Position numbers and translations under genes: made by a program. Under the pieces are notes generated by a model that made no database searches, was not told where the DNA came from, and saw nothing but the letters and a program-made list of their open reading frames with translations. A stretch of 64,000 nucleotides of DNA, taken from Parietichytrium sp. I65-24A (lineage: Eukaryota; Sar; Bigyra; Thraustochytrida; Thraustochytriidae). This document shows, one piece after another, positions 1 to 64,000 of this stretch (position 1 is the first letter of the stretch; each line of letters starts with the position of its first letter). The stretch spans positions 124,001-188,000 of the forward strand of contig BLSF01000029.1 in the NCBI GenBank assembly GCA_012862575.1, written 5' to 3'.

Positions 1-1267
1 GCTCCGTGTACACATTTTGCGAAGAAAGAGTGTCCCCGGGCTGAGAAATGCTCAAATACCGCACGCCATCAACGACAGTTGGTTCGCGTTCCAAGGAATG
101 GACAAAGGTGACATTTTCTGAGTTGGAGTCTAGCGCAATCGTCCCAGATTGCATAACGTTGCACGATGATCGCAGGGACGTTGTGAGCTTGAAATTACTC
201 TCCGTAGTGTGTCTTTCCGCGTGGAAGAGATCGAACTCGTAAATTTCACCAATCTCCAAGCCTAACCGACTCTCCCACTCCCCTAACGAAACGTTGGTGA
301 GGGCTATGTCATGTACACCGCCAAGATCGACGATAAGATGACCATTCACGAAGACCCATACGTCGTCGTCCCCGGAAAATTGGAAGAATTCGTCTCCTCG
401 ATACTGGAACCAAGAGTGAATTTCTGTAGTGAAAAAGTACTTGTGGCCTTGGGTGTACTCTTCATTTGTCACTGGCCAGAGACCTGCCTCCTTGCTTGAG
501 CTGAACGACTCCTCACTCCTATTAAATGAAAAGTCCAAAGGGCCAAAGAACCCGTCGACTTCAGGGGTCAGCTCGCTTTCGGTATTCACAGAGCTGTCGA
601 ATTGGAAGATGTCACCCCCAATGTTTGGGATTGTGAGATCAAGACCAACCCGTCTATTATACGTAAGATTATCGTTAAACCAGTGCTCGAAATATTCTGC
701 ACTGCTGGACACCCATTCTCCAAGAGAGTTATTTCCGCACCTCTCTGTTTGAGAGCAATATCTAGGCTTTGAGAGGCCGCTGCTGACATAGTCAAATTGC
801 GAGCGGTCGATGATGGAGGATACGACCAGATTTTCCTCACTGTTGCTTGTGATGTCTCCAAGGCGGTCTTCCCATCCGTAGCCTGTCACGCCAAAGGCTC
901 CGGCACGGATCTGAAAGTCGGGATGCCCGCTCACCGTCCCGGTGAACACCTCATCCACGAAAGGGCACCCACCCGTCTCGCCGCCTTCAACCAGTCCCCA
1001 AAGCTTGTCAGTTCTCGGATCGATGGAAAACACGGGATAGTCCTCTCTTCTCATACAATTCGAGGGCAGAAAGTCCCTGAACGTCACTGTGTAGATCAGC
1101 GGCGCCAGCACCTCCGTGGCATTCTCCGCTACAGCTTCCACCTGCTCGACCACCGACTCCGCATTCGCTCCAAGAGCCCCGCTTCCAACCGCCATGGCTA
1201 GCATCGCCACCAACACCTTCTGCCGTCCTCGCTTCCGAGATCCACTTTCCATGTGTCCCACCATCAT
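1..1267 (-). CDS. Fibro-slime / PA14-like domain protein, C-terminus beyond window
   Basis: Reading the minus strand from an ATG at 1267 gives an uninterrupted frame of about 422 residues that runs off the left edge, so the gene is partial. Residues 1-36 look like a signal peptide: a basic stretch (RKRGRQK) followed by the hydrophobic run VLVAMLAMAVGSGALG. From about residue 58 the protein reads IYTVTFRDFLPSNC, the usual opening of fibro-slime domains. Near residues 285-320 comes FFQFSGDDDVWVFVNGHL followed by VDLGGVH, the PA14-like hallmark of this family. Fibro-slime proteins are extracellular or cell-wall proteins known from Dictyostelium, fibre-forming bacteria and various protists. Several NxS/NxT sites (for example NAT, NLT, NRS, NVS) fit a secreted glycoprotein. 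A second in-frame ATG at 1252 is possible. No intron is visible. The family call is firm; whether the protein is anchored or secreted lies off-window. Confidence 0.85.
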   Translation of the reverse strand, partial: MMVGHMESGSRKRGRQKVLVAMLAMAVGSGALGANAESVVEQVEAVAENATEVLAPLIYTVTFRDFLPSNCMRREDYPVFSIDPRTDKLWGLVEGGETGGCPFVDEVFTGTVSGHPDFQIRAGAFGVTGYGWEDRLGDITSNSEENLVVSSIIDRSQFDYVSSGLSKPRYCSQTERCGNNSLGEWVSSSAEYFEHWFNDNLTYNRRVGLDLTIPNIGGDIFQFDSSVNTESELTPEVDGFFGPLDFSFNRSEESFSSSKEAGLWPVTNEEYTQGHKYFFTTEIHSWFQYRGDEFFQFSGDDDVWVFVNGHLIVDLGGVHDIALTNVSLGEWESRLGLEIGEIYEFDLFHAERHTTESNFKLTTSLRSSCNVMQSGTIALDSNSENVTFVHSLEREPTVVDGVRYLSISQPGDTLSSQNVYTE

Positions 1268-3436
1268 ACTATCTCTCCAACGCTTCCAATCTCCTTCTGC
1301 AACTCCGAGCAATTTCGAGCAACTTAAAACCGCTTGCACTATATTCGAGAGACCAATCTACGCCCCAGCCTCGCGTACATACATCCACCTATATATGTAA
1401 CCTCCTCCCAAACTAACAAACAAACAAACAGACAAACCCTGCGTGTCCGCACCCCCCAACTCCCACAGCAGTCCCACAGTAGTCCCAAATTAGTCCCTCA
1501 GGTAAAATTATGCCGATGGGAAGCTGTCCTCGGCGAATTTTCTCTCTCTCTCTCTGTGAGGACTGTGTCAGCGAGTGGGTTCAGGAGTCGGTTCTCCCTC
1601 CCAAGTTGGCCAACGCTACCGTATCTGGTAATAGGGCCGTACGCTTGCGCACGGCCTCCTCGGATCGCTAAAGATTTAGGTATTGGGTGTTAGGAGGTGG
1701 GTTTTCCATCTTTCTGCTTCTAGAGAATGCGGTGAGGAGGTGTTAGGAGTGCCCTGGGAAAGAGGGTGGTGTACACCGGAGCGTAGAACGTGCGTAGTGG
1801 AAGGTAGGACTGCTCTGCTTAGGCGGTGGAGTAGTAGTGCTGGAAGGCTGTGAGGGGGGTTGCGAATGTGTGTTAGCACTCGTGGGATGGCTATAGTTTC
1901 CAGTGATGAGAGGGATAGGAACGTGGGAAGTTGGTCTTACGGAATAGAGTAGGAAACAGGTAGAGGTGAACGTGGGAAGTGGGGTGTGCGAGTCACCGAT
2001 GGTTTTGGTCAGATTGAAAATGGAAGTTTTGGTCAATGGTTTTCCATGATTTTTAAAATAATTTGAGCAACTTTTACTTTTGAAAAGAAAGTATGGAAAA
2101 CATGCAAGTCTGGAAGCTGCAACGCGAAGGTGGTGACCGCGACTGAAAGAGAATGAGAAGAATGAGAAGGTAGAGCGTGAGAGGCAGAATGTGCTCGGCG
2201 TTTGCTCAAACAGCCGGAGGCTTGTCATTTCATTCGTTTCATTCCTGGAGAATACATTGCGCGAGCAGCGGCTGAGCTTTGTTGACGCTGACAGTTTTTG
2301 AGCTGCCAGTGACGGAGCTTGAAGGAAGTCGCTTTGGCTCTCCCTATGTGGAGATTTCGCCTGGATGGTAGAGCCATACTTGCAATCTGCGCAGCAGTCG
2401 GAAAAAGTGCGTCGCGTGACCTGCCGTCCGCGAGCGTTTCAGGTTCAGAGTACTCGTATTGGCAGTCTACGCGCTTTAATAGCGAGAGAACATCCTGACG
2501 TGCGGCTCTTTGCTGGCAATCCGCCTCTCCGCAATCTCCGCAAGTCGGGCCCAGCGTCCACTTTTGGCAACTTCAGGAGCCCGGCCATTCCAAGCATTCG
2601 CGTTTGCAATGGTGTCAGCATCGCGGCTGCTCGATTGGGTTTCGGTATGCTGCTTTGAAAAGCAAAAGCATGCGCAAAGAAAGCAGGTTGTTGAAGCAGG
2701 AAAGCGAGCGACCAAAAGTAAAAGTTCGTTTTGAAGTGGGAAGAAACTGTCCAGCGATCGATGCTTCTAATCGCCAATACAGCAGCCACCTATAATAGGT
2801 GTGCACGGAGCTCAGGCACGTGGCGAGTACAACGAGCTGTTCCGCAGGAGTGTGAAAAAAAAATAAAGTACCGGTACCGGTATCAGAACCACATCATACG
2901 CAGCCCTCAGAAAGTCTTTATTGATCTTTCCATCCCGCTCGACGGCAAGGCCAACGCAGGTTCTTGACTTGTGCCCAGACTCGCAGTTACACAACTTTCT
3001 TCGTCCAACAACGGGCCTGGCCCAACCTGCGGCACAGTCCGCTCGCACATGTCGGCAATTGCGGCGCCGGCGGCTTTGTCGCCAGCAAGCCTCTTTCCCT
3101 CGTACCCAAAATGAGTCGCAACCTCGGTCGTTGCGCCTTGGCCCAGCGGCACGCCGTTCGTATGCCCCTGCCCCATTTTGGTACCATTTACAACATCGGC
3201 CAAATCCTTCTCAATGCTGTCGTCCTCGCTACTCAACAATATAATCGACCCCATATTGCCCATAGGTACAGTGGAGCCCTCCAGGTTGACCTGCGGAGAG
3301 CTTTCATTATTCTGTGGACTCCCCCACCTAGTCTTCATCGACTGCAACTGGAGGATGGTCGATTACAGGGTGGCGTCTTTCCCCAATGTAAGTTTACGAC
3401 CTTCAAGAAACGCAACGCCTTTAAGCTGTAATTGAC
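1268..3436. other. Intergenic region with pyrimidine tract; no supported gene
   Basis: This is the 5' flank of the fibro-slime gene and the upstream flank of the NRAMP relic. It holds a short CT tract at 1541-1555. Several open frames overlap here on both strands (for example minus-strand 2907-3338), but they show no domain and compete with one another. The final part (about 3260-3436) may contain badly decayed NRAMP amino-terminal sequence. Nothing else was recognised. Confidence 0.6.
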
Positions 3437-4516
3437 GTGCACTTGGCCGAGGCGTGCCGAGAAAGACTAGCTAGAGTATTGGTCATGTATGGTCAAAGCT
3501 CTCTTTGTGCTTGCCGAGATTGGCATTATTGCAATGGATATGGCCGAAGTGATTGGATCTGCGATAGCCTGAATCTCTTATTTGGCTTGCAGGGGTGGTT
3601 CTCACGGCTCTGGACGTCCTCGTCATCATCTGGGGTTTCAATCGGCTCAAACTTCTAGAGTGGCTTGTTATTCTGCTTGTGATGTCGATCTTGAGCTGTT
3701 TCATTTATCTGATATCGGTGTCGGAAATCGTGGCAAGAGATCTTTTTCGTGGATATCTTCCTTCCGCGCAAGTCTTTGTGGATTCCGAAGCTCTCCTCCT
3801 CGCAATAGGAATAATCGGGGCGACAGTCATGCCTCACGATCTGTTCCTGCATTCTTCCATGGCCAAAAACCATGGGCTCAAGAATCACCTATTCAGCAAG
3901 TGCTGTGGCTGTCGTCTATGGATGTGATTCTGTCGCTGTCAATAGCATTCTTCATCAATTCGTCCATTTTGATAGAGCTTCAGCAGACTTTCACTCCTTT
4001 GGAATGGCCAATGTGTCCGAGCTCAGCGACGCGTACCACCTGTTGACAACGATAGGGACAAGTGTTGCCATAGTCTTCGCGGTTTCACTCCTTCTCTCCG
4101 GACAGTCCTCCACCATCACTGGAACCATAGCCGGCCAGGTAGTCGCTGAGGGATTTGTCAAGTGGAAGATGGAGCCATACAAGAGAAGGTTGCTCACGCG
4201 GCTTCTTGCGATTCTCCCTCCGGTTCTCGTCATCTCCATCCTCGGGTACGACAAGCTGAACGATCTTTTGATCATCAGTCAAGTAGTGCTGTCCATGCAG
4301 CTCCCGTTTGCCCTACTTCCGCTCGTTTATTTCACAAGCGACTGGAGGATAATGAGCAACCATAGGCATGGAGCGCTGACAAAGTGGGTGGGATACGTGC
4401 TCGTGGGAGTTCTCGTTAGCTTGAACGGGTTCCTGATCGTCCAATCAGTCTTCGGCACCTTTTCATTCAGCCTAGTTCTTCTTTGTTTCACTAATCTCCC
4501 TCATGATGAATTCTAA
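3437..4516 (+). pseudogene. NRAMP-family metal ion transporter, frameshifted relic
   Basis: Consecutive NRAMP segments appear in order but in different frames. LAEACRER (3440s) matches the 'DLAE-C' region. LAEIGIIAMDMAEVIGSAIA (about 3500-3570) matches the conserved helix that normally carries AEIAIIATDLAEVIG. Next come VVLTALDVLVIIWGF and GATVMPHDLFLHSS (3595-3860), which contains the family MPH signature. SMDVILSLSIAFFINSSILI (3915-3975) follows, and then a long stretch from 4000 to 4516 with GQSSTITGTIAGQVV. The frame changes near 3480, 3570-3595, 3895-3915 and 3985-4000, one of them just at a TGA, and the segment between LNLLFGL and AGVV is short. NRAMP proteins are proton-coupled Mn/Fe importers. 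I infer a decayed gene, because at least four breaks in 1 kb are hard to blame on introns. Assembly indels cannot be excluded, as the amino-acid segments themselves are well preserved. Confidence 0.75.
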
Positions 4517-4951
4517 TTGCAAATTTGAAAACCAGTCAAGAGCCTCATGAGCCACGTCAGGCTTACTCGTTGCGTTTCCAGTTCACCTTCACAAGTTCTC
4601 TGTGCATAGGCTCTTGAGTAGCGCCATACCTTCGGCAGGCGTACTAGTACTATGGCTTGCTCATTCGCCTCACCGAGGATTGAATCGAACTGCCTTACGG
4701 CGGCTCTACTCTTCTCCGTAGAATGCGACGTTGCTGTGTACCGTACTTTTGCACGCACGCACGTCCAGATGTGAACAGGATTGAACAGGCTAGAAAGAAC
4801 ACACAGACACAAAGACACACAGACACAGACGCAGACGCAGGATAAGGTAGGGCACAGAGCAGTCGGCAGAGCGGAGGGCATACTAGTAGGTCACGACGTC
4901 CGCGCTAAAAGCGTCCTGGAGGCTGACACAACGGAGCAACGACGGAGAAAG
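4517..4951. other. Intergenic, short CA/CAGA-rich repeat
   Basis: The stretch between the NRAMP relic and the LRR gene contains a degenerate ACACAG/GACACA repeat at about 4798-4841. In the LRR frame the first ATG is at 4952, and the frame upstream opens only after the TGA at 4772. A tRNA-like T-loop string near 4685 was examined and dropped. Nothing else was seen. Confidence 0.6.
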
Positions 4952-7900
4952 ATGGGAAGGTACGAAGAGCGGGAGATTTGTGGCGCCAAGTGGAGGTTCT
5001 GGTGTGAGGCCTCGTTGAGCGAAGGTCTACAAGGTCTACACGCTCTCGACCAAGAGGTGGCCGTGGGGTAAGTGAGGTGGAATCAGCTGGGTGAAAGAGG
5101 CGGCCGAGTTGATTTTCTGACGGTGCTGCTCCTTTCACGCACAGGTTTTTTGATGAATACAGGCGGAAAGATGCAGTGATGACGATCTTCATTGCACTCA
5201 ATGGAAACAAAACGCTTCAACGGTTAGGGTAAGTTCTGCACGTGCCGAGTACCTTGCTGAATTTTCTCGGACTTGGTGGCTGACGATTTCATGTCTTTTG
5301 TGCAACGAAATAGTTTTCGTTTCCATACAATTGGCGCTGGAGGAGCAGCAGCGATCGGTCGCGTGTTGGAGATGAATACTGCGCTGACTTTGTTGGAGTA
5401 CGTGTGACTTTGAGACCGGTTTGGTGAAAAGGTCTAGCGCCTTGCTCCATTTTCGGACTTGGTGGCTGATGACTTCATGTCCTTTGTAATGAAATAGTCT
5501 TTATCAAAATTATATCCGCAACGAAGAAGTATCAACGATCGGTCGCGCGTTGGGGAAGAACACTGCGCTGACTATATTGAAGCACGTGTGACTTTGACAC
5601 CGGTTTGGCGAAAAAGGTTTGTCTCTTGCTGACCTTTCTCGGACTTGGTGGCTGACGACTTCATGTCTCTTTGTAATGAAACAGTCTTCAACATAATTGG
5701 TTTGACGACGAGGGAGCATCAGCGATCGGTCGCGCGTTGGAGAAGAACACTGCGTTGACTACATTGGGGTACGTGTGACTATGACACCTTTTTGGTGAAA
5801 TGGGTTTAGTGCCTTGCCGAACAATTTCGTTCTTGGTGGCTGACGACTTGGTGTCTTTTTGCAATGAAATAGTCTTCACGAAAATCAAATTGGCGATGAA
5901 GGAGCATCAGCGATCGGTCGCGCGTTGGAGAAGAACACTGCGTTGACTACTTTGCTGTACGCGCGATTTTGACTCTGGTTTGGTGAAAAATAAGTGTCTT
6001 GATAAATTTTCTGGGACTTGGTGGCTGACGACTTCATGTCTTTTTGTAATGAAATAGTCTTCATAATAATAAGATTGACGTTGAAGGAGCATCAGCGGTC
6101 GGTCATGCGTTGGAGAAGAATACTGCGCTGACTTCGTTGGAGTACGTACGACTTTGAGACCGGTTTGGTGAAAAGGCTTAGTGCCTTGCCAAATTTTCTT
6201 GGACTTGGTGGCTGATGACTTTATATCTGTTTTCAAATGAAATAGTCTTAGTTGCAATTCCATTGCCGGTGAAGGAGCATCAGCGATCGGTCGCGCGTTG
6301 GAGAAGAACACTGCGCTGACTTCGTTGGAGTACGTGTGACTTTGAGACCGGTCTGGTGAAAAGGGCTTAGTGCCTTGCTAAAACTTTCTCGGACTTGGTG
6401 GCTGATGACCTTATATCTGTTTTCAAATGAAATAGTCTCAGTTGGAATTCCATTGCCGGTGAAGGAGCATCAGCGATCGGTCGCGCGTTGGAGAAGAACA
6501 CTGCGTTGGCTACATTGCTGTGCGTGCGACTTTGACACTGGTTTGGTGAAGAAAAAGTGCCTTGCTAAACTTTCTGGGACTTGGTGGCTGACGACTTCAT
6601 GACTTGTTGTGATGAAATAGTCTTCAATACAACCAGATTGACGCTGAAGGAGCATCAACGATCGGTTGGGCGTTGGAGAAGAATACTGCGCTGACTACGT
6701 TGAAGTACGTGTGACTTTGACACCTATTTGGTAAAAAAGTTAAAACACCTTGCTAGACTTTCTCGGACTTGGTGGCTGACGATTTCGTCTTTTTTTGATG
6801 AAATAGTCTTGGCAACGGATGGTTCCCAGATACGAATCAAATTGGCGGTAAAGGAGCATCAGTGGTCGGTCGGGAGTTGGAGAATAAAAATGCGCCGACT
6901 AGATTGATGTACGTGTGACTTTGACTTCGGTTTGGTGAAAAAGGTTTGTCTCTTGCTGAACTTTCTCGGACTTGGTGGCTGACGACTTCATGACTTTTTG
7001 TAATGAAATAGTCTTCAACGTAACAAGATTGGCGCTAAAGGAGCATCAGCGATCGGTCGCGCGTTGGAGAAGAACACTGCGCTGACTTCGTTGGAGTACG
7101 TGTGACTTTGACACCGGTNNNNNNNNNNNNNNNNNNNNNNNNNNNNNNNNNNNNNNNNNNNNNNNNNNNNNNNNNNNNNNNNNNNNNNNNNNNNNNNNNN
7201 NNNNNNNNNNNNNNNNNNNNNNNNNNNNNNNNNNNNNNNNNNNNNNNNNNNNNNNNNNNNNNNNNNNNNNNNNNNNNNNNNNNNNNNNNNNNNNNNNNNN
7301 NNNNNNNNNNNNNNNNNNNNNNNNNNNNNNNNNNNNNNNNNNNNNNNNNNNNNNNNNNNNNNNNNNNNNNNNNNNNNNNNNNNNNNNNNNNNNNNNNNNN
7401 NNNNNNNNNNNNNNNNNNNNNNNNNNNNNNNNNNNNNNNNNNNNNNNNNNNNNNNNNNNNNNNNNNNNNNNNNNNNNNNNNNNNNNNNNNNNNNNNNNNN
7501 NNNNNNNNNNNNNNNNNNNNNNNNNNNNNNNNNNNNNNNNNNNNNNNNNNNNNNNNNNNNNNNNNNNNNNNNNNNNNNNNNNNNNNNNNNNNNNNNNNNN
7601 NNNNNNNNNNNNNNNNNNNNNNNNNNNNNNNNNNNNNNNNNNNNNNNNNNNNNNNNNNNNNNNNNNNNNNNNNNNNNNNNNNNNNNNNNNNNNNNNNNNN
7701 NNNNNNNNNNNNNNNNNNNNNNNNNNNNNNNNNNNNNNNNNNNNNNNNNNNNNNNNNNNNNNNNNNNNNNNNNNNNNNNNNNNNNNNNNNNNNNNNNNNN
7801 NNNNNNNNNNNNNNNNNNNNNNNNNNNNNNNNNNNNNNNNNNNNNNNNNNNNNNNNNNNNNNNNNNNNNNNNNNNNNNNNNNNNNNNNNNNNNNNNNNNN

Positions 7901-8690
7901 NNNNNNNNNNNNNNNNNNNNNNNNNNNNNNNNNNNNNNNNNNNNNNNNNNNNNNNNNNNNNNNNNNNNNNNNNNNNNNNNNNNNNNNNNNNNNNNNNNNN
8001 NNNNNNNNNNNNNNNNNNNNNNNNNNNNNNNNNNNNNNNNNNNNNNNNNNNNNNNNNNNNNNNNNNNNNNNNNAAGGAGCATCAGCGATCGGTCGCGCGT
8101 TGGAGGGGAATACTGTGCTGACTACATTGGAGTACGTGTGACCCTGCCACCGGTTTGGTGAAAAAGCTGAACTTTCTCGGACTTGGTGGCTGACGACTTC
8201 ATGTCTTTTTGCAATGTTTGCAATGAAATAGTCTTAAATGGAGTGGTATTGGCGATGAAGGAGCATCAGAGATTGTGCGCGGGTTGCAAAAGAATACTGC
8301 GCTAACTTCGTTGAAGTACGTGTGACTTTGACAGCGGGTTGGTGGAAAAGGCTTAGTGCCTTGCTAGACTTTCTCGGACTTTGTGGCTGACAATCTCTTG
8401 TTTTTCTAGTCTTGGGTGGAATTCTATCGGCGATGAAGGAGCGGGAGAGATCGTCCGCGCGTTGGAGAAGAACTCTGCGCTGACTTCGCTGAAGTACGTG
8501 TGACTATGACATCGGTTTGGTGAAAGAGATTAGTCTCTTATTGAACTTTCTCGGACTTCGTGGCTGACGACTTCATGTCCTTTTGTAATGAAACAGTCTT
8601 GATGGTAACGAGATTGGCGCTGAAGGGGAATCAGCGATCCGTCGCGCGTTGGGTAAGAACACTGCGCTGACGACGTTGAAGGACATGTGA
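4952..8690 (+). CDS. Leucine-rich-repeat (RI-type) protein, one repeat per exon
   Basis: Visible exons: 4952-5067, 5145-5228, 5314-5397, 5498-5581, 5685-5768, 5873-5956, 6058-6141, 6246-6329, 6436-6519, 6621-6704, 6807-6908, 7012-7095, then the gap, (about 8048)-8131, 8232-8315, 8410-8493 and 8597-8690 (TGA). Every internal exon is 84 nt (28 codons) except 6807-6908, which carries six extra codons. All introns are phase 2, so units can be added or lost without breaking the frame. Each exon encodes a ribonuclease-inhibitor/NLRC3-type repeat close to NxIGDEGASAIGRALEKN plus TALTTL; the leading Asp/Asn/Gly/Leu codon is split by the intron. Donors are mostly GTACGTGTG and acceptors AAATAG or AACAG. 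All visible exons are open, so the gene looks functional. No signal peptide is seen, so a cytosolic protein is inferred. The ligand is unknown; such LRRs mediate protein binding. The number of repeats hidden in the gap (about four or five) is uncertain. Confidence 0.85.
5229..8596 (+). repeat. Tandem exon+intron repeat array, period about 185-190 bp
   Basis: The unit is an 84-nt LRR exon plus an intron of about 100 nt. Exon starts are spaced 184, 187, 188, 185, 188, 190, 185, 186 and 205 before the gap, and 184, 178 and 187 after it. The introns are nearly as alike as the exons. The first part of each intron has a variant of GTACGTGTGACTTTGACACC and GGTTTGGTGAAAA. The later part carries CTTGGTGGCTGACGACTTCATG and ends in TGAAATAG. 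The CTGAC inside GGCTGACGAC is a plausible branch-point sequence and is kept in almost every copy. Annotators that see only DNA repeats would call this a satellite; the intact coding phase shows otherwise. Confidence 0.85.
7119..8073. other. Assembly gap (N run) inside the LRR array
   Basis: 955 undetermined bases. The gap begins inside an intron, just after the donor block, and ends inside an LRR exon. The spacing between the flanking exons is about 5.5 repeat periods, not a whole number, so the gap length is probably an estimate. Open frames drawn across it are meaningless. Confidence 0.98.
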
Positions 8691-9278
8691 CACTTTGACA
8701 AAGGTTTGTTTCCATGAAAAAGAAAACGAGGAAACAAGAAAGAAATGAAAACCAAAGTAAATTCGACGAAAGAGATAAATGAAACGTCAGGGGGAATGAA
8801 AAGTATATAACAAGAAAGTCCAAAATTGTTAAACAGTGAGTGGGAATATCAAATTGAGCACCCAGAAATTCAAATATCAAATTGTTATGAGCGTGTCGAG
8901 GAACACACTATAGAAGAAAAAGGCAGGCTCGAGTTGAGGAGCTCGTCGCGCTATGCTGCGAATTCTCATTCTTCCGGTACTGAGTCCCCGTATCTACCTA
9001 CCCTCCCACAAAAAAGGGCCAGCAAGCTCTTGGCGAAAGGCACGTCCTTGTAAAAACTATCGTACAACTGAACATACACAATGGTGGAATTGGACGCGTT
9101 TCACCTTATAGTCGGACTTATTGGGGAATAGCAAATCTGGGCTAAATCAACTAAAACAATGGAATAAAAAATTGGTGTGCGCGAAGGCAACAACGACAAC
9201 AAAAATAAAAACGTGGCCACCACACCAACGACGAATCATTCCAAAAGAACACAGGGAACTCAAAATAGCGAGCTTAAG
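8691..9278. other. A-rich intergenic region between convergent genes
   Basis: The 3' flanks of the LRR gene (+) and the HAD hydrolase gene (-) meet here. The sequence is A-rich with GAAA-type runs near 8715-8790. No coding, RNA or repeat feature was recognised. Confidence 0.6.
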
Positions 9279-10253
9279 CTAGCGGCCGTCGAGTATATAT
9301 TCGATAGCTTGGTTTACATCCTTCACGATCGTCTTTGCGTTCTGGTGGTCGCCGCCCGGCTGGTAGATTCCGGACTCCACCAAGATACTATGCCAGTGGT
9401 CACCAGCGTTGTTCGCCCCGAGAATGTCGGCATGCGGGTTGTCCCCAATCATGAAAATCTTCTCAAAGTCTGACTTCTCGTTGCCGCATGCTGCTCGAGC
9501 CTGCGAGTCCAGCAGTGTTTGCGCAAAGTCAAATGTGATTTTGTGCGGTTTTCCGTATCTCGTGACGTCCATAGGAGATCCGCCAGAACAAAGTGAGAAT
9601 AAATTTGACAACGTATGCAGAAAGGCTCCTTGCGCGAAACGCGGGTGCTTATACCGGCAGGCGTAAACAAAATCTTCGTTTGCATTGTACACGGGGACTC
9701 TCTGCAGCAAGCTAGTCTTGCCCAAAGCGGGAGCCAGCGGGTCCCTTCCTAACAGAATGTCCATGCAGATCTGCACATCCAAATGCCAGTCCACTGGATC
9801 GTGCATCACAAGCAAAGCCTCTACTGGCTCGTCCGCAAACTTGTCGCTCCGATCTGGTTCCGGGGCCTGGCGAAACGCATATAAATCAGGGTGCTGCGCC
9901 CAGAATTCCCGCGGCGTAACCACCTTCTTGAACCCGTACTCGCGAGCCACGGCTGATTCATTTCGGCATCCAAGCACCATAACGCGCTTGTCCGCCAGAT
10001 CCTTCACTAGCGCCTTCATCGGACTGTGCGCGAGCACGACTTGTGTCTCCTCATTCAGAAACCCCTCGTCCAGTCCCAAAATCTGCTCCACTTGCCGCGC
10101 CTTGTGCCGTTCGGGATTTCCCCCGCCATTTGTAAGCAAAGTGAACGGTATTCGATTCTCTGCAAGTTTCCGCAGAGACTCTCCTGCGCCAAGAAGGGAT
10201 TTGCCGCCACGAAGAAGCACGCCGTCAATGTCCAAACACACGCCTCGGAGCAT
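9279..10253 (-). CDS. HAD-superfamily hydrolase, CECR5/HDHD5-like
   Basis: 324 residues from ATG at 10253. HAD motif I is at the very N-terminus (VCLDIDGVLLRG, Asp8 as nucleophile and Asp10 as acid/base). Motif II is LLTNGGG, motif III lies in RYGKPHKITFDFA (Lys), and motif IV is FMIGDNPHADILGANNAG. The class IIA cap lies between motifs II and III. The order, length and NGGG version of motif II match the eukaryotic CECR5/HDHD5 group, relatives of p-nitrophenyl phosphatases. Many members are mitochondrial, but this protein starts directly at the catalytic strand without a targeting peptide, so a cytosolic location is more likely. The substrate is unknown for the family. It is convergent with the LRR gene. 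A CT tract followed by poly-T lies about 250 bp upstream. No introns. Confidence 0.88.
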   Translation of the reverse strand: MLRGVCLDIDGVLLRGGKSLLGAGESLRKLAENRIPFTLLTNGGGNPERHKARQVEQILGLDEGFLNEETQVVLAHSPMKALVKDLADKRVMVLGCRNESAVAREYGFKKVVTPREFWAQHPDLYAFRQAPEPDRSDKFADEPVEALLVMHDPVDWHLDVQICMDILLGRDPLAPALGKTSLLQRVPVYNANEDFVYACRYKHPRFAQGAFLHTLSNLFSLCSGGSPMDVTRYGKPHKITFDFAQTLLDSQARAACGNEKSDFEKIFMIGDNPHADILGANNAGDHWHSILVESGIYQPGGDHQNAKTIVKDVNQAIEYILDGR

Positions 10254-11403
10254 CGTCTATTTTCTCAATCTATTTCCCCAATCTATTTCCCAGCTTGCAA
10301 CGAGCGCGACCTCACAATCCTTTACCAAATCTATGCTGATCTCCCTAACAAGCTTTCGTTCGGCACCTTCAAGCTCTACAAACACTTCAAAACGTTGTAC
10401 ACTCTGTATACTCTGTACACTCTCTATGGTTTGTATCCTCTATTCGCTTCTTATACTTTGTTGTTTTCGTACTTTTCGAGGTTCACAGAGTGCACAGCTT
10501 CTTTCTCTCTCTCTCTTTTTTTTTTTTTTTTTTTTTTGCACACAAACGAAGGCGCAACTCACAGTCAAGCAAGAGTGGCTCTTAGTCTTAGCCACGCAAA
10601 AAGAATAAGGGCCAACTCCGTACAATTACGCCGACGTCCGACGGTATCCTACAGCTTGGAGTAGAACGCGATTAGGACCCGCGAGGACGCTTTCGGCAAA
10701 TTTCCCACCAGTTCTACCACTGTTATAACTGTAGCTACTGACGACTAACCCGCGTTTAGACACATCTATTCACTTTAGACTTTATCATAAAGCTCTCTAA
10801 GATTACTTATTAAAGCCCTACTTCAATAATCTTTTCTTAGGGCCATGTTAATGCTGATAAGTAATCTTATTCAAGTGTTAGTAACGTAAGCAATGCTAAT
10901 CATAAGGACTAGCTAAAAATTGCATTTTGATGACGACAGAAGAGAAGGTACATTTAATATTGAAGATAATTAGATGACGAATGACGTCATTTCACTTCGA
11001 GATAGGACATCGCCAATACGAATGCCAAAAGCAAAATGCCGAAGCGAAATGAAAATAAATGTCAGTGCGAATGCATTGATGGGGTCCTCGTTGTCTTTGT
11101 CTTCTTTTGGTTGCTGAATTAGAAGAAGCAAGCCCGTGTTTGCTGCACGTGCGAAAAAAGCTCCTTTGAGCAGTCAGCAAAACAAGTGGGCACGAGTTCA
11201 ACGAGACATATCTCATATCTCATATCTCATATCGCAAATCGCAAATCGCCAAAGTTATCGCAATCGCCGTGGTCTTCAAGGTCGTCAAAGTGTTTGGGTC
11301 GAGTCAGCAGCTGGGGACTTTGGGGCTGGGCCTCGGGGAGTACGCTCTTGCTCGGAGGAGTGTGGCGCCTGAGACGAGACGGTGGCTCGCTGGTTTCGCG
11401 AGG
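10254..11403. other. Divergent intergenic/promoter region
   Basis: The shared 5' region of the HAD hydrolase (-) and the P450 (+). It holds a CT tract running into a poly-T block at about 10505-10537, a TGTATACTCTGTACACTC-type short repeat near 10396-10425, and a CATATCTCATATCTCATAT repeat at about 11213-11232. The frame of the P450 is open upstream of its ATG to 11269, but only with a GTG at its head. No gene was recognised. Confidence 0.6.
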
Positions 11404-12927
11404 ATGGCGGGAAAGAATGCTCTGCTGCGCAGAGGCTTTGCGATACTGAAAGCGGCATGTGCAATGTTTGGAGCTGCCGTTGGACTGAGGTTGTGGCTGT
11501 TGTGGAGATGGAAAAGAAAAATTGATGCTGCCTTCGAAGGGCCACGAGCGGCTTTCTTGATGGGAAATCTTGGCGATTTTAAAGCCCATGGCGGGTACTC
11601 GTCGCACTTTTTCGAGTTTCTCCACGCAGGAGGAGGCGATGCCGTTCGATATTGGCTTGGAACGGCTCTGCATGTGTCGCTCACCAACCCGAGTCAAGTG
11701 CTGGAAGCATACCGCTTTGCAGACAGCAGGCCACCCACGTCAGTACGATTCTTGAGCTTTTTAGGCAAGCACAGTTTGATTCGTCAACATGGAGCTGGAG
11801 CGAAGGCCCTTCGAACACAGTACAGTAGGATGGTTGGCTCGCATGAAGCGCTTCAACAAACTCACGCCCTCACTACTTCGCAGATTGTGAGACACATCAG
11901 GGTTTGGAAAGACGAGACCGTTGACGTGAATAAGGAGATGGGCCCACTTTTGTACGATATCATCGGACGTCTGCTTTTCGGGCCTGAGTGGGAGACTTCA
12001 ACTCGAGGCTCGCGCTTATTTGAGTGCCATGAGTATCTCGTGAGAAACGCCTCACGGTGGGCTTATCTCCCGATTCCGCCACTGTGGAATGCAGACTACA
12101 GAGAGTTTCGCGCATCGAGTGAGCGAATGCACCAGCTGTGCGGCGATGCGCTTGACGAGCATTCCAAAAAGCTGTCACTAGCTCGTTCAACCGAGAAACA
12201 ATTTCCGCCCTCCAAGGACATGGCACTGACGTATCTGCTTACAGCAACGGACGATGACGGACAAGCGGTGTTCAATCGCGAGCAAGCCATCTCAGCATTG
12301 CTTGATATTCTTCACGGAGCCTACATTACCACGCACGCAGCCACGTTTTGGCTCTTGTACGACTTGGCCAAAAATGTCGAAGTGCAGCGGAAATTGTACG
12401 CAGAAATATTTGACAATCTCGGAAAACGATTGGTTCCAAAGTATGAGGACGTGAAATCTCTACCCTTTCTCGACGCTGTCGTCAGGGAGTCTCTCCGACT
12501 ACATTGTACGCTGGGAATGAATCAGAGAGCCAATCCGGACAGCGAGATTTACATTGATGGTCGAGCTATTCCCAAAGGCACCACCATCGATGTGCCTCTG
12601 TTCTTAATCATGAGGGACGAGCGCTGGTTCGGTCCAGAAACAGAGCACTTTATCCCGGAGAGATTTCTCGGAGACTCTCCAAGCGCACGATGCGCAAGAG
12701 AATCCTTTCTCGCCTTTGGGGCGCATAGTCGCATGTGTACTGGACATAATCTTGCAATGACGAAGCTTAAAGCTATTGCTTGCGTTGTTCTTCAAAAATA
12801 TTTCATCTGCTTGGAGGATCCCGACTCAAGTGGCGAATACGTATTCAAGACGGGGATTTGCAGACCCAAACAGAAGTGCAAGTTCATGTTTCAGTCCCAT
12901 CCTGAACCATTCAGCGATGGCTTTTAA
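11404..12927 (+). CDS. Cytochrome P450 monooxygenase
   Basis: 507 residues from ATG at 11404, the first true ATG in the frame. A hydrophobic N-terminal segment (AACAMFGAAVGLRLWLLW) followed by basic residues is a typical ER membrane anchor. The I-helix reads GAYITTHAATFW near residue 306, with the oxygen-activating TT/HA region. The K-helix ExxR motif is ESLR near residue 362. The cysteine-ligand loop is FGAHSRMCTGHNLA near residue 438, with the heme-ligating Cys around 445. The common FxxGxRxC glycine is His here; the Arg and Cys are kept. The PERF-type motif is present as PERFLGD. The enzyme should insert oxygen into a hydrophobic substrate such as a sterol or fatty acid; the sequence does not say which. 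No introns. It is convergent with the next gene. Confidence 0.9.
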   Translation: MAGKNALLRRGFAILKAACAMFGAAVGLRLWLLWRWKRKIDAAFEGPRAAFLMGNLGDFKAHGGYSSHFFEFLHAGGGDAVRYWLGTALHVSLTNPSQVLEAYRFADSRPPTSVRFLSFLGKHSLIRQHGAGAKALRTQYSRMVGSHEALQQTHALTTSQIVRHIRVWKDETVDVNKEMGPLLYDIIGRLLFGPEWETSTRGSRLFECHEYLVRNASRWAYLPIPPLWNADYREFRASSERMHQLCGDALDEHSKKLSLARSTEKQFPPSKDMALTYLLTATDDDGQAVFNREQAISALLDILHGAYITTHAATFWLLYDLAKNVEVQRKLYAEIFDNLGKRLVPKYEDVKSLPFLDAVVRESLRLHCTLGMNQRANPDSEIYIDGRAIPKGTTIDVPLFLIMRDERWFGPETEHFIPERFLGDSPSARCARESFLAFGAHSRMCTGHNLAMTKLKAIACVVLQKYFICLEDPDSSGEYVFKTGICRPKQKCKFMFQSHPEPFSDGF

Positions 12928-13362
12928 TGACTAGAGAGAGATCCTCAATATTGGCTTTTTTCTTTTTAAATAAATAGAAATGGAGATAGCTCTGGCAGTT
13001 CTGTCCTGAGAACGTTTTTGTATCAGTATATATAGTAGTGAAAGAAAGACAGGCTTCAACGTCATGGTCAAGTCATCATGCACAGTTCGTGAAAGCAAAA
13101 ATGATTGCACGTGCGGCGGAGAACGCGACGCTACACAGCCAAAACCCCGCAGACTTCATTGTTTGGGTCTTGGATCAAAAGCGTGCGCCAAGCGCCGTCA
13201 TGATCTTTCTTTCCGAATTCAGGAACACTTTCGACGTACTCAAACTGTGTCCTTGTTTTGAGTGATTTAAAATCCTGCAAAACCATTCCAATAGCTTATG
13301 CTTTTCACTTTCGTAGGACAATTCACGGCGTCAAAATCATGGCCGATGCAGGCTGCAAGCAG
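12928..13362. other. 3' flanks of two convergent genes
   Basis: An AATAAA-like signal lies at about 12967-12973, some 40 bp after the P450 stop, and probably serves its polyadenylation. Small open frames across 13038-13265 show no recognisable family. Nothing else seen. Confidence 0.5.
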
Positions 13363-14157
13363 CTACCTGTACGAGCTCAGTATTGTCAATCCGATCCCCG
13401 TGAGGCACGGCATGCTAAGGTTGTCATCGACCCCAACATTCACATACTCTGCCATAGCACCGATGAAGCCCGCGACAACGGCGTATTGTAGCATGCCAAA
13501 GCCTTCGTCTTTGCCCAGATATTTTGTGTTGTAGAGCCATGCAACTATGGCGCATGTCGCCCACGCCGCAAGACTTCCGGCCATTGACTTGCCTTGACGC
13601 TCTTTCCCCAACGCTCGGCCCCTGCGATGCCAGAGAGTGCCCACAATTCCAGCTACGGGATCGCCGAACGCGAGCATGAGGATGCTCAAGTGAAAGATGG
13701 GCTTGTCGAACGCCACGCTGCAGATGGCGCTGGCCAGCAGGAAGTAGAACGACCCCGGCACGGCACCGTTAATCTCCCTCTGCCTGGCAATATTGGCAAA
13801 ATTCTTCACCAAAAAGCTTTGCACAGCGGGCCACCTCAGCCTCGCCAAATGTACCATCATGAACCATGCCGCACACCCCATCAACGTCCCCGTCACCTGC
13901 GTTTCGGTCAGCACGCCACAGTCCGCAAGCACCACAAACGCCAGCCCCGTCGCAGCATGCTGAAGTCTTCGCACTAAATGCACGCCTTCCCCGTGCACCT
14001 TCCCCGCCTTGCTTCCGTCTCCACTTCCAACTCCATCTCCATCTCCAGCCCCCGTGCTCGTGCTCGACACAGAGCCAAAACTGAGTTTGCCCAACGCGTA
14101 CTGCAAGAGCAGCGTCACCAACACGCTCGCTGCGACGCCAGCCCACGCGAACTCCAT
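13363..14157 (-). CDS. Dolichol/phytol/diacylglycerol kinase-like CTP transferase
   Basis: 264 residues with an N-terminal membrane segment (AGVAASVLVTLLLQYAL), a Gly/Asp/Ser-rich low-complexity linker (about residues 33-55), then several membrane helices. The signature of the CTP-dependent lipid kinase family (SEC59, DGK1, VTE5/VTE6) is in order: HLVRRLQHAATG, LMLAFGDPVAGIVGTLWHRRG, KERQGKSMAGSLAAW and EYVNVGVDDNLSMPCLTG. These enzymes use CTP to phosphorylate a prenol or diacylglycerol in the ER or plastid membrane. The protein is too short for a full SEC59 and closer in size to DGK1 or VTE5. No plastid transit peptide is evident, so an ER lipid kinase is the best guess, without certainty about substrate. 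Confidence 0.8.
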   Translation of the reverse strand: MEFAWAGVAASVLVTLLLQYALGKLSFGSVSSTSTGAGDGDGVGSGDGSKAGKVHGEGVHLVRRLQHAATGLAFVVLADCGVLTETQVTGTLMGCAAWFMMVHLARLRWPAVQSFLVKNFANIARQREINGAVPGSFYFLLASAICSVAFDKPIFHLSILMLAFGDPVAGIVGTLWHRRGRALGKERQGKSMAGSLAAWATCAIVAWLYNTKYLGKDEGFGMLQYAVVAGFIGAMAEYVNVGVDDNLSMPCLTGIGLTILSSYR

Positions 14158-14534
14158 CCTTCGTCCTCACCGTCCCACGCCCGCACTTGCGACCACAATG
14201 AGATAACTAACTACACACACACACACATACACTGCCTGGCACACTGGGAAAGCAGTGCATAAAAGTTGTCTCCAAAAGTTGAGCATCAGATCATATCACA
14301 TCGGAAGAAGCGAGGGCAAGCTGATGGGGACACCGAGTCTGAAGAAGAAGAAGATGATGATGGTGATGATGATGAGGCCAACTGACAATATTCATTCAAT
14401 TTCAATACTACGTACGAAGAGCGCGACAGCAAAGACATCGCAGCACTTGTGTGGAGCCAATTGACGTGGAGTAGGAGTAGGCGAGATGACGCTCGGTGGT
14501 CATATGGCGGTTACGCCGCTGGGGGACCTCTCGT
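14158..14534. other. Short intergenic region with CA and GAA/GAT repeats
   Basis: Holds an ACACAC run at about 14212-14231 and a GAAGAAGAA/GATGATGATG purine-rich block at about 14340-14372. It is the 5' flank of the lipid kinase gene and the 3' flank of the coiled-coil membrane protein gene. No gene seen. Confidence 0.6.
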
Positions 14535-15401
14535 CTAAACGCGAGCGTTGCTACGCTGCTTGGAGCTGCGACGGCAGCAGCAGCAGCAAAGGGAGTAGTA
14601 GCAAGTGTTGCGGAAAAGTGAAAAGACGAGCCACACGAGTGGGATTGCGGTGTTCAACACGATGAGCACTGCGATAACAACAAGGGTGTTGTCAACGATG
14701 CTCTCAGCGGACGCAGCCAACGGAGGGACAGCGTTCTGGTTCTTCAAGTTCGTGATTGCCTTGGCACGGAAAGCTTTGAAGTGGGCCAAGAACTCGTCCC
14801 TCTTCTGCTTGAACTGAGCAGCAGCAACCTTGTAGTTCTTGTTGTACATCTTTCGGAGTGTCTCAAAGTGTGGCTTGACCTCCTTCTCATACTGAGGGCG
14901 GAAAGGCTCAAACTGTTTCTCCAGCTGCTCTGAGACAGGTGCGAAATGTGCCTGTGCCTGAGTGCTGAGCTTTTCTACAGAAGGCTGCACGTTGCGCACA
15001 TAAAAGCTGGACGCCTGGGTAGAAAGATCGTCGTAGTTGTTCATGGCGCTGCTCATGACCTGCAAGTAGATTGGTTCATCGCAGCCGCTGTTCTTGGCTT
15101 TGCCTAACTCTTCGTCATGCTTCTTCATCTCCGAGCGGAGCTTCTCCTCGAGTTTCTTGCTCTTGTCCTCTGCTGCCTTTACTTCTTTCAAAGCCTTCTC
15201 CAACTGCTTCTTGAGCTCTGCATTGTCGGCAGTCGCGCTGGAATGACTGTCCTTCGCAGAAGCAAGGTCTCCTTCGAGCTTCTCGATGGCCTTGCGAGCC
15301 TCTCCGAGTTCAGCAAGAGGTGCTGCGCACTCTTCATCCTGGGCCCCTTCCGCGCACGCTACAAGCGCGAAGACCGCAAAGATCGCTAACGACACACGCA
15401 T
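14535..15401 (-). CDS. Secretory-pathway coiled-coil single-pass membrane protein
   Basis: 288 residues, family not recognised. Residues 1-19 (MRVSLAIFAVFALVACAEG) form a signal peptide. About 25-105 is a heptad-rich coiled coil dense in Glu/Lys (EKLEGDLASAKDS, ELKKQLEKALKEVKAAEDK). About 115-225 is a run of amphipathic helices with repeated PxxE/FxP spacing (FEPFRPQYEKEVKPHFE), reminiscent of apolipoprotein-like helices. About 235-262 is a transmembrane segment (VVIAVLIVLNTAIPLVWLVF). A short tail with seven cysteines (CYYSLCCCCCRR) ends in basic residues. The predicted topology is type I, with the coiled coil in the lumen or outside and a probably palmitoylated cytosolic tail. Function unknown. 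The two CT tracts at 15717-15744 and 15972-15999 lie in its 5' flank. Confidence 0.75.
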   Translation of the reverse strand: MRVSLAIFAVFALVACAEGAQDEECAAPLAELGEARKAIEKLEGDLASAKDSHSSATADNAELKKQLEKALKEVKAAEDKSKKLEEKLRSEMKKHDEELGKAKNSGCDEPIYLQVMSSAMNNYDDLSTQASSFYVRNVQPSVEKLSTQAQAHFAPVSEQLEKQFEPFRPQYEKEVKPHFETLRKMYNKNYKVAAAQFKQKRDEFLAHFKAFRAKAITNLKNQNAVPPLAASAESIVDNTLVVIAVLIVLNTAIPLVWLVFSLFRNTCYYSLCCCCCRRSSKQRSNARV

Positions 15402-15971
15402 GATTGCTTCAACTTTTTAAAAATCAACTCGAACGAAAAGCCAACAGATCTCTGCCATTCATCCACGCAAGCAAGGCAAAGCCATTCATCCACGCAAGAA
15501 AGGCAAAGCAATATGAACGTATGAACGCGTGGCATCCAATTCCCAAGAGCACCAACCACAGCAAGATCATCAAAGAACCATTCCCAGTTTCGCACATTCG
15601 CATTCACATTCACATTCACATTATCATAACCGCATCCCATACATCGACCAACATCCAACACACAACCGTTAGCAAACAACGACTCACACATCAACTGAAA
15701 CAGAATTCGCCCCACACCTCTCTCTCTCTCTCTCTCTCTCTCTCGGCGATATTCGCCGTCCTCGCGGCAAATTTCCCACTTGTATCGGCGCTGAGTTACG
15801 CCAGACGGAGCAATTTTAAATCTCGTTCTGTGTTGTTGCACTGTGGAAAACCGCCTCGCAGGCATCGCGATTTTGCGAGTTCGTGAGGGTGTGAGGGGTT
15901 GAAGGTGTGAGGGCGTGCACGCGATGCGCAGACTTACCGTACTCGTCGGGTTTTGAGATGCACAACGGGGA

Positions 15972-16005
<34 letters not shown>

Positions 16006-17935
16006 CTTTCTCTCTTCTGCTCAACTCCAGGATTTTTGGTGGAGAGAAAAGGATATCCAAGAGTTTCTTTTTTACGGGAATAAATTCGCAATAAATTCGA
16101 ATTGTTTGGATTTGTTTTTGTTTTTGCTTTGTGTGGAGAATGAGCTGCTTGGGCGGCCTCAGAGGGGTGAGCGACGGTTATTCTGAAAACTTTCAAGAGC
16201 TCCCCTCACATCGGGCTGTGAGGCGCGTCACGCATTCCCAGCTGTCCTACCACTCTCCAGCTAATCGAGCCCCCCTCATCACGCGTAGTAGTTCGTCTTC
16301 CTCACAATCCTGTGCGGAACGCATCTCTGGACACGGAAAGATTGCGAATACACTGGCTACCACTAAATAAGGTTTACACTAGAAATCAGTGATCGTTATA
16401 CATTTCGCTGGGAGGGTTAGTTGAGGCTGAGTGATGATGTCTGAGTGGCTTACACATCTGGGACGCGTCATCCAGTCAATGGTTCAAGACATTTCAAGAC
16501 AATTCAATACTATGAATAGCAGTGTCTAACACATCGCATACGACCCTTGTGCATCACAAATTCGTAAGAAGATTTGAGACGACCATGGACGACGGTTTTT
16601 CGCTTACGTGGCAACCTTCTTATGGGCGGAAAGCTGACTTTATGACGCAAGCAACCAACCCTAAGTCTCTCTACTACAGTAGATTACTCGTTTAGTACTG
16701 TACAGATAGTGAACTATCAAACTACTGACCACTATCCAATTTCTTTAGCGGCTAATAGTAGCCAGGCTAGCTCTAGATGAATGAGACCACGAACAAATTC
16801 ACATCGACGATGTTTGGTTGATTCATCGACGATATTTCAGTCGTTGGCTGTTTTATCGACGATGTTTCGCACTTTTAAAGTCAAAGACCGGCGATATAAG
16901 TGTAAACTTCGCAAAGCCTTTGCCTGGAGCAAGTATCAGGGGACCATGGAACCGTCGCAACGTTGAAGAGGACGCGGAGAACCCGAATGCACAGTGCAGC
17001 AGCGCCTTGGTGATCATACATCGGTAGATGGAACTCAGGTCTTGCGAGTCCGCATCGGCGCTAATGTGCTGACTCGCTGTGCCAGATCTATCTTTGAGCA
17101 ATGCTCACAGGCATGCAGGCACTTTTGGTCTCTAGTCGCTCGAGCTTCACGTCGAACGTGAACTGATCGTGCCATCTTGATGCCAAATTCACAAAGTCCA
17201 GACGCCTCCGGTAGGGATGTTCGCAACAACTCTCTTCAGACTCCTTCGCACGCTCCTCTTTCCTCTCCACCTCTCGCAACATAGCCGGCCATCGCCAACT
17301 TCGCTTCCAACCCAATGACTCCCCAGTCACACATTCACATTTCATTCACTTTCATTCACACATTCACATCTCAACGAAATCGAAATCAAATTGAGGAATC
17401 ACCTTTTTTTGCGTAAATTTGAGAAGAGGAATTACCTTTTTTTGCGTGATTTCGAGAAATTAATTGCAAAATTTTCGGATTTTGGGAAATTAATTGCAAG
17501 TGCAAGCAAAGGACAGGTTAGGTAGCGAAAACAATAGTACCAGGTAGGTTAGAAGCATAACTAACTTCTACTTTCTCCAAATTGCCAAAATTGCCATTTA
17601 TTTCGTAAAATCACGCTAATTTGGTCAAAGCCCCGGAAGAGAAATTAATTTAATTGCAAGTGCAAGCAATCACAATTTATAGGACAAGTTAGGTAGCGAA
17701 AACAATTGTACTAGGCAGGTCAGAAGCATAACTAACTTTCTATTTCGCCAAATTGCCATTTGTTTCGTAAAATCACGCTAGTTTGCTCAAAGCCCCAAAG
17801 AAATTTATACTTTGCGCCAATCGAACTACCACACCACAGTACTAGTACTCAGTACACAACACACTTCCGCCGCACTTATCGTACTTGAGGGTGTGTACCG
17901 TATTGTGAAGGAGGCGTGGGGGGGAGATAGAGGGT
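15402..17935. other. Long divergent intergenic region
   Basis: Holds two CT microsatellites (15717-15744 and 15972-15999), a CATTCACATTCACATTCACAT repeat near 15598-15620, and a diverged tandem duplication of about 160 bp at 17491-17803 listed separately. The central part (16200-17400) shows no open frame with a recognisable product. This is the presumed promoter side of both the coiled-coil membrane protein (-) and RFWD3 (+). Confidence 0.6.
17491..17803. repeat. Diverged 160-bp tandem duplication
   Basis: Two neighbouring copies, 17491-17650 and 17651-about 17803. Each begins TAATTGCAAGTGCAAGCAA and then shares GTTAGGTAGCGAAAACAAT, AGAAGCATAACTAACTT, AAATTGCCATTT and TTCGTAAAATCACGCTA, ending near CAAAGCCCC. 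Substitutions and small indels separate them, so the duplication is not recent. It ends about 130 bp before the RFWD3 start codon. Confidence 0.7.
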
Positions 17936-19471
17936 ATGTCGAGGAAGCGCGGGCGGGACTTGGCGGTGGGCGCGTTGGAGTGCGTGATCTGCCAGAGCGC
18001 AGTGGCCTCGGACGGTGCGCATCAGGTGGCGAGCTTGAAGTGCGGGCACGTGTTCGGGCTGGAGTGTATTAGCAAATGGGTGAGGCAGCAGAGGGCCAGC
18101 GCCGCGTGCCCGACGTGCTGCACGAAGGCGACGATGAAAGATCTGAGGAAGATTTATTTGCCAGGGAACGCTCTGCCAGTTGATGCTGGTCGAGAAAGTG
18201 CACTTGCTCGCGAGCTGGCCGTGGAACGGGACGAGAGGATCAGGCTGGAGCTGGAGAATGCCAAATTGAAGATGGCCAGTTTGAAGACCACGCCAGTGAA
18301 AGGGCTTCGAGAAATGGACGAGGGAAACCAAAGAGAAAGGGCGTCTACCGTTGTGATTCGGGAGACGGATCCTGCAGCCAGCAAAAGAATTCAGGAGCTC
18401 GAGGCAATTGTGGAAAGATATAGAGTTAGATTGGCCCAAGCGCAAACGAATTCGAAAGGGTCTCGAGCCAGTTTGCAGTTACCAGGGGCTCGTATTTGTG
18501 TCGAGCGCGGGGGGCAGCTCGTGGTGTCGAGCACGGGCAACGTTGACCTGATCGATGTTGAGTCGTGGCGTTGCGTTCAAACTATGGCACGGTACCACGA
18601 GGGGCAAATCCGTGACCTCAAACAAACCTGGGACAAGATGCTCGTCTCAGGATCTATCGACAGACTCGTCAAGGTGGGATCTCTTAAGGAGGGGCCGGAA
18701 AACTGCATCTCGTTTCGCTGTGCGGCCCCGGTATGGTCTTGCGATACGATTGCTGGAACATCAACAGTAGCATGTGGGCTTGCTAATGGGTGCATTTCGA
18801 TCTTTGACATCAGGAAGAACAGCCCTGACGGCCGTGCACTGAGTAGCATCAAGATTGGCCAGGGGCCAATTCATAGTATGATCGGGTGGTGCCACGGAAA
18901 TTTGTTGATCGGTTCTTTAAAAGGCATCCAGGCCATAGCTCTCTGTGGTGATATTGCTGGCGGTGTGAAAAATGCTTCTCGAATACTTGGGATCACGGCC
19001 AGCGAAATGTGTTTTGCTCTTCAAGGAAGTTTGAGCGCCGATAAGCTTGTTGCTTCCTGTCGATCTACTCAATCCGCCCAATCTAAGCATGTCGTCACAA
19101 GCCTTTCAAAGGTTTTGGAGCGGCTGTCTACTTCAGATGCTTCTCAAGCGGACAGCGATAGCCTCCTATTCTCGACGAGCCCTCCGTATGACTCCCAGAA
19201 AGGATTTCCGCGAAACTGGCTGTGCAAAGATGGTGATGCATGCGATCTTTTCAGTAGCGCGCTCAACTCTGACGGAACGGAAGGTGTGTTTCAGTGGAAT
19301 TTAAGCTTGGACAGCGCTGAGGGTCCAATACCAAACTCAAACCCAGTTTGTGGGGACCTCCCACGTGCGCGTTCTCCAAAGGATATCATAGGTGGCATCT
19401 GCGGCGCTGGAAGTGGAGCTCTGGCGATCGCGAGGGCTGACGGAATACACCGGGTTCCTCTCAGTGGCTAG
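17936..19471 (+). CDS. RFWD3: RFWD3-like E3 ubiquitin ligase (RING, coiled coil, WD40)
   Basis: 511 residues from ATG at 17936. The RING spans residues 16-61: Cys16, Cys19, Cys36, His38, Cys44, Cys58, Cys61. The position normally held by the fifth ligand is Gly41 in CGHVFGLECISKW, the same oddity that I recall for animal RFWD3 (CGHLFG). A charged coiled coil follows at about 80-175. The C-terminal ~330 residues form a degenerate WD40 propeller, with blades visible at LVVSSTGNVDLIDVESW, MLVSGSIDRLVKVGS and VACGLANGCISIFDIR. In animals RFWD3 ubiquitinates RPA and RAD51 at stalled forks and crosslinks. A nuclear role in fork repair is inferred by homology. The basic SRKRGR start may aid import. 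The gene converges on RCC1, and an AATAAA motif lies near 19672. No introns. Confidence 0.85.
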   Translation: MSRKRGRDLAVGALECVICQSAVASDGAHQVASLKCGHVFGLECISKWVRQQRASAACPTCCTKATMKDLRKIYLPGNALPVDAGRESALARELAVERDERIRLELENAKLKMASLKTTPVKGLREMDEGNQRERASTVVIRETDPAASKRIQELEAIVERYRVRLAQAQTNSKGSRASLQLPGARICVERGGQLVVSSTGNVDLIDVESWRCVQTMARYHEGQIRDLKQTWDKMLVSGSIDRLVKVGSLKEGPENCISFRCAAPVWSCDTIAGTSTVACGLANGCISIFDIRKNSPDGRALSSIKIGQGPIHSMIGWCHGNLLIGSLKGIQAIALCGDIAGGVKNASRILGITASEMCFALQGSLSADKLVASCRSTQSAQSKHVVTSLSKVLERLSTSDASQADSDSLLFSTSPPYDSQKGFPRNWLCKDGDACDLFSSALNSDGTEGVFQWNLSLDSAEGPIPNSNPVCGDLPRARSPKDIIGGICGAGSGALAIARADGIHRVPLSG

Positions 19472-19596
19472 TGTACAGACACAGTGTGGCCAGAATGTAA
19501 ATATGCAATTACGACAACGTTTAAAGAAGAGAACGAGAATTGACATCGTTTCTTTTCTCTACGGAGGCGATGACCACCCCCTTCTTCACATTGCAA

Positions 19597-19620
19597 GAGA
19601 GAGAGAGAGAGAGAGAGAGA
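19597..19620. repeat. GA microsatellite in 3' flank
   Basis: Pure GA run of 24 nt between the convergent RFWD3 and RCC1 genes. Unlike most CT/GA tracts of the window, it lies downstream of both neighbours. Confidence 0.9.
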
Positions 19621-19755
19621 TCTAGTCGAGCGAAGCTATAAAGCGCTCACGCTGGGGCGTGATTGCAGGAGAATAAATGGTAGTAAATTGTGAATGTAAT
19701 GTTAAGTCGATTGAGAGCCTTTATTCATGAATGAAAAGAGGTTAGAATTAAGGAC

Positions 19756-21207
19756 TCATTCTTCTGCCTGCTCTAAAATTATAGTGTGCTGGGCTCCAAG
19801 GGAAATGCTAGAGACCTTGTAAGCGGTTCCGTCCTTCTTCTTGAGCATGCGTGGGGTAGCCTCATCCTCCGGCTTTCCGTGACCGAGCTGGCCCATGTCG
19901 CCAAAGCCCCAGGTGAACAAGTTCCCCTCTTCGGAGATAGCCCCACAGTGAAAACTTCCACAGCTGGCGGAAACAATTTTCACCGAAGGAGTAAAAATCA
20001 CGTGCTGTGGAGTCCGTGTGTACGATCCTGCGCTCTCGGAACTTTCTCCCTCAACAGCCACTCCAAGCTGATTGTTGTCGGCACGACCGAATGTGTACAC
20101 CTCACCATCGTGCGTCAGAGCCAGACTCGAGTGCTCACCGCCATCTACGGACGCCACGGCTAAGTGATCCAGGGCATGCACCTGCTGCAGTAGCTCTGTG
20201 TCAACTGCTTCGCCCAGCGCAAGCTGACCATACTGGTTGAGGCCACACGCAAACACGCGACTGCGGACTGCTTGGATCACAAATGAGTGATAATGACCTG
20301 CAGCCACATACCGCGCGTTGTTGACTGGACTTGAAGATCCCGCATAGATCATTTGGCGCGGCGTGAGATGGTCTTTCCAAATCTGGTCTTTGCGATAAAT
20401 GCTCTCGCTGTCTTTCAGGGCGCAAACCTTGCGACCGAGCTGTCCACACTCTCCGATTCCCCAAGAATATACGGACCCATCACCGCAAAGAGCAACCGTA
20501 TGGGAGTTGCCCGATGCGATCTGCGTGGCACCACCATGCTCGCGAATACCACTGACGGCTTCGATCAAGTAAGGATCTTTCTGAGTCCTTCCAAATGAAG
20601 TTTTCACATCAGGAGATGGAAACCAGTTTTTCCCGTCCTTGTCCTTGTACGTTCCCCAAGCATACACTCTGCCATCGATCGTAAGCACCACCGTGTGACA
20701 GTCTCCAGCACACACAGCCAAGGCGCGAATCCCAGCCAAGCCAGGAACTGGAGCCGGGAAGTTCTCATCGCCATCACGGCCCAGACTGTCGTCGTCACCA
20801 CAGCCCCAGCTCCACACCTCGCCGTCCTCGGCTCGAACGCAAGCATTGTGCATGCCTCCAGATCCGATTGCCGCCATTGTAAATTTGGCCAGCGTTGGCA
20901 CCACGCGAGGCCGCAGCTGCGTAGTGATCTCTTCAACCGAGCAGTCAACACCGAGACCAAGCTGTCCGCAATCCCCGGTTCCTACGGCAAGAAGCTGTCC
21001 GCGGCAGCTGAACCGCCGCGAGAGCTGATCAGCGTGCGCTACGTAGTCCCTGCATCCCTCCTCCCAAGTTGCAAACGGGTTCGCGCTACGATTGCTCGTC
21101 AGCCATTGACGAAACGTCCGATTGAGCTCCCGGAGTTGTCTGGACAGCTCCAAGTCAAGAGCCGAGGATTCGCTCCTCACTCTCTTCCTCCCGCTCTCCG
21201 CAAACAT
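19756..21207 (-). CDS. RCC1: RCC1-repeat protein, probable Ran guanine-nucleotide exchange factor
   Basis: 483 residues if translation begins at ATG 21207 (MFAESGRKRVRSES). The frame is open to 21300, but the upstream part (MHLFPSPIAHLDSN...) is atypical. Seven-bladed RCC1 signatures recur: GTGDCGQLGLG, EVWSWGCGDDDSLGR, RVYAWGTYKD, SVYSWGIGECGQLGR, RVFACGLNQYGQLALG, EVYTFGRADNNQLGV and LFTWGFGDMGQLGHG. Each is followed by a Gly-Xaa-His/Ser strand such as CGSFHCGAISEEG. The basic GRKRVR near the N-terminus fits a nuclear signal. One propeller filling the protein, with no extra catalytic domain, matches true RCC1, which loads GTP on Ran at chromatin. An N-terminal insert of about 75 residues before the first blade is longer than usual, so another RCC1-superfamily role is possible. 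Confidence 0.8.
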   Translation of the reverse strand: MFAESGRKRVRSESSALDLELSRQLRELNRTFRQWLTSNRSANPFATWEEGCRDYVAHADQLSRRFSCRGQLLAVGTGDCGQLGLGVDCSVEEITTQLRPRVVPTLAKFTMAAIGSGGMHNACVRAEDGEVWSWGCGDDDSLGRDGDENFPAPVPGLAGIRALAVCAGDCHTVVLTIDGRVYAWGTYKDKDGKNWFPSPDVKTSFGRTQKDPYLIEAVSGIREHGGATQIASGNSHTVALCGDGSVYSWGIGECGQLGRKVCALKDSESIYRKDQIWKDHLTPRQMIYAGSSSPVNNARYVAAGHYHSFVIQAVRSRVFACGLNQYGQLALGEAVDTELLQQVHALDHLAVASVDGGEHSSLALTHDGEVYTFGRADNNQLGVAVEGESSESAGSYTRTPQHVIFTPSVKIVSASCGSFHCGAISEEGNLFTWGFGDMGQLGHGKPEDEATPRMLKKKDGTAYKVSSISLGAQHTIILEQAEE

Positions 21208-23015
<1,808 letters not shown>

Positions 23016-23783
23016 ATGGCTCGCAATGAAGAGAAAGCTTTGGCGCTGTTGAATAGATGGACTTCGTTCAAGCAGGAGTTGAGATTATCGCAGAATGATA
23101 GTAAAGGTGGGAGGCGCGGGCCGCGACTTGCGAGCGAATGTAATGATCTGCATGAGGCGATGAAAGTGCGAGGCAATTTGGCCAAGGAGATCTCTGCCAA
23201 GATTACGGAAGTGCAGAATGCCGGGCTAGGCGAGCATCGGCTGAGGGAGCTCAACGATCAGATCAATCGACTCATCAGGGTCAAGCGGAAATGGGAGCAA
23301 CAGATTCAAAAACTTGGTGGACCGATCTATTCAAAAGGGCAAGATGCGGCCAAGTATCAGTACTTTGGGGCCGCGAGGGAGCTGCCTCAAGTCAGAGAAC
23401 TTCTCGAAAAGCCCTCTCAGAAGAAATCCGGCACCAAGCGACGAAGGAGGGAAGACATGATCAAAAATATTACCTACGAATACTACGAGTCCATAGACGA
23501 CGAATCACAAGATACGAATGGCCTCTTTCAAGCAGAGCGAGAGGCAGAAGATAGACTAATGAAGGAGAGCTCGAACCGTGATTTCAACGCGGCTGCAAAG
23601 AGGCCACGCCCCGTTCCTGAAAATGTCTCCGAGTTTGAGGCGCTGTTACTGAAAACGATGGATTATGACAAATTGCCATTTTTGACCGAAGCTCAACTAG
23701 ATGAGCTGGACACTGCAAAGTCGATGGAAAAGATTCTTCTGGAGCGCAAGAAGAAGGAGCTTTTGGCAAAATATTTATTGTGA
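23016..23783 (+). CDS. ISY1: Pre-mRNA splicing factor ISY1
   Basis: 255 residues from ATG at 23016. The frame also contains an upstream TTG, but the family starts MARNEEKA as here. The N-terminal block MARNEEKALALLNRW and the region LRELNDQINRLIRVKRKWEQQI, LGGPIYSK and KYQYFGAARELPQVRELLE are the typical ISY1 landmarks. After them come a basic cluster (GTKRRRRED), an acidic YEYYESIDDES stretch and a C-terminal coiled helix. ISY1 is an NTC/Prp19-associated spliceosome subunit that helps the first-step catalytic core and fidelity. Length is near the usual 230-290. The gene itself has no intron. It sits immediately downstream of the long CT tract. Confidence 0.93.
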   Translation: MARNEEKALALLNRWTSFKQELRLSQNDSKGGRRGPRLASECNDLHEAMKVRGNLAKEISAKITEVQNAGLGEHRLRELNDQINRLIRVKRKWEQQIQKLGGPIYSKGQDAAKYQYFGAARELPQVRELLEKPSQKKSGTKRRRREDMIKNITYEYYESIDDESQDTNGLFQAEREAEDRLMKESSNRDFNAAAKRPRPVPENVSEFEALLLKTMDYDKLPFLTEAQLDELDTAKSMEKILLERKKKELLAKYLL

Positions 23784-24133
23784 TTTCAATCTCTCCTCTA
23801 GCTAATGCAATATGTCTCGAACGATTCCATCCGTGCACTTCCTACCACTTCATTTTTTTTTGGTTTGCGCGACCCGGTCCAAAGTCATTTTCCAAAGCTT
23901 ATCTTATCAAACTCAATTGCTTGCCGGATCGAAAGATTTATTCAAGTGCAGGCGTGCCAGTGATGCTTTGGCGCACGTTGTGGTTGTGCGTCTGCTGGCG
24001 CAAGAAACACACAACCGGTGGCCCTGCAAACCAATAATTTTCTTGGAGGAAACACATTAACTTTTTTTTCAGTTCGTTCGGCATCAATAGATTTTCAATT
24101 CGACGAGCAAGAAAGGAACAGAGCGAGGGACGT
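23784..24133. other. Short convergent intergenic region
   Basis: 3' flanks of ISY1 (+) and the Patched-like gene (-). T-rich runs at 23848-23860 and 24060-24070. Nothing else recognised. Confidence 0.5.
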
Positions 24134-26896
24134 CTAATCTTGCAAACTATGCACACTCGAAGATGCCTTGTATGGCGAAGGCCCGACGAGGCTGAGTACG
24201 ATCGGCAGGAGAACGATTCCGTTGAGAGCACTAAACAAAATTGCGAAGAAGAATTCATAAAAGACAACGCGGAAGACATAGCTGTCACTCAGCCCCTGAA
24301 GTGCGATGGCTAAAAAGGTTGAAATCGCACCGTTAAAGACGGGCACGCCAACGTCTTCAAGCACTTTGCGCACGCGTTCCACCCGGGTTCCGCTCTCAAG
24401 CATGAATCCATAACCAATGTGCGCAGAGTAATCTACGGAAATTCCAACTGCAAGCACCGCACACACTGTAACGACAGTGTCGACTGACAGCCCAAGCATG
24501 GCGTTTGTTCCTAGGAGCTCCACAATCGTGAACGCGGTGGACAAGAATACCAAGGATGAGGTGCCCGGATGCCCAATAAGCAAGGAGACAACCACCAGCA
24601 CAGAGACAAGGGCGAATGCCACATTTTGCGTCAGCTCTTGAGCGATGATCTTGAACGAAGACCAGTCATCCGTGTAAGGAAATGCGTATGGGTATACCGC
24701 AAAAGAGAACGCATCGGAAATCTCGTACATCTTATCCATTGCTTTCACGATCTCCTTTGCATTTTCCTGGAAGACACCTTCGTCGTCGATCTCACCGATG
24801 GCAATATGCTGCATGCTCGTGCGAACGCGGTGAATTTTGCCATCTTGAAACACAAAGTCACTGGAGTACGAGGACCCGCCGTTAGCATCCTCCAACCACA
24901 GTGCCAGGTACGTGTAAAACGTTTCTTCGGAAGCCGGGAAGCGGTTTCCGCCGACGGCTGAATCAACCGGAATGTCATCCAAATTTACTGCGAATGAGGT
25001 TGTGTTTGTGCCGTCTGCATACTTTGTGAGGTCTGCAGCGAAGTCCTCCATCCAATACGAAAAGGTTGGGATGATGTATGGAGCTTCCGTTTCATACGTC
25101 TCCGGAAAGCGGTACTTGTCAGCGAGGCCGTACAGTTCCGCCTTGTTAGCCAGGTCAAACTCCTTCACCACAACCTGAACGTCAGTTGGCGTTCCTCCGA
25201 AATACTCGCCCTGTAAAGTGAATGTCATCTTTAGGTATGAATCATCCGGAATGAAGTTCGAACCAGTGGCTTCCACCGTGAGTTGGGTGACCATGTACGC
25301 GCAGGTTGCAACAAATCCAATAGCGAGGGTGATCACGATCCAACGAACAGCTGGCTTGGTGATAATTGGAGTGTACACGGTCCCCATCTTTTTTGACAGA
25401 AACCCTTGCTTGTGCTCTTTGGGGCGAATAGAGTCAACCTTCTCGGCACTGCGGCAATCGGTGATACAGCAGAGGAGATCAAGCTTGTTCACTGCCATTC
25501 TTCGCTCATTGATGACCATCACTGCCGTGTAGAAGGTGCACAGGTAGAGCCACAAAAATAGTAGCGCAAATGAGGCGTACTTGCCAAAGCTGCTCAAGTC
25601 AGGGATGACGGTGAGCGAGCCGATGCCGAATGCCACAACGTTTGTGAGGGAAGACACCGTCAACGAGACGCCAGCGTGCGAGAGGGCTTTCCCTGCGCGA
25701 AGCGAAGGAGGGTCTGCAAGATTCGTTCGTCGGAAGGCATTGACGATGATGAAGCACCCGTCAGCGCCAACGCCGAGCACGATGAAGGGCAGAATAGAGT
25801 GCGTGTTCCCGTACTTGTAGCCAAGATAGCTTGAAAGCCCAAAGGACGACACAATACCGAGGCCAATGGTCAGGACTCCCGCAAGTGCCACGGAAATCGT
25901 GCTGAACACCCTATCACACTTGTACTGGATTACAAAGATGATGAAAGCAATGATGATCATGTAGCTCGCCGACACAATCGCAACATCACTCTGGATTGCT
26001 CCTCCGACCTCCTGGGTGAAACTGAAAGTGCTCTGTGGGTAAGCATCGATAAGAGACGACCAATCCCCTTTACTGTCCCCTTGGGTGAGATCGACAAGAG
26101 CCTCTTCCCAAGCCAGTGCCGCAGGATCCGTATTGTCCTCGGTAATATTATTCACCAGCAAAATGGTGAAACGCAGTGCTTTGGCGGACTTTGGAGTAAC
26201 GCCGTCAGATTCAAACTGAATTCCACCGACATAGGTTTCCAGAGTCGACGTTGTGAATTGACTTGCCAAGGTCCCCGGGACATCGTCGTCTGCTGCGAGA
26301 GAAGACGCCAGATACCACCAGGCTTGGTACACAGAACCAACAGCGCACTGGTCTCCGATCGGAGTTGTAATTGAAAAGCAAATGTCCTCCAACCCGAGCT
26401 TTCCGCGGCCGTCCACGTCCACTTCAATGGCCCGGATCTGGTTGAAGAGCTGGAGGCCAGCCTCCAACACGTCTTTGTCAATGGCGCTCTTGCCGTCCTT
26501 CGGGGCGATGACAACGGCAACGAACCGATTTCCGTTTCCCCAGTTTTCGACCACGTCAGCCTTATCGGCTAAGCTTCTAGTGCCTTGTGGAGTGAACAGT
26601 TTGGATGTATCACTCTCGGTTTCAAAGCAGCAACCGAGGCCATAACCCATGCCAACGGTGAGCAGCAAGCTCAGCAAGATCGTCGTCCACGGAAATTTCC
26701 CCACGGCATGACCGAGGCTGAAGAAAAATCGCGCGAGCAGATCATTCACCGCGGTGGAAGCGCGCACGAGGCACGAATCTCTCCCTGAAGGAGGAGCATG
26801 ATCCACCTTCTCACCCTCTCTTCTGACGCTCGGGTCGGGTATCGACACGCTCGATTCTGCAGACATGTTGTTGTTTTGGGTCTGCTCACTCAACAT
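24134..26896 (-). CDS. Patched/NPC1-like RND protein with sterol-sensing-type domain
   Basis: 920 residues from ATG 26896. A short cytosolic N-terminus is followed by TM1 (TTILLSLLLTVGMGYGLG) near residue 70, a large first loop, and a five-helix block at about 305-480. That block holds SILPFIVLGVGADGCFIIVNAFR and SLTNVVAFGIGSLTVIP. A second large loop follows, then a second block at about 750-905 with VCAVLAVGISVDYSAHIGYG. The duplicated TM1-loop-TM2-6 layout is that of Patched-related/PTCHD RND permeases, which use proton or sodium gradients to move sterols or lipids. In TM4 the usual paired acid GVDD is GADG, keeping only one Asp; TM10 keeps GxxxD. A (TTTG)n tract and a CT run lie in the 5' flank. 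The cargo is unknown. A family closer to Patched-domain (DAF-6/PTCHD3) proteins than to full NPC1 is inferred from size and absence of the NPC1 N-terminal domain. Confidence 0.87.
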   Translation of the reverse strand: MLSEQTQNNNMSAESSVSIPDPSVRREGEKVDHAPPSGRDSCLVRASTAVNDLLARFFFSLGHAVGKFPWTTILLSLLLTVGMGYGLGCCFETESDTSKLFTPQGTRSLADKADVVENWGNGNRFVAVVIAPKDGKSAIDKDVLEAGLQLFNQIRAIEVDVDGRGKLGLEDICFSITTPIGDQCAVGSVYQAWWYLASSLAADDDVPGTLASQFTTSTLETYVGGIQFESDGVTPKSAKALRFTILLVNNITEDNTDPAALAWEEALVDLTQGDSKGDWSSLIDAYPQSTFSFTQEVGGAIQSDVAIVSASYMIIIAFIIFVIQYKCDRVFSTISVALAGVLTIGLGIVSSFGLSSYLGYKYGNTHSILPFIVLGVGADGCFIIVNAFRRTNLADPPSLRAGKALSHAGVSLTVSSLTNVVAFGIGSLTVIPDLSSFGKYASFALLFLWLYLCTFYTAVMVINERRMAVNKLDLLCCITDCRSAEKVDSIRPKEHKQGFLSKKMGTVYTPIITKPAVRWIVITLAIGFVATCAYMVTQLTVEATGSNFIPDDSYLKMTFTLQGEYFGGTPTDVQVVVKEFDLANKAELYGLADKYRFPETYETEAPYIIPTFSYWMEDFAADLTKYADGTNTTSFAVNLDDIPVDSAVGGNRFPASEETFYTYLALWLEDANGGSSYSSDFVFQDGKIHRVRTSMQHIAIGEIDDEGVFQENAKEIVKAMDKMYEISDAFSFAVYPYAFPYTDDWSSFKIIAQELTQNVAFALVSVLVVVSLLIGHPGTSSLVFLSTAFTIVELLGTNAMLGLSVDTVVTVCAVLAVGISVDYSAHIGYGFMLESGTRVERVRKVLEDVGVPVFNGAISTFLAIALQGLSDSYVFRVVFYEFFFAILFSALNGIVLLPIVLSLVGPSPYKASSSVHSLQD

Positions 26897-29510
26897 GAAT
26901 GCCCGCTTTTACTTTTACTGCTTCTGCACACTTTCGCGCCTCAGCCGCTTCAACTTGTTCAGCTGGTCTCGCTGCCCAGTTTCCGACTTTTCGACTGGCG
27001 AAGACACAAAACTTTTGGTTGAACCCCCACTGCCAAGCGTAAACCTCAAGTTGAAAGAGTCTATCTGCCGCTGTCAAAGCCGTCAACCTTGATCAAAACA
27101 ACACTGCTCAACGCTTGTTAGTTTCCCACGGCCAGCTTCAACTCTGCGCGAGCGTCTACTTTGACCCTCTTCGCTATCCTTCTTTCCTTCCGCAGCTTAC
27201 TGCAAGTAACGTGTGCGCTGCTCTCTCTCTTTCTCTGTTTGTTTGGTTTGTTTGTTTGTTTGTTTGTTTGTTTGTTTTTGTTTTTGTTTGTCGTTTGTTG
27301 TCCAAGTTTCTAAGTTTCTAAGTTTCTCTGTTTATTGTTTGTTTCTGGGCTGTGTGGTTTCCGCGCTCACTGCGCATTACCAGTCGCGGCGTATCTCAGA
27401 GCACATTTGTATGGCCGTCCACGAGGGCAGTATGCGCCTCATCAGCCGAGTCCGGTATCTAAAGCTGACGGCTCCGCTGGCTTAGCTCTCCTTAGGCTCG
27501 TATAGGCTGATCGCGTAATTGAGCGTCGGTTTGGCGCACTCCTTCGTAGCCCGAGCGGTAGTACCGAGTACTACTATACCGACAGGATTAGCCAGTACGT
27601 TAACGGAGGTGGTAGCATTGTGATAGTCAGTACTATGTGGTGTGGTAAGCTGGGAAGCTCTGATTAGTATTTACTGTTCTGGAAAGCTTTGACTGATAGA
27701 CTGAAAATGATTGAAAGCTGTGCGCTTCTTCACTGTGTGCAAGGACTCCAAAAGTCGAGAAACTAACCGCCTTCATTCGCGACGCAAGCGAGCTTCTTCG
27801 CTGTCAGAACAGAGAACCCTCTGCGAATAAAAAACTTGTTTCACTTTGCAGTTTGCTATGCTGACCAAGTCGAACATTGTGCGCATCATGACGTATGATA
27901 CATCGACTCACAATGTTCATCTTCTTCAGCGTGAATGTGCATGTAATGTAGTTCTTGCAGCTCCGGCTCTTCCCATCCACATTCTTCCGTTCCGCACAAT
28001 CTTCACTTGGCAATCTTGTTCGCTGCTGGCACGTGTACGTACAGACACAGACTGTCAGTTCATCGCGACTTATTCGTTTCGCCAACTCGGAGGTTTTGTG
28101 CTCTTTGAAAGATGGAGAGCCAAACGCGCAAACCGTCGTGGCGAAGCTTTGGAAGATGACTGTGGCGCGAGTTGAGTGCTGGCTGTCAGAGGTCAGAGCC
28201 GCTGCTGCTAGCTCAACTTGAAGAAGGTGCATTAGCACAAGGTGTCTGTCTATAATAAATATACACCGTTCGTTTCACAGTGCCAACCGTTCATCATTTT
28301 TTGTTCCAACTCTAAAGCATTAACTCCAAAGTCTACATACAGTCTACAACCTATATTTGAGCCTTTTCACTGAAGATGTGCGTCAGCGAGTTACGGTCAA
28401 TGGAATAACCTCAGAAACAGCTGATCTGCTGTTCTGTCCTCTTTGCCTTGAGTGATTTATCAAAATCAGGATCAATCAATCTGACAGTGAATTCTGAACT
28501 TGTGAATTCTGAATTCCGACAGCGTTGTCATCCGTTGTCAGCATTCGGTGAAAAAGATGCTGCTTTCGCTCAAAGTCTACGCACACTCAGGGGAGCCACT
28601 TACTTGCTCATTACTAATGCTATCTACCTACACGTATAGTGGAAACACATACACGCACACACCCATCTACGCACATTAGGCATCTGGATAGTAAGATGGC
28701 TTGCAGGGCGACTACTATTTCCGCCATTTGTGTTGCTTAGTAGGATGAGGCTATTTTAAAATACAGAAAATATAAGTTTGGATATAAATCATATCAACGA
28801 TTACAGTTCCTGGCCAAGTTGCGGGTACGATAAGTCGAAGATGTGTACAGTGGGACGAAAATTCGTCCCAGATCGTAGTTTGGGTAGGAGTCGGCTATGG
28901 GTTCTAAGTGAACGTTGAACGAATTGCAAACTTTCGACGTTTGCTTGTGCAATCGTACAGCAATTGCAAAAGAGTGTACAGGAGGTTTGTACATTACAGT
29001 GCATAAGTAATTCACGGTTGGCAGTGAGTAAAAAACGAAACTCCTTTGCATTTCCCAGGAACGGAATCGAATTGACATGAATTGACAGACAGCCTGAGGT
29101 GGAGCAGTAGTGCGGAAACGTTGAAATTCCATCATTTACATTTGTACTGTAGTTGAAACTCAGAGTTGAGAAACTCTTCCGGAGCTAGATCGGGAGATTT
29201 GGCGGCAGCAGCAGTATGGTCTCTCCGCTGTCGTTACGAATTTACAGTCAACCACTCTGACCAAGAGACACAAGCACAGATGCATTGGCACCCCGTATCG
29301 CTAGATCAAACATCGTCAATGTCTTTCTAAGAAGCAAGTACTCATGCTCACAGAGCTCGCACCCACTCGCAACCAGCTTAGACCCAAGCTGCTATTGGAA
29401 GACTCGACGTCCACAGCACCGAATGTCCTAGAGCTTGTAATGATCACATCCGAAATCCCAAATCCCAGGCAACGTCTCCGCGGACAGCGCAAGGCGAGGC
29501 TCGCGGCGTG
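26897..29510. other. 2.6-kb divergent intergenic region
   Basis: Contains a CT run at 27222-27236 and a TTTG/TTTGTTTTTG tract at about 27236-27300, followed by three copies of CTAAGTTT around 27308-27326. The rest is of mixed composition with only short competing frames (the longest, minus 27804-28238, has no domain). Poly-adenylation, RNA-gene or transposon signatures were not recognised. It is the 5' side of both neighbours. Confidence 0.6.
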
Positions 29511-31009
29511 ATGGAGTCCTCGCTGTCTGCACTTGTGTCTCTCTTTGTGTGCGCGGCTGTCCTGGGGCTGTGGAACGTGTTGGGGAACGGCGGCCTGGTT
29601 TCAGAAGATGGTGTGCTGAGAACGAGAATAATTGTGAAGACTCAGCACTCTCTGTCGGGAAACTTGCTCCGCGATCATTGGGAAGGACAAGATGCCATTG
29701 CGGGCAGAATGGAGCAAGACGGTGGCAAGGAAGAGGACGCAGTCGTTGAGCTGGATGGAAGCGCCGAGAACTTGGAATCTGAGGGAGAAGAGTCGGAGAA
29801 CTTGAACTTCGAATCTAAGGGAGAAGAGTCGGAGAACTTGGCAAAGCCATTAACAAGTGTTCAGTCTCGCGAGTTCACTCCAGAGCAAATTGCTGAAGCA
29901 GTGGAAAGAGTGACAAATATGACAGAGGCCATTGCTGCAGAGGCTCTTGCCAAACTCGAGGAGCTGAACTGGAAGATTGACTGTCTTCCGAAATTTTGTA
30001 GCAAAGCAACCAAATTTAGACACGACAAGGGAGACAGCTTGGTGCTCTCCTCCGTCCCAGGCAGCGGGAATACATGGATGCGGAGCATTATCCGCTACGG
30101 CACGAAAATATACACTGGGTCGGTTTACAAAGACAAAACGTTGTATGACCGGGGGTTTAAAGCCGAGCTTCTCTCTCCCAACTCTAGAAAAAGTTTTGTA
30201 GTAAAGAGCCACTATCCATTTTTGGAGGACTCTCATGATTCATTCCCTTGGGCGAAGGGCGCAATTCGTAAGTGTGGAGAGTTTATTGTCGGCGTGGAAT
30301 CTCGAGTGAAATTTCTCATGTTGAAAACCGTTGTCCAAACTGTGCCATAGACGTTGTCCGCTCGCCGTTTGACGCGGGCTTGGCGGATTGCAAACGTCGC
30401 TACACAGGTCTTCATACCGCAGACATGCGCGCGAAGCGGGTGTGGAATCTATGCCCTGGGTACGTGTCTAGCCAGGCTTCAGACTGGAGGCGTATGATGG
30501 CTTTCTGGGAAGGCCAGACCGATGCTGAAATGGCCCGCTTCGCATCTCACGTTGGTCACATCAAGTTGAGCGCAATGACAAATTCCCAGTCATTTAATGG
30601 GAAAGACGTCCCCATACTTGCGACAATGTGGTACGAGGATTTCAAAAGCGACTTTGTCCGCTCTTTAGTGTATCTATTTTCGTTTATGCGTGCCATGTAT
30701 CCCGACCAAGACCTTCCCCCGGTACTAGACTCGGTGGCTTGCGTCGAGCACCACTCGAAATCGCTGGTCAAACTGTACAGGAAGCCGACCAAAGACCTGG
30801 CAAATGTTTTCCGCAACAAGACTACAGACTCCGCGAATAAACTAGGAAGCTCGCTATGCGAAAGGTATCAAGATTATTGGAACACAGCGAAATGGGGCCC
30901 CTGTAACGGGCTCTTGCAGAAACAGAGAAATTCCACATCCCCCAACTCGTTCGAAAATAGCGGGGCAGCGAGAACGAAGCTCATTGTACAGACTGATGTC
31001 TGTCATTGA
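29511..31009 (+). CDS. WSCD-like membrane sulfotransferase, two exons
   Basis: join(29511-30267, 30351-31009); 471 residues. The intron (83 nt, GTAAGT...CATAG) is inferred because exon 1 otherwise runs into an unrelated tail. Splicing restores the junction AI-HVVRSPFDAGLAD, which contains the PAPS 3'-phosphate-binding motif. The 5'-phosphosulfate loop is SSVPGSGNTWMRSIIR near residue 185, followed by TGSVYKDKTLYDRGF, typical of WSCD/sulfotransferase proteins. Residues 8-25 (ALVSLFVCAAVLGLWNVL) are a type II signal anchor. An acidic stem holds a near-repeat, two ESxGEESENL units. The catalytic domain should face the Golgi lumen and transfer sulfate from PAPS to carbohydrate or protein; the acceptor is unknown. 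A TTG/ATG-independent upstream start is unnecessary: ATG 29511 directly precedes the anchor. Confidence 0.87.
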
Positions 31010-31269
31010 AAACGTGATTATCATTTTTGACTTGCACAGCTGGGTTCATCGTCCGTTTCCCCTTTATGACCTGCATGCATTTGACTTGCTATGCAGATAT
31101 GAACTCGGTTTGGCGACTTGTTGTTGAGTCTTCCAGTTGTAATAAAGAAAGAGAATGTTAAACCCTTACGGTGACGGAGGGTGCAGGCGCAGGGGAGAAG
31201 AAGGACAAGGGAAAGCAATTTGTAAAATCAAAACATTTTTTTCGGTTGCTTTAAAACACAACAAACTGA

Positions 31270-34200
31270 TTATATAAAAACATCATATTGATTAGCCTCC
31301 TGCTTTTGCTCCAACGTGCTTGAGGAGTCGTCCCTCGAGACGGCCTGAGAATCCTCACCTCTATTGCCATTTCCCTCCCCGAAAGGTTGGTAGTGGTCCA
31401 AGCTAGCTTCGCCACCGCCGACTTGCGGAGTTGGCACTGCGGGCGGGTCTCCTGGGCCAATTCTAGGGTCCGAAAAGTTCCGAAGCGATACTAAAGTTCT
31501 GTGCACAACGCGCATCAGCGGACGCTCCGAGGGATCGTGCTTTTGACACTGCTCCACAAGCTGTGTGAGAGCCGGGCTCCAACCCATCTCAGCTGGAAGC
31601 TCCAAGCGCTCGCCTCGACAGACTCGAAAAACTACATCCATGGACTCTACGCCGTCCCACGGACGCTTTCCAGCGAGGACCTCAAACAAAGTCACCCCAA
31701 AACTGAACACATCAGACTGTTCCGAGAAGGTCCTAAATCGCATTGCCTCAGGCGCCATCCACTTGATCGGGCCCACATTCTGTGAGAAAAAGGATTGATC
31801 CTCGTTAGTGCTTCTCAGTGCAAAATATTTCGTCGGGAGAAGCCAACCACTTACCTGCTTTGTGTACCCCTTACTCTGGTTCATCTCCTTGATCCGAGCA
31901 AAGCCAAAGTCGCCCACCCGGACTCTGAAATTTTCGTCCACTAGCAGATTTCTGCTCGCGATATCACGATGAATCACATTTTCGCTGTGCAAATGTAATA
32001 TTCCAGCGGCAGCATCTATCATCATCTCAATCATCCGATCGTGCGATATTTTTTGCCTCCGGTACCATGGGCCAGGCACAACAAGCATGTCTTCCACACT
32101 TCCACGTCGCATCAGCTTGGTCACCACACAAGCTCGTGGAGACAGCAGCACGCCAATGAATGGGACAATGTTCTCGTGGTTGTTCACTCGAGACATCATC
32201 GCAGCTTCGTGCTTCAGATCCCATTCTTCACCAGATGGTTTTGCGTCCCCGGAGTCGCCCTGCTTTGTGGTAGACGGCGACCTCATATCTAGTAGCAAGC
32301 CTGAGCCACTCTCATAGCCCAGCGCTTTCGGCGTTTTGGTGTTGTTCGTCGAGCTCAGGGTGGTATCGTCCTTTAAGAACAATTTTTCGCTTCCACGCAA
32401 TTCCTTCACAGCGACCAGCATACCTCTCCACTCAGCAGCACGGACGACGCCAAACGATCCCTCTCCAATGACTTGGCCAAAGGTTAATTCTTGGTGTTGC
32501 AAGACTTGGTGGACTGGTACTCCGACGTAGTCTTCTGTTGACCGCTGCGACAAGGCACTCAGAGTTGCAGTGCTCTCGGATGGTTGCAGATCTCTTGGTG
32601 GCTCAGAACGAGAAAGTTTTCTCTCCAACTTCTCCCGCAAATTAGCCACGCTAAACTCACGATTTGATTGAACCTGAATCCTTGTGGCTTCTGTTCTGTT
32701 TCCTCGATACGCCTTTAAATGAGCACACGTTCGGCCGTCCCGAGGTACCTGATGCTGCATACGCCACTCCACACAGGAGCACTCAAATATATTACCGGAC
32801 CGCTTGATAGTGTACCGCCTCGGCTCGCCGCTAGGATGATACTTGTTTCCGCTCGTAAAGCCTTCGATGCACACACTGTCCCCGTCCAGTAAATCCGGAG
32901 CTAACAGGCCATCCTGCAGCTCTGCGAAAGACACGACTCTCTCCAGAGAGGGCGGAGGGCTGCTAGCTCCCCGCCGGACGATTTTGACCGATGTGGGGTC
33001 AGAAGGGGGACCAGGGGTGGATTCTGAAGTTGAAAGTCTGCGCTGTCCTTGACCTGATGACTCTTGCCCTGGCACCGGCGACGGTGGTGGTGTTTGTGGT
33101 GACGGAGAAGAAAGCGACATGGTGCTCATTCCATTTTCAATTTTCCATTGCTCGACGGCCTGCATAAATGACCGGCGATATCCTTTCTTCATGCCCAACT
33201 CGGTGAGATCTTTTTCATTGATATTGGAAAGCCTTGAAAGCGCATCAAATCCTTCCTCGCATAGCTTCTCGAACCAATCCGCCATATCAAGCTCTGTGAG
33301 CCAAGCCTCCAGACGCCGTTTCTCATATTCTTTGCGAGATTGCGCGGGTTGTTCGTCAGAGTCCTGGATGTTCGCTCCAACCTCTGAAGAATCTTCCTCA
33401 GCGACTGACCCCCCCAAAATGCCGACTAGGTCGTCCAGATGAAAGTCACGAGCAAAGTCTAAAGCAGTTCGGCCCTTTGCGTCTTTGGCCTCGCAGTCCA
33501 CGACATTGTTGTCTAAGATGTACCTCACAACTTCAGTGTTGTTACCAACAACCGCACGGTGCAAAATCGTTTCCTTTGTGTGACGGTGTACAAAGATGCG
33601 GTACCCAGGCTGCTTCAAAAGCCACTCAAAAATTTCTACGCTCCCGCAATTGGCGGCCTCTAGAAGAGCATTGTCCCCTGTCTTATTATCGAAGACGTCC
33701 ACGATACGAAAGTACCTCAAGTTCTTCTTGACGACATTCTTGACGCCATTAAAATTCTTCACCTTTATCGCGTCTGTCAGCTGCTTGTATTTTTGCCGCC
33801 GCCTCCGCTTATGCATTTGCTTTTTCTCCCTCCACTCATCCAATATGGAAGCCACGATATAGTGTCCTTCACAACGTGCCGCCGCGCTCGGAAAACGTTT
33901 GCTGGAGTTTAGTGTGAACGCTGCAAGAGAATCCTCGTCGTGAAGCCTCTCTTGCTTCTCGAAATAGCTCAGAAACCATTGGACCCCCGCCCTCACGCCG
34001 CACCGCGCGGCATCATGTAAACAAGTATCTCCGTTCTTGTCTGCTGTACAAATGAAGTTAAAGGTCGCGAAAGGTTGGGTGACCGCCCACTCTAGAAAGC
34101 TTATTCTGCAGTTGCGCGCCGCAAAATGAAAAATCGTTTCTCCACGATCCGAAAGGACGGTGGGGTCGAGCTGATGTGACTTGATCATCCAAACCAACTC

Positions 34201-34593
34201 TTCCCCGAGATCCAGAAACGCGCAAATGTGTGCTGCAGTTTCCCCATTCTTCCCGCGAGCACGCACGTCACAGCCCGCTCGAGCGAGTTCCCTCGCGGCT
34301 AGCGCCTGTCCGTTTCTAAGCGCAACGTGGAACGCCCTGTCTCCACTTGAAGACTCGAGCTCCAGCCTGCTGCGAGGTCTACTTCGCTTCTTCACACTGC
34401 CAGACCCTCCACCACCGCCGCTCGGGGTGAGTGGTTCTTTGCTATCCAGCTTCTTTTCATGCTCTGCCACAATGTCGAGCAGGCTGACCAATCCCTTCAT
34501 GTCGCCGCATGCTGCGGCAAGGTGCAACGGGCCCCATCCACTCGAGCCTTTTGGGCACCAATTGATTTCTTCCTCGCTTGCGCTGTTGAGCAT
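31270..34593 (-). CDS. Ankyrin-SAM-SWIM-TKL protein kinase, one intron
   Basis: The frame is open for 1107 codons from ATG 34593. An intron at 31780-31854 (75 nt; minus-strand GTAAGTGG...TTTTTCTCACAG) almost surely lies inside it, because removing its 25 codons joins YTKQ to NVGPIKWMAPEA. Spliced length is 1082. Domain order: ankyrin repeats (about 18-390; GWGPLHLAAACG, NGETAAHICA, NGDTCLHDAARCG, KETILHRAVVGN); SAM (about 424-482; WLTELDMADWFEKL, LTELGMKKGYRRSF); Pro/Ser linker; SWIM zinc finger (about 600-632; CSCVEWRMQHQ, then RTCAHLKAYRG); TKL kinase (about 700-1030). The kinase has GEGSFGVV, AVKEL, HRDIASRNLL, GDFGFARI and WMAPEA, so all catalytic residues are present. There is an insert between the ATP-lysine strand and helix C. 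A signalling kinase with protein-binding N-terminus is inferred. Confidence 0.88.
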   Translation of the reverse strand: MLNSASEEEINWCPKGSSGWGPLHLAAACGDMKGLVSLLDIVAEHEKKLDSKEPLTPSGGGGGSGSVKKRSRPRSRLELESSSGDRAFHVALRNGQALAARELARAGCDVRARGKNGETAAHICAFLDLGEELVWMIKSHQLDPTVLSDRGETIFHFAARNCRISFLEWAVTQPFATFNFICTADKNGDTCLHDAARCGVRAGVQWFLSYFEKQERLHDEDSLAAFTLNSSKRFPSAAARCEGHYIVASILDEWREKKQMHKRRRRQKYKQLTDAIKVKNFNGVKNVVKKNLRYFRIVDVFDNKTGDNALLEAANCGSVEIFEWLLKQPGYRIFVHRHTKETILHRAVVGNNTEVVRYILDNNVVDCEAKDAKGRTALDFARDFHLDDLVGILGGSVAEEDSSEVGANIQDSDEQPAQSRKEYEKRRLEAWLTELDMADWFEKLCEEGFDALSRLSNINEKDLTELGMKKGYRRSFMQAVEQWKIENGMSTMSLSSPSPQTPPPSPVPGQESSGQGQRRLSTSESTPGPPSDPTSVKIVRRGASSPPPSLERVVSFAELQDGLLAPDLLDGDSVCIEGFTSGNKYHPSGEPRRYTIKRSGNIFECSCVEWRMQHQVPRDGRTCAHLKAYRGNRTEATRIQVQSNREFSVANLREKLERKLSRSEPPRDLQPSESTATLSALSQRSTEDYVGVPVHQVLQHQELTFGQVIGEGSFGVVRAAEWRGMLVAVKELRGSEKLFLKDDTTLSSTNNTKTPKALGYESGSGLLLDMRSPSTTKQGDSGDAKPSGEEWDLKHEAAMMSRVNNHENIVPFIGVLLSPRACVVTKLMRRGSVEDMLVVPGPWYRRQKISHDRMIEMMIDAAAGILHLHSENVIHRDIASRNLLVDENFRVRVGDFGFARIKEMNQSKGYTKQVSGWLLPTKYFALRSTNEDQSFFSQNVGPIKWMAPEAMRFRTFSEQSDVFSFGVTLFEVLAGKRPWDGVESMDVVFRVCRGERLELPAEMGWSPALTQLVEQCQKHDPSERPLMRVVHRTLVSLRNFSDPRIGPGDPPAVPTPQVGGGEASLDHYQPFGEGNGNRGEDSQAVSRDDSSSTLEQKQEANQYDVFI

Positions 34594-36345
34594 TGTGCAG
34601 TCTGTCTGTCTTTTTAATTGTTTTTCTTTTTCTATTCAACCGAGGAAAGACAGAAGGTCGAGACGCCAGATCCGCGATCTTGCCAGAAACAAAACCTCGC
34701 TCAGCTCGACAGCAACACTTTGCGATTCCGGAGCAATAGTGATAAAGCTTTTACATTCGGAACAAGCGAGCGGACAGCCAAGCAAGATCCACCTCCCCTC
34801 CTTGTTGCTCTGATCCCACACCAAGATTGCGCCTCGGCTTCTTGCACCACTTTCCAGAGGGCGCTCTTCCCCGAACGACCTCTTCTCAGGCAATGGTGCG
34901 CGCCAAATTCCTCGAAAGCTTTCCCCAAATCCTTCTCAAACTCTTTCCCGTCGAAATTTGCGCGCTTTTTTCCACTTTCCCGAATCTTCAGCGGCAAGAC
35001 CGCAGACACATATATGAGTGATCGCACTCTACATATATGGTCAGAACGCGGCCCGGTCACCTGCTATCTCCGCCGCGATGAAGGCGACAAAGGCGACGTG
35101 TCAATTCTCCCACTCCGAGAAAGCAAACAATGGAAATCCCAATTGAACACAACGTAAAACTCAATCAAGTCGGACGGGACGCAAGAGACTCCGAGAAAGC
35201 AAACAATGGAAATCCCAATTGAACACAACGTGAAAATCGATCAAGTCCTCAAGCAAGAGACTCCGAGAAAGCAAACAATGGAAATCCCAATTGAACACAA
35301 CGTGAAAATCGATCAAGTCCTCAAGCAAGAGACTCCGAGAAAGCAAACAATGGAAAATCCCAATTGAACACAACGTGAAATTCGATCAAGTCCTCAAGCA
35401 AGACACTCCGAGAAAGCAAACAATGGAAAATCCCAATCTTCCAACCTCCCAATCTCCCAATTGAACGCAAATTGTAAACGGATCAAGTCGGACGGTAAGC
35501 AAGAGACCTGCGCCAACGCAAACAGGAAGCGCGAGCACCTGAGCAGAGCGAGCGACCGAGAAAGGCGGACGTTTTCCAGCCCGCGCTGCTCTCCTGCAGA
35601 TCTCGCCTGCAGTGTGCCGCGCGCGCCGATCAGCGACGGACGCCGCAGATTTTGTCCTCACCGAACGCAGCGCCCGACCAGGGAGCAGTTCCCTGTTCCT
35701 CTATCCTCGCGCACCCTCTCTCTTCCCTCTTTCCCTGCCCTTTCTGCGCTGCCACAGTGGCCACAGGAAGCGCCAGGGAACATTCGCGAATAAGAACGAG
35801 GCCTCGAAGAAGCGTTCTCCAATCGTCGTAACAGAGGCCTCTGCGTGACGATGTCCTATGATACTACTATTACAAACCCCTAAGCTCGAGACCCGCAGAC
35901 CTCGCGCATTTTAATGTTAAGAGTAGACAGGCGGTAGTGCTGGGAATGGTACACACCGTGAAACCACATTTCGTGCGAGCACGAGCACTAAGGGATTCGC
36001 TGGCGAGTGCTAAGGAGTAGGTAGGAAACGCAGTGCACTGATGGCGGGAAGCATGTCTCTCGGAGTCCTAATCGGACGGGTAGAAAACGCTACAGGAAGG
36101 ACAGAGATCGTAACATGCAAGCGTAATGGAAAAGAGCTAATTGGACTAGGACGTGCGGAAAGAAGAAGAAAGAGGAGAGCGAAAAAAATAGAGAGAGAAA
36201 AAAAAAAGAGAGAGAGAAAAAGAGAGGGGACAGACGCCCCACAAGTCGGTACCTGCGGGGCGGCAAATAAAATCGATCGCGACTAGAAGTACCCTGGGAC
36301 GCATACTTTTCTCTTCTCGTTGAGAGCACGCAGGTGAAGCGAAGC
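34594..36345. other. Divergent intergenic region with 72-bp tandem repeat
   Basis: 5' side of both the kinase (-) and the large protein gene (+). It contains the minisatellite at 35112-35470 (listed separately) and a purine-rich block of GA/A runs at about 36165-36232, some 115-180 bp before the next start codon. Overlapping frames in 34618-35850 are mutually exclusive and show no domain. Confidence 0.6.
35112..35470. repeat. Minisatellite, about five copies of a 72-76 bp unit
   Basis: Copies begin near 35112, 35188, 35260, 35332 and 35404, each with ACTCCGAGAAAGCAAACAAT and most continuing GGAAATCCCAATTGAACACA and a GATCAAGTC segment. The two middle copies are almost identical; the first has a different right end and the last is interrupted by a short CCAATCTTCCAACCTCC insertion. 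Array expansion by unequal exchange is inferred. Confidence 0.9.
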
Positions 36346-39279
36346 ATGGTGTTCAGCAAGCTGTGCGTGGCGCTCACCCCCAAGGCCAAGCACCACGGGG
36401 ACCCCGACGCTCCAGGTGTGGGGCTGTCCCACAGGGCCAGAAAGAGGAAAGATGGAGCGTACGCGCAGGAGGAGGGCGGCGACCCAGTTGCGGATTCGGG
36501 TGACGAAGAAGAAGCAGAAGAAGATGATTCTGACGATGTGGACCAAGATTTGGACTCTGATGGTGATGGCGACCAAGATTGTGAGAGTGGGCCAAAGGAA
36601 AGTGCGCCAATGCGATTGAAACGAAGTCAGACGCTGGAGAGATATACGAAAGTATTGGCCGAGCACGCAGCGGACGGCGGGTCTTCTAGACTGGCGATGG
36701 ATGAGATGTTCCAGGAGCGGGAGGAAAGACGCAAACAGTCGGAGATGAAAGATGCCGACCCTGAAGTGCAGCAGCACAGGCGCAAACGCGCGCAGACGCT
36801 GAAGAAAACGTTCTTCGAAAAGCTGCAGAGCCAAGGAACGAGAGTGTCGTTTGATTTGTCGGCGCTGCAGATGGAAGATATCGATCTGAGGCCCAGTGGT
36901 CGCGTGTCGGTGCTGGATTCGGACGGAACGTTCAACTACACCGCGATGGAGAATGATCTGCGCGAAAAGCTCAAGGAGAGCGAAATGTCGTTGGCGAAAA
37001 GCGAGAGAGAACTAGTTGAACTTGAGCGCCAAAAAGTGGCAGAAATGTCAAAGCGATTCTTGTCTCAGCAGGATGCAATGCTAAAGCAGGCCAAGACGGA
37101 GAGCTCAAAGGTTTCGCCCAAGTTGAAAAAGCACATTCAGAAGGTGGCTGCAGAGCTGGGCAAGAAACTAAAGGAGAATCATTCGCAATTTGGGGTGAAC
37201 GCAGATCAAGATAGAAAGGCTAGCTCCCGGCACCATCGCGGCGGCCATCATCTCAAGGAGAAAATCGCGAGCCGCCGCAACTTGCACAAGAATCTCACCG
37301 AGGAGGGCGCCAAGGAGCAGGTGGAGTTTGAAGCGCGGGTGTCTCGACTTCGCACCGAGCTCGCCCTTCTTCACAAGCATCTCAGCACGCTGCGCACCGA
37401 GAAACACTTCCCGCGAGCAATGCAGTGGAAATTGAAGGTCGATGGTGGAGATGGCATGTTTATTGGCGTTCGAGACCTGGAGGTGGGGAAGATTCTGGGC
37501 AACTTCTCCGTCCATACTGGAGAGCACGGCTCGGACAGAGTTAGGCTCACCGTGAAAGACATTCAAGCAGTCGTGGGCATGCTCGATTTCTCCATCCGGG
37601 GCGGCAACGCAAAGGCACGGATCCTCGGAGGCCTACTTACCCCTACCATCAATCGTCTTGATCTGGACGTCAAGGGCGAGTGGACTCTGGAGCTCAAATT
37701 TGTGGCTGCCGATCAGAAAGGTGGTGAACCGAGGTGGGAGGAGATCAAGGAACACTCGCGATTCAACCTGGACATCTCTCGCAAAGTCACAGGACTGACA
37801 ACGATGCGGCTTCCTCAGTCATTTTTAAAATCCTTGACCAAAATGCTTATTCCAAAACTCATCAGCGGTGCACTGCGCACGGTTCTTCCTGCGCAAATCG
37901 GTATGCTGCTCTCAGAGAGATACAACAATGTCCACGTGGAGGGCAGTATCGATATCAAGGGGGACATGAGTCCTGCCGTTTGGCGCGAGCCTTTAGTGGG
38001 GCCGACAAAGATGGCGGCCATGGCGCGGGAGGCACTGGGTATTTCTGAAGAAGAAGCGATCGTGATTGATTTTATGTGCAGAGGAGAGCGTGCAGCGGCT
38101 GCAGGTTTTAAGCGCAAAGCGTCTTCTCTTGCGCGGCTCTTCAAATGGCGCCTCAAGTATGCTACTTACAAAATTGCCGAGCTCGAGCCCATGCTCGACC
38201 TCGTTCAAAACGACGCAAACGTGCGGTTGCCGCAAGGGTGGTTTGCACAGCTGCTCAAGTACATCACTGTGCTTGCCAAGAAGCCCCTCGATTGCCGTAT
38301 CCAGCTGAAGAAAGTGGACATGGACTTGGATCTCTCGGAAGCGATCAAGACTGGCGTGGATATCTATCTCTCCACCTTTCAAGCCGCAGCAAATATGGCC
38401 CGCGCGGAGAAGGCAAAGGTAGTTGCTCTGAAGCAGTTGGAGGCAGCTGAAGTGCAAGCGCTGGCAATCAACAATGTTGTGAAGACTTATGTGGTGCCGA
38501 TGATTAATTCGAATGTTCATTTTGATGTAAACGGGATGCTCGTAGGTGGTTTGGAAACAGGGCTCGTCGCCATGGCGCTTCAGAACGCTAGCGCTCAGGC
38601 CAAGCTGCCTCCATGGTTCCTCTTCCGGAGTCTTTTGCCAGCGCAAAAGGAGGACCACCGTTTGGAATTCGAGGGCGTGAGCGGCCCTCGCCCAGACGAA
38701 TACACTTTGCGCATTACTGAGCTTAAGGAGGGTCATAATGGCGAACCCGACTCTGAGATTTCTGTGAGAAACACCAAGATCGAGCTCTTCCCACAGGGAT
38801 CGCCGCCTGGAACGGTCTTGCTAGATGCAAAAGAGATCCGAGCCTCACTTCAACTCAACGTGTTGGACACTCTGTTGGAGGGCATCAATAATTCAGTTGT
38901 GAACGAGGATGATTTGCAAAAGCTGCAGTCATCCTTCCAATTCCCTGAGAGCGCAAATCTGATTCGCGATGCCCAGAGAATTGTTGGGCTCTTCAGAAAC
39001 TTTGATCAGGACTTGGAGGAAGAAGAGGAAGATCCGCAGCAAAAGCACGCAGCTGAAGTGAGTAAAGTGCTTCCAGGCTTCCTAAGCAAAGACTCTTTTG
39101 ACACACGCTTCAACTTGAAAGATCTTCGCTTTAGTGTCACCAAGCTAAACGCCGAGACACCCAAGGAAAGTCTGCGCTTGACCGTCAAGCCGCAAAGCGA
39201 GAACGACGCCGCTGGAAAGCACTGCGCAAATTTTCACATGCGCATCAACATGCGAGATGTTTTCGACGAGTTCTTGTAA
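36346..39279 (+). CDS. Large unrecognised protein, coiled coil plus possible TULIP-like lipid-binding regions
   Basis: 977 residues from ATG 36346 (an in-frame GTG lies 12 nt upstream). Residues about 50-85 are extremely acidic (GDEEEAEEDDSDDVDQ). About 205-345 is a long charged coiled coil. From about 350 to the end the protein alternates beta-rich amphipathic strands with helices, for example VRDLEVGKILGNFSVHTG, KARILGGLLTPTINRLDLD, and KMLIPKLISGALRTVLPAQI. A second similar segment is IELFPQGSPPGTVLLDAKEI. The pattern of paired amphipathic strands and a hydrophobic helix before LPAQIG recalls TULIP-type lipid-binding modules, but I cannot assign a family by eye. No signal peptide or membrane span is seen, so a cytosolic location is likely. 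No intron. A purine-rich tract lies about 115 bp upstream. Confidence 0.8.
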   Translation: MVFSKLCVALTPKAKHHGDPDAPGVGLSHRARKRKDGAYAQEEGGDPVADSGDEEEAEEDDSDDVDQDLDSDGDGDQDCESGPKESAPMRLKRSQTLERYTKVLAEHAADGGSSRLAMDEMFQEREERRKQSEMKDADPEVQQHRRKRAQTLKKTFFEKLQSQGTRVSFDLSALQMEDIDLRPSGRVSVLDSDGTFNYTAMENDLREKLKESEMSLAKSERELVELERQKVAEMSKRFLSQQDAMLKQAKTESSKVSPKLKKHIQKVAAELGKKLKENHSQFGVNADQDRKASSRHHRGGHHLKEKIASRRNLHKNLTEEGAKEQVEFEARVSRLRTELALLHKHLSTLRTEKHFPRAMQWKLKVDGGDGMFIGVRDLEVGKILGNFSVHTGEHGSDRVRLTVKDIQAVVGMLDFSIRGGNAKARILGGLLTPTINRLDLDVKGEWTLELKFVAADQKGGEPRWEEIKEHSRFNLDISRKVTGLTTMRLPQSFLKSLTKMLIPKLISGALRTVLPAQIGMLLSERYNNVHVEGSIDIKGDMSPAVWREPLVGPTKMAAMAREALGISEEEAIVIDFMCRGERAAAAGFKRKASSLARLFKWRLKYATYKIAELEPMLDLVQNDANVRLPQGWFAQLLKYITVLAKKPLDCRIQLKKVDMDLDLSEAIKTGVDIYLSTFQAAANMARAEKAKVVALKQLEAAEVQALAINNVVKTYVVPMINSNVHFDVNGMLVGGLETGLVAMALQNASAQAKLPPWFLFRSLLPAQKEDHRLEFEGVSGPRPDEYTLRITELKEGHNGEPDSEISVRNTKIELFPQGSPPGTVLLDAKEIRASLQLNVLDTLLEGINNSVVNEDDLQKLQSSFQFPESANLIRDAQRIVGLFRNFDQDLEEEEEDPQQKHAAEVSKVLPGFLSKDSFDTRFNLKDLRFSVTKLNAETPKESLRLTVKPQSENDAAGKHCANFHMRINMRDVFDEFL

Positions 39280-42200
39280 GGTATCATTCGATCTGGTTTG
39301 TGTTTCTCTTTTGTTTTGGAGTAGTTAAATTACAGTTCATTTTAATTCGCCTTCCCTTCTATGCTTGTACAGCTCTTGAAGTTCTGTTTCCTCGCGTCGG
39401 TCTTCAACTGGCTCACAACGAACCCTGCCCTCCGACTTCACTCGTGTATCTTTCAGTCCGTTGGGGAAGCTTATTTCTTATTGCCTGTGGACAAAATAAT
39501 GCTGTAATTCTCAATTCTCGGCAAGAGGACGAACCATTCGTTTGCTCGCTCGCATTTTTTTTCTTCAGCCTAAGGCACATGCCTCGAACGCACACATGGC
39601 TCGACCTAGACACTTTCGTTACCTGGCGATAAATCGGTGAGTGGCATCGCTAGCTATCGCATGCCAGGGCGGCCTAAATTAGAACACCTAAGCTTGCTCG
39701 ATTTCGGCTGAGCACGTGTGGGCATGAGCCCATTTTTTCACATTTCGTGACCCCCCTCCCTCCCCTTCACTGTTTGAGTGCTGTAGTGCTGTAGTGCTGC
39801 GGAGCCGAGAGTGATTGCCTCCATCCAAAGCCACCACTGCCGGCAATGAAGAAGGTCTGTTTGGTGGAGCCATTCCACCCCACCTCGCGCCGCAGGACGC
39901 TGGGATGGATGTGGAAAACGCACAAGGCCGGTCCCCTGGCATGCTGCCCAAGTCACAGATAGAGTGAGTAGCTTACAGGAGGGAGGAGTTCATGGCATAA
40001 GATCATGTGTCGTGCGATGGGGGCTCGAGATGGCTCGAGCATTCACCGCCCTACATTCGCACAAAGTTTGTCTCTCCTCCTCCCTCTCCCTCGCTCGGGT
40101 TCGATCGACGTATTCGTTGAACAAGGTTTCTACTGGCAAGTAGACGCCTGAGTCAACTCCGGTTCTCGACAAGAGTGATGCGGTGTCCATCGATCCATTG
40201 ATACTGGCAGTGAGTTATGTACCTTTCGGTCAATAAGTTGACACATTTAACACATTTATGCAGTTATGCAGTTATACATGGATACAGGGAGGCATGGAGA
40301 GCTCAGGCTTTTCGCGGCGGTGCAATAGTTGATTGTGATACTTGCGCGGCACGCAGAGATACGCAGAGGTTCCCTTTGGTTGCGGGAGAGAGGCATACCA
40401 GCGCCCTGGCCGCATTGCTTATCAGCGTTTCTGGTTCGGAAAATGAAAAGGGAAGAGAGGGAAGAGGGAAGCGGGGACACAAAGCGAATTTGTCCTGAGT
40501 TCTGTAAAATTTTGTAAATTGTAAATTACCTACCGAATAAAAAACGACCCTGGTTCTTGTATCATTTATTCCCGTGGTCACCAAGTGCCTCCTTCTTCCT
40601 CCTCCTTGTTCCCCCCTTTCCGCTTCCATAGTACAAACTATAGTCCACCCGGCACTACTATCTATTGAATAGGAACACAAGTATCGCTCTTTCTTCCCCC
40701 TTTACTAATGTTTGAGTTATGTGTCGTGCATGCTGCGTATTGCTATATTATAACGTATATGAAGGTTAAAAAGAATCAGGCGTTGTGCAGTAGACGAATG
40801 TAGCATCGATTAGAAGGAGGCCGAGTGCACACACGTGCCAGCGAGACTCGATAAAGATATCATGACACGGGACCAGGAGGTAGTAAAAGGCGCTTTGGCA
40901 GGCGGTTGACCACGATGAAGCATGTGTTCTTCTTTCACTTTTTATTCACTTGTTTCACTTGCTCGGCTTGGGAGCATGAGCATGAATTGAAATAAAGACG
41001 TACATTTCAATTTCAACTTTCAATCAACACGAGCTGGAACGGGCTGGCTGCGTGTATCAGTTTACCTCCTTACTCTCAAACTTGCCCATTGGTCGCACTC
41101 ATTGTCTTGTCGAGAAGGTCGGCGGGCAGGTAGGTATGCGTACTCACTCTCATTACTCACAACCTTATGTCCCGCATTCATTCTTCATTCACTGTCAATT
41201 CCTTCATTCTTCATTGTCTACTACTTATTGTTTATTGTTCACTTCAATTGAAAAACGTTTGTTCCCGATCATAGTTTATCCAAATTGCGATTGCAAACTT
41301 CACTCTGCCAACACCAATCCGAGGAAAAGCTGCAGCTGGTACCGATACACGAGTAAAGAAAGAAAAAGCAAGAAAGAGGCAGCTAAAGCGGCGCCAGCCA
41401 AAGAGGGAGGGAGCGTTTAGAGTAGGATCGACGGAGGGGGGTTTCGTGCGTGCGCGTGTGCACCGCGAGTGCTATGCGCCACTCACTATCATTGACTGAT
41501 TCGAGCAGAACAGAAGATACGTCGACCTCGACCGTGGCATGCTAGACCTGAACTGATCTTGGGCCAATGATTTCAATGTTTGTTTGCTTGCTCGCCCTCA
41601 CTCTGAGTTCTGAGTGCTGAGTGGATGGGAGAGAGCTCTCGCGACATCTCTCTCTCCCTCCTCTCCCTCCCATGATGATCAATCCCTTCATCATCGCCTT
41701 CATCCCATCAGTTAGTTTTCCACGCGATCGGCGATGAGTTTTAAAGGTTTGTTACGACACCTCTCATCTCACTCACCCACTTGATCGCTCGCGCACTCAC
41801 CCACTCACCCACCCACTCACCCTCTTCGCTCTCTTGTGCAAGTTACTCACTCGGCATATGTGATCAAGAATGGAATGAACCTCGAAAATCCCATTTTCCA
41901 TAATTCGATTTACTGTTAACTCATCAATCGGTTTGCACGAATCGCAGATAACCAACTTCTTTGGACAATTCAATGTTTTACAGAATTCAGAATTCAGAGG
42001 ATTCAGTTAATTGATATGAATTGACAAAGTCCCTCGCTCTCTCCTCTCTCCTCTCTCCTCTCTCCTCTCTCCCCCTTATCCATCCATGCATCCATCCTTC
42101 CCTCTCTCTCTCTCTCTCTCACTCTCTCTCTCAGTTTCTCTGCGCTCGTGGCACTCACTCTCTCTCACATTCTGTTTGCTTTGTGCGGTTTATGTCTCGG

Positions 42201-42517
42201 CTACGTGCACACGTGCGATCGTTGCGAAGAGGAAAAGAGGAAAAGAGGAAGAAGAGTCAGACTATGCATTGGTGCAGTAGTAAACGTTGGCCGACATAGC
42301 TTGCGCGATACAAGTACTGAGTAGCATTGCTGGTGAGAGACACTTGAGACATCTTGAGATGAAGGGAAGGGAGGGAAGAGTAGATAGATTGTGCTCAGCA
42401 GACCTCAAACGCAGAAGAGCAAGGTTGCAGTGGGCGGGAGCTCGGTAGCAGGTGTGTTCTACGGAGATAGGTTGATCAGATTCTGATTATAGAAGAGAGT
42501 TTGCCCGGACGGAAAAG
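39280..42517. other. 3.2-kb intergenic region, simple repeats only
   Basis: The longest gene-free stretch. It holds short duplications GTGCTGTAGTGCTGTAGTGCTG at about 39778-39800, CACTCACCCACTCACCC runs at about 41790-41822, seven-mer CTCTCTC runs at 42040-42072, and a CT tract at about 42103-42133, some 385-415 bp before the actin-bundling protein gene. Small frames on both strands have no recognisable product. Confidence 0.6.
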
Positions 42518-43408
42518 ATGACCAGCTTGCTGAAGCGCATGTCCCTCAGGGGAAACAAGGGCTCCGACGCGCAGAAAGCGTTCACTTCCGAGCTGAGCGC
42601 AGATGCTGTGGAGTTCTTCAATGACGTGGCCAGGAGGCCATTCTCGCAGCAGGCGGTGGCATTCCTGAACGCGTACTGGGATGAGATCGGCGACCAGGCC
42701 GAGTTCATCTTCAGCGTGGCATGGGAGACCATGAAGTACGCTGACATGCACACCAAGGGAGTGTCCTTGATTCACTTGTACGAGGAGGGCACAGATGTGG
42801 ACTTCAACGTGGGCCTCTACTTTTACGAGCACCTCTGCAAGCGCGTGCTCGATGACCCTGCAGGAGCTCGCTGGCGCGAGGACCCTCAGTTCAAGATCTC
42901 CATGCCTGTCATGATGACTGCTATCGTGCGCAAGCAGGAGCTCCGCGACAAGGTGGATGTCAACTTTGACGGCAAGGTCTCATTTCTCGAGTACCTTTTG
43001 TACCAGTACCGCGAGGTGACCAACCCAGCGGAGTTCACCCGCCGTGGTATGGCTATTGGCAAGGAGCACCCTAAGGTTCGCGCAGCCCGTCTTGCGCTTG
43101 AGGAGGTGAACGCTCGCATCCGCGCGTACGAGGAGGAGAAAGCTCGCCTTGAGGCTGGTTCCAAGCTCGATGGAGTCAAAGGACTCACCGCCAAGCATTC
43201 TCTTAGCATGTTGATGAGCTCTCCTCTCGCAGAGGAGCTTCAGACTGCTCTCATCAAGGCAGAGGCTGCTGTGCGCCTTGCTGCAAAGGCTGCTCGCGCC
43301 GAGATGGAGGCTGAGTACGAGGCAAGCGGTGGCGCATCTGCAGGAGCAATCTGGTGGATGAACCGCGACCTGGAGGAGAAGAAACGCCTTTACGGCCGCA
43401 AGAAGTAA
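42518..43408 (+). CDS. abpB: 34-kDa-type calcium-regulated actin-bundling protein
   Basis: 296 residues, collinear with the Dictyostelium 34-kDa actin-bundling protein as I remember it. Landmarks in order: AVEFFNDVARRPFSQQAVAFLNAYW, WETMKYADMHTKGV, the EF-hand loop DVNFDGKVSFLEYLLYQY near residue 148, ARLALEEVNARIRAYEEEKARLE, the Ala-rich LIKAEAAVRLAAKAARAEM, and the exact-looking C-terminus SAGAIWWMNRDLEEKKRLYG. The protein crosslinks F-actin in filopodia and cortex and is released by calcium through the EF-hand; that function is known for the amoebal protein and transferred here by homology. No intron. Codon use in this gene is visibly biased toward C/G-ending codons (AAG, GAG, CTC), suggesting high expression. 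Confidence 0.95.
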   Translation: MTSLLKRMSLRGNKGSDAQKAFTSELSADAVEFFNDVARRPFSQQAVAFLNAYWDEIGDQAEFIFSVAWETMKYADMHTKGVSLIHLYEEGTDVDFNVGLYFYEHLCKRVLDDPAGARWREDPQFKISMPVMMTAIVRKQELRDKVDVNFDGKVSFLEYLLYQYREVTNPAEFTRRGMAIGKEHPKVRAARLALEEVNARIRAYEEEKARLEAGSKLDGVKGLTAKHSLSMLMSSPLAEELQTALIKAEAAVRLAAKAARAEMEAEYEASGGASAGAIWWMNRDLEEKKRLYGRKK

Positions 43409-44148
43409 AGCGCTTACTCTCATCTCCTTTGTACGCCTTCTTGCATCTTCAAAGGTCCACCCCTTCCTCTGCCCTCTCTCACCCTCTCTTTTTATTACAC
43501 AAACCCCGATTCCAACTCCTCCCCCCCCCCCCCCCCTCAAAGAGTGTTGCAAACACTGTGTTGATCGTATATTGTCCAACTGAGCCAAATGTAGTTTGCC
43601 CTTGCAGCAGCCCATCAAAACTTTTTGTTGAACATGCCGACAGGTTGCCTGGCAGCAAGTTATGCTAAAGAAATCTTGAAACAAGCTTTTCTCAATTCTC
43701 CTCTATGTCACGTGCACAATTTGTGTCTTCCGCTTTGCTTTTTGTTCTCTCGGCCGGAGTTCGGAGTCGGATTGTTCAGGCATGATATACGAGTTTTAAT
43801 TAAAAAAAACGCAGTGCATTCCGCTATAGGAAAGACTCGTCAATACACGGGCTGAGCAAAGCAATCTATAAAAATGACGCTGGCCGCAACGATGCTAATA
43901 CCTCGGGCCGGGCTCAGAACTCCACAACCGTTGGGTGCGTTAACACATCCACTCTTTTCCTTTTCAAATCCAAAAAACAGTAAAATACTAATGTTGGGAG
44001 TCGATTTAGAAAATAGCAGCGATGGGTCTCTCCGTTTTAAAATGGTATAATAAAACACGCTTATGGCGAAATGCGGTCTAGAAACACGACGACCACAACG
44101 AAGCTCGTACCTCAAGAGAGGGCTCAGCGCTGAAAACAGCACTTTCAT
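43409..44148. other. Convergent intergenic region with poly-C run
   Basis: 3' flanks of the actin bundler (+) and the next gene (-). A homopolymer of 16 C lies at 43521-43536, about 110 bp after the stop codon, a site likely to suffer sequencing slippage. Nothing else recognised. Confidence 0.6.
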
Positions 44149-45186
44149 TCATTTCGACTGCGAGCCGCTCTCAGGCGGGTAATAAACAGTCATCTGCCCT
44201 TCTTTCGCGACTACAGCGTCGTTTATATTCCTTACCCGCCACTGTATGTCAAACTCCGGCTCCTTAAAGTCAGTTTCCATCACCCAGTAGTGCACGGCCT
44301 TTTGCACTGGCTCATCGGACGCGGCCGGACCGTCACCTTCGTGCTCGAGCTGCTCCGTGTTGAACGCCTCTTCCGCAGATATTTTAAACGCCGCCACAAT
44401 GCGGCGCGGCGGTTTGCCCATCACATTCACGCCAGCCAGGCTCAGTTCCGGACCAAGCATTCCTGCCAGAACGTGGTATCTCACCTCATCCGGGTCAAAC
44501 AGCCCAAACAACTTGCCAGCCTTATCCGCAGACCCTTCTTCCACCCATGCTTCCAGCAGCTCCGCACGTGCAGATCTCACATCCAGCTTCACGCGAGCCT
44601 TTGCATCTCTATACAACTGCATTTGCTGAGTCATTAGCGCAGCCAGCGGCGGCGCAGCCACATCCAATTCTTCGAAATCCGCAATCTTTCCAAACGGCAT
44701 TCTCGTTTCCAATCTCCGTGAACTTTCCGCGGCATTGACATTGACATCGACATTGGCATCGACATCGTCCACATCTCCGCCGTTTGTCCCATCTTGGAAC
44801 ACTTTGGCCAGAAACATGTACGCAGCTTGTGCGCCAGCTTCCATTTGTTCCTTGCCGGCAGCTTTCTCGAGAACCCATTCTTGCGCCGCCGCGGCGTGCC
44901 CTGCTTCCGACCGTGTATGGAACCCATTGTCGTGCGCCGCGGCCACCTCTTTCGCTACGAGTTCCTGTGACACCAGTCCCCATGGGAACGCACGCCTCAG
45001 CTCTTCCGCCGGATGCGCGTTCCCCGCAGCGGACTCGACGAACAACGATTCGTTCAGCGCCGCCAAAGGGAACCGCCACGCGCGCCACGTGGAGAGACGT
45101 CTGTGAGCGGATTTCGCGGATTTCGCGGATTGTGCGAAATTAGCGAATTTTGCGGAGTTCGCGCGCACGGTCGCGCGGGCCAGCAT
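44149..45186 (-). CDS. Probable mitochondrial protein, family not recognised
   Basis: 345 residues from ATG 45186. The N-terminus is rich in Arg, Ser, Ala and Lys with no acid for about 40 residues (MLARATVRANSAKFANF, then repeated SAK units and HRRLSTWRAWRF), a classic mitochondrial presequence. The SAK/FAN repeats reflect a short DNA repeat (TTCGCGGATTTCGCGGATT). A mature region begins around FPLAALNESLF. An acidic low-complexity insert (DVDDVDANVDVNVN) sits at about 140-156. The C-terminal 90 residues have alternating hydrophobic strands ending in VHYWVMETDFKEPEFDIQWRVRNIND. That resembles the strand-rich Tim44/Mba1-like fold in feel only; I do not claim the family. Confidence 0.72.
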   Translation of the reverse strand: MLARATVRANSAKFANFAQSAKSAKSAHRRLSTWRAWRFPLAALNESLFVESAAGNAHPAEELRRAFPWGLVSQELVAKEVAAAHDNGFHTRSEAGHAAAAQEWVLEKAAGKEQMEAGAQAAYMFLAKVFQDGTNGGDVDDVDANVDVNVNAAESSRRLETRMPFGKIADFEELDVAAPPLAALMTQQMQLYRDAKARVKLDVRSARAELLEAWVEEGSADKAGKLFGLFDPDEVRYHVLAGMLGPELSLAGVNVMGKPPRRIVAAFKISAEEAFNTEQLEHEGDGPAASDEPVQKAVHYWVMETDFKEPEFDIQWRVRNINDAVVAKEGQMTVYYPPESGSQSK

Positions 45187-45973
45187 TTTTCACCGTTTGA
45201 AAAGGGCGAGGTGAGGACTCGGAGGGTGCGCGGGGGACGTGGCCGGAAGGCGCGATTGAAGTACGTCGCGGGAGAACGTAGTGGAAGGGTACTCAGAAGG
45301 GTGTACTCGGCGTACGCCGCGGGGAGGTGGTCATGTACTACTACTCCCACAGAGAATCAGTCAAGAGCTAATAATTGGATTTCAAGATTCCGAATAATTT
45401 GTGTGAACGCGGAAGAAGAAATGAAGGTTTGAATACGGCTGGATGACACCGGAATTAGGACAGGGACGTTTTCTTCTTCCTTCGCAGGAGCGAAAAATAA
45501 TGCATGAACGTCTTCTGCTTTTTGCTGACTGTGAGTGGTTGCGAAGGCATGGCCAACCAATTGGACGTCTCTTTTTGAGTTTCGAAACTCGTAGACTTTG
45601 TTTAAAATTACAAGTCTTTGAGCTTTGCAACGACGCCAAACGTTGAGGGTTTCATGATGTTTCATGCCAAACTTGAGTCAATCAATCCATCATTCACAGT
45701 CAATCCCAAGCGTAAACTCGTGTCTTAAATTTGTCTAACCATTTTACTGAGTATAAATAGCGTCAATTAAAGCTTGGGTCCCTCTTTGTGTGAAGAAATG
45801 GAGTGCGGACAGGACGGGTACTCGAGTACTGGTACATACGCGGACAGGCGTGGAGGAACGTTCCTGTACTGGGAAGAAACGTTCGGAGGACGTTCTCCGG
45901 AACAGCACCTCGCAAGCGATAGGGTCCGCGCTTGTGTTGGGGTTGGGTTGCGTAGATTCTATATGCGCCGAAA
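45187..45973. other. Divergent intergenic region
   Basis: 5' flanks of the mitochondrial-type gene (-) and the YL1-C gene (+). A TATAAATA-like sequence (GAGTATAAATAGCG) lies at about 45752, roughly 220 bp before the proposed start at 45974. No gene or repeat array was seen. Confidence 0.5.
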
Positions 45974-47157
45974 ATGAGCGGCGCAGACTGGGGCGCGGCA
46001 GTTCAGGTGAGTGGCTCGTTTTGTCTTTGCTTCTTGCTTCTTGCTTCTTGCTTCTTGCTTCTTGCTTCTTGCTTTGCCTTCAACGCAACGAATTTTAGTC
46101 ATTTGCTTGGAGCGTGGCACATAGTTCACCGATGGATCGCTTCGTTTGTGTCCAGCCTCTATGGTCGACAATGATGATGATGATGATGATGATAATGATG
46201 ATGTTGATGATAATGATGGTGATGATGATGGTGATGATGGTAAAGCTCACGTGATGTTTGACTGTCCTTGCCATCGGCGCTGCCGCCGTTCCATGTGTCT
46301 ATCCGCGGTCATCTCCAAAGGCTGAGCTCGGCGTGGGCAATCTATCAGCGCCGAAAAGGCAGACTCGCGGCGACGTGGAAAAGCGCGAGAGGCGACAAAA
46401 AGCTCGGAGATGGACGGCCTATTCTGGGCTTGATGCCCTGCAAAGAAAGGTGGAGAGCAGGCTGGAGCGGCTGGAGAGTACAAACTTTGGCGACCCGCTC
46501 ATGGAGGGCGACAAGGACGACGACCCAGATGCAGACAACAGTGACGACTTCCAGGATCCTGGCAGCGATCAGGAATCTGATGACTCCATCTCCAGCGAAG
46601 ACGACGCCGATGACGACGAGGAAACATACGTTAGTGGCAAGACGTCCAAAGCGCGTAAGAAGAAGGCCAAAAAGAAGGTGCCGAAAAAGAAGAAAAAGAA
46701 GAGCCCGTCGCTCTCCGGCGCTAGCTCAGGGACCAAGGATAGAGGGGATGGTCGTCAGAAGACTGCGAAGGCTCCGGCCGCCGCAAAGAAGCAAAAGAGG
46801 GTCAAGTCGCTCAGCGAGATGCTCCTAGACGAGAACGCAAAGAAGCTTGCGGCTGCAAAGTCTCTCTCCGACCTGGACGAACCGGACTATTTCTCGGCAG
46901 CTGCCCCTCGTCCAAAGTATCCCCCGCTTAAACTGTGTACAGTCTTTAACGTTGCTGCGCCGTACAAAGACCCGGAGAGCGGCTTGCTGTATTCCAACGC
47001 AAGAGCTTTTGACCAACTAAAGGAGCAACCCCCAGCATGGGTTCGCGCCACCGCTAATGCCCCCTTCCATGAAGCGCTTCGCCTCATTGCGGATGAAAGA
47101 GCCAAAGCCAGGGAAAGGCTCCTGGTCCTCAAGGCGGCCGGTTTGGATGACGAATAG
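45974..47157 (+). CDS. YL1-C domain nuclear protein (VPS72/Ies6-like), two exons proposed
   Basis: Proposed join(45974-46006, 46321-47157), 289 residues. The long frame has no ATG before residue ~82 of its open part, so an upstream exon is required. MSGADWGAAVQ followed by GTGAGT at 46007 and the acceptor CCAAAG at 46320 restores phase. Exon 2 encodes a basic N-terminal part (KRERRQKARRW), a strongly acidic stretch (DKDDDPDADNSDDF onward), a Lys-rich nuclear signal (KARKKKAKKKVPKKKKKK) and, at the C-terminus, PPLKLCTVFNVAAPYKDP then GLLYSNARAFDQL. The last is the YL1-C motif shared by VPS72 (SWR1) and Ies6 (INO80), which bind chromatin-remodelling ATPases and histone variants. The acid/basic layout suits a histone-handling subunit. 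Exon 1 is less certain than the domain call. Confidence 0.7.
46025..46242. repeat. CTTCTTG heptamer and GAT triplet microsatellites in proposed intron
   Basis: Seven-nucleotide CTTCTTG repeats occupy about 46028-46075, and an imperfect GAT/GATAAT/GGTGAT array occupies about 46169-46242. Both fall inside the proposed first intron of the YL1-C gene. Confidence 0.85.
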
Positions 47158-47468
47158 CAACGTGTATTTACAGATGATGCGAGTCGATCGAATAGGGAAA
47201 AACAAAAAACAAGAATCATAAAAAGGAAGTGGCGGCAAAGTTTCCAAGTCAGAGGCGTTGTACAGAATAGATTTCTGAAAAGCACAGATCGCTTGTCATA
47301 GGGCGGGTATGGCACACCAAACCGCATATCTCGGAGCACCGACTATTCTTTTGTTCCGGTTCCCCACAGTTCCGAAAGACTCGCTCTCTCTTTGACGGAG
47401 GAGGTTGAAACTTAAATTTGGTATCAGATAGTATGTTAGTTTACAAAAAGTAAAAAAGAATACATTGG
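47158..47468. other. Short convergent intergenic region
   Basis: 3' flanks of the YL1-C gene (+) and the tail-anchored coiled-coil gene (-). A-rich; nothing recognised. Confidence 0.5.
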
Positions 47469-49616
47469 CTAGGTCAACGCAATGATTTTGACAAAACTCG
47501 CGAATATGAGGATTGCCGCGGCCGCAAAAAGCGGCGACCAATCCTTTAGCAGCCCCAATGGCGACGCAAGTGTGGCGTACACATGAGATTGCGCCTTGTC
47601 ACCCCCTGACAAGAACTCAAATGGGCTGCCTCGGAATGCAACATCCTTTTCAAAAGACTTGACCTTCTCCGGCCCCGAAAAACTGGAACCATTCACCGGC
47701 TCTTCGACTTTTCTGGAGGAGTCAGTGCTGAGTCTTCGCGCTTCTTTGCGAACTTGCTGGAGCTCTTTGAGAGCATGACAACGCGCCTCGCGCGCAGAGT
47801 CCCTGTCAGCGATCACTCTAGAGAGCTCCATCTGCAGATTTTGGCAGATTGACTCAAATTGCGAACTCTTGTGCTTTTCAGCATCCAAAAGCGGCTGGGA
47901 CAGATTGATCTGGTACTCCAAATCTTCAACTTGTTTCTCCAGTTTCCTTATTTGGGCCGCATTTTCACGAAGCATGGCACGCTTGCTTTCCTCAAAACGA
48001 GCAATCTCCTTCTCCTTTTGCTGACGCCATATAATTGCAAGCTCGCCCTCCTCCGCTCTACTCTTTAAAGCCTTGATTTGCTCTTCGAGTTGTTGGGTGG
48101 TTTGCTGCGACTGGCGCTGCTCGCGACGTAAATTCTCCGCTTCCTTCTCCAGTTGCTGCTTGGACTCTTGGAGGGTGAGCAGCTCGTTCTTTAAATGTGA
48201 CTCTTTTTTCCAGGCATTTATTTTGGTCTCCTCAGACAACTTTGCAGAAAACGCAAGCTCGTTCTTGAGAGCATTCACCTGTTGCACGGCATCGCGATAC
48301 TTGGTTTGAAGGCTCTCCTGGGCTTTCTCGCTTTGTGTCCTAAAATGCCGAATCTCGTCATTGGCCCGGGCTTGCATCGTCTCAAGCTTCAGGACCATCT
48401 CCTGCAGCGACTCCTCCAGTTTGCGGACATTCTTCTTATGTTCCTCCTGCATCGATTTCGACGCTTCGCGATTGGATGCGGTTTCAGACGCCAACTTGTC
48501 TTTTTCCGTGCTAAGATCTGCCTCAAGTTGAGCAATTGCTTGGTCCTTTTCTTGAACGAGCTCCTTCTGCTGCTCGTAAGCCTCTCTAGAATTCTGCAAC
48601 TCGCTTTGGCATTCCGCCAATTCCTTCGCGGTAGTCTCGCCGTGGCATCTAGCTTCGTCAAGAGCCGAGGTTTTCTTCCGCAGCTCCTCCTGAAGCTCCT
48701 CTATCTGCTGGTGCAGCTCGCGCACGGAGGATTCATACGCGTGAATGTGCACCGCGGACTCAGCGTGCTCAGTCTGCAGCTCACGAATGCGGTCTTTAAG
48801 CTCATCGCGCTCATCAACCAGGTCAAGTTCGTCTTTGGCCATTGCTTCTAGCTTCCTCTGTAGGTCGCGAATCGTAGCCTCCAATTCACATTCCTTCTCT
48901 GCCCGGGCGGCGCTACTGCCGCGCAAGTCGTCTTCCAGCGCGCAAATTCTAGCCTGCATCTCGATGATGCGGTCCTCCGAAACGCGTGCTCGCTCGCCTG
49001 CCTGCGCGACTTCCCCGGCGCTCAATTCGGCGGCAGACTTGGCGCCACAAAGTTGCTTCTCCATCTCTCGCAGCTCCTGCCTTAGCCCTTCCGCCACGGA
49101 CTGCAAATTTTCCACGCTCTCATGGGCTTGAGCTTCGGGCTCAGGCATCTGAACCTGAATCTGACTCGGAGAATCTCCCAAGTCGCTATTGGATTCGGGG
49201 CACTCCTTCATCTCCATGCGCGGCGTTGCGACTGCACTTCGAGACACTTGCGATTTGTCTGGCTCGTGCGATTGACCAGATTCATTCGACTCGCTGGGCA
49301 TACCCAGGCCCGAGTGTTCGTCGCGGCTCTCCGGCCGTGTCTCTCGCGCATCTCCGTAATCAGGCGCACTGGAAAGATCGTCACCGTCGTCAACCGAAAT
49401 GGCTGCCCACTCTTCCCAGTTCTTGCTGTCTCCACGGGAACCGCGCGTCGCCGATTCGCCCCAACCTCGCGCATTGTCCCCATCATCATCTCGCGACGTT
49501 TCCGATGCCGATGACAAACTCGCATCATCCGCAGCAACATCTAATTTACACTTGCCTCGCGTGGCGTAACCCAGTGGGCCCCGCGCACTTCTGGCCGCCA
49601 GCTGGCCCAGCATCAT
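47469..49616 (-). CDS. Tail-anchored long coiled-coil protein (golgin-like)
   Basis: 715 residues from ATG 49616 (a second ATG follows immediately). The N-terminal ~165 residues are disordered, rich in Ser, Asp and Glu, with the acidic-aromatic motif NWEEWAAISVDDGDD. From about 165 to 645 the protein is a nearly continuous coiled coil (LRQELREMEKQLCGAKSAAEL, IRELQTEHAESAVHIHAYESS, and so on) without prolines. The C-terminus has a single hydrophobic span, WSPLFAAAAILIFASFVKIIALT, ending at the stop. This is tail-anchored topology with the rod in the cytosol, as in golgins, giantin-like tethers or nuclear-envelope proteins. No specific family signature (GRIP, GRAB) was found. No intron. Confidence 0.8.
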   Translation of the reverse strand: MMLGQLAARSARGPLGYATRGKCKLDVAADDASLSSASETSRDDDGDNARGWGESATRGSRGDSKNWEEWAAISVDDGDDLSSAPDYGDARETRPESRDEHSGLGMPSESNESGQSHEPDKSQVSRSAVATPRMEMKECPESNSDLGDSPSQIQVQMPEPEAQAHESVENLQSVAEGLRQELREMEKQLCGAKSAAELSAGEVAQAGERARVSEDRIIEMQARICALEDDLRGSSAARAEKECELEATIRDLQRKLEAMAKDELDLVDERDELKDRIRELQTEHAESAVHIHAYESSVRELHQQIEELQEELRKKTSALDEARCHGETTAKELAECQSELQNSREAYEQQKELVQEKDQAIAQLEADLSTEKDKLASETASNREASKSMQEEHKKNVRKLEESLQEMVLKLETMQARANDEIRHFRTQSEKAQESLQTKYRDAVQQVNALKNELAFSAKLSEETKINAWKKESHLKNELLTLQESKQQLEKEAENLRREQRQSQQTTQQLEEQIKALKSRAEEGELAIIWRQQKEKEIARFEESKRAMLRENAAQIRKLEKQVEDLEYQINLSQPLLDAEKHKSSQFESICQNLQMELSRVIADRDSAREARCHALKELQQVRKEARRLSTDSSRKVEEPVNGSSFSGPEKVKSFEKDVAFRGSPFEFLSGGDKAQSHVYATLASPLGLLKDWSPLFAAAAILIFASFVKIIALT

Positions 49617-50047
49617 GCGCGGTGCGGCGCTCCCTCTCCTGGAACCCTGAAACCTAAACCCTGAAACCTTAAACCCCTGAAACCTAAACTCTAAAACTCT
49701 AAAATCTGAAACCTAGGCGCCGCAGTCTGGTCCTTACTTCCTCTATTCTTTCCTTCCTTCCCTCACGTCCGTCGATGTGCTCGTCGGAAGTGAGCGATCG
49801 ATCGATGGATGTATGGATGTATGGATGGATGTATGGATGGATCACTCCGCACAATCAAGATGTGGTCAATGCAAGCAAGTGGAGCAAAGCAAGTGGAGCA
49901 AAGCAAGTGAAGCAAGTGAAGGGATCAATGAAATGAAACTCCGGTGTCAAAATCCGTTCCGCAAGCAATCGGCCTGCGCTCGTGGTGTTCGTCTTGAGTG
50001 ACTGCCCGCGCTCTCCGTGCCACCACTACACGAACGCGCTTTGCCTT

Positions 50048-50095
<48 letters not shown>

Positions 50096-51657
50096 TCCTT
50101 CTCTCTCTTCCTCTCTCATCTCTCTCGTCTTAGTCAGTTTCTCTCTCTCTTTGAAGTAACTTCTCACTCACTCACTCACTCACTCACTCACTTGCTCACT
50201 CACAAGCTCATTGTGCTTAGGGTAAGGTTAGGCCAGCCTCTAGACACTCTAGACTACGAATAATTGTCGCGCGAAAATGAGCGAGACCCAAGGGGCACCG
50301 TATGGTTTATAGTAGATGTGGATAGGACGCAGGGGCTAGTTGAAGGGTATGCGAAATGGGTATATGCTACTCGCTGATTTATAGGGGCTTGGTATGGATT
50401 AGTGGTCGCTTAATAGAGCTCGGGAGCTAGTGAGAGTGGTATGTGATTCTACGGTGTGAGCAGTAGGGTGGCCCTACCGTTTTGACCGCCAAGTTATGAC
50501 TCGCTTTCACTGCTGGTACTGGCCAGCTAGTGAATAACAGTAGGCCTCTAATGCTGGTCGTAAGTTTCTATGGCATTCTATAGGAGTGCTGCAGGCTTGA
50601 GGGTCAGTACACTGCTATCGTTAACTATTAGTAGGATGGAGTTGTGTACAATCTAGCTCGTAGCATATTCGCAGTAGTTGTCAATAAGTTTCAACTACTC
50701 CAAGTCAAAGTACACAGTAGTAACAGTGCTGTAGCACGGAATCTAAAAAGGTTATTTTTTAAGCTATCGAGTGTTTGGCTAACTATGCGTAAATTACAAT
50801 GCGACTGAGAGAGTTGTAAGTTGTTTTTCATTCATGTACATGTATGCATTTAGAACAATCATCACTCATGAAAGGAAACCGAAGCTGTTCGAGTTGGCTG
50901 GCTGGAGCAACCACTGTTTCGATTGAAAGGCAGTTCAAACAGTCCAGGCGCGAAGTTGTCGATGTGAAGCAGCGCAGTGCCACAGTGTGGTCACGTTCAA
51001 CGTGTTCCAACCGTCTTTTTGGATAGTCAGACTTCAGGAGCGTCAGTACGTGGACGAGTATTTGAGCGTTAGATGACGATCGAAGCGCATCGATCGGTTC
51101 GCACCTAGCAGCGAAGCATCTTCGATGGATTGTCATTGAGTTGATTGACTGGCATCTCAAATAGGGCTGCAAGAATTTCGTGTTCACGGAGTTCACAGCC
51201 AGGATCTGGGCGTTCTGGACGTCTGGGATTCTTGTCGTTCTGATCGCAGGCTGAGGCTGGTCTCGCCCTACGAGACCGTACATGCCCGCCAGGTGTGAGG
51301 CTGTGGAGGTGTGGAGGTATGAGTGAGTTGCTGTGGGAAACGCTCGCACTCTTGTTGGTCGACCAGAAAGTAATCAAGATTTTGGTGCTGGAGTTTTGCT
51401 GACTTCGCTTGCGTTGGTGCTGGATGTTTTTTGCTCGTTGGCAGTTAATTCACAGTTTGGGTTCTCCTTGTGATGTGAGAAAGTATATTTTGGAACTTTC
51501 TGGCGAGGCTTGAAGAGCGAAACATCAACCGAAACACTCTGCGCACCTTGAGATTAGGTATTAATTTTAAAGCGTTTTGAATTCTGAACGAAAGGAGGGT
51601 TTTGTGTACTAGTACTTGTCAAATCTTGCGCAAGATGGGTTGTGCGGGGCTTGACGG
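49617..51657. other. 2-kb divergent intergenic region with several simple repeats
   Basis: Left to right: degenerate CCCTGAAACCTAAA-type repeats at about 49642-49718; GGAT/GTAT repeats at 49802-49843; AAGCAAGTGGAGC repeats at about 49870-49920; CT then CTTT tract at about 50047-50100; a (CACT)n run at about 50163-50206. The remainder (50220-51650) is unremarkable. Minus-strand frames around 50828-51377 lack any domain. Confidence 0.6.
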
Positions 51658-53445
51658 TTAGACGAGGTGCACAATGTGCTCTTTAATCAGGAAAGACACC
51701 ACGCGAATTTTGTCAGCATTCCCAAGCGGGTGTGGCAGCGACCGAACAAGGATCGATTCTGTTGGATCCGAGGTGAGGATCGCCTCGATTGTTTCTGCAT
51801 CCTCAGCGTCGAACTCGAGGCCCCGCTGGTCGATCTCATGATAGGTGGTGGTGTTTTTGCACGAATGGTACACAATGGCAGCATCGTCCTCGACCGTAAG
51901 GGTCGCGACACCTCTCGCAGAGAGGATGATCTGCGAGCTAGCTTTGACTTCCGGCTCTTCGTCTTCGTCTTCACCTTGCATCTCTTCGACCTTCTCGCTG
52001 GAAGGCAAACCCTTGAGGACCCCGAGCGGACGGTGGCGGTCGTGCTGGAAGCGCACTGCCATCCTGTCCGCGATAACGTCGAAGTTGATGTTTGGAAGCA
52101 CGCACTCTGCAATTAGACGGGTCACTTTTTCAGCAAACTCCTCACGGCGCGCATCACCGTCTTTGTCCCCGTGCATGATGCCCATATACTCTTGATAATC
52201 CCGGGGCAGGGTCTGGCGCATCGGAGCACAGTCCTGGACAATATCAGTGCCACAGGTCTTTGTGACCGCATGATTGAGTGCGAGCGAGATGAAGTCGGCA
52301 AAGCTGTTGTGTTGATTTGCCGAGAACGTGATGTGGAGCGAGTGCTCCGAACCAAGGGCTTTGGCGTGGTGCACCATGCCTCGCGGCACGTATAGAAAGT
52401 CGCCAGGTTCAAGGGTGGTTTGAATAGCGACCTTTAAGTGCTTGCGCACCTGCTCTTCGGTAAAGTCCTTGCTGCTCTCCAGCGGAAGCTGCGGAAATTG
52501 CTCTTCCGGAAACTCTTCCTCGCCTTCACTCTCGTCTTCGTTACTTTCTCCGTCTTCCATCTTGCCATCCTCGGCGGTCTCCCCGGCCTTTTCCTTTTGC
52601 TCGTTTTCTGCCACCTTTTTCTTACTTTGAAAACTTTGATAGACGGTCCATTGTTTTTTGCCCTCCAGCTGCAAGATGAACGCGTCAATGTCGTCATAGT
52701 GCGGCGCAAACCCCTGGGAGGCTTTCGGTGTCAGGTAAGCGTTTGCGCCGCCCCCAGAGCCCCAGAACCCCTCAAACGCCGCAATGATCTTCCAGACCAG
52801 GTCGCTGTGGTTCTGTGGCCGCAGTAGCCGGAGCGAGCACTTTTCTGGTCCGCTAAACAGCTTCCAGACCTTTTCGGCGTCAGCTACGGCTGTTGTGTCT
52901 GTGTACAGAGTTTTGCGTTCGCCGTCCTGGTATTGCGTTATGGAGAAGTCTTTGGTGTAGTGCAGTTTCTTCGCCTTGAGCGCGTCGCGAATAAGCTGCG
53001 AGGAAAGAAGGCCATCAAAATACGAGCGCTGGTCGGACCTCTTCACCAGAAGAGGCGACTTTTCAAAGTGTTTTTCCATAAAGGTTTCGAATGACGTTGG
53101 AGCCATCATCCATTTGAGCACTTCTTTGCCAGCGCCCGCCAGACTTTCTTCAGAGGCAAAGATCTGCTCCAGCTTGCTCGCCTTGGCGCCATCGGCGCTC
53201 TTGCTTTTCTTTGCCTTCGCAGCGCTCTCTTTGGACGCGGCTTTCAATGGCGCCTTTGCCTTGGCAGCCGCGACAACTGGTGCCTGCTCATCCTCTTCGC
53301 TGCTGGAATCAGCCTCCACATCCGCTGCTTTTGGCCCGTTCGAACCCCCAAATCTTCCGTACACAGCTGCCTTCTTTGCCTTCTTTTTCTGTGCGCGGCG
53401 CTTGTTTTTCTCCTGTCGCTTGCGCTTCTTATCTTCGACGTCCAT
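51658..53445 (-). CDS. RIOX1: JmjC ribosomal oxygenase, NO66/MINA53 type
   Basis: 595 residues from ATG 53445. The very basic N-terminus (KKRKRQEKNKRRAQKKKAKK) should act as a nuclear/nucleolar signal. Family landmarks follow: FMEKHFEKSPLLVKR, the JmjC iron site GFAPHYDDIDAFILQLEGKKQW (His about 249, Asp about 251), LEPGDFLYVPRGMVHHA and the third ligand in HSLHITFS (His about 371), then the winged-helix C-terminus. These 2-oxoglutarate/Fe(II) dioxygenases hydroxylate a histidine of a large-subunit ribosomal protein (uL2 for NO66). The absence of a long NO66 N-terminal extension makes NO66 versus MINA53 uncertain. An acidic insert of about 50 residues (EDGESNEDESEGEEEF) splits the JmjC barrel between the HxD motif and the LEPGD strand. 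No introns. It borders the 5S array. Confidence 0.9.
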   Translation of the reverse strand: MDVEDKKRKRQEKNKRRAQKKKAKKAAVYGRFGGSNGPKAADVEADSSSEEDEQAPVVAAAKAKAPLKAASKESAAKAKKSKSADGAKASKLEQIFASEESLAGAGKEVLKWMMAPTSFETFMEKHFEKSPLLVKRSDQRSYFDGLLSSQLIRDALKAKKLHYTKDFSITQYQDGERKTLYTDTTAVADAEKVWKLFSGPEKCSLRLLRPQNHSDLVWKIIAAFEGFWGSGGGANAYLTPKASQGFAPHYDDIDAFILQLEGKKQWTVYQSFQSKKKVAENEQKEKAGETAEDGKMEDGESNEDESEGEEEFPEEQFPQLPLESSKDFTEEQVRKHLKVAIQTTLEPGDFLYVPRGMVHHAKALGSEHSLHITFSANQHNSFADFISLALNHAVTKTCGTDIVQDCAPMRQTLPRDYQEYMGIMHGDKDGDARREEFAEKVTRLIAECVLPNINFDVIADRMAVRFQHDRHRPLGVLKGLPSSEKVEEMQGEDEDEEPEVKASSQIILSARGVATLTVEDDAAIVYHSCKNTTTYHEIDQRGLEFDAEDAETIEAILTSDPTESILVRSLPHPLGNADKIRVVSFLIKEHIVHLV

Positions 53446-53704
53446 GACTTTTTCGCGTTATCGAAAACCCTCACAACAAGCTCGATATCCCTGATGTTTA
53501 ACTGCGCGTACGATGAAACGGACACACCAGTTCGGCTTGACTCCTATGGAATTGGAACGGCAAGTCGCTGAACCAAGTGCAGTACTCGAGTACACTCTCG
53601 CACATGTACACGTACGTGTACTGCGTACGTTCCGGTACGCTGCTTCGATTCAAGTTGGAAACTAAAGTAAAGTGGGGAGGCAATGTCCACTCATTTCTAT
53701 TAGC

Positions 53705-54025
53705 GCCAGAGTACGGCTGGAATAGTCTTTACCGTGAGGGTAGTGACGGTGACAAAATGATCTCCATCGCTCTGTCGATCAACGTAGCGAGCGGGAAACA
53801 ATCAAACGACAGGCTCATGCTCACAGACCTTTCGGTTCCCTCTGAGTTCTGAAGTGGGAGCATTGAGTGTGTAATGTATTTGTTTCTGGTGTCGAAAAAT
53901 GCTTCATAGAACCAGAGAACTTCAAGAAAACTGTGGAATACACGAGCACAGGACAAGCGAAACATCGCTGCAGTCGGTTGTATATTTACTCTTTGAGAAG
54001 ACCATCTACTGTGCTAATAAGCTCT
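53705..54025. other. Conserved non-5S block in each 5S spacer (first of six)
   Basis: Begins GCCAGAGTACGGCTGGAATA and occurs at 53705, 54339, 55000, 55661, 56295 and 56933. Distance from its start to the following 5S is 321, 315, 315, 321, 321 and 321 bp; the two shorter copies lack the same 6 bp near GAACTTCAAG. It may hold upstream Pol III promoter elements or another small RNA. Short frames on both strands stay open in all copies only because the copies are so alike. Confidence 0.6.
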
Positions 54026-54143
54026 AAGCTCGTTCACATTTCAGGTATAGCACCGGAACTCATCCGAACTCCGAAGTTAAGCCCTGACAAGCTAGGTTAG
54101 TACTACCGTAGGGGACTAGGTGGGAAGCCCTAGTGACGAGCTT
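54026..54143 (+). rRNA. 5S ribosomal RNA, copy 1
   Basis: 118 nt. Terminal helix AAGCTCGTTCAC pairs with GTGACGAGCTT. The universally conserved segment CATCCGAACTCCGAAGTTAAG and the box-C region GGTTAGTACTACCG are present. A run of T directly follows the helix and should end Pol III transcription. This copy has T in GGTTAG. Confidence 0.95.
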
Positions 54144-54653
54144 TTTTATCTCTTTTTTTGACAAAAATGAAAGAAACACACAGTGCAAACACACTCACTT
54201 ATTTTGCCTCTTTCGCATTCCGTCCATTACTTCTATCGATCAAAAATGTCAAAGATGTCAAAAATGTCAAAGAGGTTCCTGAGGAAGTTCAAAAACCGAT
54301 GTGAACTGTGGTGGCAATGCTCACTCGCTTCTATTAGCGCCAGAGTACGGCTGGAATAGTCTTTACCGTGAGGGTAGTGGCCGTGACAAAATGATCTCCA
54401 TCGCTCTGTCGATCAACGTAGCGAGCGGGAAACAATCAAACGACAGGCTCATGCTCACAGACCTTTCGGTTCCCTCTGAGTTCTGAAGTGGGAGCATTGA
54501 GCGTGTAATGTATTTGTTTATGGTATCGAAAAATGCTTCATAGAACCAGAGAAGAAAACTGTGGAATACACGAGCACAGGACAAGCGAAACATCGCTGCA
54601 GTCGGTTGTATATTTACTCTTTGAGGAGACCACCTACTGTGCTAATAAGCTCT

Positions 54654-54771
54654 AAGCTCGTTCACATTTCAGGTATAGCACCGGAACTCATCCGAACTCC
54701 GAAGTTAAGCCCTGACAAGCTAGGTCAGTACTACCGTAGGGGACTAGGTGGGAAGCCCTAGTGACGAGCTT
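54654..54771 (+). rRNA. 5S ribosomal RNA, copy 2
   Basis: Same structure and 118-nt length as the other copies. It has the GGTCAG variant of the box-C region. Followed by a T-run terminator. Confidence 0.95.
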
Positions 54772-55314
54772 TTTTTATCTCTCTTTTTGACAAAAATGTT
54801 CATGAAAAAATGAAAGAAACACACAGTGCAAACACACTCACTTATTTTGCCTCTTTCGCATTCCGTCCATTACTTCTATCGATCAAAAATGTCAAAGATG
54901 TCAAAAATGTCAAAAATGTCAAAGAGGTTCCCGAGGAAGTTCAAAAACCAATGTGAACTGGGGTGGCAATTGTGACAATGCCCACTCGCTTCTATTAGCG
55001 CCAGAGTACGGCTGGAATAGTCTTTACCGTGAGGGTAGTTACGGTAACAAAATGATCTCCATCGCTCTGTCGATCAACGTAGCGACCGAGAAACAATCAC
55101 ACGACACGCATATGCTCACAGACCTTTCGGTTCTCTCTGAGTTCTGAAGTGGGAGCATTGAGCGTGTAATGTATTTGTTTATGGTATCGAAAAATGCTTC
55201 ATAGAACCAGAGAAGAAAACTGTGGAATACACGAGCACAGGACAAGCGAAACATCGCTGCAGTCGGTTGTATATTTACTCTTTGAGGAGACCACCTACTG
55301 TGCTAATAAGCTCT

Positions 55315-55432
55315 AAGCTCGTTCACATTTCAGGTATAGCACCGGAACTCATCCGAACTCCGAAGTTAAGCCCTGACAAGCTAGGTCAGTACTACCGTAG
55401 GGGACTAGGTGGGAAGCCCTAGTGACGAGCTT
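55315..55432 (+). rRNA. 5S ribosomal RNA, copy 3
   Basis: 118 nt, GGTCAG variant, T-run terminator. Its upstream block carries the most substitutions of the six (for example GTTACGGTAAC and ACGACACGCATATGC). Confidence 0.95.
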
Positions 55433-55981
55433 TTTTTATCTCTCTTTTTGACAAAAATGTTCATGAAAAAATGAAAGAAACACACAGTGCAAACACACTC
55501 ACTTATTTTGCCTCTTTCGCATTCCGTCCATTACTTCTATCGATCAAAAATGTCAAAGATGTCAAAAATGTCAAAAATGTCAAAGAGGTTCCCGAGGAAG
55601 TTCAAAAACCAATGTGAACTGGGGTGGCAATTGTGACAATGCCCACTCGCTTCTATTAGCGCCAGAGTACGGCTGGAATAGTCTTTACCGTGAGGGTAGT
55701 GGCTGTGACAAAATGATCTCCATCGCTCTGTCGATCAACGTAGCGAGCGGGAAACAATCAAACGACAGGCTCATGCTCACAGACCTTTCGGTTCCCTCTG
55801 AGTTCTGAAGTGGGAGCATTGAGTGTGTAATGTATTTGTTTCTGGTGTCGAAAAATGCTTCATAGAACCAGAGAACTTCAAGAAAACTGTGGAATACACG
55901 AGCACAGGACAAGCGAAACATCGCTGCAGTCGGTTGTATATTTACTCTTTGAGAAGACCATCTACTGTGCTAATAAGCTCT

Positions 55982-56099
55982 AAGCTCGTTCACATTTCAG
56001 GTATAGCACCGGAACTCATCCGAACTCCGAAGTTAAGCCCTGACAAGCTAGGTTAGTACTACCGTAGGGGACTAGGTGGGAAGCCCTAGTGACGAGCTT
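55982..56099 (+). rRNA. 5S ribosomal RNA, copy 4
   Basis: 118 nt, GGTTAG variant like copy 1. Its flanks on both sides also match those of copy 1. Confidence 0.95.
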
Positions 56100-56615
56100 T
56101 TTTATCTCTTTTTTTGACAAAAATGAAAGAAACACACAGTGCAAACACACTCACTTATTTTGCCTCTTTCGCATTCCGTCCATTACTTCTATCGATCAAA
56201 AATGTCAAAGATGTCAAAAATGTCAAAGAGGTTCCTGAGGAAGTTCAAAAACCGATGTGAACTGTGGTGGCAATGCTCACTCGCTTCTATTAGCGCCAGA
56301 GTACGGCTGGAATAGTCTTTACCGTGAGGGTAGTGGCCGTGACAAAATGATCTCCATCGCTCTGTCGATCAACGTAGCGAGCGGGAAACAATCAAACGAC
56401 AGGCTCATGCTCACAGACCTTTCGGTTCCCTCTGAGTTCTGAAGTGGGAGCATTGAGCGTGTAACGTATTTGTTTCTGGTGTCGAAAAATGCTTCATAGA
56501 ACCAGAGAACTTCAAGAAAACTGTGGAATACACGAGCACAGGACAAGCGAAACATCGCTGCAGTCGGTTGTATATTTACTCTTTAAGAAGACCACCTACT
56601 GTGCTAATAAGCTCT

Positions 56616-56733
56616 AAGCTCGTTCATATTTCAGGTATAGCACCGGAACTCATCCGAACTCCGAAGTTAAGCCCTGACAAGCTAGGTTAGTACTACCGTA
56701 GGGGACTAGGTGGGAAGCCCTAGTGACGAGCTT
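56616..56733 (+). rRNA. 5S ribosomal RNA, copy 5
   Basis: 118 nt, GGTTAG variant, plus a private C-to-T change (TTCATATTTCAGG) that replaces a C in the terminal-helix side. Its pairing partner is unchanged, so a G-U pair results. Confidence 0.93.
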
Positions 56734-57253
56734 TTTTATCTCTCTTTTTTTTGACAAATGAAAAAATGAAAGCAAACATACTCATTTATTTTGCCTCTTT
56801 CGCATTCCGTCCACTACTTTTATCGATCAAAAATGTCAAAGATGTCAAAAATGTCAAAGAGGTTCATGAGAAGTTCAAAAACCGATGTGAACTGGGAGGC
56901 AATTGTGACAATGCCCACTCGCTTCTATTAGCGCCAGAGTACGGCTGGAATAGTCTTTACCGTGAGGGTAGTGGCTGTGACAAAATGATCTCCATCGCTC
57001 TGTCGATCAACGTAGCGAGCGGGAAACAATCAAACGACAGGCTCATGCTCACAGACCTTTCGGTTCCCTCTGAGTTCTGAAGTGGGAGCATTGAGTGTGT
57101 AATGTATTTGTTTATGGTATCGAAAAATGCTTCATAGAACCAGAGAACTTCAAGAAAACTGTGGAATACACGAGCACAGGACAAGCGAAACATCGCTGCA
57201 GTCGGTTGTATATTTACTCTTTGAGAAGACCACCTACTGTGCTAATAAGCTCT

Positions 57254-57371
57254 AAGCTCGTTCACATTTCAGGTATAGCACCGGAACTCATCCGAACTCC
57301 GAAGTTAAGCCCTGACAAGCTAGGTCAGTACTACCGTAGGGGACTAGGTGGGAAGCCCTAGTGACGAGCTT
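57254..57371 (+). rRNA. 5S ribosomal RNA, copy 6
   Basis: 118 nt, GGTCAG variant. The terminator is shorter (TTTTT then ATC), and the following spacer is cut short and diverges after about 57472, marking the array edge. Confidence 0.94.
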
Positions 57372-57472
57372 TTTATCTCCCTTTTTTATTTATATCCCTT
57401 GTTTTTGACATTTTTTTTGACAAATGAAAAAATGAAAGCAACATACTTTGTTTTGCCTCGTTCCCACTCCGT

Positions 57473-58126
57473 CCAAGTTTCTGACAACGCGAGTCGGAGC
57501 TGCTGTCACTGCCGTCATTTGCAAGTTCCTTGATTTCAATTCTTTGAGTCGAAAAGGCTTCGACATCGTCCACCTAAACTCTGAATTGACAGTAAATTCT
57601 AGCACAAACCCCTCCAGTCTTACGCACGAGCGACGCCCACAATCTGCGGCTTGCGTCAGCAGCCTGCACATCAGAATTCAGAAGATCAACTTGAATACTG
57701 CAGCACGTGAGTCCATCTCGAACAGTGTATTGAGTACTCACTGTCAGTAAATCTCAGTGCTCGAGCACGTACTTGCGGCATCTTCACAGGCACCATCACC
57801 GTGGCCATCATAGATTGATTGATTGATCAATCATCGATATCATCGATATCATCGAGGTCGACCGAGCTCGGCGTGGAGGATTCGCACCGAAGGACGCAGC
57901 TCCTGTCGTTTGATTGGTTTCTTTCGGAGAGGAGAGACTCGCGTGGTACGCACGGCGCAGACAGTGTTGTGTGCTCGAGCTCTCTTTATCTCGCAGAGAT
58001 ACATACACACGGGGCAGGAGAGCCCGGAAGAGATCGACAGAGACAGCAAGAGCGTGGAGCTTCAACGAGTCGAGGAAAAGCAAGCGGATACGGCGGGTTT
58101 TTATTTGATATCACTGCACGAACATC
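57473..58126. other. Intergenic region between 5S array and next gene
   Basis: Contains GATTGATTGATTGATCAATC and repeated ATCGATATC steps at about 57811-57857. No gene recognised; competing frames up to the next ATG have no domain. Confidence 0.55.
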
Positions 58127-58966
58127 ATGGCGCAGCGACGCGACGACAGAGATGCAGTGGCAGGCATCTTCGGAATGGTGCAAGACCTCCTCCGCCAAGA
58201 CGCGGACTCTGGCGGGCAGTCTCTTCCCGACGCAGACAAGGTCTTTCTTGCGAACGCTCGGCAACGCATTGCCACGGGCGGGCTGGCCGGCGGGTTGCTG
58301 GTGGGCGGCATGGCGATGGTGGCATTGAGAAACGCTCGCGGAATGGTGCGTTTCCCGGGCGTCGTGACGGCGTGGATCGTGGGCTCGGGCACAGGCAGAT
58401 TTGTCGGCGTGGACAGCGCTATGGATGAGATGCTGCATCTGCAGCCGCCGAGCGTGCTGGGCCCGCGAAGCAGAGAGATCGCCGCGCAACATGCGGAGCC
58501 AAGGGGGCTGTTCGCGACGAGGTACAGAATTGATGTGGCCATGAATGCGATCAACTCGACGAATGCGGAGCTCGGCGACGACAGTTCGTCGCTGGAGTCA
58601 TCCCTGGGGAAAGGCGAGGAGTTTCTTAAGGATTACTTTGATACCGGCAAGAAGGAGCCCACTGCGGAGTATCAGTCTCCGTCGATGCAAAATATGTCGA
58701 CAGAGTCGTTTGATGCGCAACAGAATGGGCGAGAGGATCCGTTCAGGTCGCAATACCCGCCGGAAGAGCCAGCACATGATCCGTTCCGCAGTAATCGCGG
58801 CCCGGACGACAGCAACTTTAGGCCAGACTCCGCGGACCCGTTCTCGCACTCGGACAGGAGACTGTACGAGGACCTCGAGGACATGGACAACAGGAAACGG
58901 TTTGGAGGGGAGCACCAGCCGCCTCATCGCACATGGGATGACCTCCGCCGCGAGCATGCCAGGTGA
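58127..58966 (+). CDS. Small membrane protein with glycine-rich helices and three DPF motifs
   Basis: 279 residues from ATG 58127, family not recognised. Residues about 50-68 (GGLAGGLLVGGMAMVAL) and 78-95 (FPGVVTAWIVGSGTGRFVG) are two small-residue-rich hydrophobic segments, a helical hairpin like those of OCIA-type or other inner-membrane/endosomal proteins. The rest is polar and probably disordered. The C-terminal third contains EDPFRS, HDPFRS and ADPFSHS, the DPF tripeptide that in animals binds the AP-2 alpha-adaptin appendage, plus many Asp, Pro and Arg. An endocytic link is inferred only from those motifs. The protein ends DDLRREHAR. No introns. Confidence 0.72.
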   Translation: MAQRRDDRDAVAGIFGMVQDLLRQDADSGGQSLPDADKVFLANARQRIATGGLAGGLLVGGMAMVALRNARGMVRFPGVVTAWIVGSGTGRFVGVDSAMDEMLHLQPPSVLGPRSREIAAQHAEPRGLFATRYRIDVAMNAINSTNAELGDDSSSLESSLGKGEEFLKDYFDTGKKEPTAEYQSPSMQNMSTESFDAQQNGREDPFRSQYPPEEPAHDPFRSNRGPDDSNFRPDSADPFSHSDRRLYEDLEDMDNRKRFGGEHQPPHRTWDDLRREHAR

Positions 58967-59607
58967 TGTCTTCTCAGCCTGCCTTACTTTCCGGACGATG
59001 TCTATCTTTACAACAGATACCACACCTACAACAGTCTTTAAACTATTGGGCACGATGTGAGCATTGTGCGTCAGGTCAACACAAAGCCATTCACCTTTTT
59101 TTAATATTATAAACTTGTCGTTCTACTTCCCGGTTTTGATCGAGAAGTATAGCCACATATCTTTTCTACGTGCTTTTTTTCTGGAGATGGAGACTTTAAA
59201 GAAATCGAAAGCACGCCTCTTCAAATTTGAGTTGACAAAATGAGCGCTATCTTACGGTGGAAAAACGGAGAGATGAATGATTCGTCTTCGTACTATTTCA
59301 CAAATGATCTATCCCGGTAGAGTGAGAACCCGCGCACAGGTATGGTAGATTTCTAATTTTAAAACACGGCCTTTCACCTGCAAAGTGGTGCGTTGGCGTA
59401 GCGAGGTTATCTGGATTGCAAGAATCGCTCTTCATAGCAGCGGTACAGACAAATAAAATTCTAGCTCGGGGCACGCACGAGATTTGCTCATGCGGGTTTA
59501 TCCACAGCGTATACGCCGTGTAAAGGATGGGAATGCCCTAATTGCTTCCAAAAGGCACCTCAAGAGGACAAGAGGGAAAGAGCCTCTTTTCACTTGTGCT
59601 TTTCTTT
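58967..59607. other. Convergent intergenic region
   Basis: 3' flanks of the DPF protein gene (+) and the fucosyltransferase-like gene (-). An AATAAA motif occurs near 59453 in A/T-rich sequence. No other feature. Confidence 0.5.
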
Positions 59608-61113
59608 TTACCGCAACACGTCCTTCACCATCATTGGTGCACCAGACCACTTGTGAAATGAAGAAATTCTCTCCGGAATCTCCTCTCCGCGGTCTTGTCT
59701 CTCCTTCAAGTCTTCGTACAGATCTGGGATCGATGCACTGAGGCGGCGACGGAGAACTGTAATTGTCCTCGAAAAAGTGCTGATCCTGGTCCCCATGTAC
59801 CGATGGGCGCGAGCGCATATTAGCTGCTCAGCTAAGCCGAACAAGTCGTTTCGAATGGAAGTGCTCGGCGTGCGCAACGTGTAGTCAATAAGCCACTTGC
59901 GAGTGGACTCGGTCTTGAGCAGGTCCTCCTGGAATACTACATGGTCAAAGTACTCGATCAGGGGCTTGAAGTACGCGCTCTCGCGGCCCTCTTCAGACGC
60001 GACATAGACCGGGACTTCTTTGGCGAACCCAAGCTTGATGGCCTGCTTGACGTACTTGGAGGCGTCAGAGTTGTGTTTCTTGCTCCGAGAAGCATAGTCT
60101 CCGAGACGGATGTGAAATGAGTTATAGTTGTTACCCATGATGTCGCGTGCAACAGTCGCAGCCAGCTCTTGAAGGTAAGGTGCATAGCGGGCGTTTTCCC
60201 AATACTTGCCGTTCAGCCAGCGGCTGGTAAAGAAGCGGCCGCGCATCCACGCGATCTGTTTGCTTGATCTTCGTGCCGCGGAAGTGATCTCTTTGTAGAC
60301 ATTTGGGTCATGAGGATTCATGAGCCCTTCTCCGGGCAGGGAAATGACCTTGACCCTCTTGTTCTTGAGGTGGTCTTTCATGAAGACCTCCACGGTGGTG
60401 TTGATTGGAAGCATTTGTACGCCAGAGACCTTTTGCATATGGTTGAAGTCCAAAGCGTGATCCATGGGAACGAGCTCCTCTTGCTTGAGACGCAAGTAGC
60501 CGCGGTACAAGTTGCTGTGTCTTCCGTTGCCGGGGACAATAAGGATGCGCTTGAGCTTCCTGCTCAGAGTAATGGCATTGACGAGACATATGAGCTGGTT
60601 ACTGAACCCGCCAGATGGCGAATACAAAAAGTACTTTTTGCCGTCCTCGAGAACATTGTATTCGACATCGCTCGTTCGGGGCAAGCTTGATATCTCACGG
60701 GTAATGTTGCGAGCAACGTGAATAGATGAGATCTCGTCTCCGCTCTCGTCTCCGGCTTCCTCGCGGTTAGGCTCTCCAACTTGGGCATTTTCTTCACCCA
60801 TCTCCTCCTCCAATGTATCGAGGACAGTCTTCTGGTAGACAAACATCGAATCGGGCTCCATGGTCTCATCCGTAATGTCGTCCTCCGTCCGCTCGTCCGA
60901 GAGGTCCATACTATCAGCTTCCGTCGAGGTCATGAGCGAGTCGAACCCGCCGCTTTCCTTGCCAACGGTGAGCAGCATCCACACGATCATCACGAAGGTC
61001 GCAATCTTCGTCCATGACGTCTTGCTGGCCGATGCCTGCGCCGTTTCTTCACTGCTCCCCTTGCTGCTCTCGCCCACCAGCATCCTCGTCTCTTCCTCGT
61101 TATCTTCCCCCAT
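59608..61113 (-). CDS. O-fucosyltransferase-like glycosyltransferase, type II membrane protein
   Basis: 501 residues from ATG 61113; the frame extends two codons further only with a GTG. A cytosolic acidic N-terminus precedes a signal anchor (IATFVMIVWMLLTVG, about 38-52) and an acidic stem. The catalytic region starts YFLYSPSGGFSNQLICLVNAITLSRKL, the donor-side N-terminal motif of GDP-fucose protein O-fucosyltransferase relatives. It continues through FHIRLGDYASR (HxRxGD) and ends with SIRNDLFGLAEQLICARAHRYMGTRISTFSRTI, the conserved nucleotide-sugar segment. Golgi or ER lumen is the expected site. Donor GDP-fucose is likely; the acceptor is unknown. A GA tract sits about 390 bp upstream. 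A paralogue lies next to it on the same strand. Confidence 0.87.
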   Translation of the reverse strand: MGEDNEEETRMLVGESSKGSSEETAQASASKTSWTKIATFVMIVWMLLTVGKESGGFDSLMTSTEADSMDLSDERTEDDITDETMEPDSMFVYQKTVLDTLEEEMGEENAQVGEPNREEAGDESGDEISSIHVARNITREISSLPRTSDVEYNVLEDGKKYFLYSPSGGFSNQLICLVNAITLSRKLKRILIVPGNGRHSNLYRGYLRLKQEELVPMDHALDFNHMQKVSGVQMLPINTTVEVFMKDHLKNKRVKVISLPGEGLMNPHDPNVYKEITSAARRSSKQIAWMRGRFFTSRWLNGKYWENARYAPYLQELAATVARDIMGNNYNSFHIRLGDYASRSKKHNSDASKYVKQAIKLGFAKEVPVYVASEEGRESAYFKPLIEYFDHVVFQEDLLKTESTRKWLIDYTLRTPSTSIRNDLFGLAEQLICARAHRYMGTRISTFSRTITVLRRRLSASIPDLYEDLKERQDRGEEIPERISSFHKWSGAPMMVKDVLR

Positions 61114-63760
61114 CTCCACTCGCCTGCCTGCCTATCTGCCTGTCTTCGTTCGCCAACAAAATACAACAACCAACCAACAACCAACAACCTCGCCCGCGCC
61201 AAGCAAAAGCAAAAGCTTTCTTGCAGACACTTGACACTTGGCACTTGGCACTTGCCTCTGGACACTTTGACGCTTGACGCTTGGCGCTGCGCAGACCCGG
61301 GACCACCGGCGACTGACACTGACAAGGAGAAAGAGATGGAGATGGAGACGACCAGCTATGGAGATTATGTTATAGGCTGTTGCCTCAGTTGCCTCTGTCT
61401 CTTGTATTTGTTCGCTGTTTCTACTGTCTCGCTGTGGCACCTGAGAGAGAGAACAGAGATATGTAGTACCACTGAGTGCACGGAGAGAGATGTATCATGC
61501 AGAGAGAGAGAGAGAGTGCAGAGAGAAGAGAGGAGAGAGAGTGGGGCTGTGGCTGACTTGGCTGACTGATTGATTTCGTTCGTTGGAGTAATTGATTGAT
61601 TGTTGCAAATTGTTATTTGCGGAATTCAGAATTCAGAACAAAGTCAGTGTGGACTGTGAGTTGGTTGACAGTGAGTTCTGTTAGTTCTGTTATGTTTTGT
61701 TCTTTACAACGTGGAAGCTGACGTTTGTTCACAAGAAGCTTAGCTCAATGAATAGCTTTTCTCTATTCTCTCCACGACGCTCTTCTACGCCAAACTATAA
61801 GAACGTATAATACCCTCGAAATAATAAATTCAGATACGGAGGGACAGGACACACATTGAGACAAAGAGTGCGAGGGGAGCTAGTGTCGTATTAGACGTAT
61901 TCATAGCGAGCAGAGTGAAGGAGTTTCGAATCAATGATCACATCTCGCTCTCCCTTCTCTCCCTTCTCTCCCTTCAACTAGTCTCGCTAATGATGTATTT
62001 AGGAGAGGGGTAGCTGTTGTCTTACCTCTCTTTGGGAGATGACAGACGTACGATTGTGGTATCGGCAGTTACAGACTACTATGCGGACGATAGTCCAGGC
62101 TTACTAGGTCGCGGGTTGGCGTAAGGTGTAATAGCATAAAGGTTAGCAGTGCTGGGTCTGGGATTCATCCGCATTCATTCTCTGAGAGCGAATAATGCCG
62201 CAGTAGGTACCTACTATGGACACTTAAGCATGGCACTAGTGTCGACGTTGCCATTGTCGGCTCTCGCAACGGCGTACAGAGTGCGTGCTGTGCAAGCTCA
62301 ATTATACAATAATGGTAGATGTCAGTAGGCTAGGGACACCCTTCTCCCGCGGGACGCTCTCCGTTTCGGAGAGTTAGTAGTGGTAGGTGACTGCTAGAGG
62401 GATAGTTTCGGCGTGGATTAGCCCGGAATTCGCTGTGGCATTTTTAGTTTAGTCAATCATTTGTTGTTGATTGTTGGTTGAAATTGCAATGCTCATGCTC
62501 ATCAAGTGAATTTTTGACTGTGAAAAAACGAGACGTGCGACAGTTGTGTTTCTCTGCTTTTCTCTGCTTCCGATGATCTCAATCAAAGGTAAAGTCAAAA
62601 GTTGATCCACTGTCATCATGATTTGCCTTGCTCTCTCCGTGCCACAGTGACTCAAATCGACTCGATTCCAGGCAACTGTTCTGGTTCCTACTCCGCGGCA
62701 AGTATTGAGTACTGAGTACTGAGTATTGAGTACTGTTGTGGCTCGAGCTGGACCACCTGGACCCGGAGCGGATACTGCAGTAGCCAGGGCTTTCCGGTTT
62801 CTGGTTTCCGATCCGGAGTTACTTTGGAGACAGTGCGAGTACAGATTGGCCGGCACACTGTCCACTCTATCAGTGGATTGACCGCGTGTTGGACCGCTGC
62901 TGGCGCCGAGTCGGAAGCGCTCCGATGCCTTTTTTTGCTGCTTTGGGAATCTTGCAATAGTTTTTTTTGGGTCAAGGTGATTCTCGCATGATCTCACATG
63001 AAGCTTTGGAAGCATTCCCTAACCATGGGTTCCGCAAACTTGGAGCTCCAGTTAGGTGCTGGGATAGTCGAAAAGGTCAAGAGAATCCAGTTGTGCGCCA
63101 GGTCTGGTGCGAGAGTATTGTTGATGGCGAACATCATCATAACAGATATGAGTAGCACGACTAACTAGAGTATCCGCAGAATTAAAATGTACAATACAGG
63201 AGCCGTGACATGTCGTCCCATCCCTCCCAAACATCCCAGTCGAGTCTTGTGAGCTGACCCACTATCTGCGACGAAGGGACTCCTTTACTGGATGCTTGAG
63301 CATGCTTGAGCACTGTTTGGAGCTTGCAGTATTGACTTTTCCTATTTCCAAAATTGATGGGACTGGCGTTTCTTGAATGTGAGCTGAGCAGAATCTTTCA
63401 CATGTTCAAAAATTTTCTCACCATCTTATTTCATCCCAATATTGTCCCAGTAGGAGCTCTATGACGACGCGACGTAGGAGGAAAATCACCGATGATGGAA
63501 ATTGCGTTCCGCATTCGTTGAGGGCAAACTTTTGTCACCCCACCTTCCGATAGGGTTTGTTTACGCTGCACTTCGTGGCTCCACTTGAACTTTTGTCATA
63601 AAATCGAAATTTAAAAGTGCGACAATGTTTTAGTCTTCGTTTTTCATACTTCTTTTTTTTTAACCAGAAGAGTCTTGTTTGCAAATATAGAGGGTTTTGA
63701 CTCGGCTCCACGTACCTAAATGGACAAAATACACAAGAGAAGCTACAAGCCAGACATCGA
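61114..63760. other. 2.6-kb spacer between the two fucosyltransferase-like genes
   Basis: Holds imperfect GACACTTGGCACTTGGCACTTG repeats at about 61219-61290, a GA tract at about 61501-61545, CTCCCTTCTCTCCCTTCTCTC at about 61950-61975, and GTATTGAGTACTGAGTACTG repeats at about 62702-62736. The 188-codon minus frame at 62449-63015 is repeat-derived. No gene seen. Confidence 0.6.
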
Positions 63761-64000
63761 TTATGCTTCGATCTTCGAGGATCCCCAAGACGTTAATGCC
63801 TCCTTCCGTTTCGAGTGGTCAATTGGAGGGTCCTCAGCCAACAGTTCCGGTAGAACAGTCTGCAGCTGATGTCTCTGAGAAACGATCTGCTTACTAAATG
63901 TGGACACAGAAGTGCCGACGAATTTCTGCGCCCGTGTACACAGCAGCTGATCCACCAAACCAAACAAGCTGCTTCGAATGGACGTCTGAGGGAGACGGGA
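63761..64000 (-). CDS. Second O-fucosyltransferase-like gene, C-terminus only
   Basis: The frame enters from the right edge and ends at 63761, giving about 79 residues. RLPQTSIRSSLFGLVDQLLCTRAQKFVGTSVSTFSKQI aligns without gaps with the same region of the neighbouring gene (TSIRNDLFGLAEQLICARAHRYMGTRISTFSRTI). After that the two tails diverge; this one ends EALTSWGSSKIEA and lacks the longer tail of its neighbour. It is thus a diverged paralogue, not a recent copy. Confidence 0.85.
   Translation of the reverse strand, partial: SRLPQTSIRSSLFGLVDQLLCTRAQKFVGTSVSTFSKQIVSQRHQLQTVLPELLAEDPPIDHSKRKEALTSWGSSKIEA

Follow-up and report, generated by a model that had tools for sequence, protein, structure and literature searches.

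Brown algae possess exon-shuffled LRR-ROC-COR (ROCO) genes, in which, according to PMC11378527, each exon encodes one LRR, introns are in phase 2 and the LRRs are under positive selection. Full members carry ROC-COR, and LRR-only relatives exist; the exons are 72 bp long, the LRRs have 23-24 residues, and LRR-ROC-COR is reportedly the only combination (PMC11378527). Tetrahymena has thousands of young and expanding LRR genes with tandem exons of a single length, 90 bp for a 30-residue unit, and an extreme phase-2 bias, an exon uniformity held by PMC6564038 to be unique to Tetrahymena. In vertebrate NLRs such as NLRP3, RI-type LRR exons preserve the frame and have their borders at a fixed place of the beta-strand, and the NLRP3 exons are described as 171 bp long with two LRRs each, in a protein that carries NACHT (PMC6642158). 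The fungal het-d/het-e NLRs combine highly conserved WD, ANK or TPR repeats with a NOD and are reported to be without LRRs; their repeats are shuffled within and between genes, few concave-face positions are positively selected, and the effectors are combinatorial (PMC4986451). Hondaea fermentalgiana encodes WD40- and LRR-ROC-COR-TIR proteins in which the sensor repeats are N-terminal to the effector.

Here we analysed a window of 64,000 nucleotides from Parietichytrium sp. I65-24A (contig BLSF01000029.1, positions 124,001 to 188,000). It contains an LRR gene with 16 visible exons on the plus strand at 4952-8690 (Table 1), a count already proposed in the first-pass annotation and borne out by exon mapping and by the spliced frame. 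This frame is open throughout the visible part and reads, also as annotated, as one 28-residue RI-type LRR per 84-nt exon (LxxLxLxxNxIGxxG). The annotation had described all exons as 84 nt long and in phase 2. The phase holds for every phaseable intron, whereas the length is 84 nt in 12 of the 13 complete internal exons and 102 nt in one (unit 9). Usable splice sites are present in all complete units expected to carry them, and one donor, after 5581, is GC. A tandem repeat with a period of about 188 bp was found with TRF to span units plus introns; the units are copies of this repeat and hence not independent of each other. Rfam and ARAGORN searches gave no matches at the locus.

Table 1. Features of the LRR array gene (positions in the window).
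Feature	Position	Strand	Details
5′ flank, probable promoter/5′ UTR, common to paralogues	4850..4951	+	aligned in 11 loci including the window
Exon 1, N-terminal module MGRYEEREICGAKWRFWCEASLSEGLQGLHALDQEVAV	4952..5067	+	116 nt, donor GTAAGT, phase 2; module located in 18/25 loci
Exon 2, degenerate N-terminal capping LRR	5145..5228	+	84 nt; 81 or 84 nt across 9 loci extracted
LRR unit 1	5314..5397	+	84 nt
LRR unit 2	5498..5581	+	84 nt, GC donor
LRR unit 3	5685..5768	+	84 nt
LRR unit 4	5873..5956	+	84 nt
LRR unit 5	6058..6141	+	84 nt
LRR unit 6	6246..6329	+	84 nt
LRR unit 7	6436..6519	+	84 nt
LRR unit 8	6621..6704	+	84 nt
LRR unit 9	6807..6908	+	102 nt (+18, in frame)
LRR unit 10	7012..7095	+	84 nt
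Assembly gap within array, 955 N	7119..8073	.	would accommodate some 5 units, given the ~188-bp period
LRR unit, gap-truncated	8074..8131	+	partial exon
LRR unit, 3′ of gap	8232..8315	+	84 nt
LRR unit, 3′ of gap	8410..8493	+	84 nt
Terminal exon, LRR unit with GGACAT at donor position	8597..8690	+	frame reads through into LKDM-TGA

The comparison with other LRR loci of the same genome that the annotation had proposed revealed at least 37 array clusters of this family in the 42.5-Mb genome. Thus, the gene is not an isolated oddity but one of dozens of paralogous loci. Across 25 loci, 217 of the 243 strong units measured are exactly 84 nt long, 235 are a multiple of three and eight are not, as determined with a splice picker that accepts only GT or GC donors and puts a small penalty on lengths that are not a multiple of three. 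GCACGT was the chosen donor in 7 of 268 units, and one of the 217 84-nt units contains a stop codon. This exon-length regularity exceeds chance, because the introns of these loci (n = 197) vary between 75 and 132 nt without a frame preference (60, 75 and 62 with mod 3 of 0, 1 and 2). Near-invariant intron parts are the first donor bases, a branch-site-like CTGAC element and the AG. Length differences of exons 1 and 2 among paralogues keep the frame. Region 4850-5240 used as query matched 34 places including itself; the others are 67-80% identical, many of them extending upstream of the ATG. Eight contigs start within or next to an N-terminal module. Units were thought to be addable and removable without loss of frame: the exons are indeed symmetrical and arrays do expand, with the number of strong units ranging from 3 to 25 among loci and two genes in certain loci. 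A two-unit block is present repeatedly in L018, adjacent units are identical in L016, and a block made up of the N-terminal module and five units occurs in duplicate in L017 and L028. The predicted structure and its modularity are hardly in doubt.

A literature search found no earlier report of phase-2 single-length LRR exon arrays in this lineage. After brown algae and Tetrahymena (likened by description), this is a third case of such tandem exons, with a different exon length: 84 nt for a 28-residue RI-type unit. Since several lineages arrived at phase-2 LRR cassettes, it becomes testable whether evolvable receptors other than those of animals and plants repeatedly arise in this way. Dozens of loci are few enough for population studies with long reads, and cultures of thraustochytrid relatives exist.

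Five codons per repeat are hypervariable (2, 3, 5, 26 and the split codon 28), and the framework codons are conserved. In the entropy ranking codons 3, 2, 5, 26 and 28 come first; they all lie within the LxxLxLxxN strand and are its x residues, the predicted concave binding face of the LRR. The changeable binding surface postulated from the single locus is thus seen across the family, with variation concentrated on the predicted face. The ratio of dN at codons 2, 3, 5 and 26 to dS of the framework is 5.4 (locus bootstrap 4.5-6.7, 25 loci). Silent sites of the framework, and introns, served as the yardstick here in place of silent rates obtained by path counting within face codons, which multiple changes inflate. 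In 12 position-matched unit pairs the difference is 6.5% at face sites versus 2.2% in introns (P = 0.005). Framework codon changes in the same pairs were 11 replacement and 3 silent, so that purifying selection is not visible at this short scale. As in the fungal high-internal-conservation receptors, a few face positions in near-identical repeats are, by these estimates, positively selected.

Nucleotide diversity per site is 0.46-0.74 in face codons, whereas framework values mostly stay under 0.3 and introns average 0.234. Targeted hypermutation of the face codons, rather than selection, might also generate this pattern. Silent differences with the same amino acid amount to 46% in face codons and 17% in framework codons over all unit pairs, which mutation or convergence could explain. 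However, in the 32 close pairs the silent differences among codons that keep their amino acid are alike in face (3/50) and framework (39/621), an argument that is weaker if changes come in blocks, and we consider hypermutation very unlikely.

Searches with the spliced LRR sequence against the protein database returned general RI-type LRRs only and no close relative; the top match has 33% identity, and the highest identity among the best 120 of 172 matches is 54% over 35% of the query. RI-type LRRs also occur in axonemal proteins. The solved structures (PDB) matched by sequence include RNH1 and NLR LRRs, and several of the best ones are flagellar, such as DRC5 and LRRC34. This would fit an ordinary structural gene, for instance an axonemal one, with a tandem expansion and no role in recognition; such a gene is highly improbable, since it predicts neither a dN that is concentrated at the face residues and fivefold the neutral rate across 25 loci nor outputs of the ROC-COR-TIR and kinase type. 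A non-genic tandem satellite that mimics coding sequence would account for the inclusion of introns in the 188-bp array, but is scarcely credible in view of a framework dN/dS of 0.38, in-frame exon lengths, conserved splice signals, and N-terminal and effector exons common to several loci.

How the units are exchanged was approached through their flanking introns. Of 180 units, 41% have their closest intron relative in their own locus, compared with 5% by shuffling, and this nearest-neighbour pattern suggests that units are also exchanged between genes. The distances of flanking introns and of face codons show rank correlations near zero (0.005 to 0.18) because the face codons are almost saturated, and recombination is thereby neither proven nor excluded. 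In unit pairs with less than 3% difference in the downstream and at least 15% in the upstream intron, the right-hand face codons are identical in 4/4 and the left-hand ones shared in 0/4 (backgrounds 3.7% and 0.6%); the mirror subset of three pairs gave 1 and 1. With a 6% intron limit the counts were 6 and 1 of 20 pairs (mirror 2 and 3 of 18), and with a 10% limit 10 and 2 of 105 (mirror 6 and 4 of 111); pairs in these subsets share loci. These counts suggest breakpoints within exons. Both unequal crossing-over and gene conversion, acting in introns and framework, would lead to the gain, loss and re-pairing of repeats in frame, since the N-terminal, repeat and effector exons apparently obey one phase-2 joining rule, and novel residues at the five concave-face positions of the otherwise fixed repeat would be retained by diversifying selection.

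Pfam searches found ROC-COR-TIR beside the arrays of L012, L014, L033 and L034, in the last spread over two frames, with Roc and COR-A exceeding the cut-off in all four, and Roc in L029. An atypical kinase lies beside the arrays of L015, L019, L022 and L025 and, identified by homology, L035; some kinase-module matches contain stops (for example one TGA at C30 and two TAG at C11). No homologue of the L025 kinase effector frame was found at E ≤ 1e-20 among 7989 candidates scored. The effector's named relatives in the homologue search are labyrinthulomycetes; four Hondaea proteins (P0006, P0009, P0046 and P0056) have a homologous ROC-COR-TIR (29-43% identity), and inspection of these four by eye revealed no array of the window consensus repeat. 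The same N-terminal module is present with both effector classes (ROC-type L014 and L029, kinase L015 and L025). Predicted splicing joins the arrays behind this module to exons for ROC-COR-TIR or an atypical kinase, and a phase-2 entry into the effector exons is plausible. The likeness to exon-shuffled LRR genes noted in the first-pass annotation is thus a good match to the brown-algal ones, reinforced by the ROC-COR effectors of the paralogues. Unlike in the brown algae, ROC-COR is joined here to TIR, a frequent effector domain of immune systems, kinase effectors occur as well, and one N-terminal module spans both effector types.

Given the coupling of array and effector in full members, a TIR/GTPase or kinase output is presumably switched by ligand binding, and it is likely that the family encodes recognition receptors. 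For an immune or nonself role, to which the domain company points, the chances appear to be even. The arrays might instead serve allorecognition and distinguish self from nonself at cell or ectoplasmic-net contacts, much as the fungal het NLRs do. The constant framework with a hypervariable face and the shuffled repeats with few selected positions agree with this evolutionary signature (PMC4986451). However, the fungal genes have a NOD and, as reported, no LRRs, whereas intron-split LRR exons are found here, ROC-COR or kinase replaces the NOD, and a Pfam scan of 14 array-adjacent frames detected neither NACHT nor NB-ARC, so that the genes are neither NLRs nor, since a NOD is absent, members of the fungal receptor group, even though the array family would work like it. 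We regard allorecognition in place of defence as unlikely. A bolder and rather less likely reading is that this unicellular protist has a combinatorial receptor system. One phase-2 rule would join the common N-terminal exon to LRR cassettes in any number, each with five highly varied face residues, and these to swappable ROC-COR-TIR or kinase exons; crossovers within the constant framework would re-pair the two halves of the binding strands, and alternative splicing might multiply the repertoire of an individual.

The window gene itself has no visible effector, neither ROC-COR nor the Roc plus COR of ROCO proteins, and could represent a member with LRRs only, a reservoir of units or a gene in decay. 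Its last donor position reads GGACAT with a stop four codons later, and the 2.2 kb that follow have no match at any of the other 24 loci (E 1e-5). The loss of an effector, after which the copy would at most donate units elsewhere, is a serious possibility, and brown-algal LRR-only shuffling genes have been termed a possible reservoir (PMC11378527). We nevertheless somewhat favour an LRR-only member of a large, predicted cytoplasmic family of recognition receptors: LRR-only proteins can function alone, and nothing interrupts the visible frame of the window gene, whose splice sites are usable in all complete units where they are expected.

The LRR gene of the window lies within a 42.5-Mb eukaryotic assembly of 172 contigs (window at C29:124001-188000). 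The sixteen exons that the first-pass annotation had seen are borne out by exon calls and an open spliced frame, as is the same split codon at their borders, since phase 2 was found at all introns that can be phased. The claim that all exons have 84 nt holds for 12 of the 13 complete internal exons; the other one is 102 nt long. Each unit, that is one LRR exon, encodes a 28-residue RI-type LRR (e.g., LHENQIGDEGASAIGRALEKNTALTTL plus the split codon) and the introns are 77-106 nt long. Read-through beyond the donor leads in most units to a TGA after a few codons, as judged by eye. The last unit has GGACAT at the donor position and the gene ends with LKDM-stop. The assembly gap would have room for approximately five extra units at the period of ~188 bp. 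No effector is present in the window copy, which may be an LRR-only gene, a unit donor or a decaying gene.

Features of the window and of related loci. Positions without a contig name count within the window; L012, L025 and L029 are array loci of the same genome (G000).
Feature	Position	Strand	Remarks
LRR gene, 16 visible exons	4952-8690	+
Exon 1		+	116 nt, codes for MGRYEEREICGAKWRFWCEASLSEGLQGLHALDQEVAV
Exon 2		+	84 nt, degenerate capping LRR
Ten LRR units	between exon 2 and gap	+
Assembly gap	7119-8073		955 N
3′ part of gene	3′ of gap	+	one unit cut by the gap, two complete units, terminal exon
5′ module (query)	4850-5240
(TC)n run	22466-22964		444 bases, 99% pure; end overlaps a perfect two-copy 32-base repeat
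1107-aa frame	31270-34593	-	ankyrin repeats, SAM, kinase domain (best match PK_Tyr_Ser-Thr)
Interstitial telomere-like repeats	49643-49715		AACCCTGAAACCTA and AACCCTAAAACCCTA kinds
5S rRNA genes	54026-57372	+	six in tandem, spaced 628-667 bases; short TCAAAAATG repeats behind the first five
N-terminal modules at contig starts	C54, C19, C22, C53, C110, C41, C4, C58		each contig begins in or close beside a module (first ~600 bases), with the module reading off the contig end
ROC-COR-TIR match at L029	C12:489647-491908		from genome search
ROC-COR-TIR matches at L012	G000:C35:276903-280813		tandem; second partial, 96% alike; frame change near the P-loop of the first
Kinase-type module	G000:C29:86283-88808		homology to L025
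Kinase-type modules	C88:100447-122080		homology to L025, five match rows

A query of about two units (401 bases) found 199 matches in the same genome, which form at least 37 array clusters, counted by hand from the matches listed; this count is a lower bound, with 40 of 112 first-look candidates scored. We fetched 24 further array loci (L009-L032), of which some are truncated by contig ends, as well as the effector sides of three more (L033-L035). Of the 37 clusters, 12, among them those of L033-L035, enter without their full arrays. A profile derived from the window units allowed splice sites to be assigned to 268 units, 225 of which have 84 nt. Strong units (E below 1e-10) number 246, with 3 to 25 per locus. 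Among the 243 that were measurable, 217 have 84 nt and 235 have a length divisible by three, as assigned by a splice picker that accepts GT or GC donors only and slightly penalizes non-multiples of three; in contrast, 197 introns (75-132 nt) show no frame preference. An internal stop was found in one of the 217 strong 84-nt units. The structure flagged in the first-pass annotation is true and striking, and the comparison with other LRR loci of the genome, proposed there, strengthens it by its family context. The family is a modular, fast-changing set whose members are likely recognition receptors, for which splicing, binding and an immune function are predicted.

The 5′ module matches 34 places, itself included, and 15 of these are located outside the array clusters (hand count). 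Eight of the 15 lie within ~600 bases of the first base of a contig and read toward that end; the assembly therefore seems to break at array starts. L014, L017 and L028 each contain two N-terminal modules and thus some loci comprise two genes.

Several sequence signs concur that the exons are real. The framework codons, which are those outside the variable LRR-strand positions, are under purifying selection across the whole unit set (dN/dS 0.38, bootstrap 0.32-0.47); this is not visible among 12 recent positional pairs, where framework codons show 11 replacement and three silent differences. At the nine loci where both could be extracted, exon 1 has 83, 101, 107 or 116 nt, with phase 2 demanded by the extraction script, and exon 2 has 81 or 84 nt. 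Mean intron diversity is 0.234; three intron signals are near-invariant, namely donor bases 1 to 3 (0.01-0.10), a CTGAC motif that would fit a branch site (0.01-0.08) and the AG (0.01-0.02).

The duplicated blocks consist of the N-terminal module and five units in L017 and L028 and of two units in L018, and neighbouring units of L016 are identical. For 41% of 180 units the nearest intron relative is found in the same locus, compared to 5% by shuffling, showing that duplication is often local. The remaining nearest relatives, located in other loci, might have arisen via exchange or whole-locus duplication. In a small subset, all four pairs are near-identical in the downstream intron and the adjacent right-hand face codons (the face being the variable strand positions, the predicted binding side) but differ in the upstream intron and the face codons on the left. 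This suggests crossovers within the constant framework; the pattern is absent from the mirror subset of three pairs, and overall correlations in the crossover analysis are near zero.

Amino-acid entropy in 216 units of 25 loci (the window included) is highest at positions 3, 2, 5, 26 and 28 (3.88 to 2.50 bits), followed by position 8 (2.17 bits), and is below 1 at most remaining positions. In the LxxLxLxxN strand the x positions, together with the residue that follows the strand, are 25, 26, 28, 2, 3 and 5; in LRR proteins they lie on the concave side, which faces the ligand. This face set of six of the 28 positions, written down after the entropies were seen, contains all five top positions (chance 6e-5); position 25 belongs to it yet is conserved. 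The ratio of dN at codons 2, 3, 5 and 26 to framework dS is 5.4 (locus bootstrap 4.5-6.7), and framework silent sites agree with introns in random pairs (0.218 vs 0.228). The residues at 2, 3 and 5 form 179 different triplets in the 216 units, and each of the 11 window units used has a triplet of its own. The 12 positional pairs, taken from the duplicated blocks of L017, L018 and L028 and not picked by similarity, differ at 6.5% of face, 2.2% of intron and 1.8% of framework sites (face vs intron, P = 0.005). Local hypermutation is less likely than selection as the source of this variation, since in 32 close pairs the silent differences among face codons with an unchanged residue (3/50) are like those in the framework (39/621). 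Among all pairs, same-residue codons differ silently in 46% of cases in the face and 17% in the framework, which counts against a simple selection view; convergence on the same residue may explain this.

Roc, COR-A and TIR domains score above the curated Pfam cut-offs in open frames beside the arrays of L012, L014 and L033, and are spread over two frames in L034; in L029 a Roc domain passes the cut-off, truncated where the fetched sequence stops. A protein kinase domain is found in frames of L015, L019, L022 and L025, preceded in L015, L019 and L025 by a charged, coil-like stretch (by eye). L035 is homologous to L025; its frame gave no Pfam domain, and Ns occur in two overlapping frames of that locus. 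The kinase has HCD in place of the usual HRD, and in none of the four kinases did a pattern search turn up DFG where it would be expected, which makes kinase activity uncertain. Kinases without the HRD arginine are known from immune receptors; PMC6564038 lists a reference with a title to this effect. The scanned frames of L017 and L009 contain no domain, and the FKBP-type domain in a frame of L027 may belong to a neighbouring gene.

The N-terminal module precedes the arrays in 18 of the 25 loci (nine of them profile seeds) and is common to both effector types (ROC in L014 and L029, kinase in L015 and L025). In L029 (AG followed by TCTTTCAGG), L012, L025 and L019 a phase-2 acceptor lies 97-105 nt past the last unit and lets the strand motif run on into the effector frame; the script considered phase-2 acceptors only and gave several per locus, from which the choice was made by context. 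A like acceptor was seen by eye in L035. Phase-2 entry into the effector exons is therefore a plausible prediction; if true, N-terminus, repeats and both effector kinds would all follow one joining rule.

The family resembles four known systems and fits no single definition. Brown-algal ROCO genes have 72-bp phase-2 LRR exons with shuffling and positive selection, LRR-ROC-COR being the only combination reported there (PMC11378527), and Tetrahymena has thousands of genes with phase-2 LRR exons of exactly 90 bp, regarded as unique in that paper (PMC6564038); both work alike but differ from the 84 nt found here in exon length. In human NLRP3, exons of 171 bp encode two LRRs each, with the border at a fixed strand point (PMC6642158), and fungal NLRs shuffle highly conserved repeats with few selected concave positions and have no LRRs (PMC4986451). 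NLRs also work alike, but no NACHT or NB-ARC was found in the array-side frames scanned here with Pfam, and LRRs stand here in place of the WD, ANK or TPR repeats of the fungal proteins. Among the listed results of literature searches covering open-licence papers, none described such genes from labyrinthulomycetes.

A search with the ROC-COR-TIR protein gave as first match a metagenome protein (54% identity), followed by Mucochytrium quahogii (43%). The numerous matches from Hondaea fermentalgiana mostly have 35-44% identity, and Aplanochytrium stocchinoi matches at 31-35%. Mucochytrium, Hondaea and Aplanochytrium are labyrinthulomycetes, so that the host of the family most likely belongs to this group too; the search yielded no identical protein. 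Besides ROC-COR-TIR, the Hondaea relatives contain WD40 repeats in several cases and LRRs in two; the lineage combines one ROC-COR-TIR chassis with varied sensor repeats. Two of the Hondaea proteins, P0006 and P0009, are WD40-ROC-COR-TIR proteins, with the same effector chassis and another sensor repeat.
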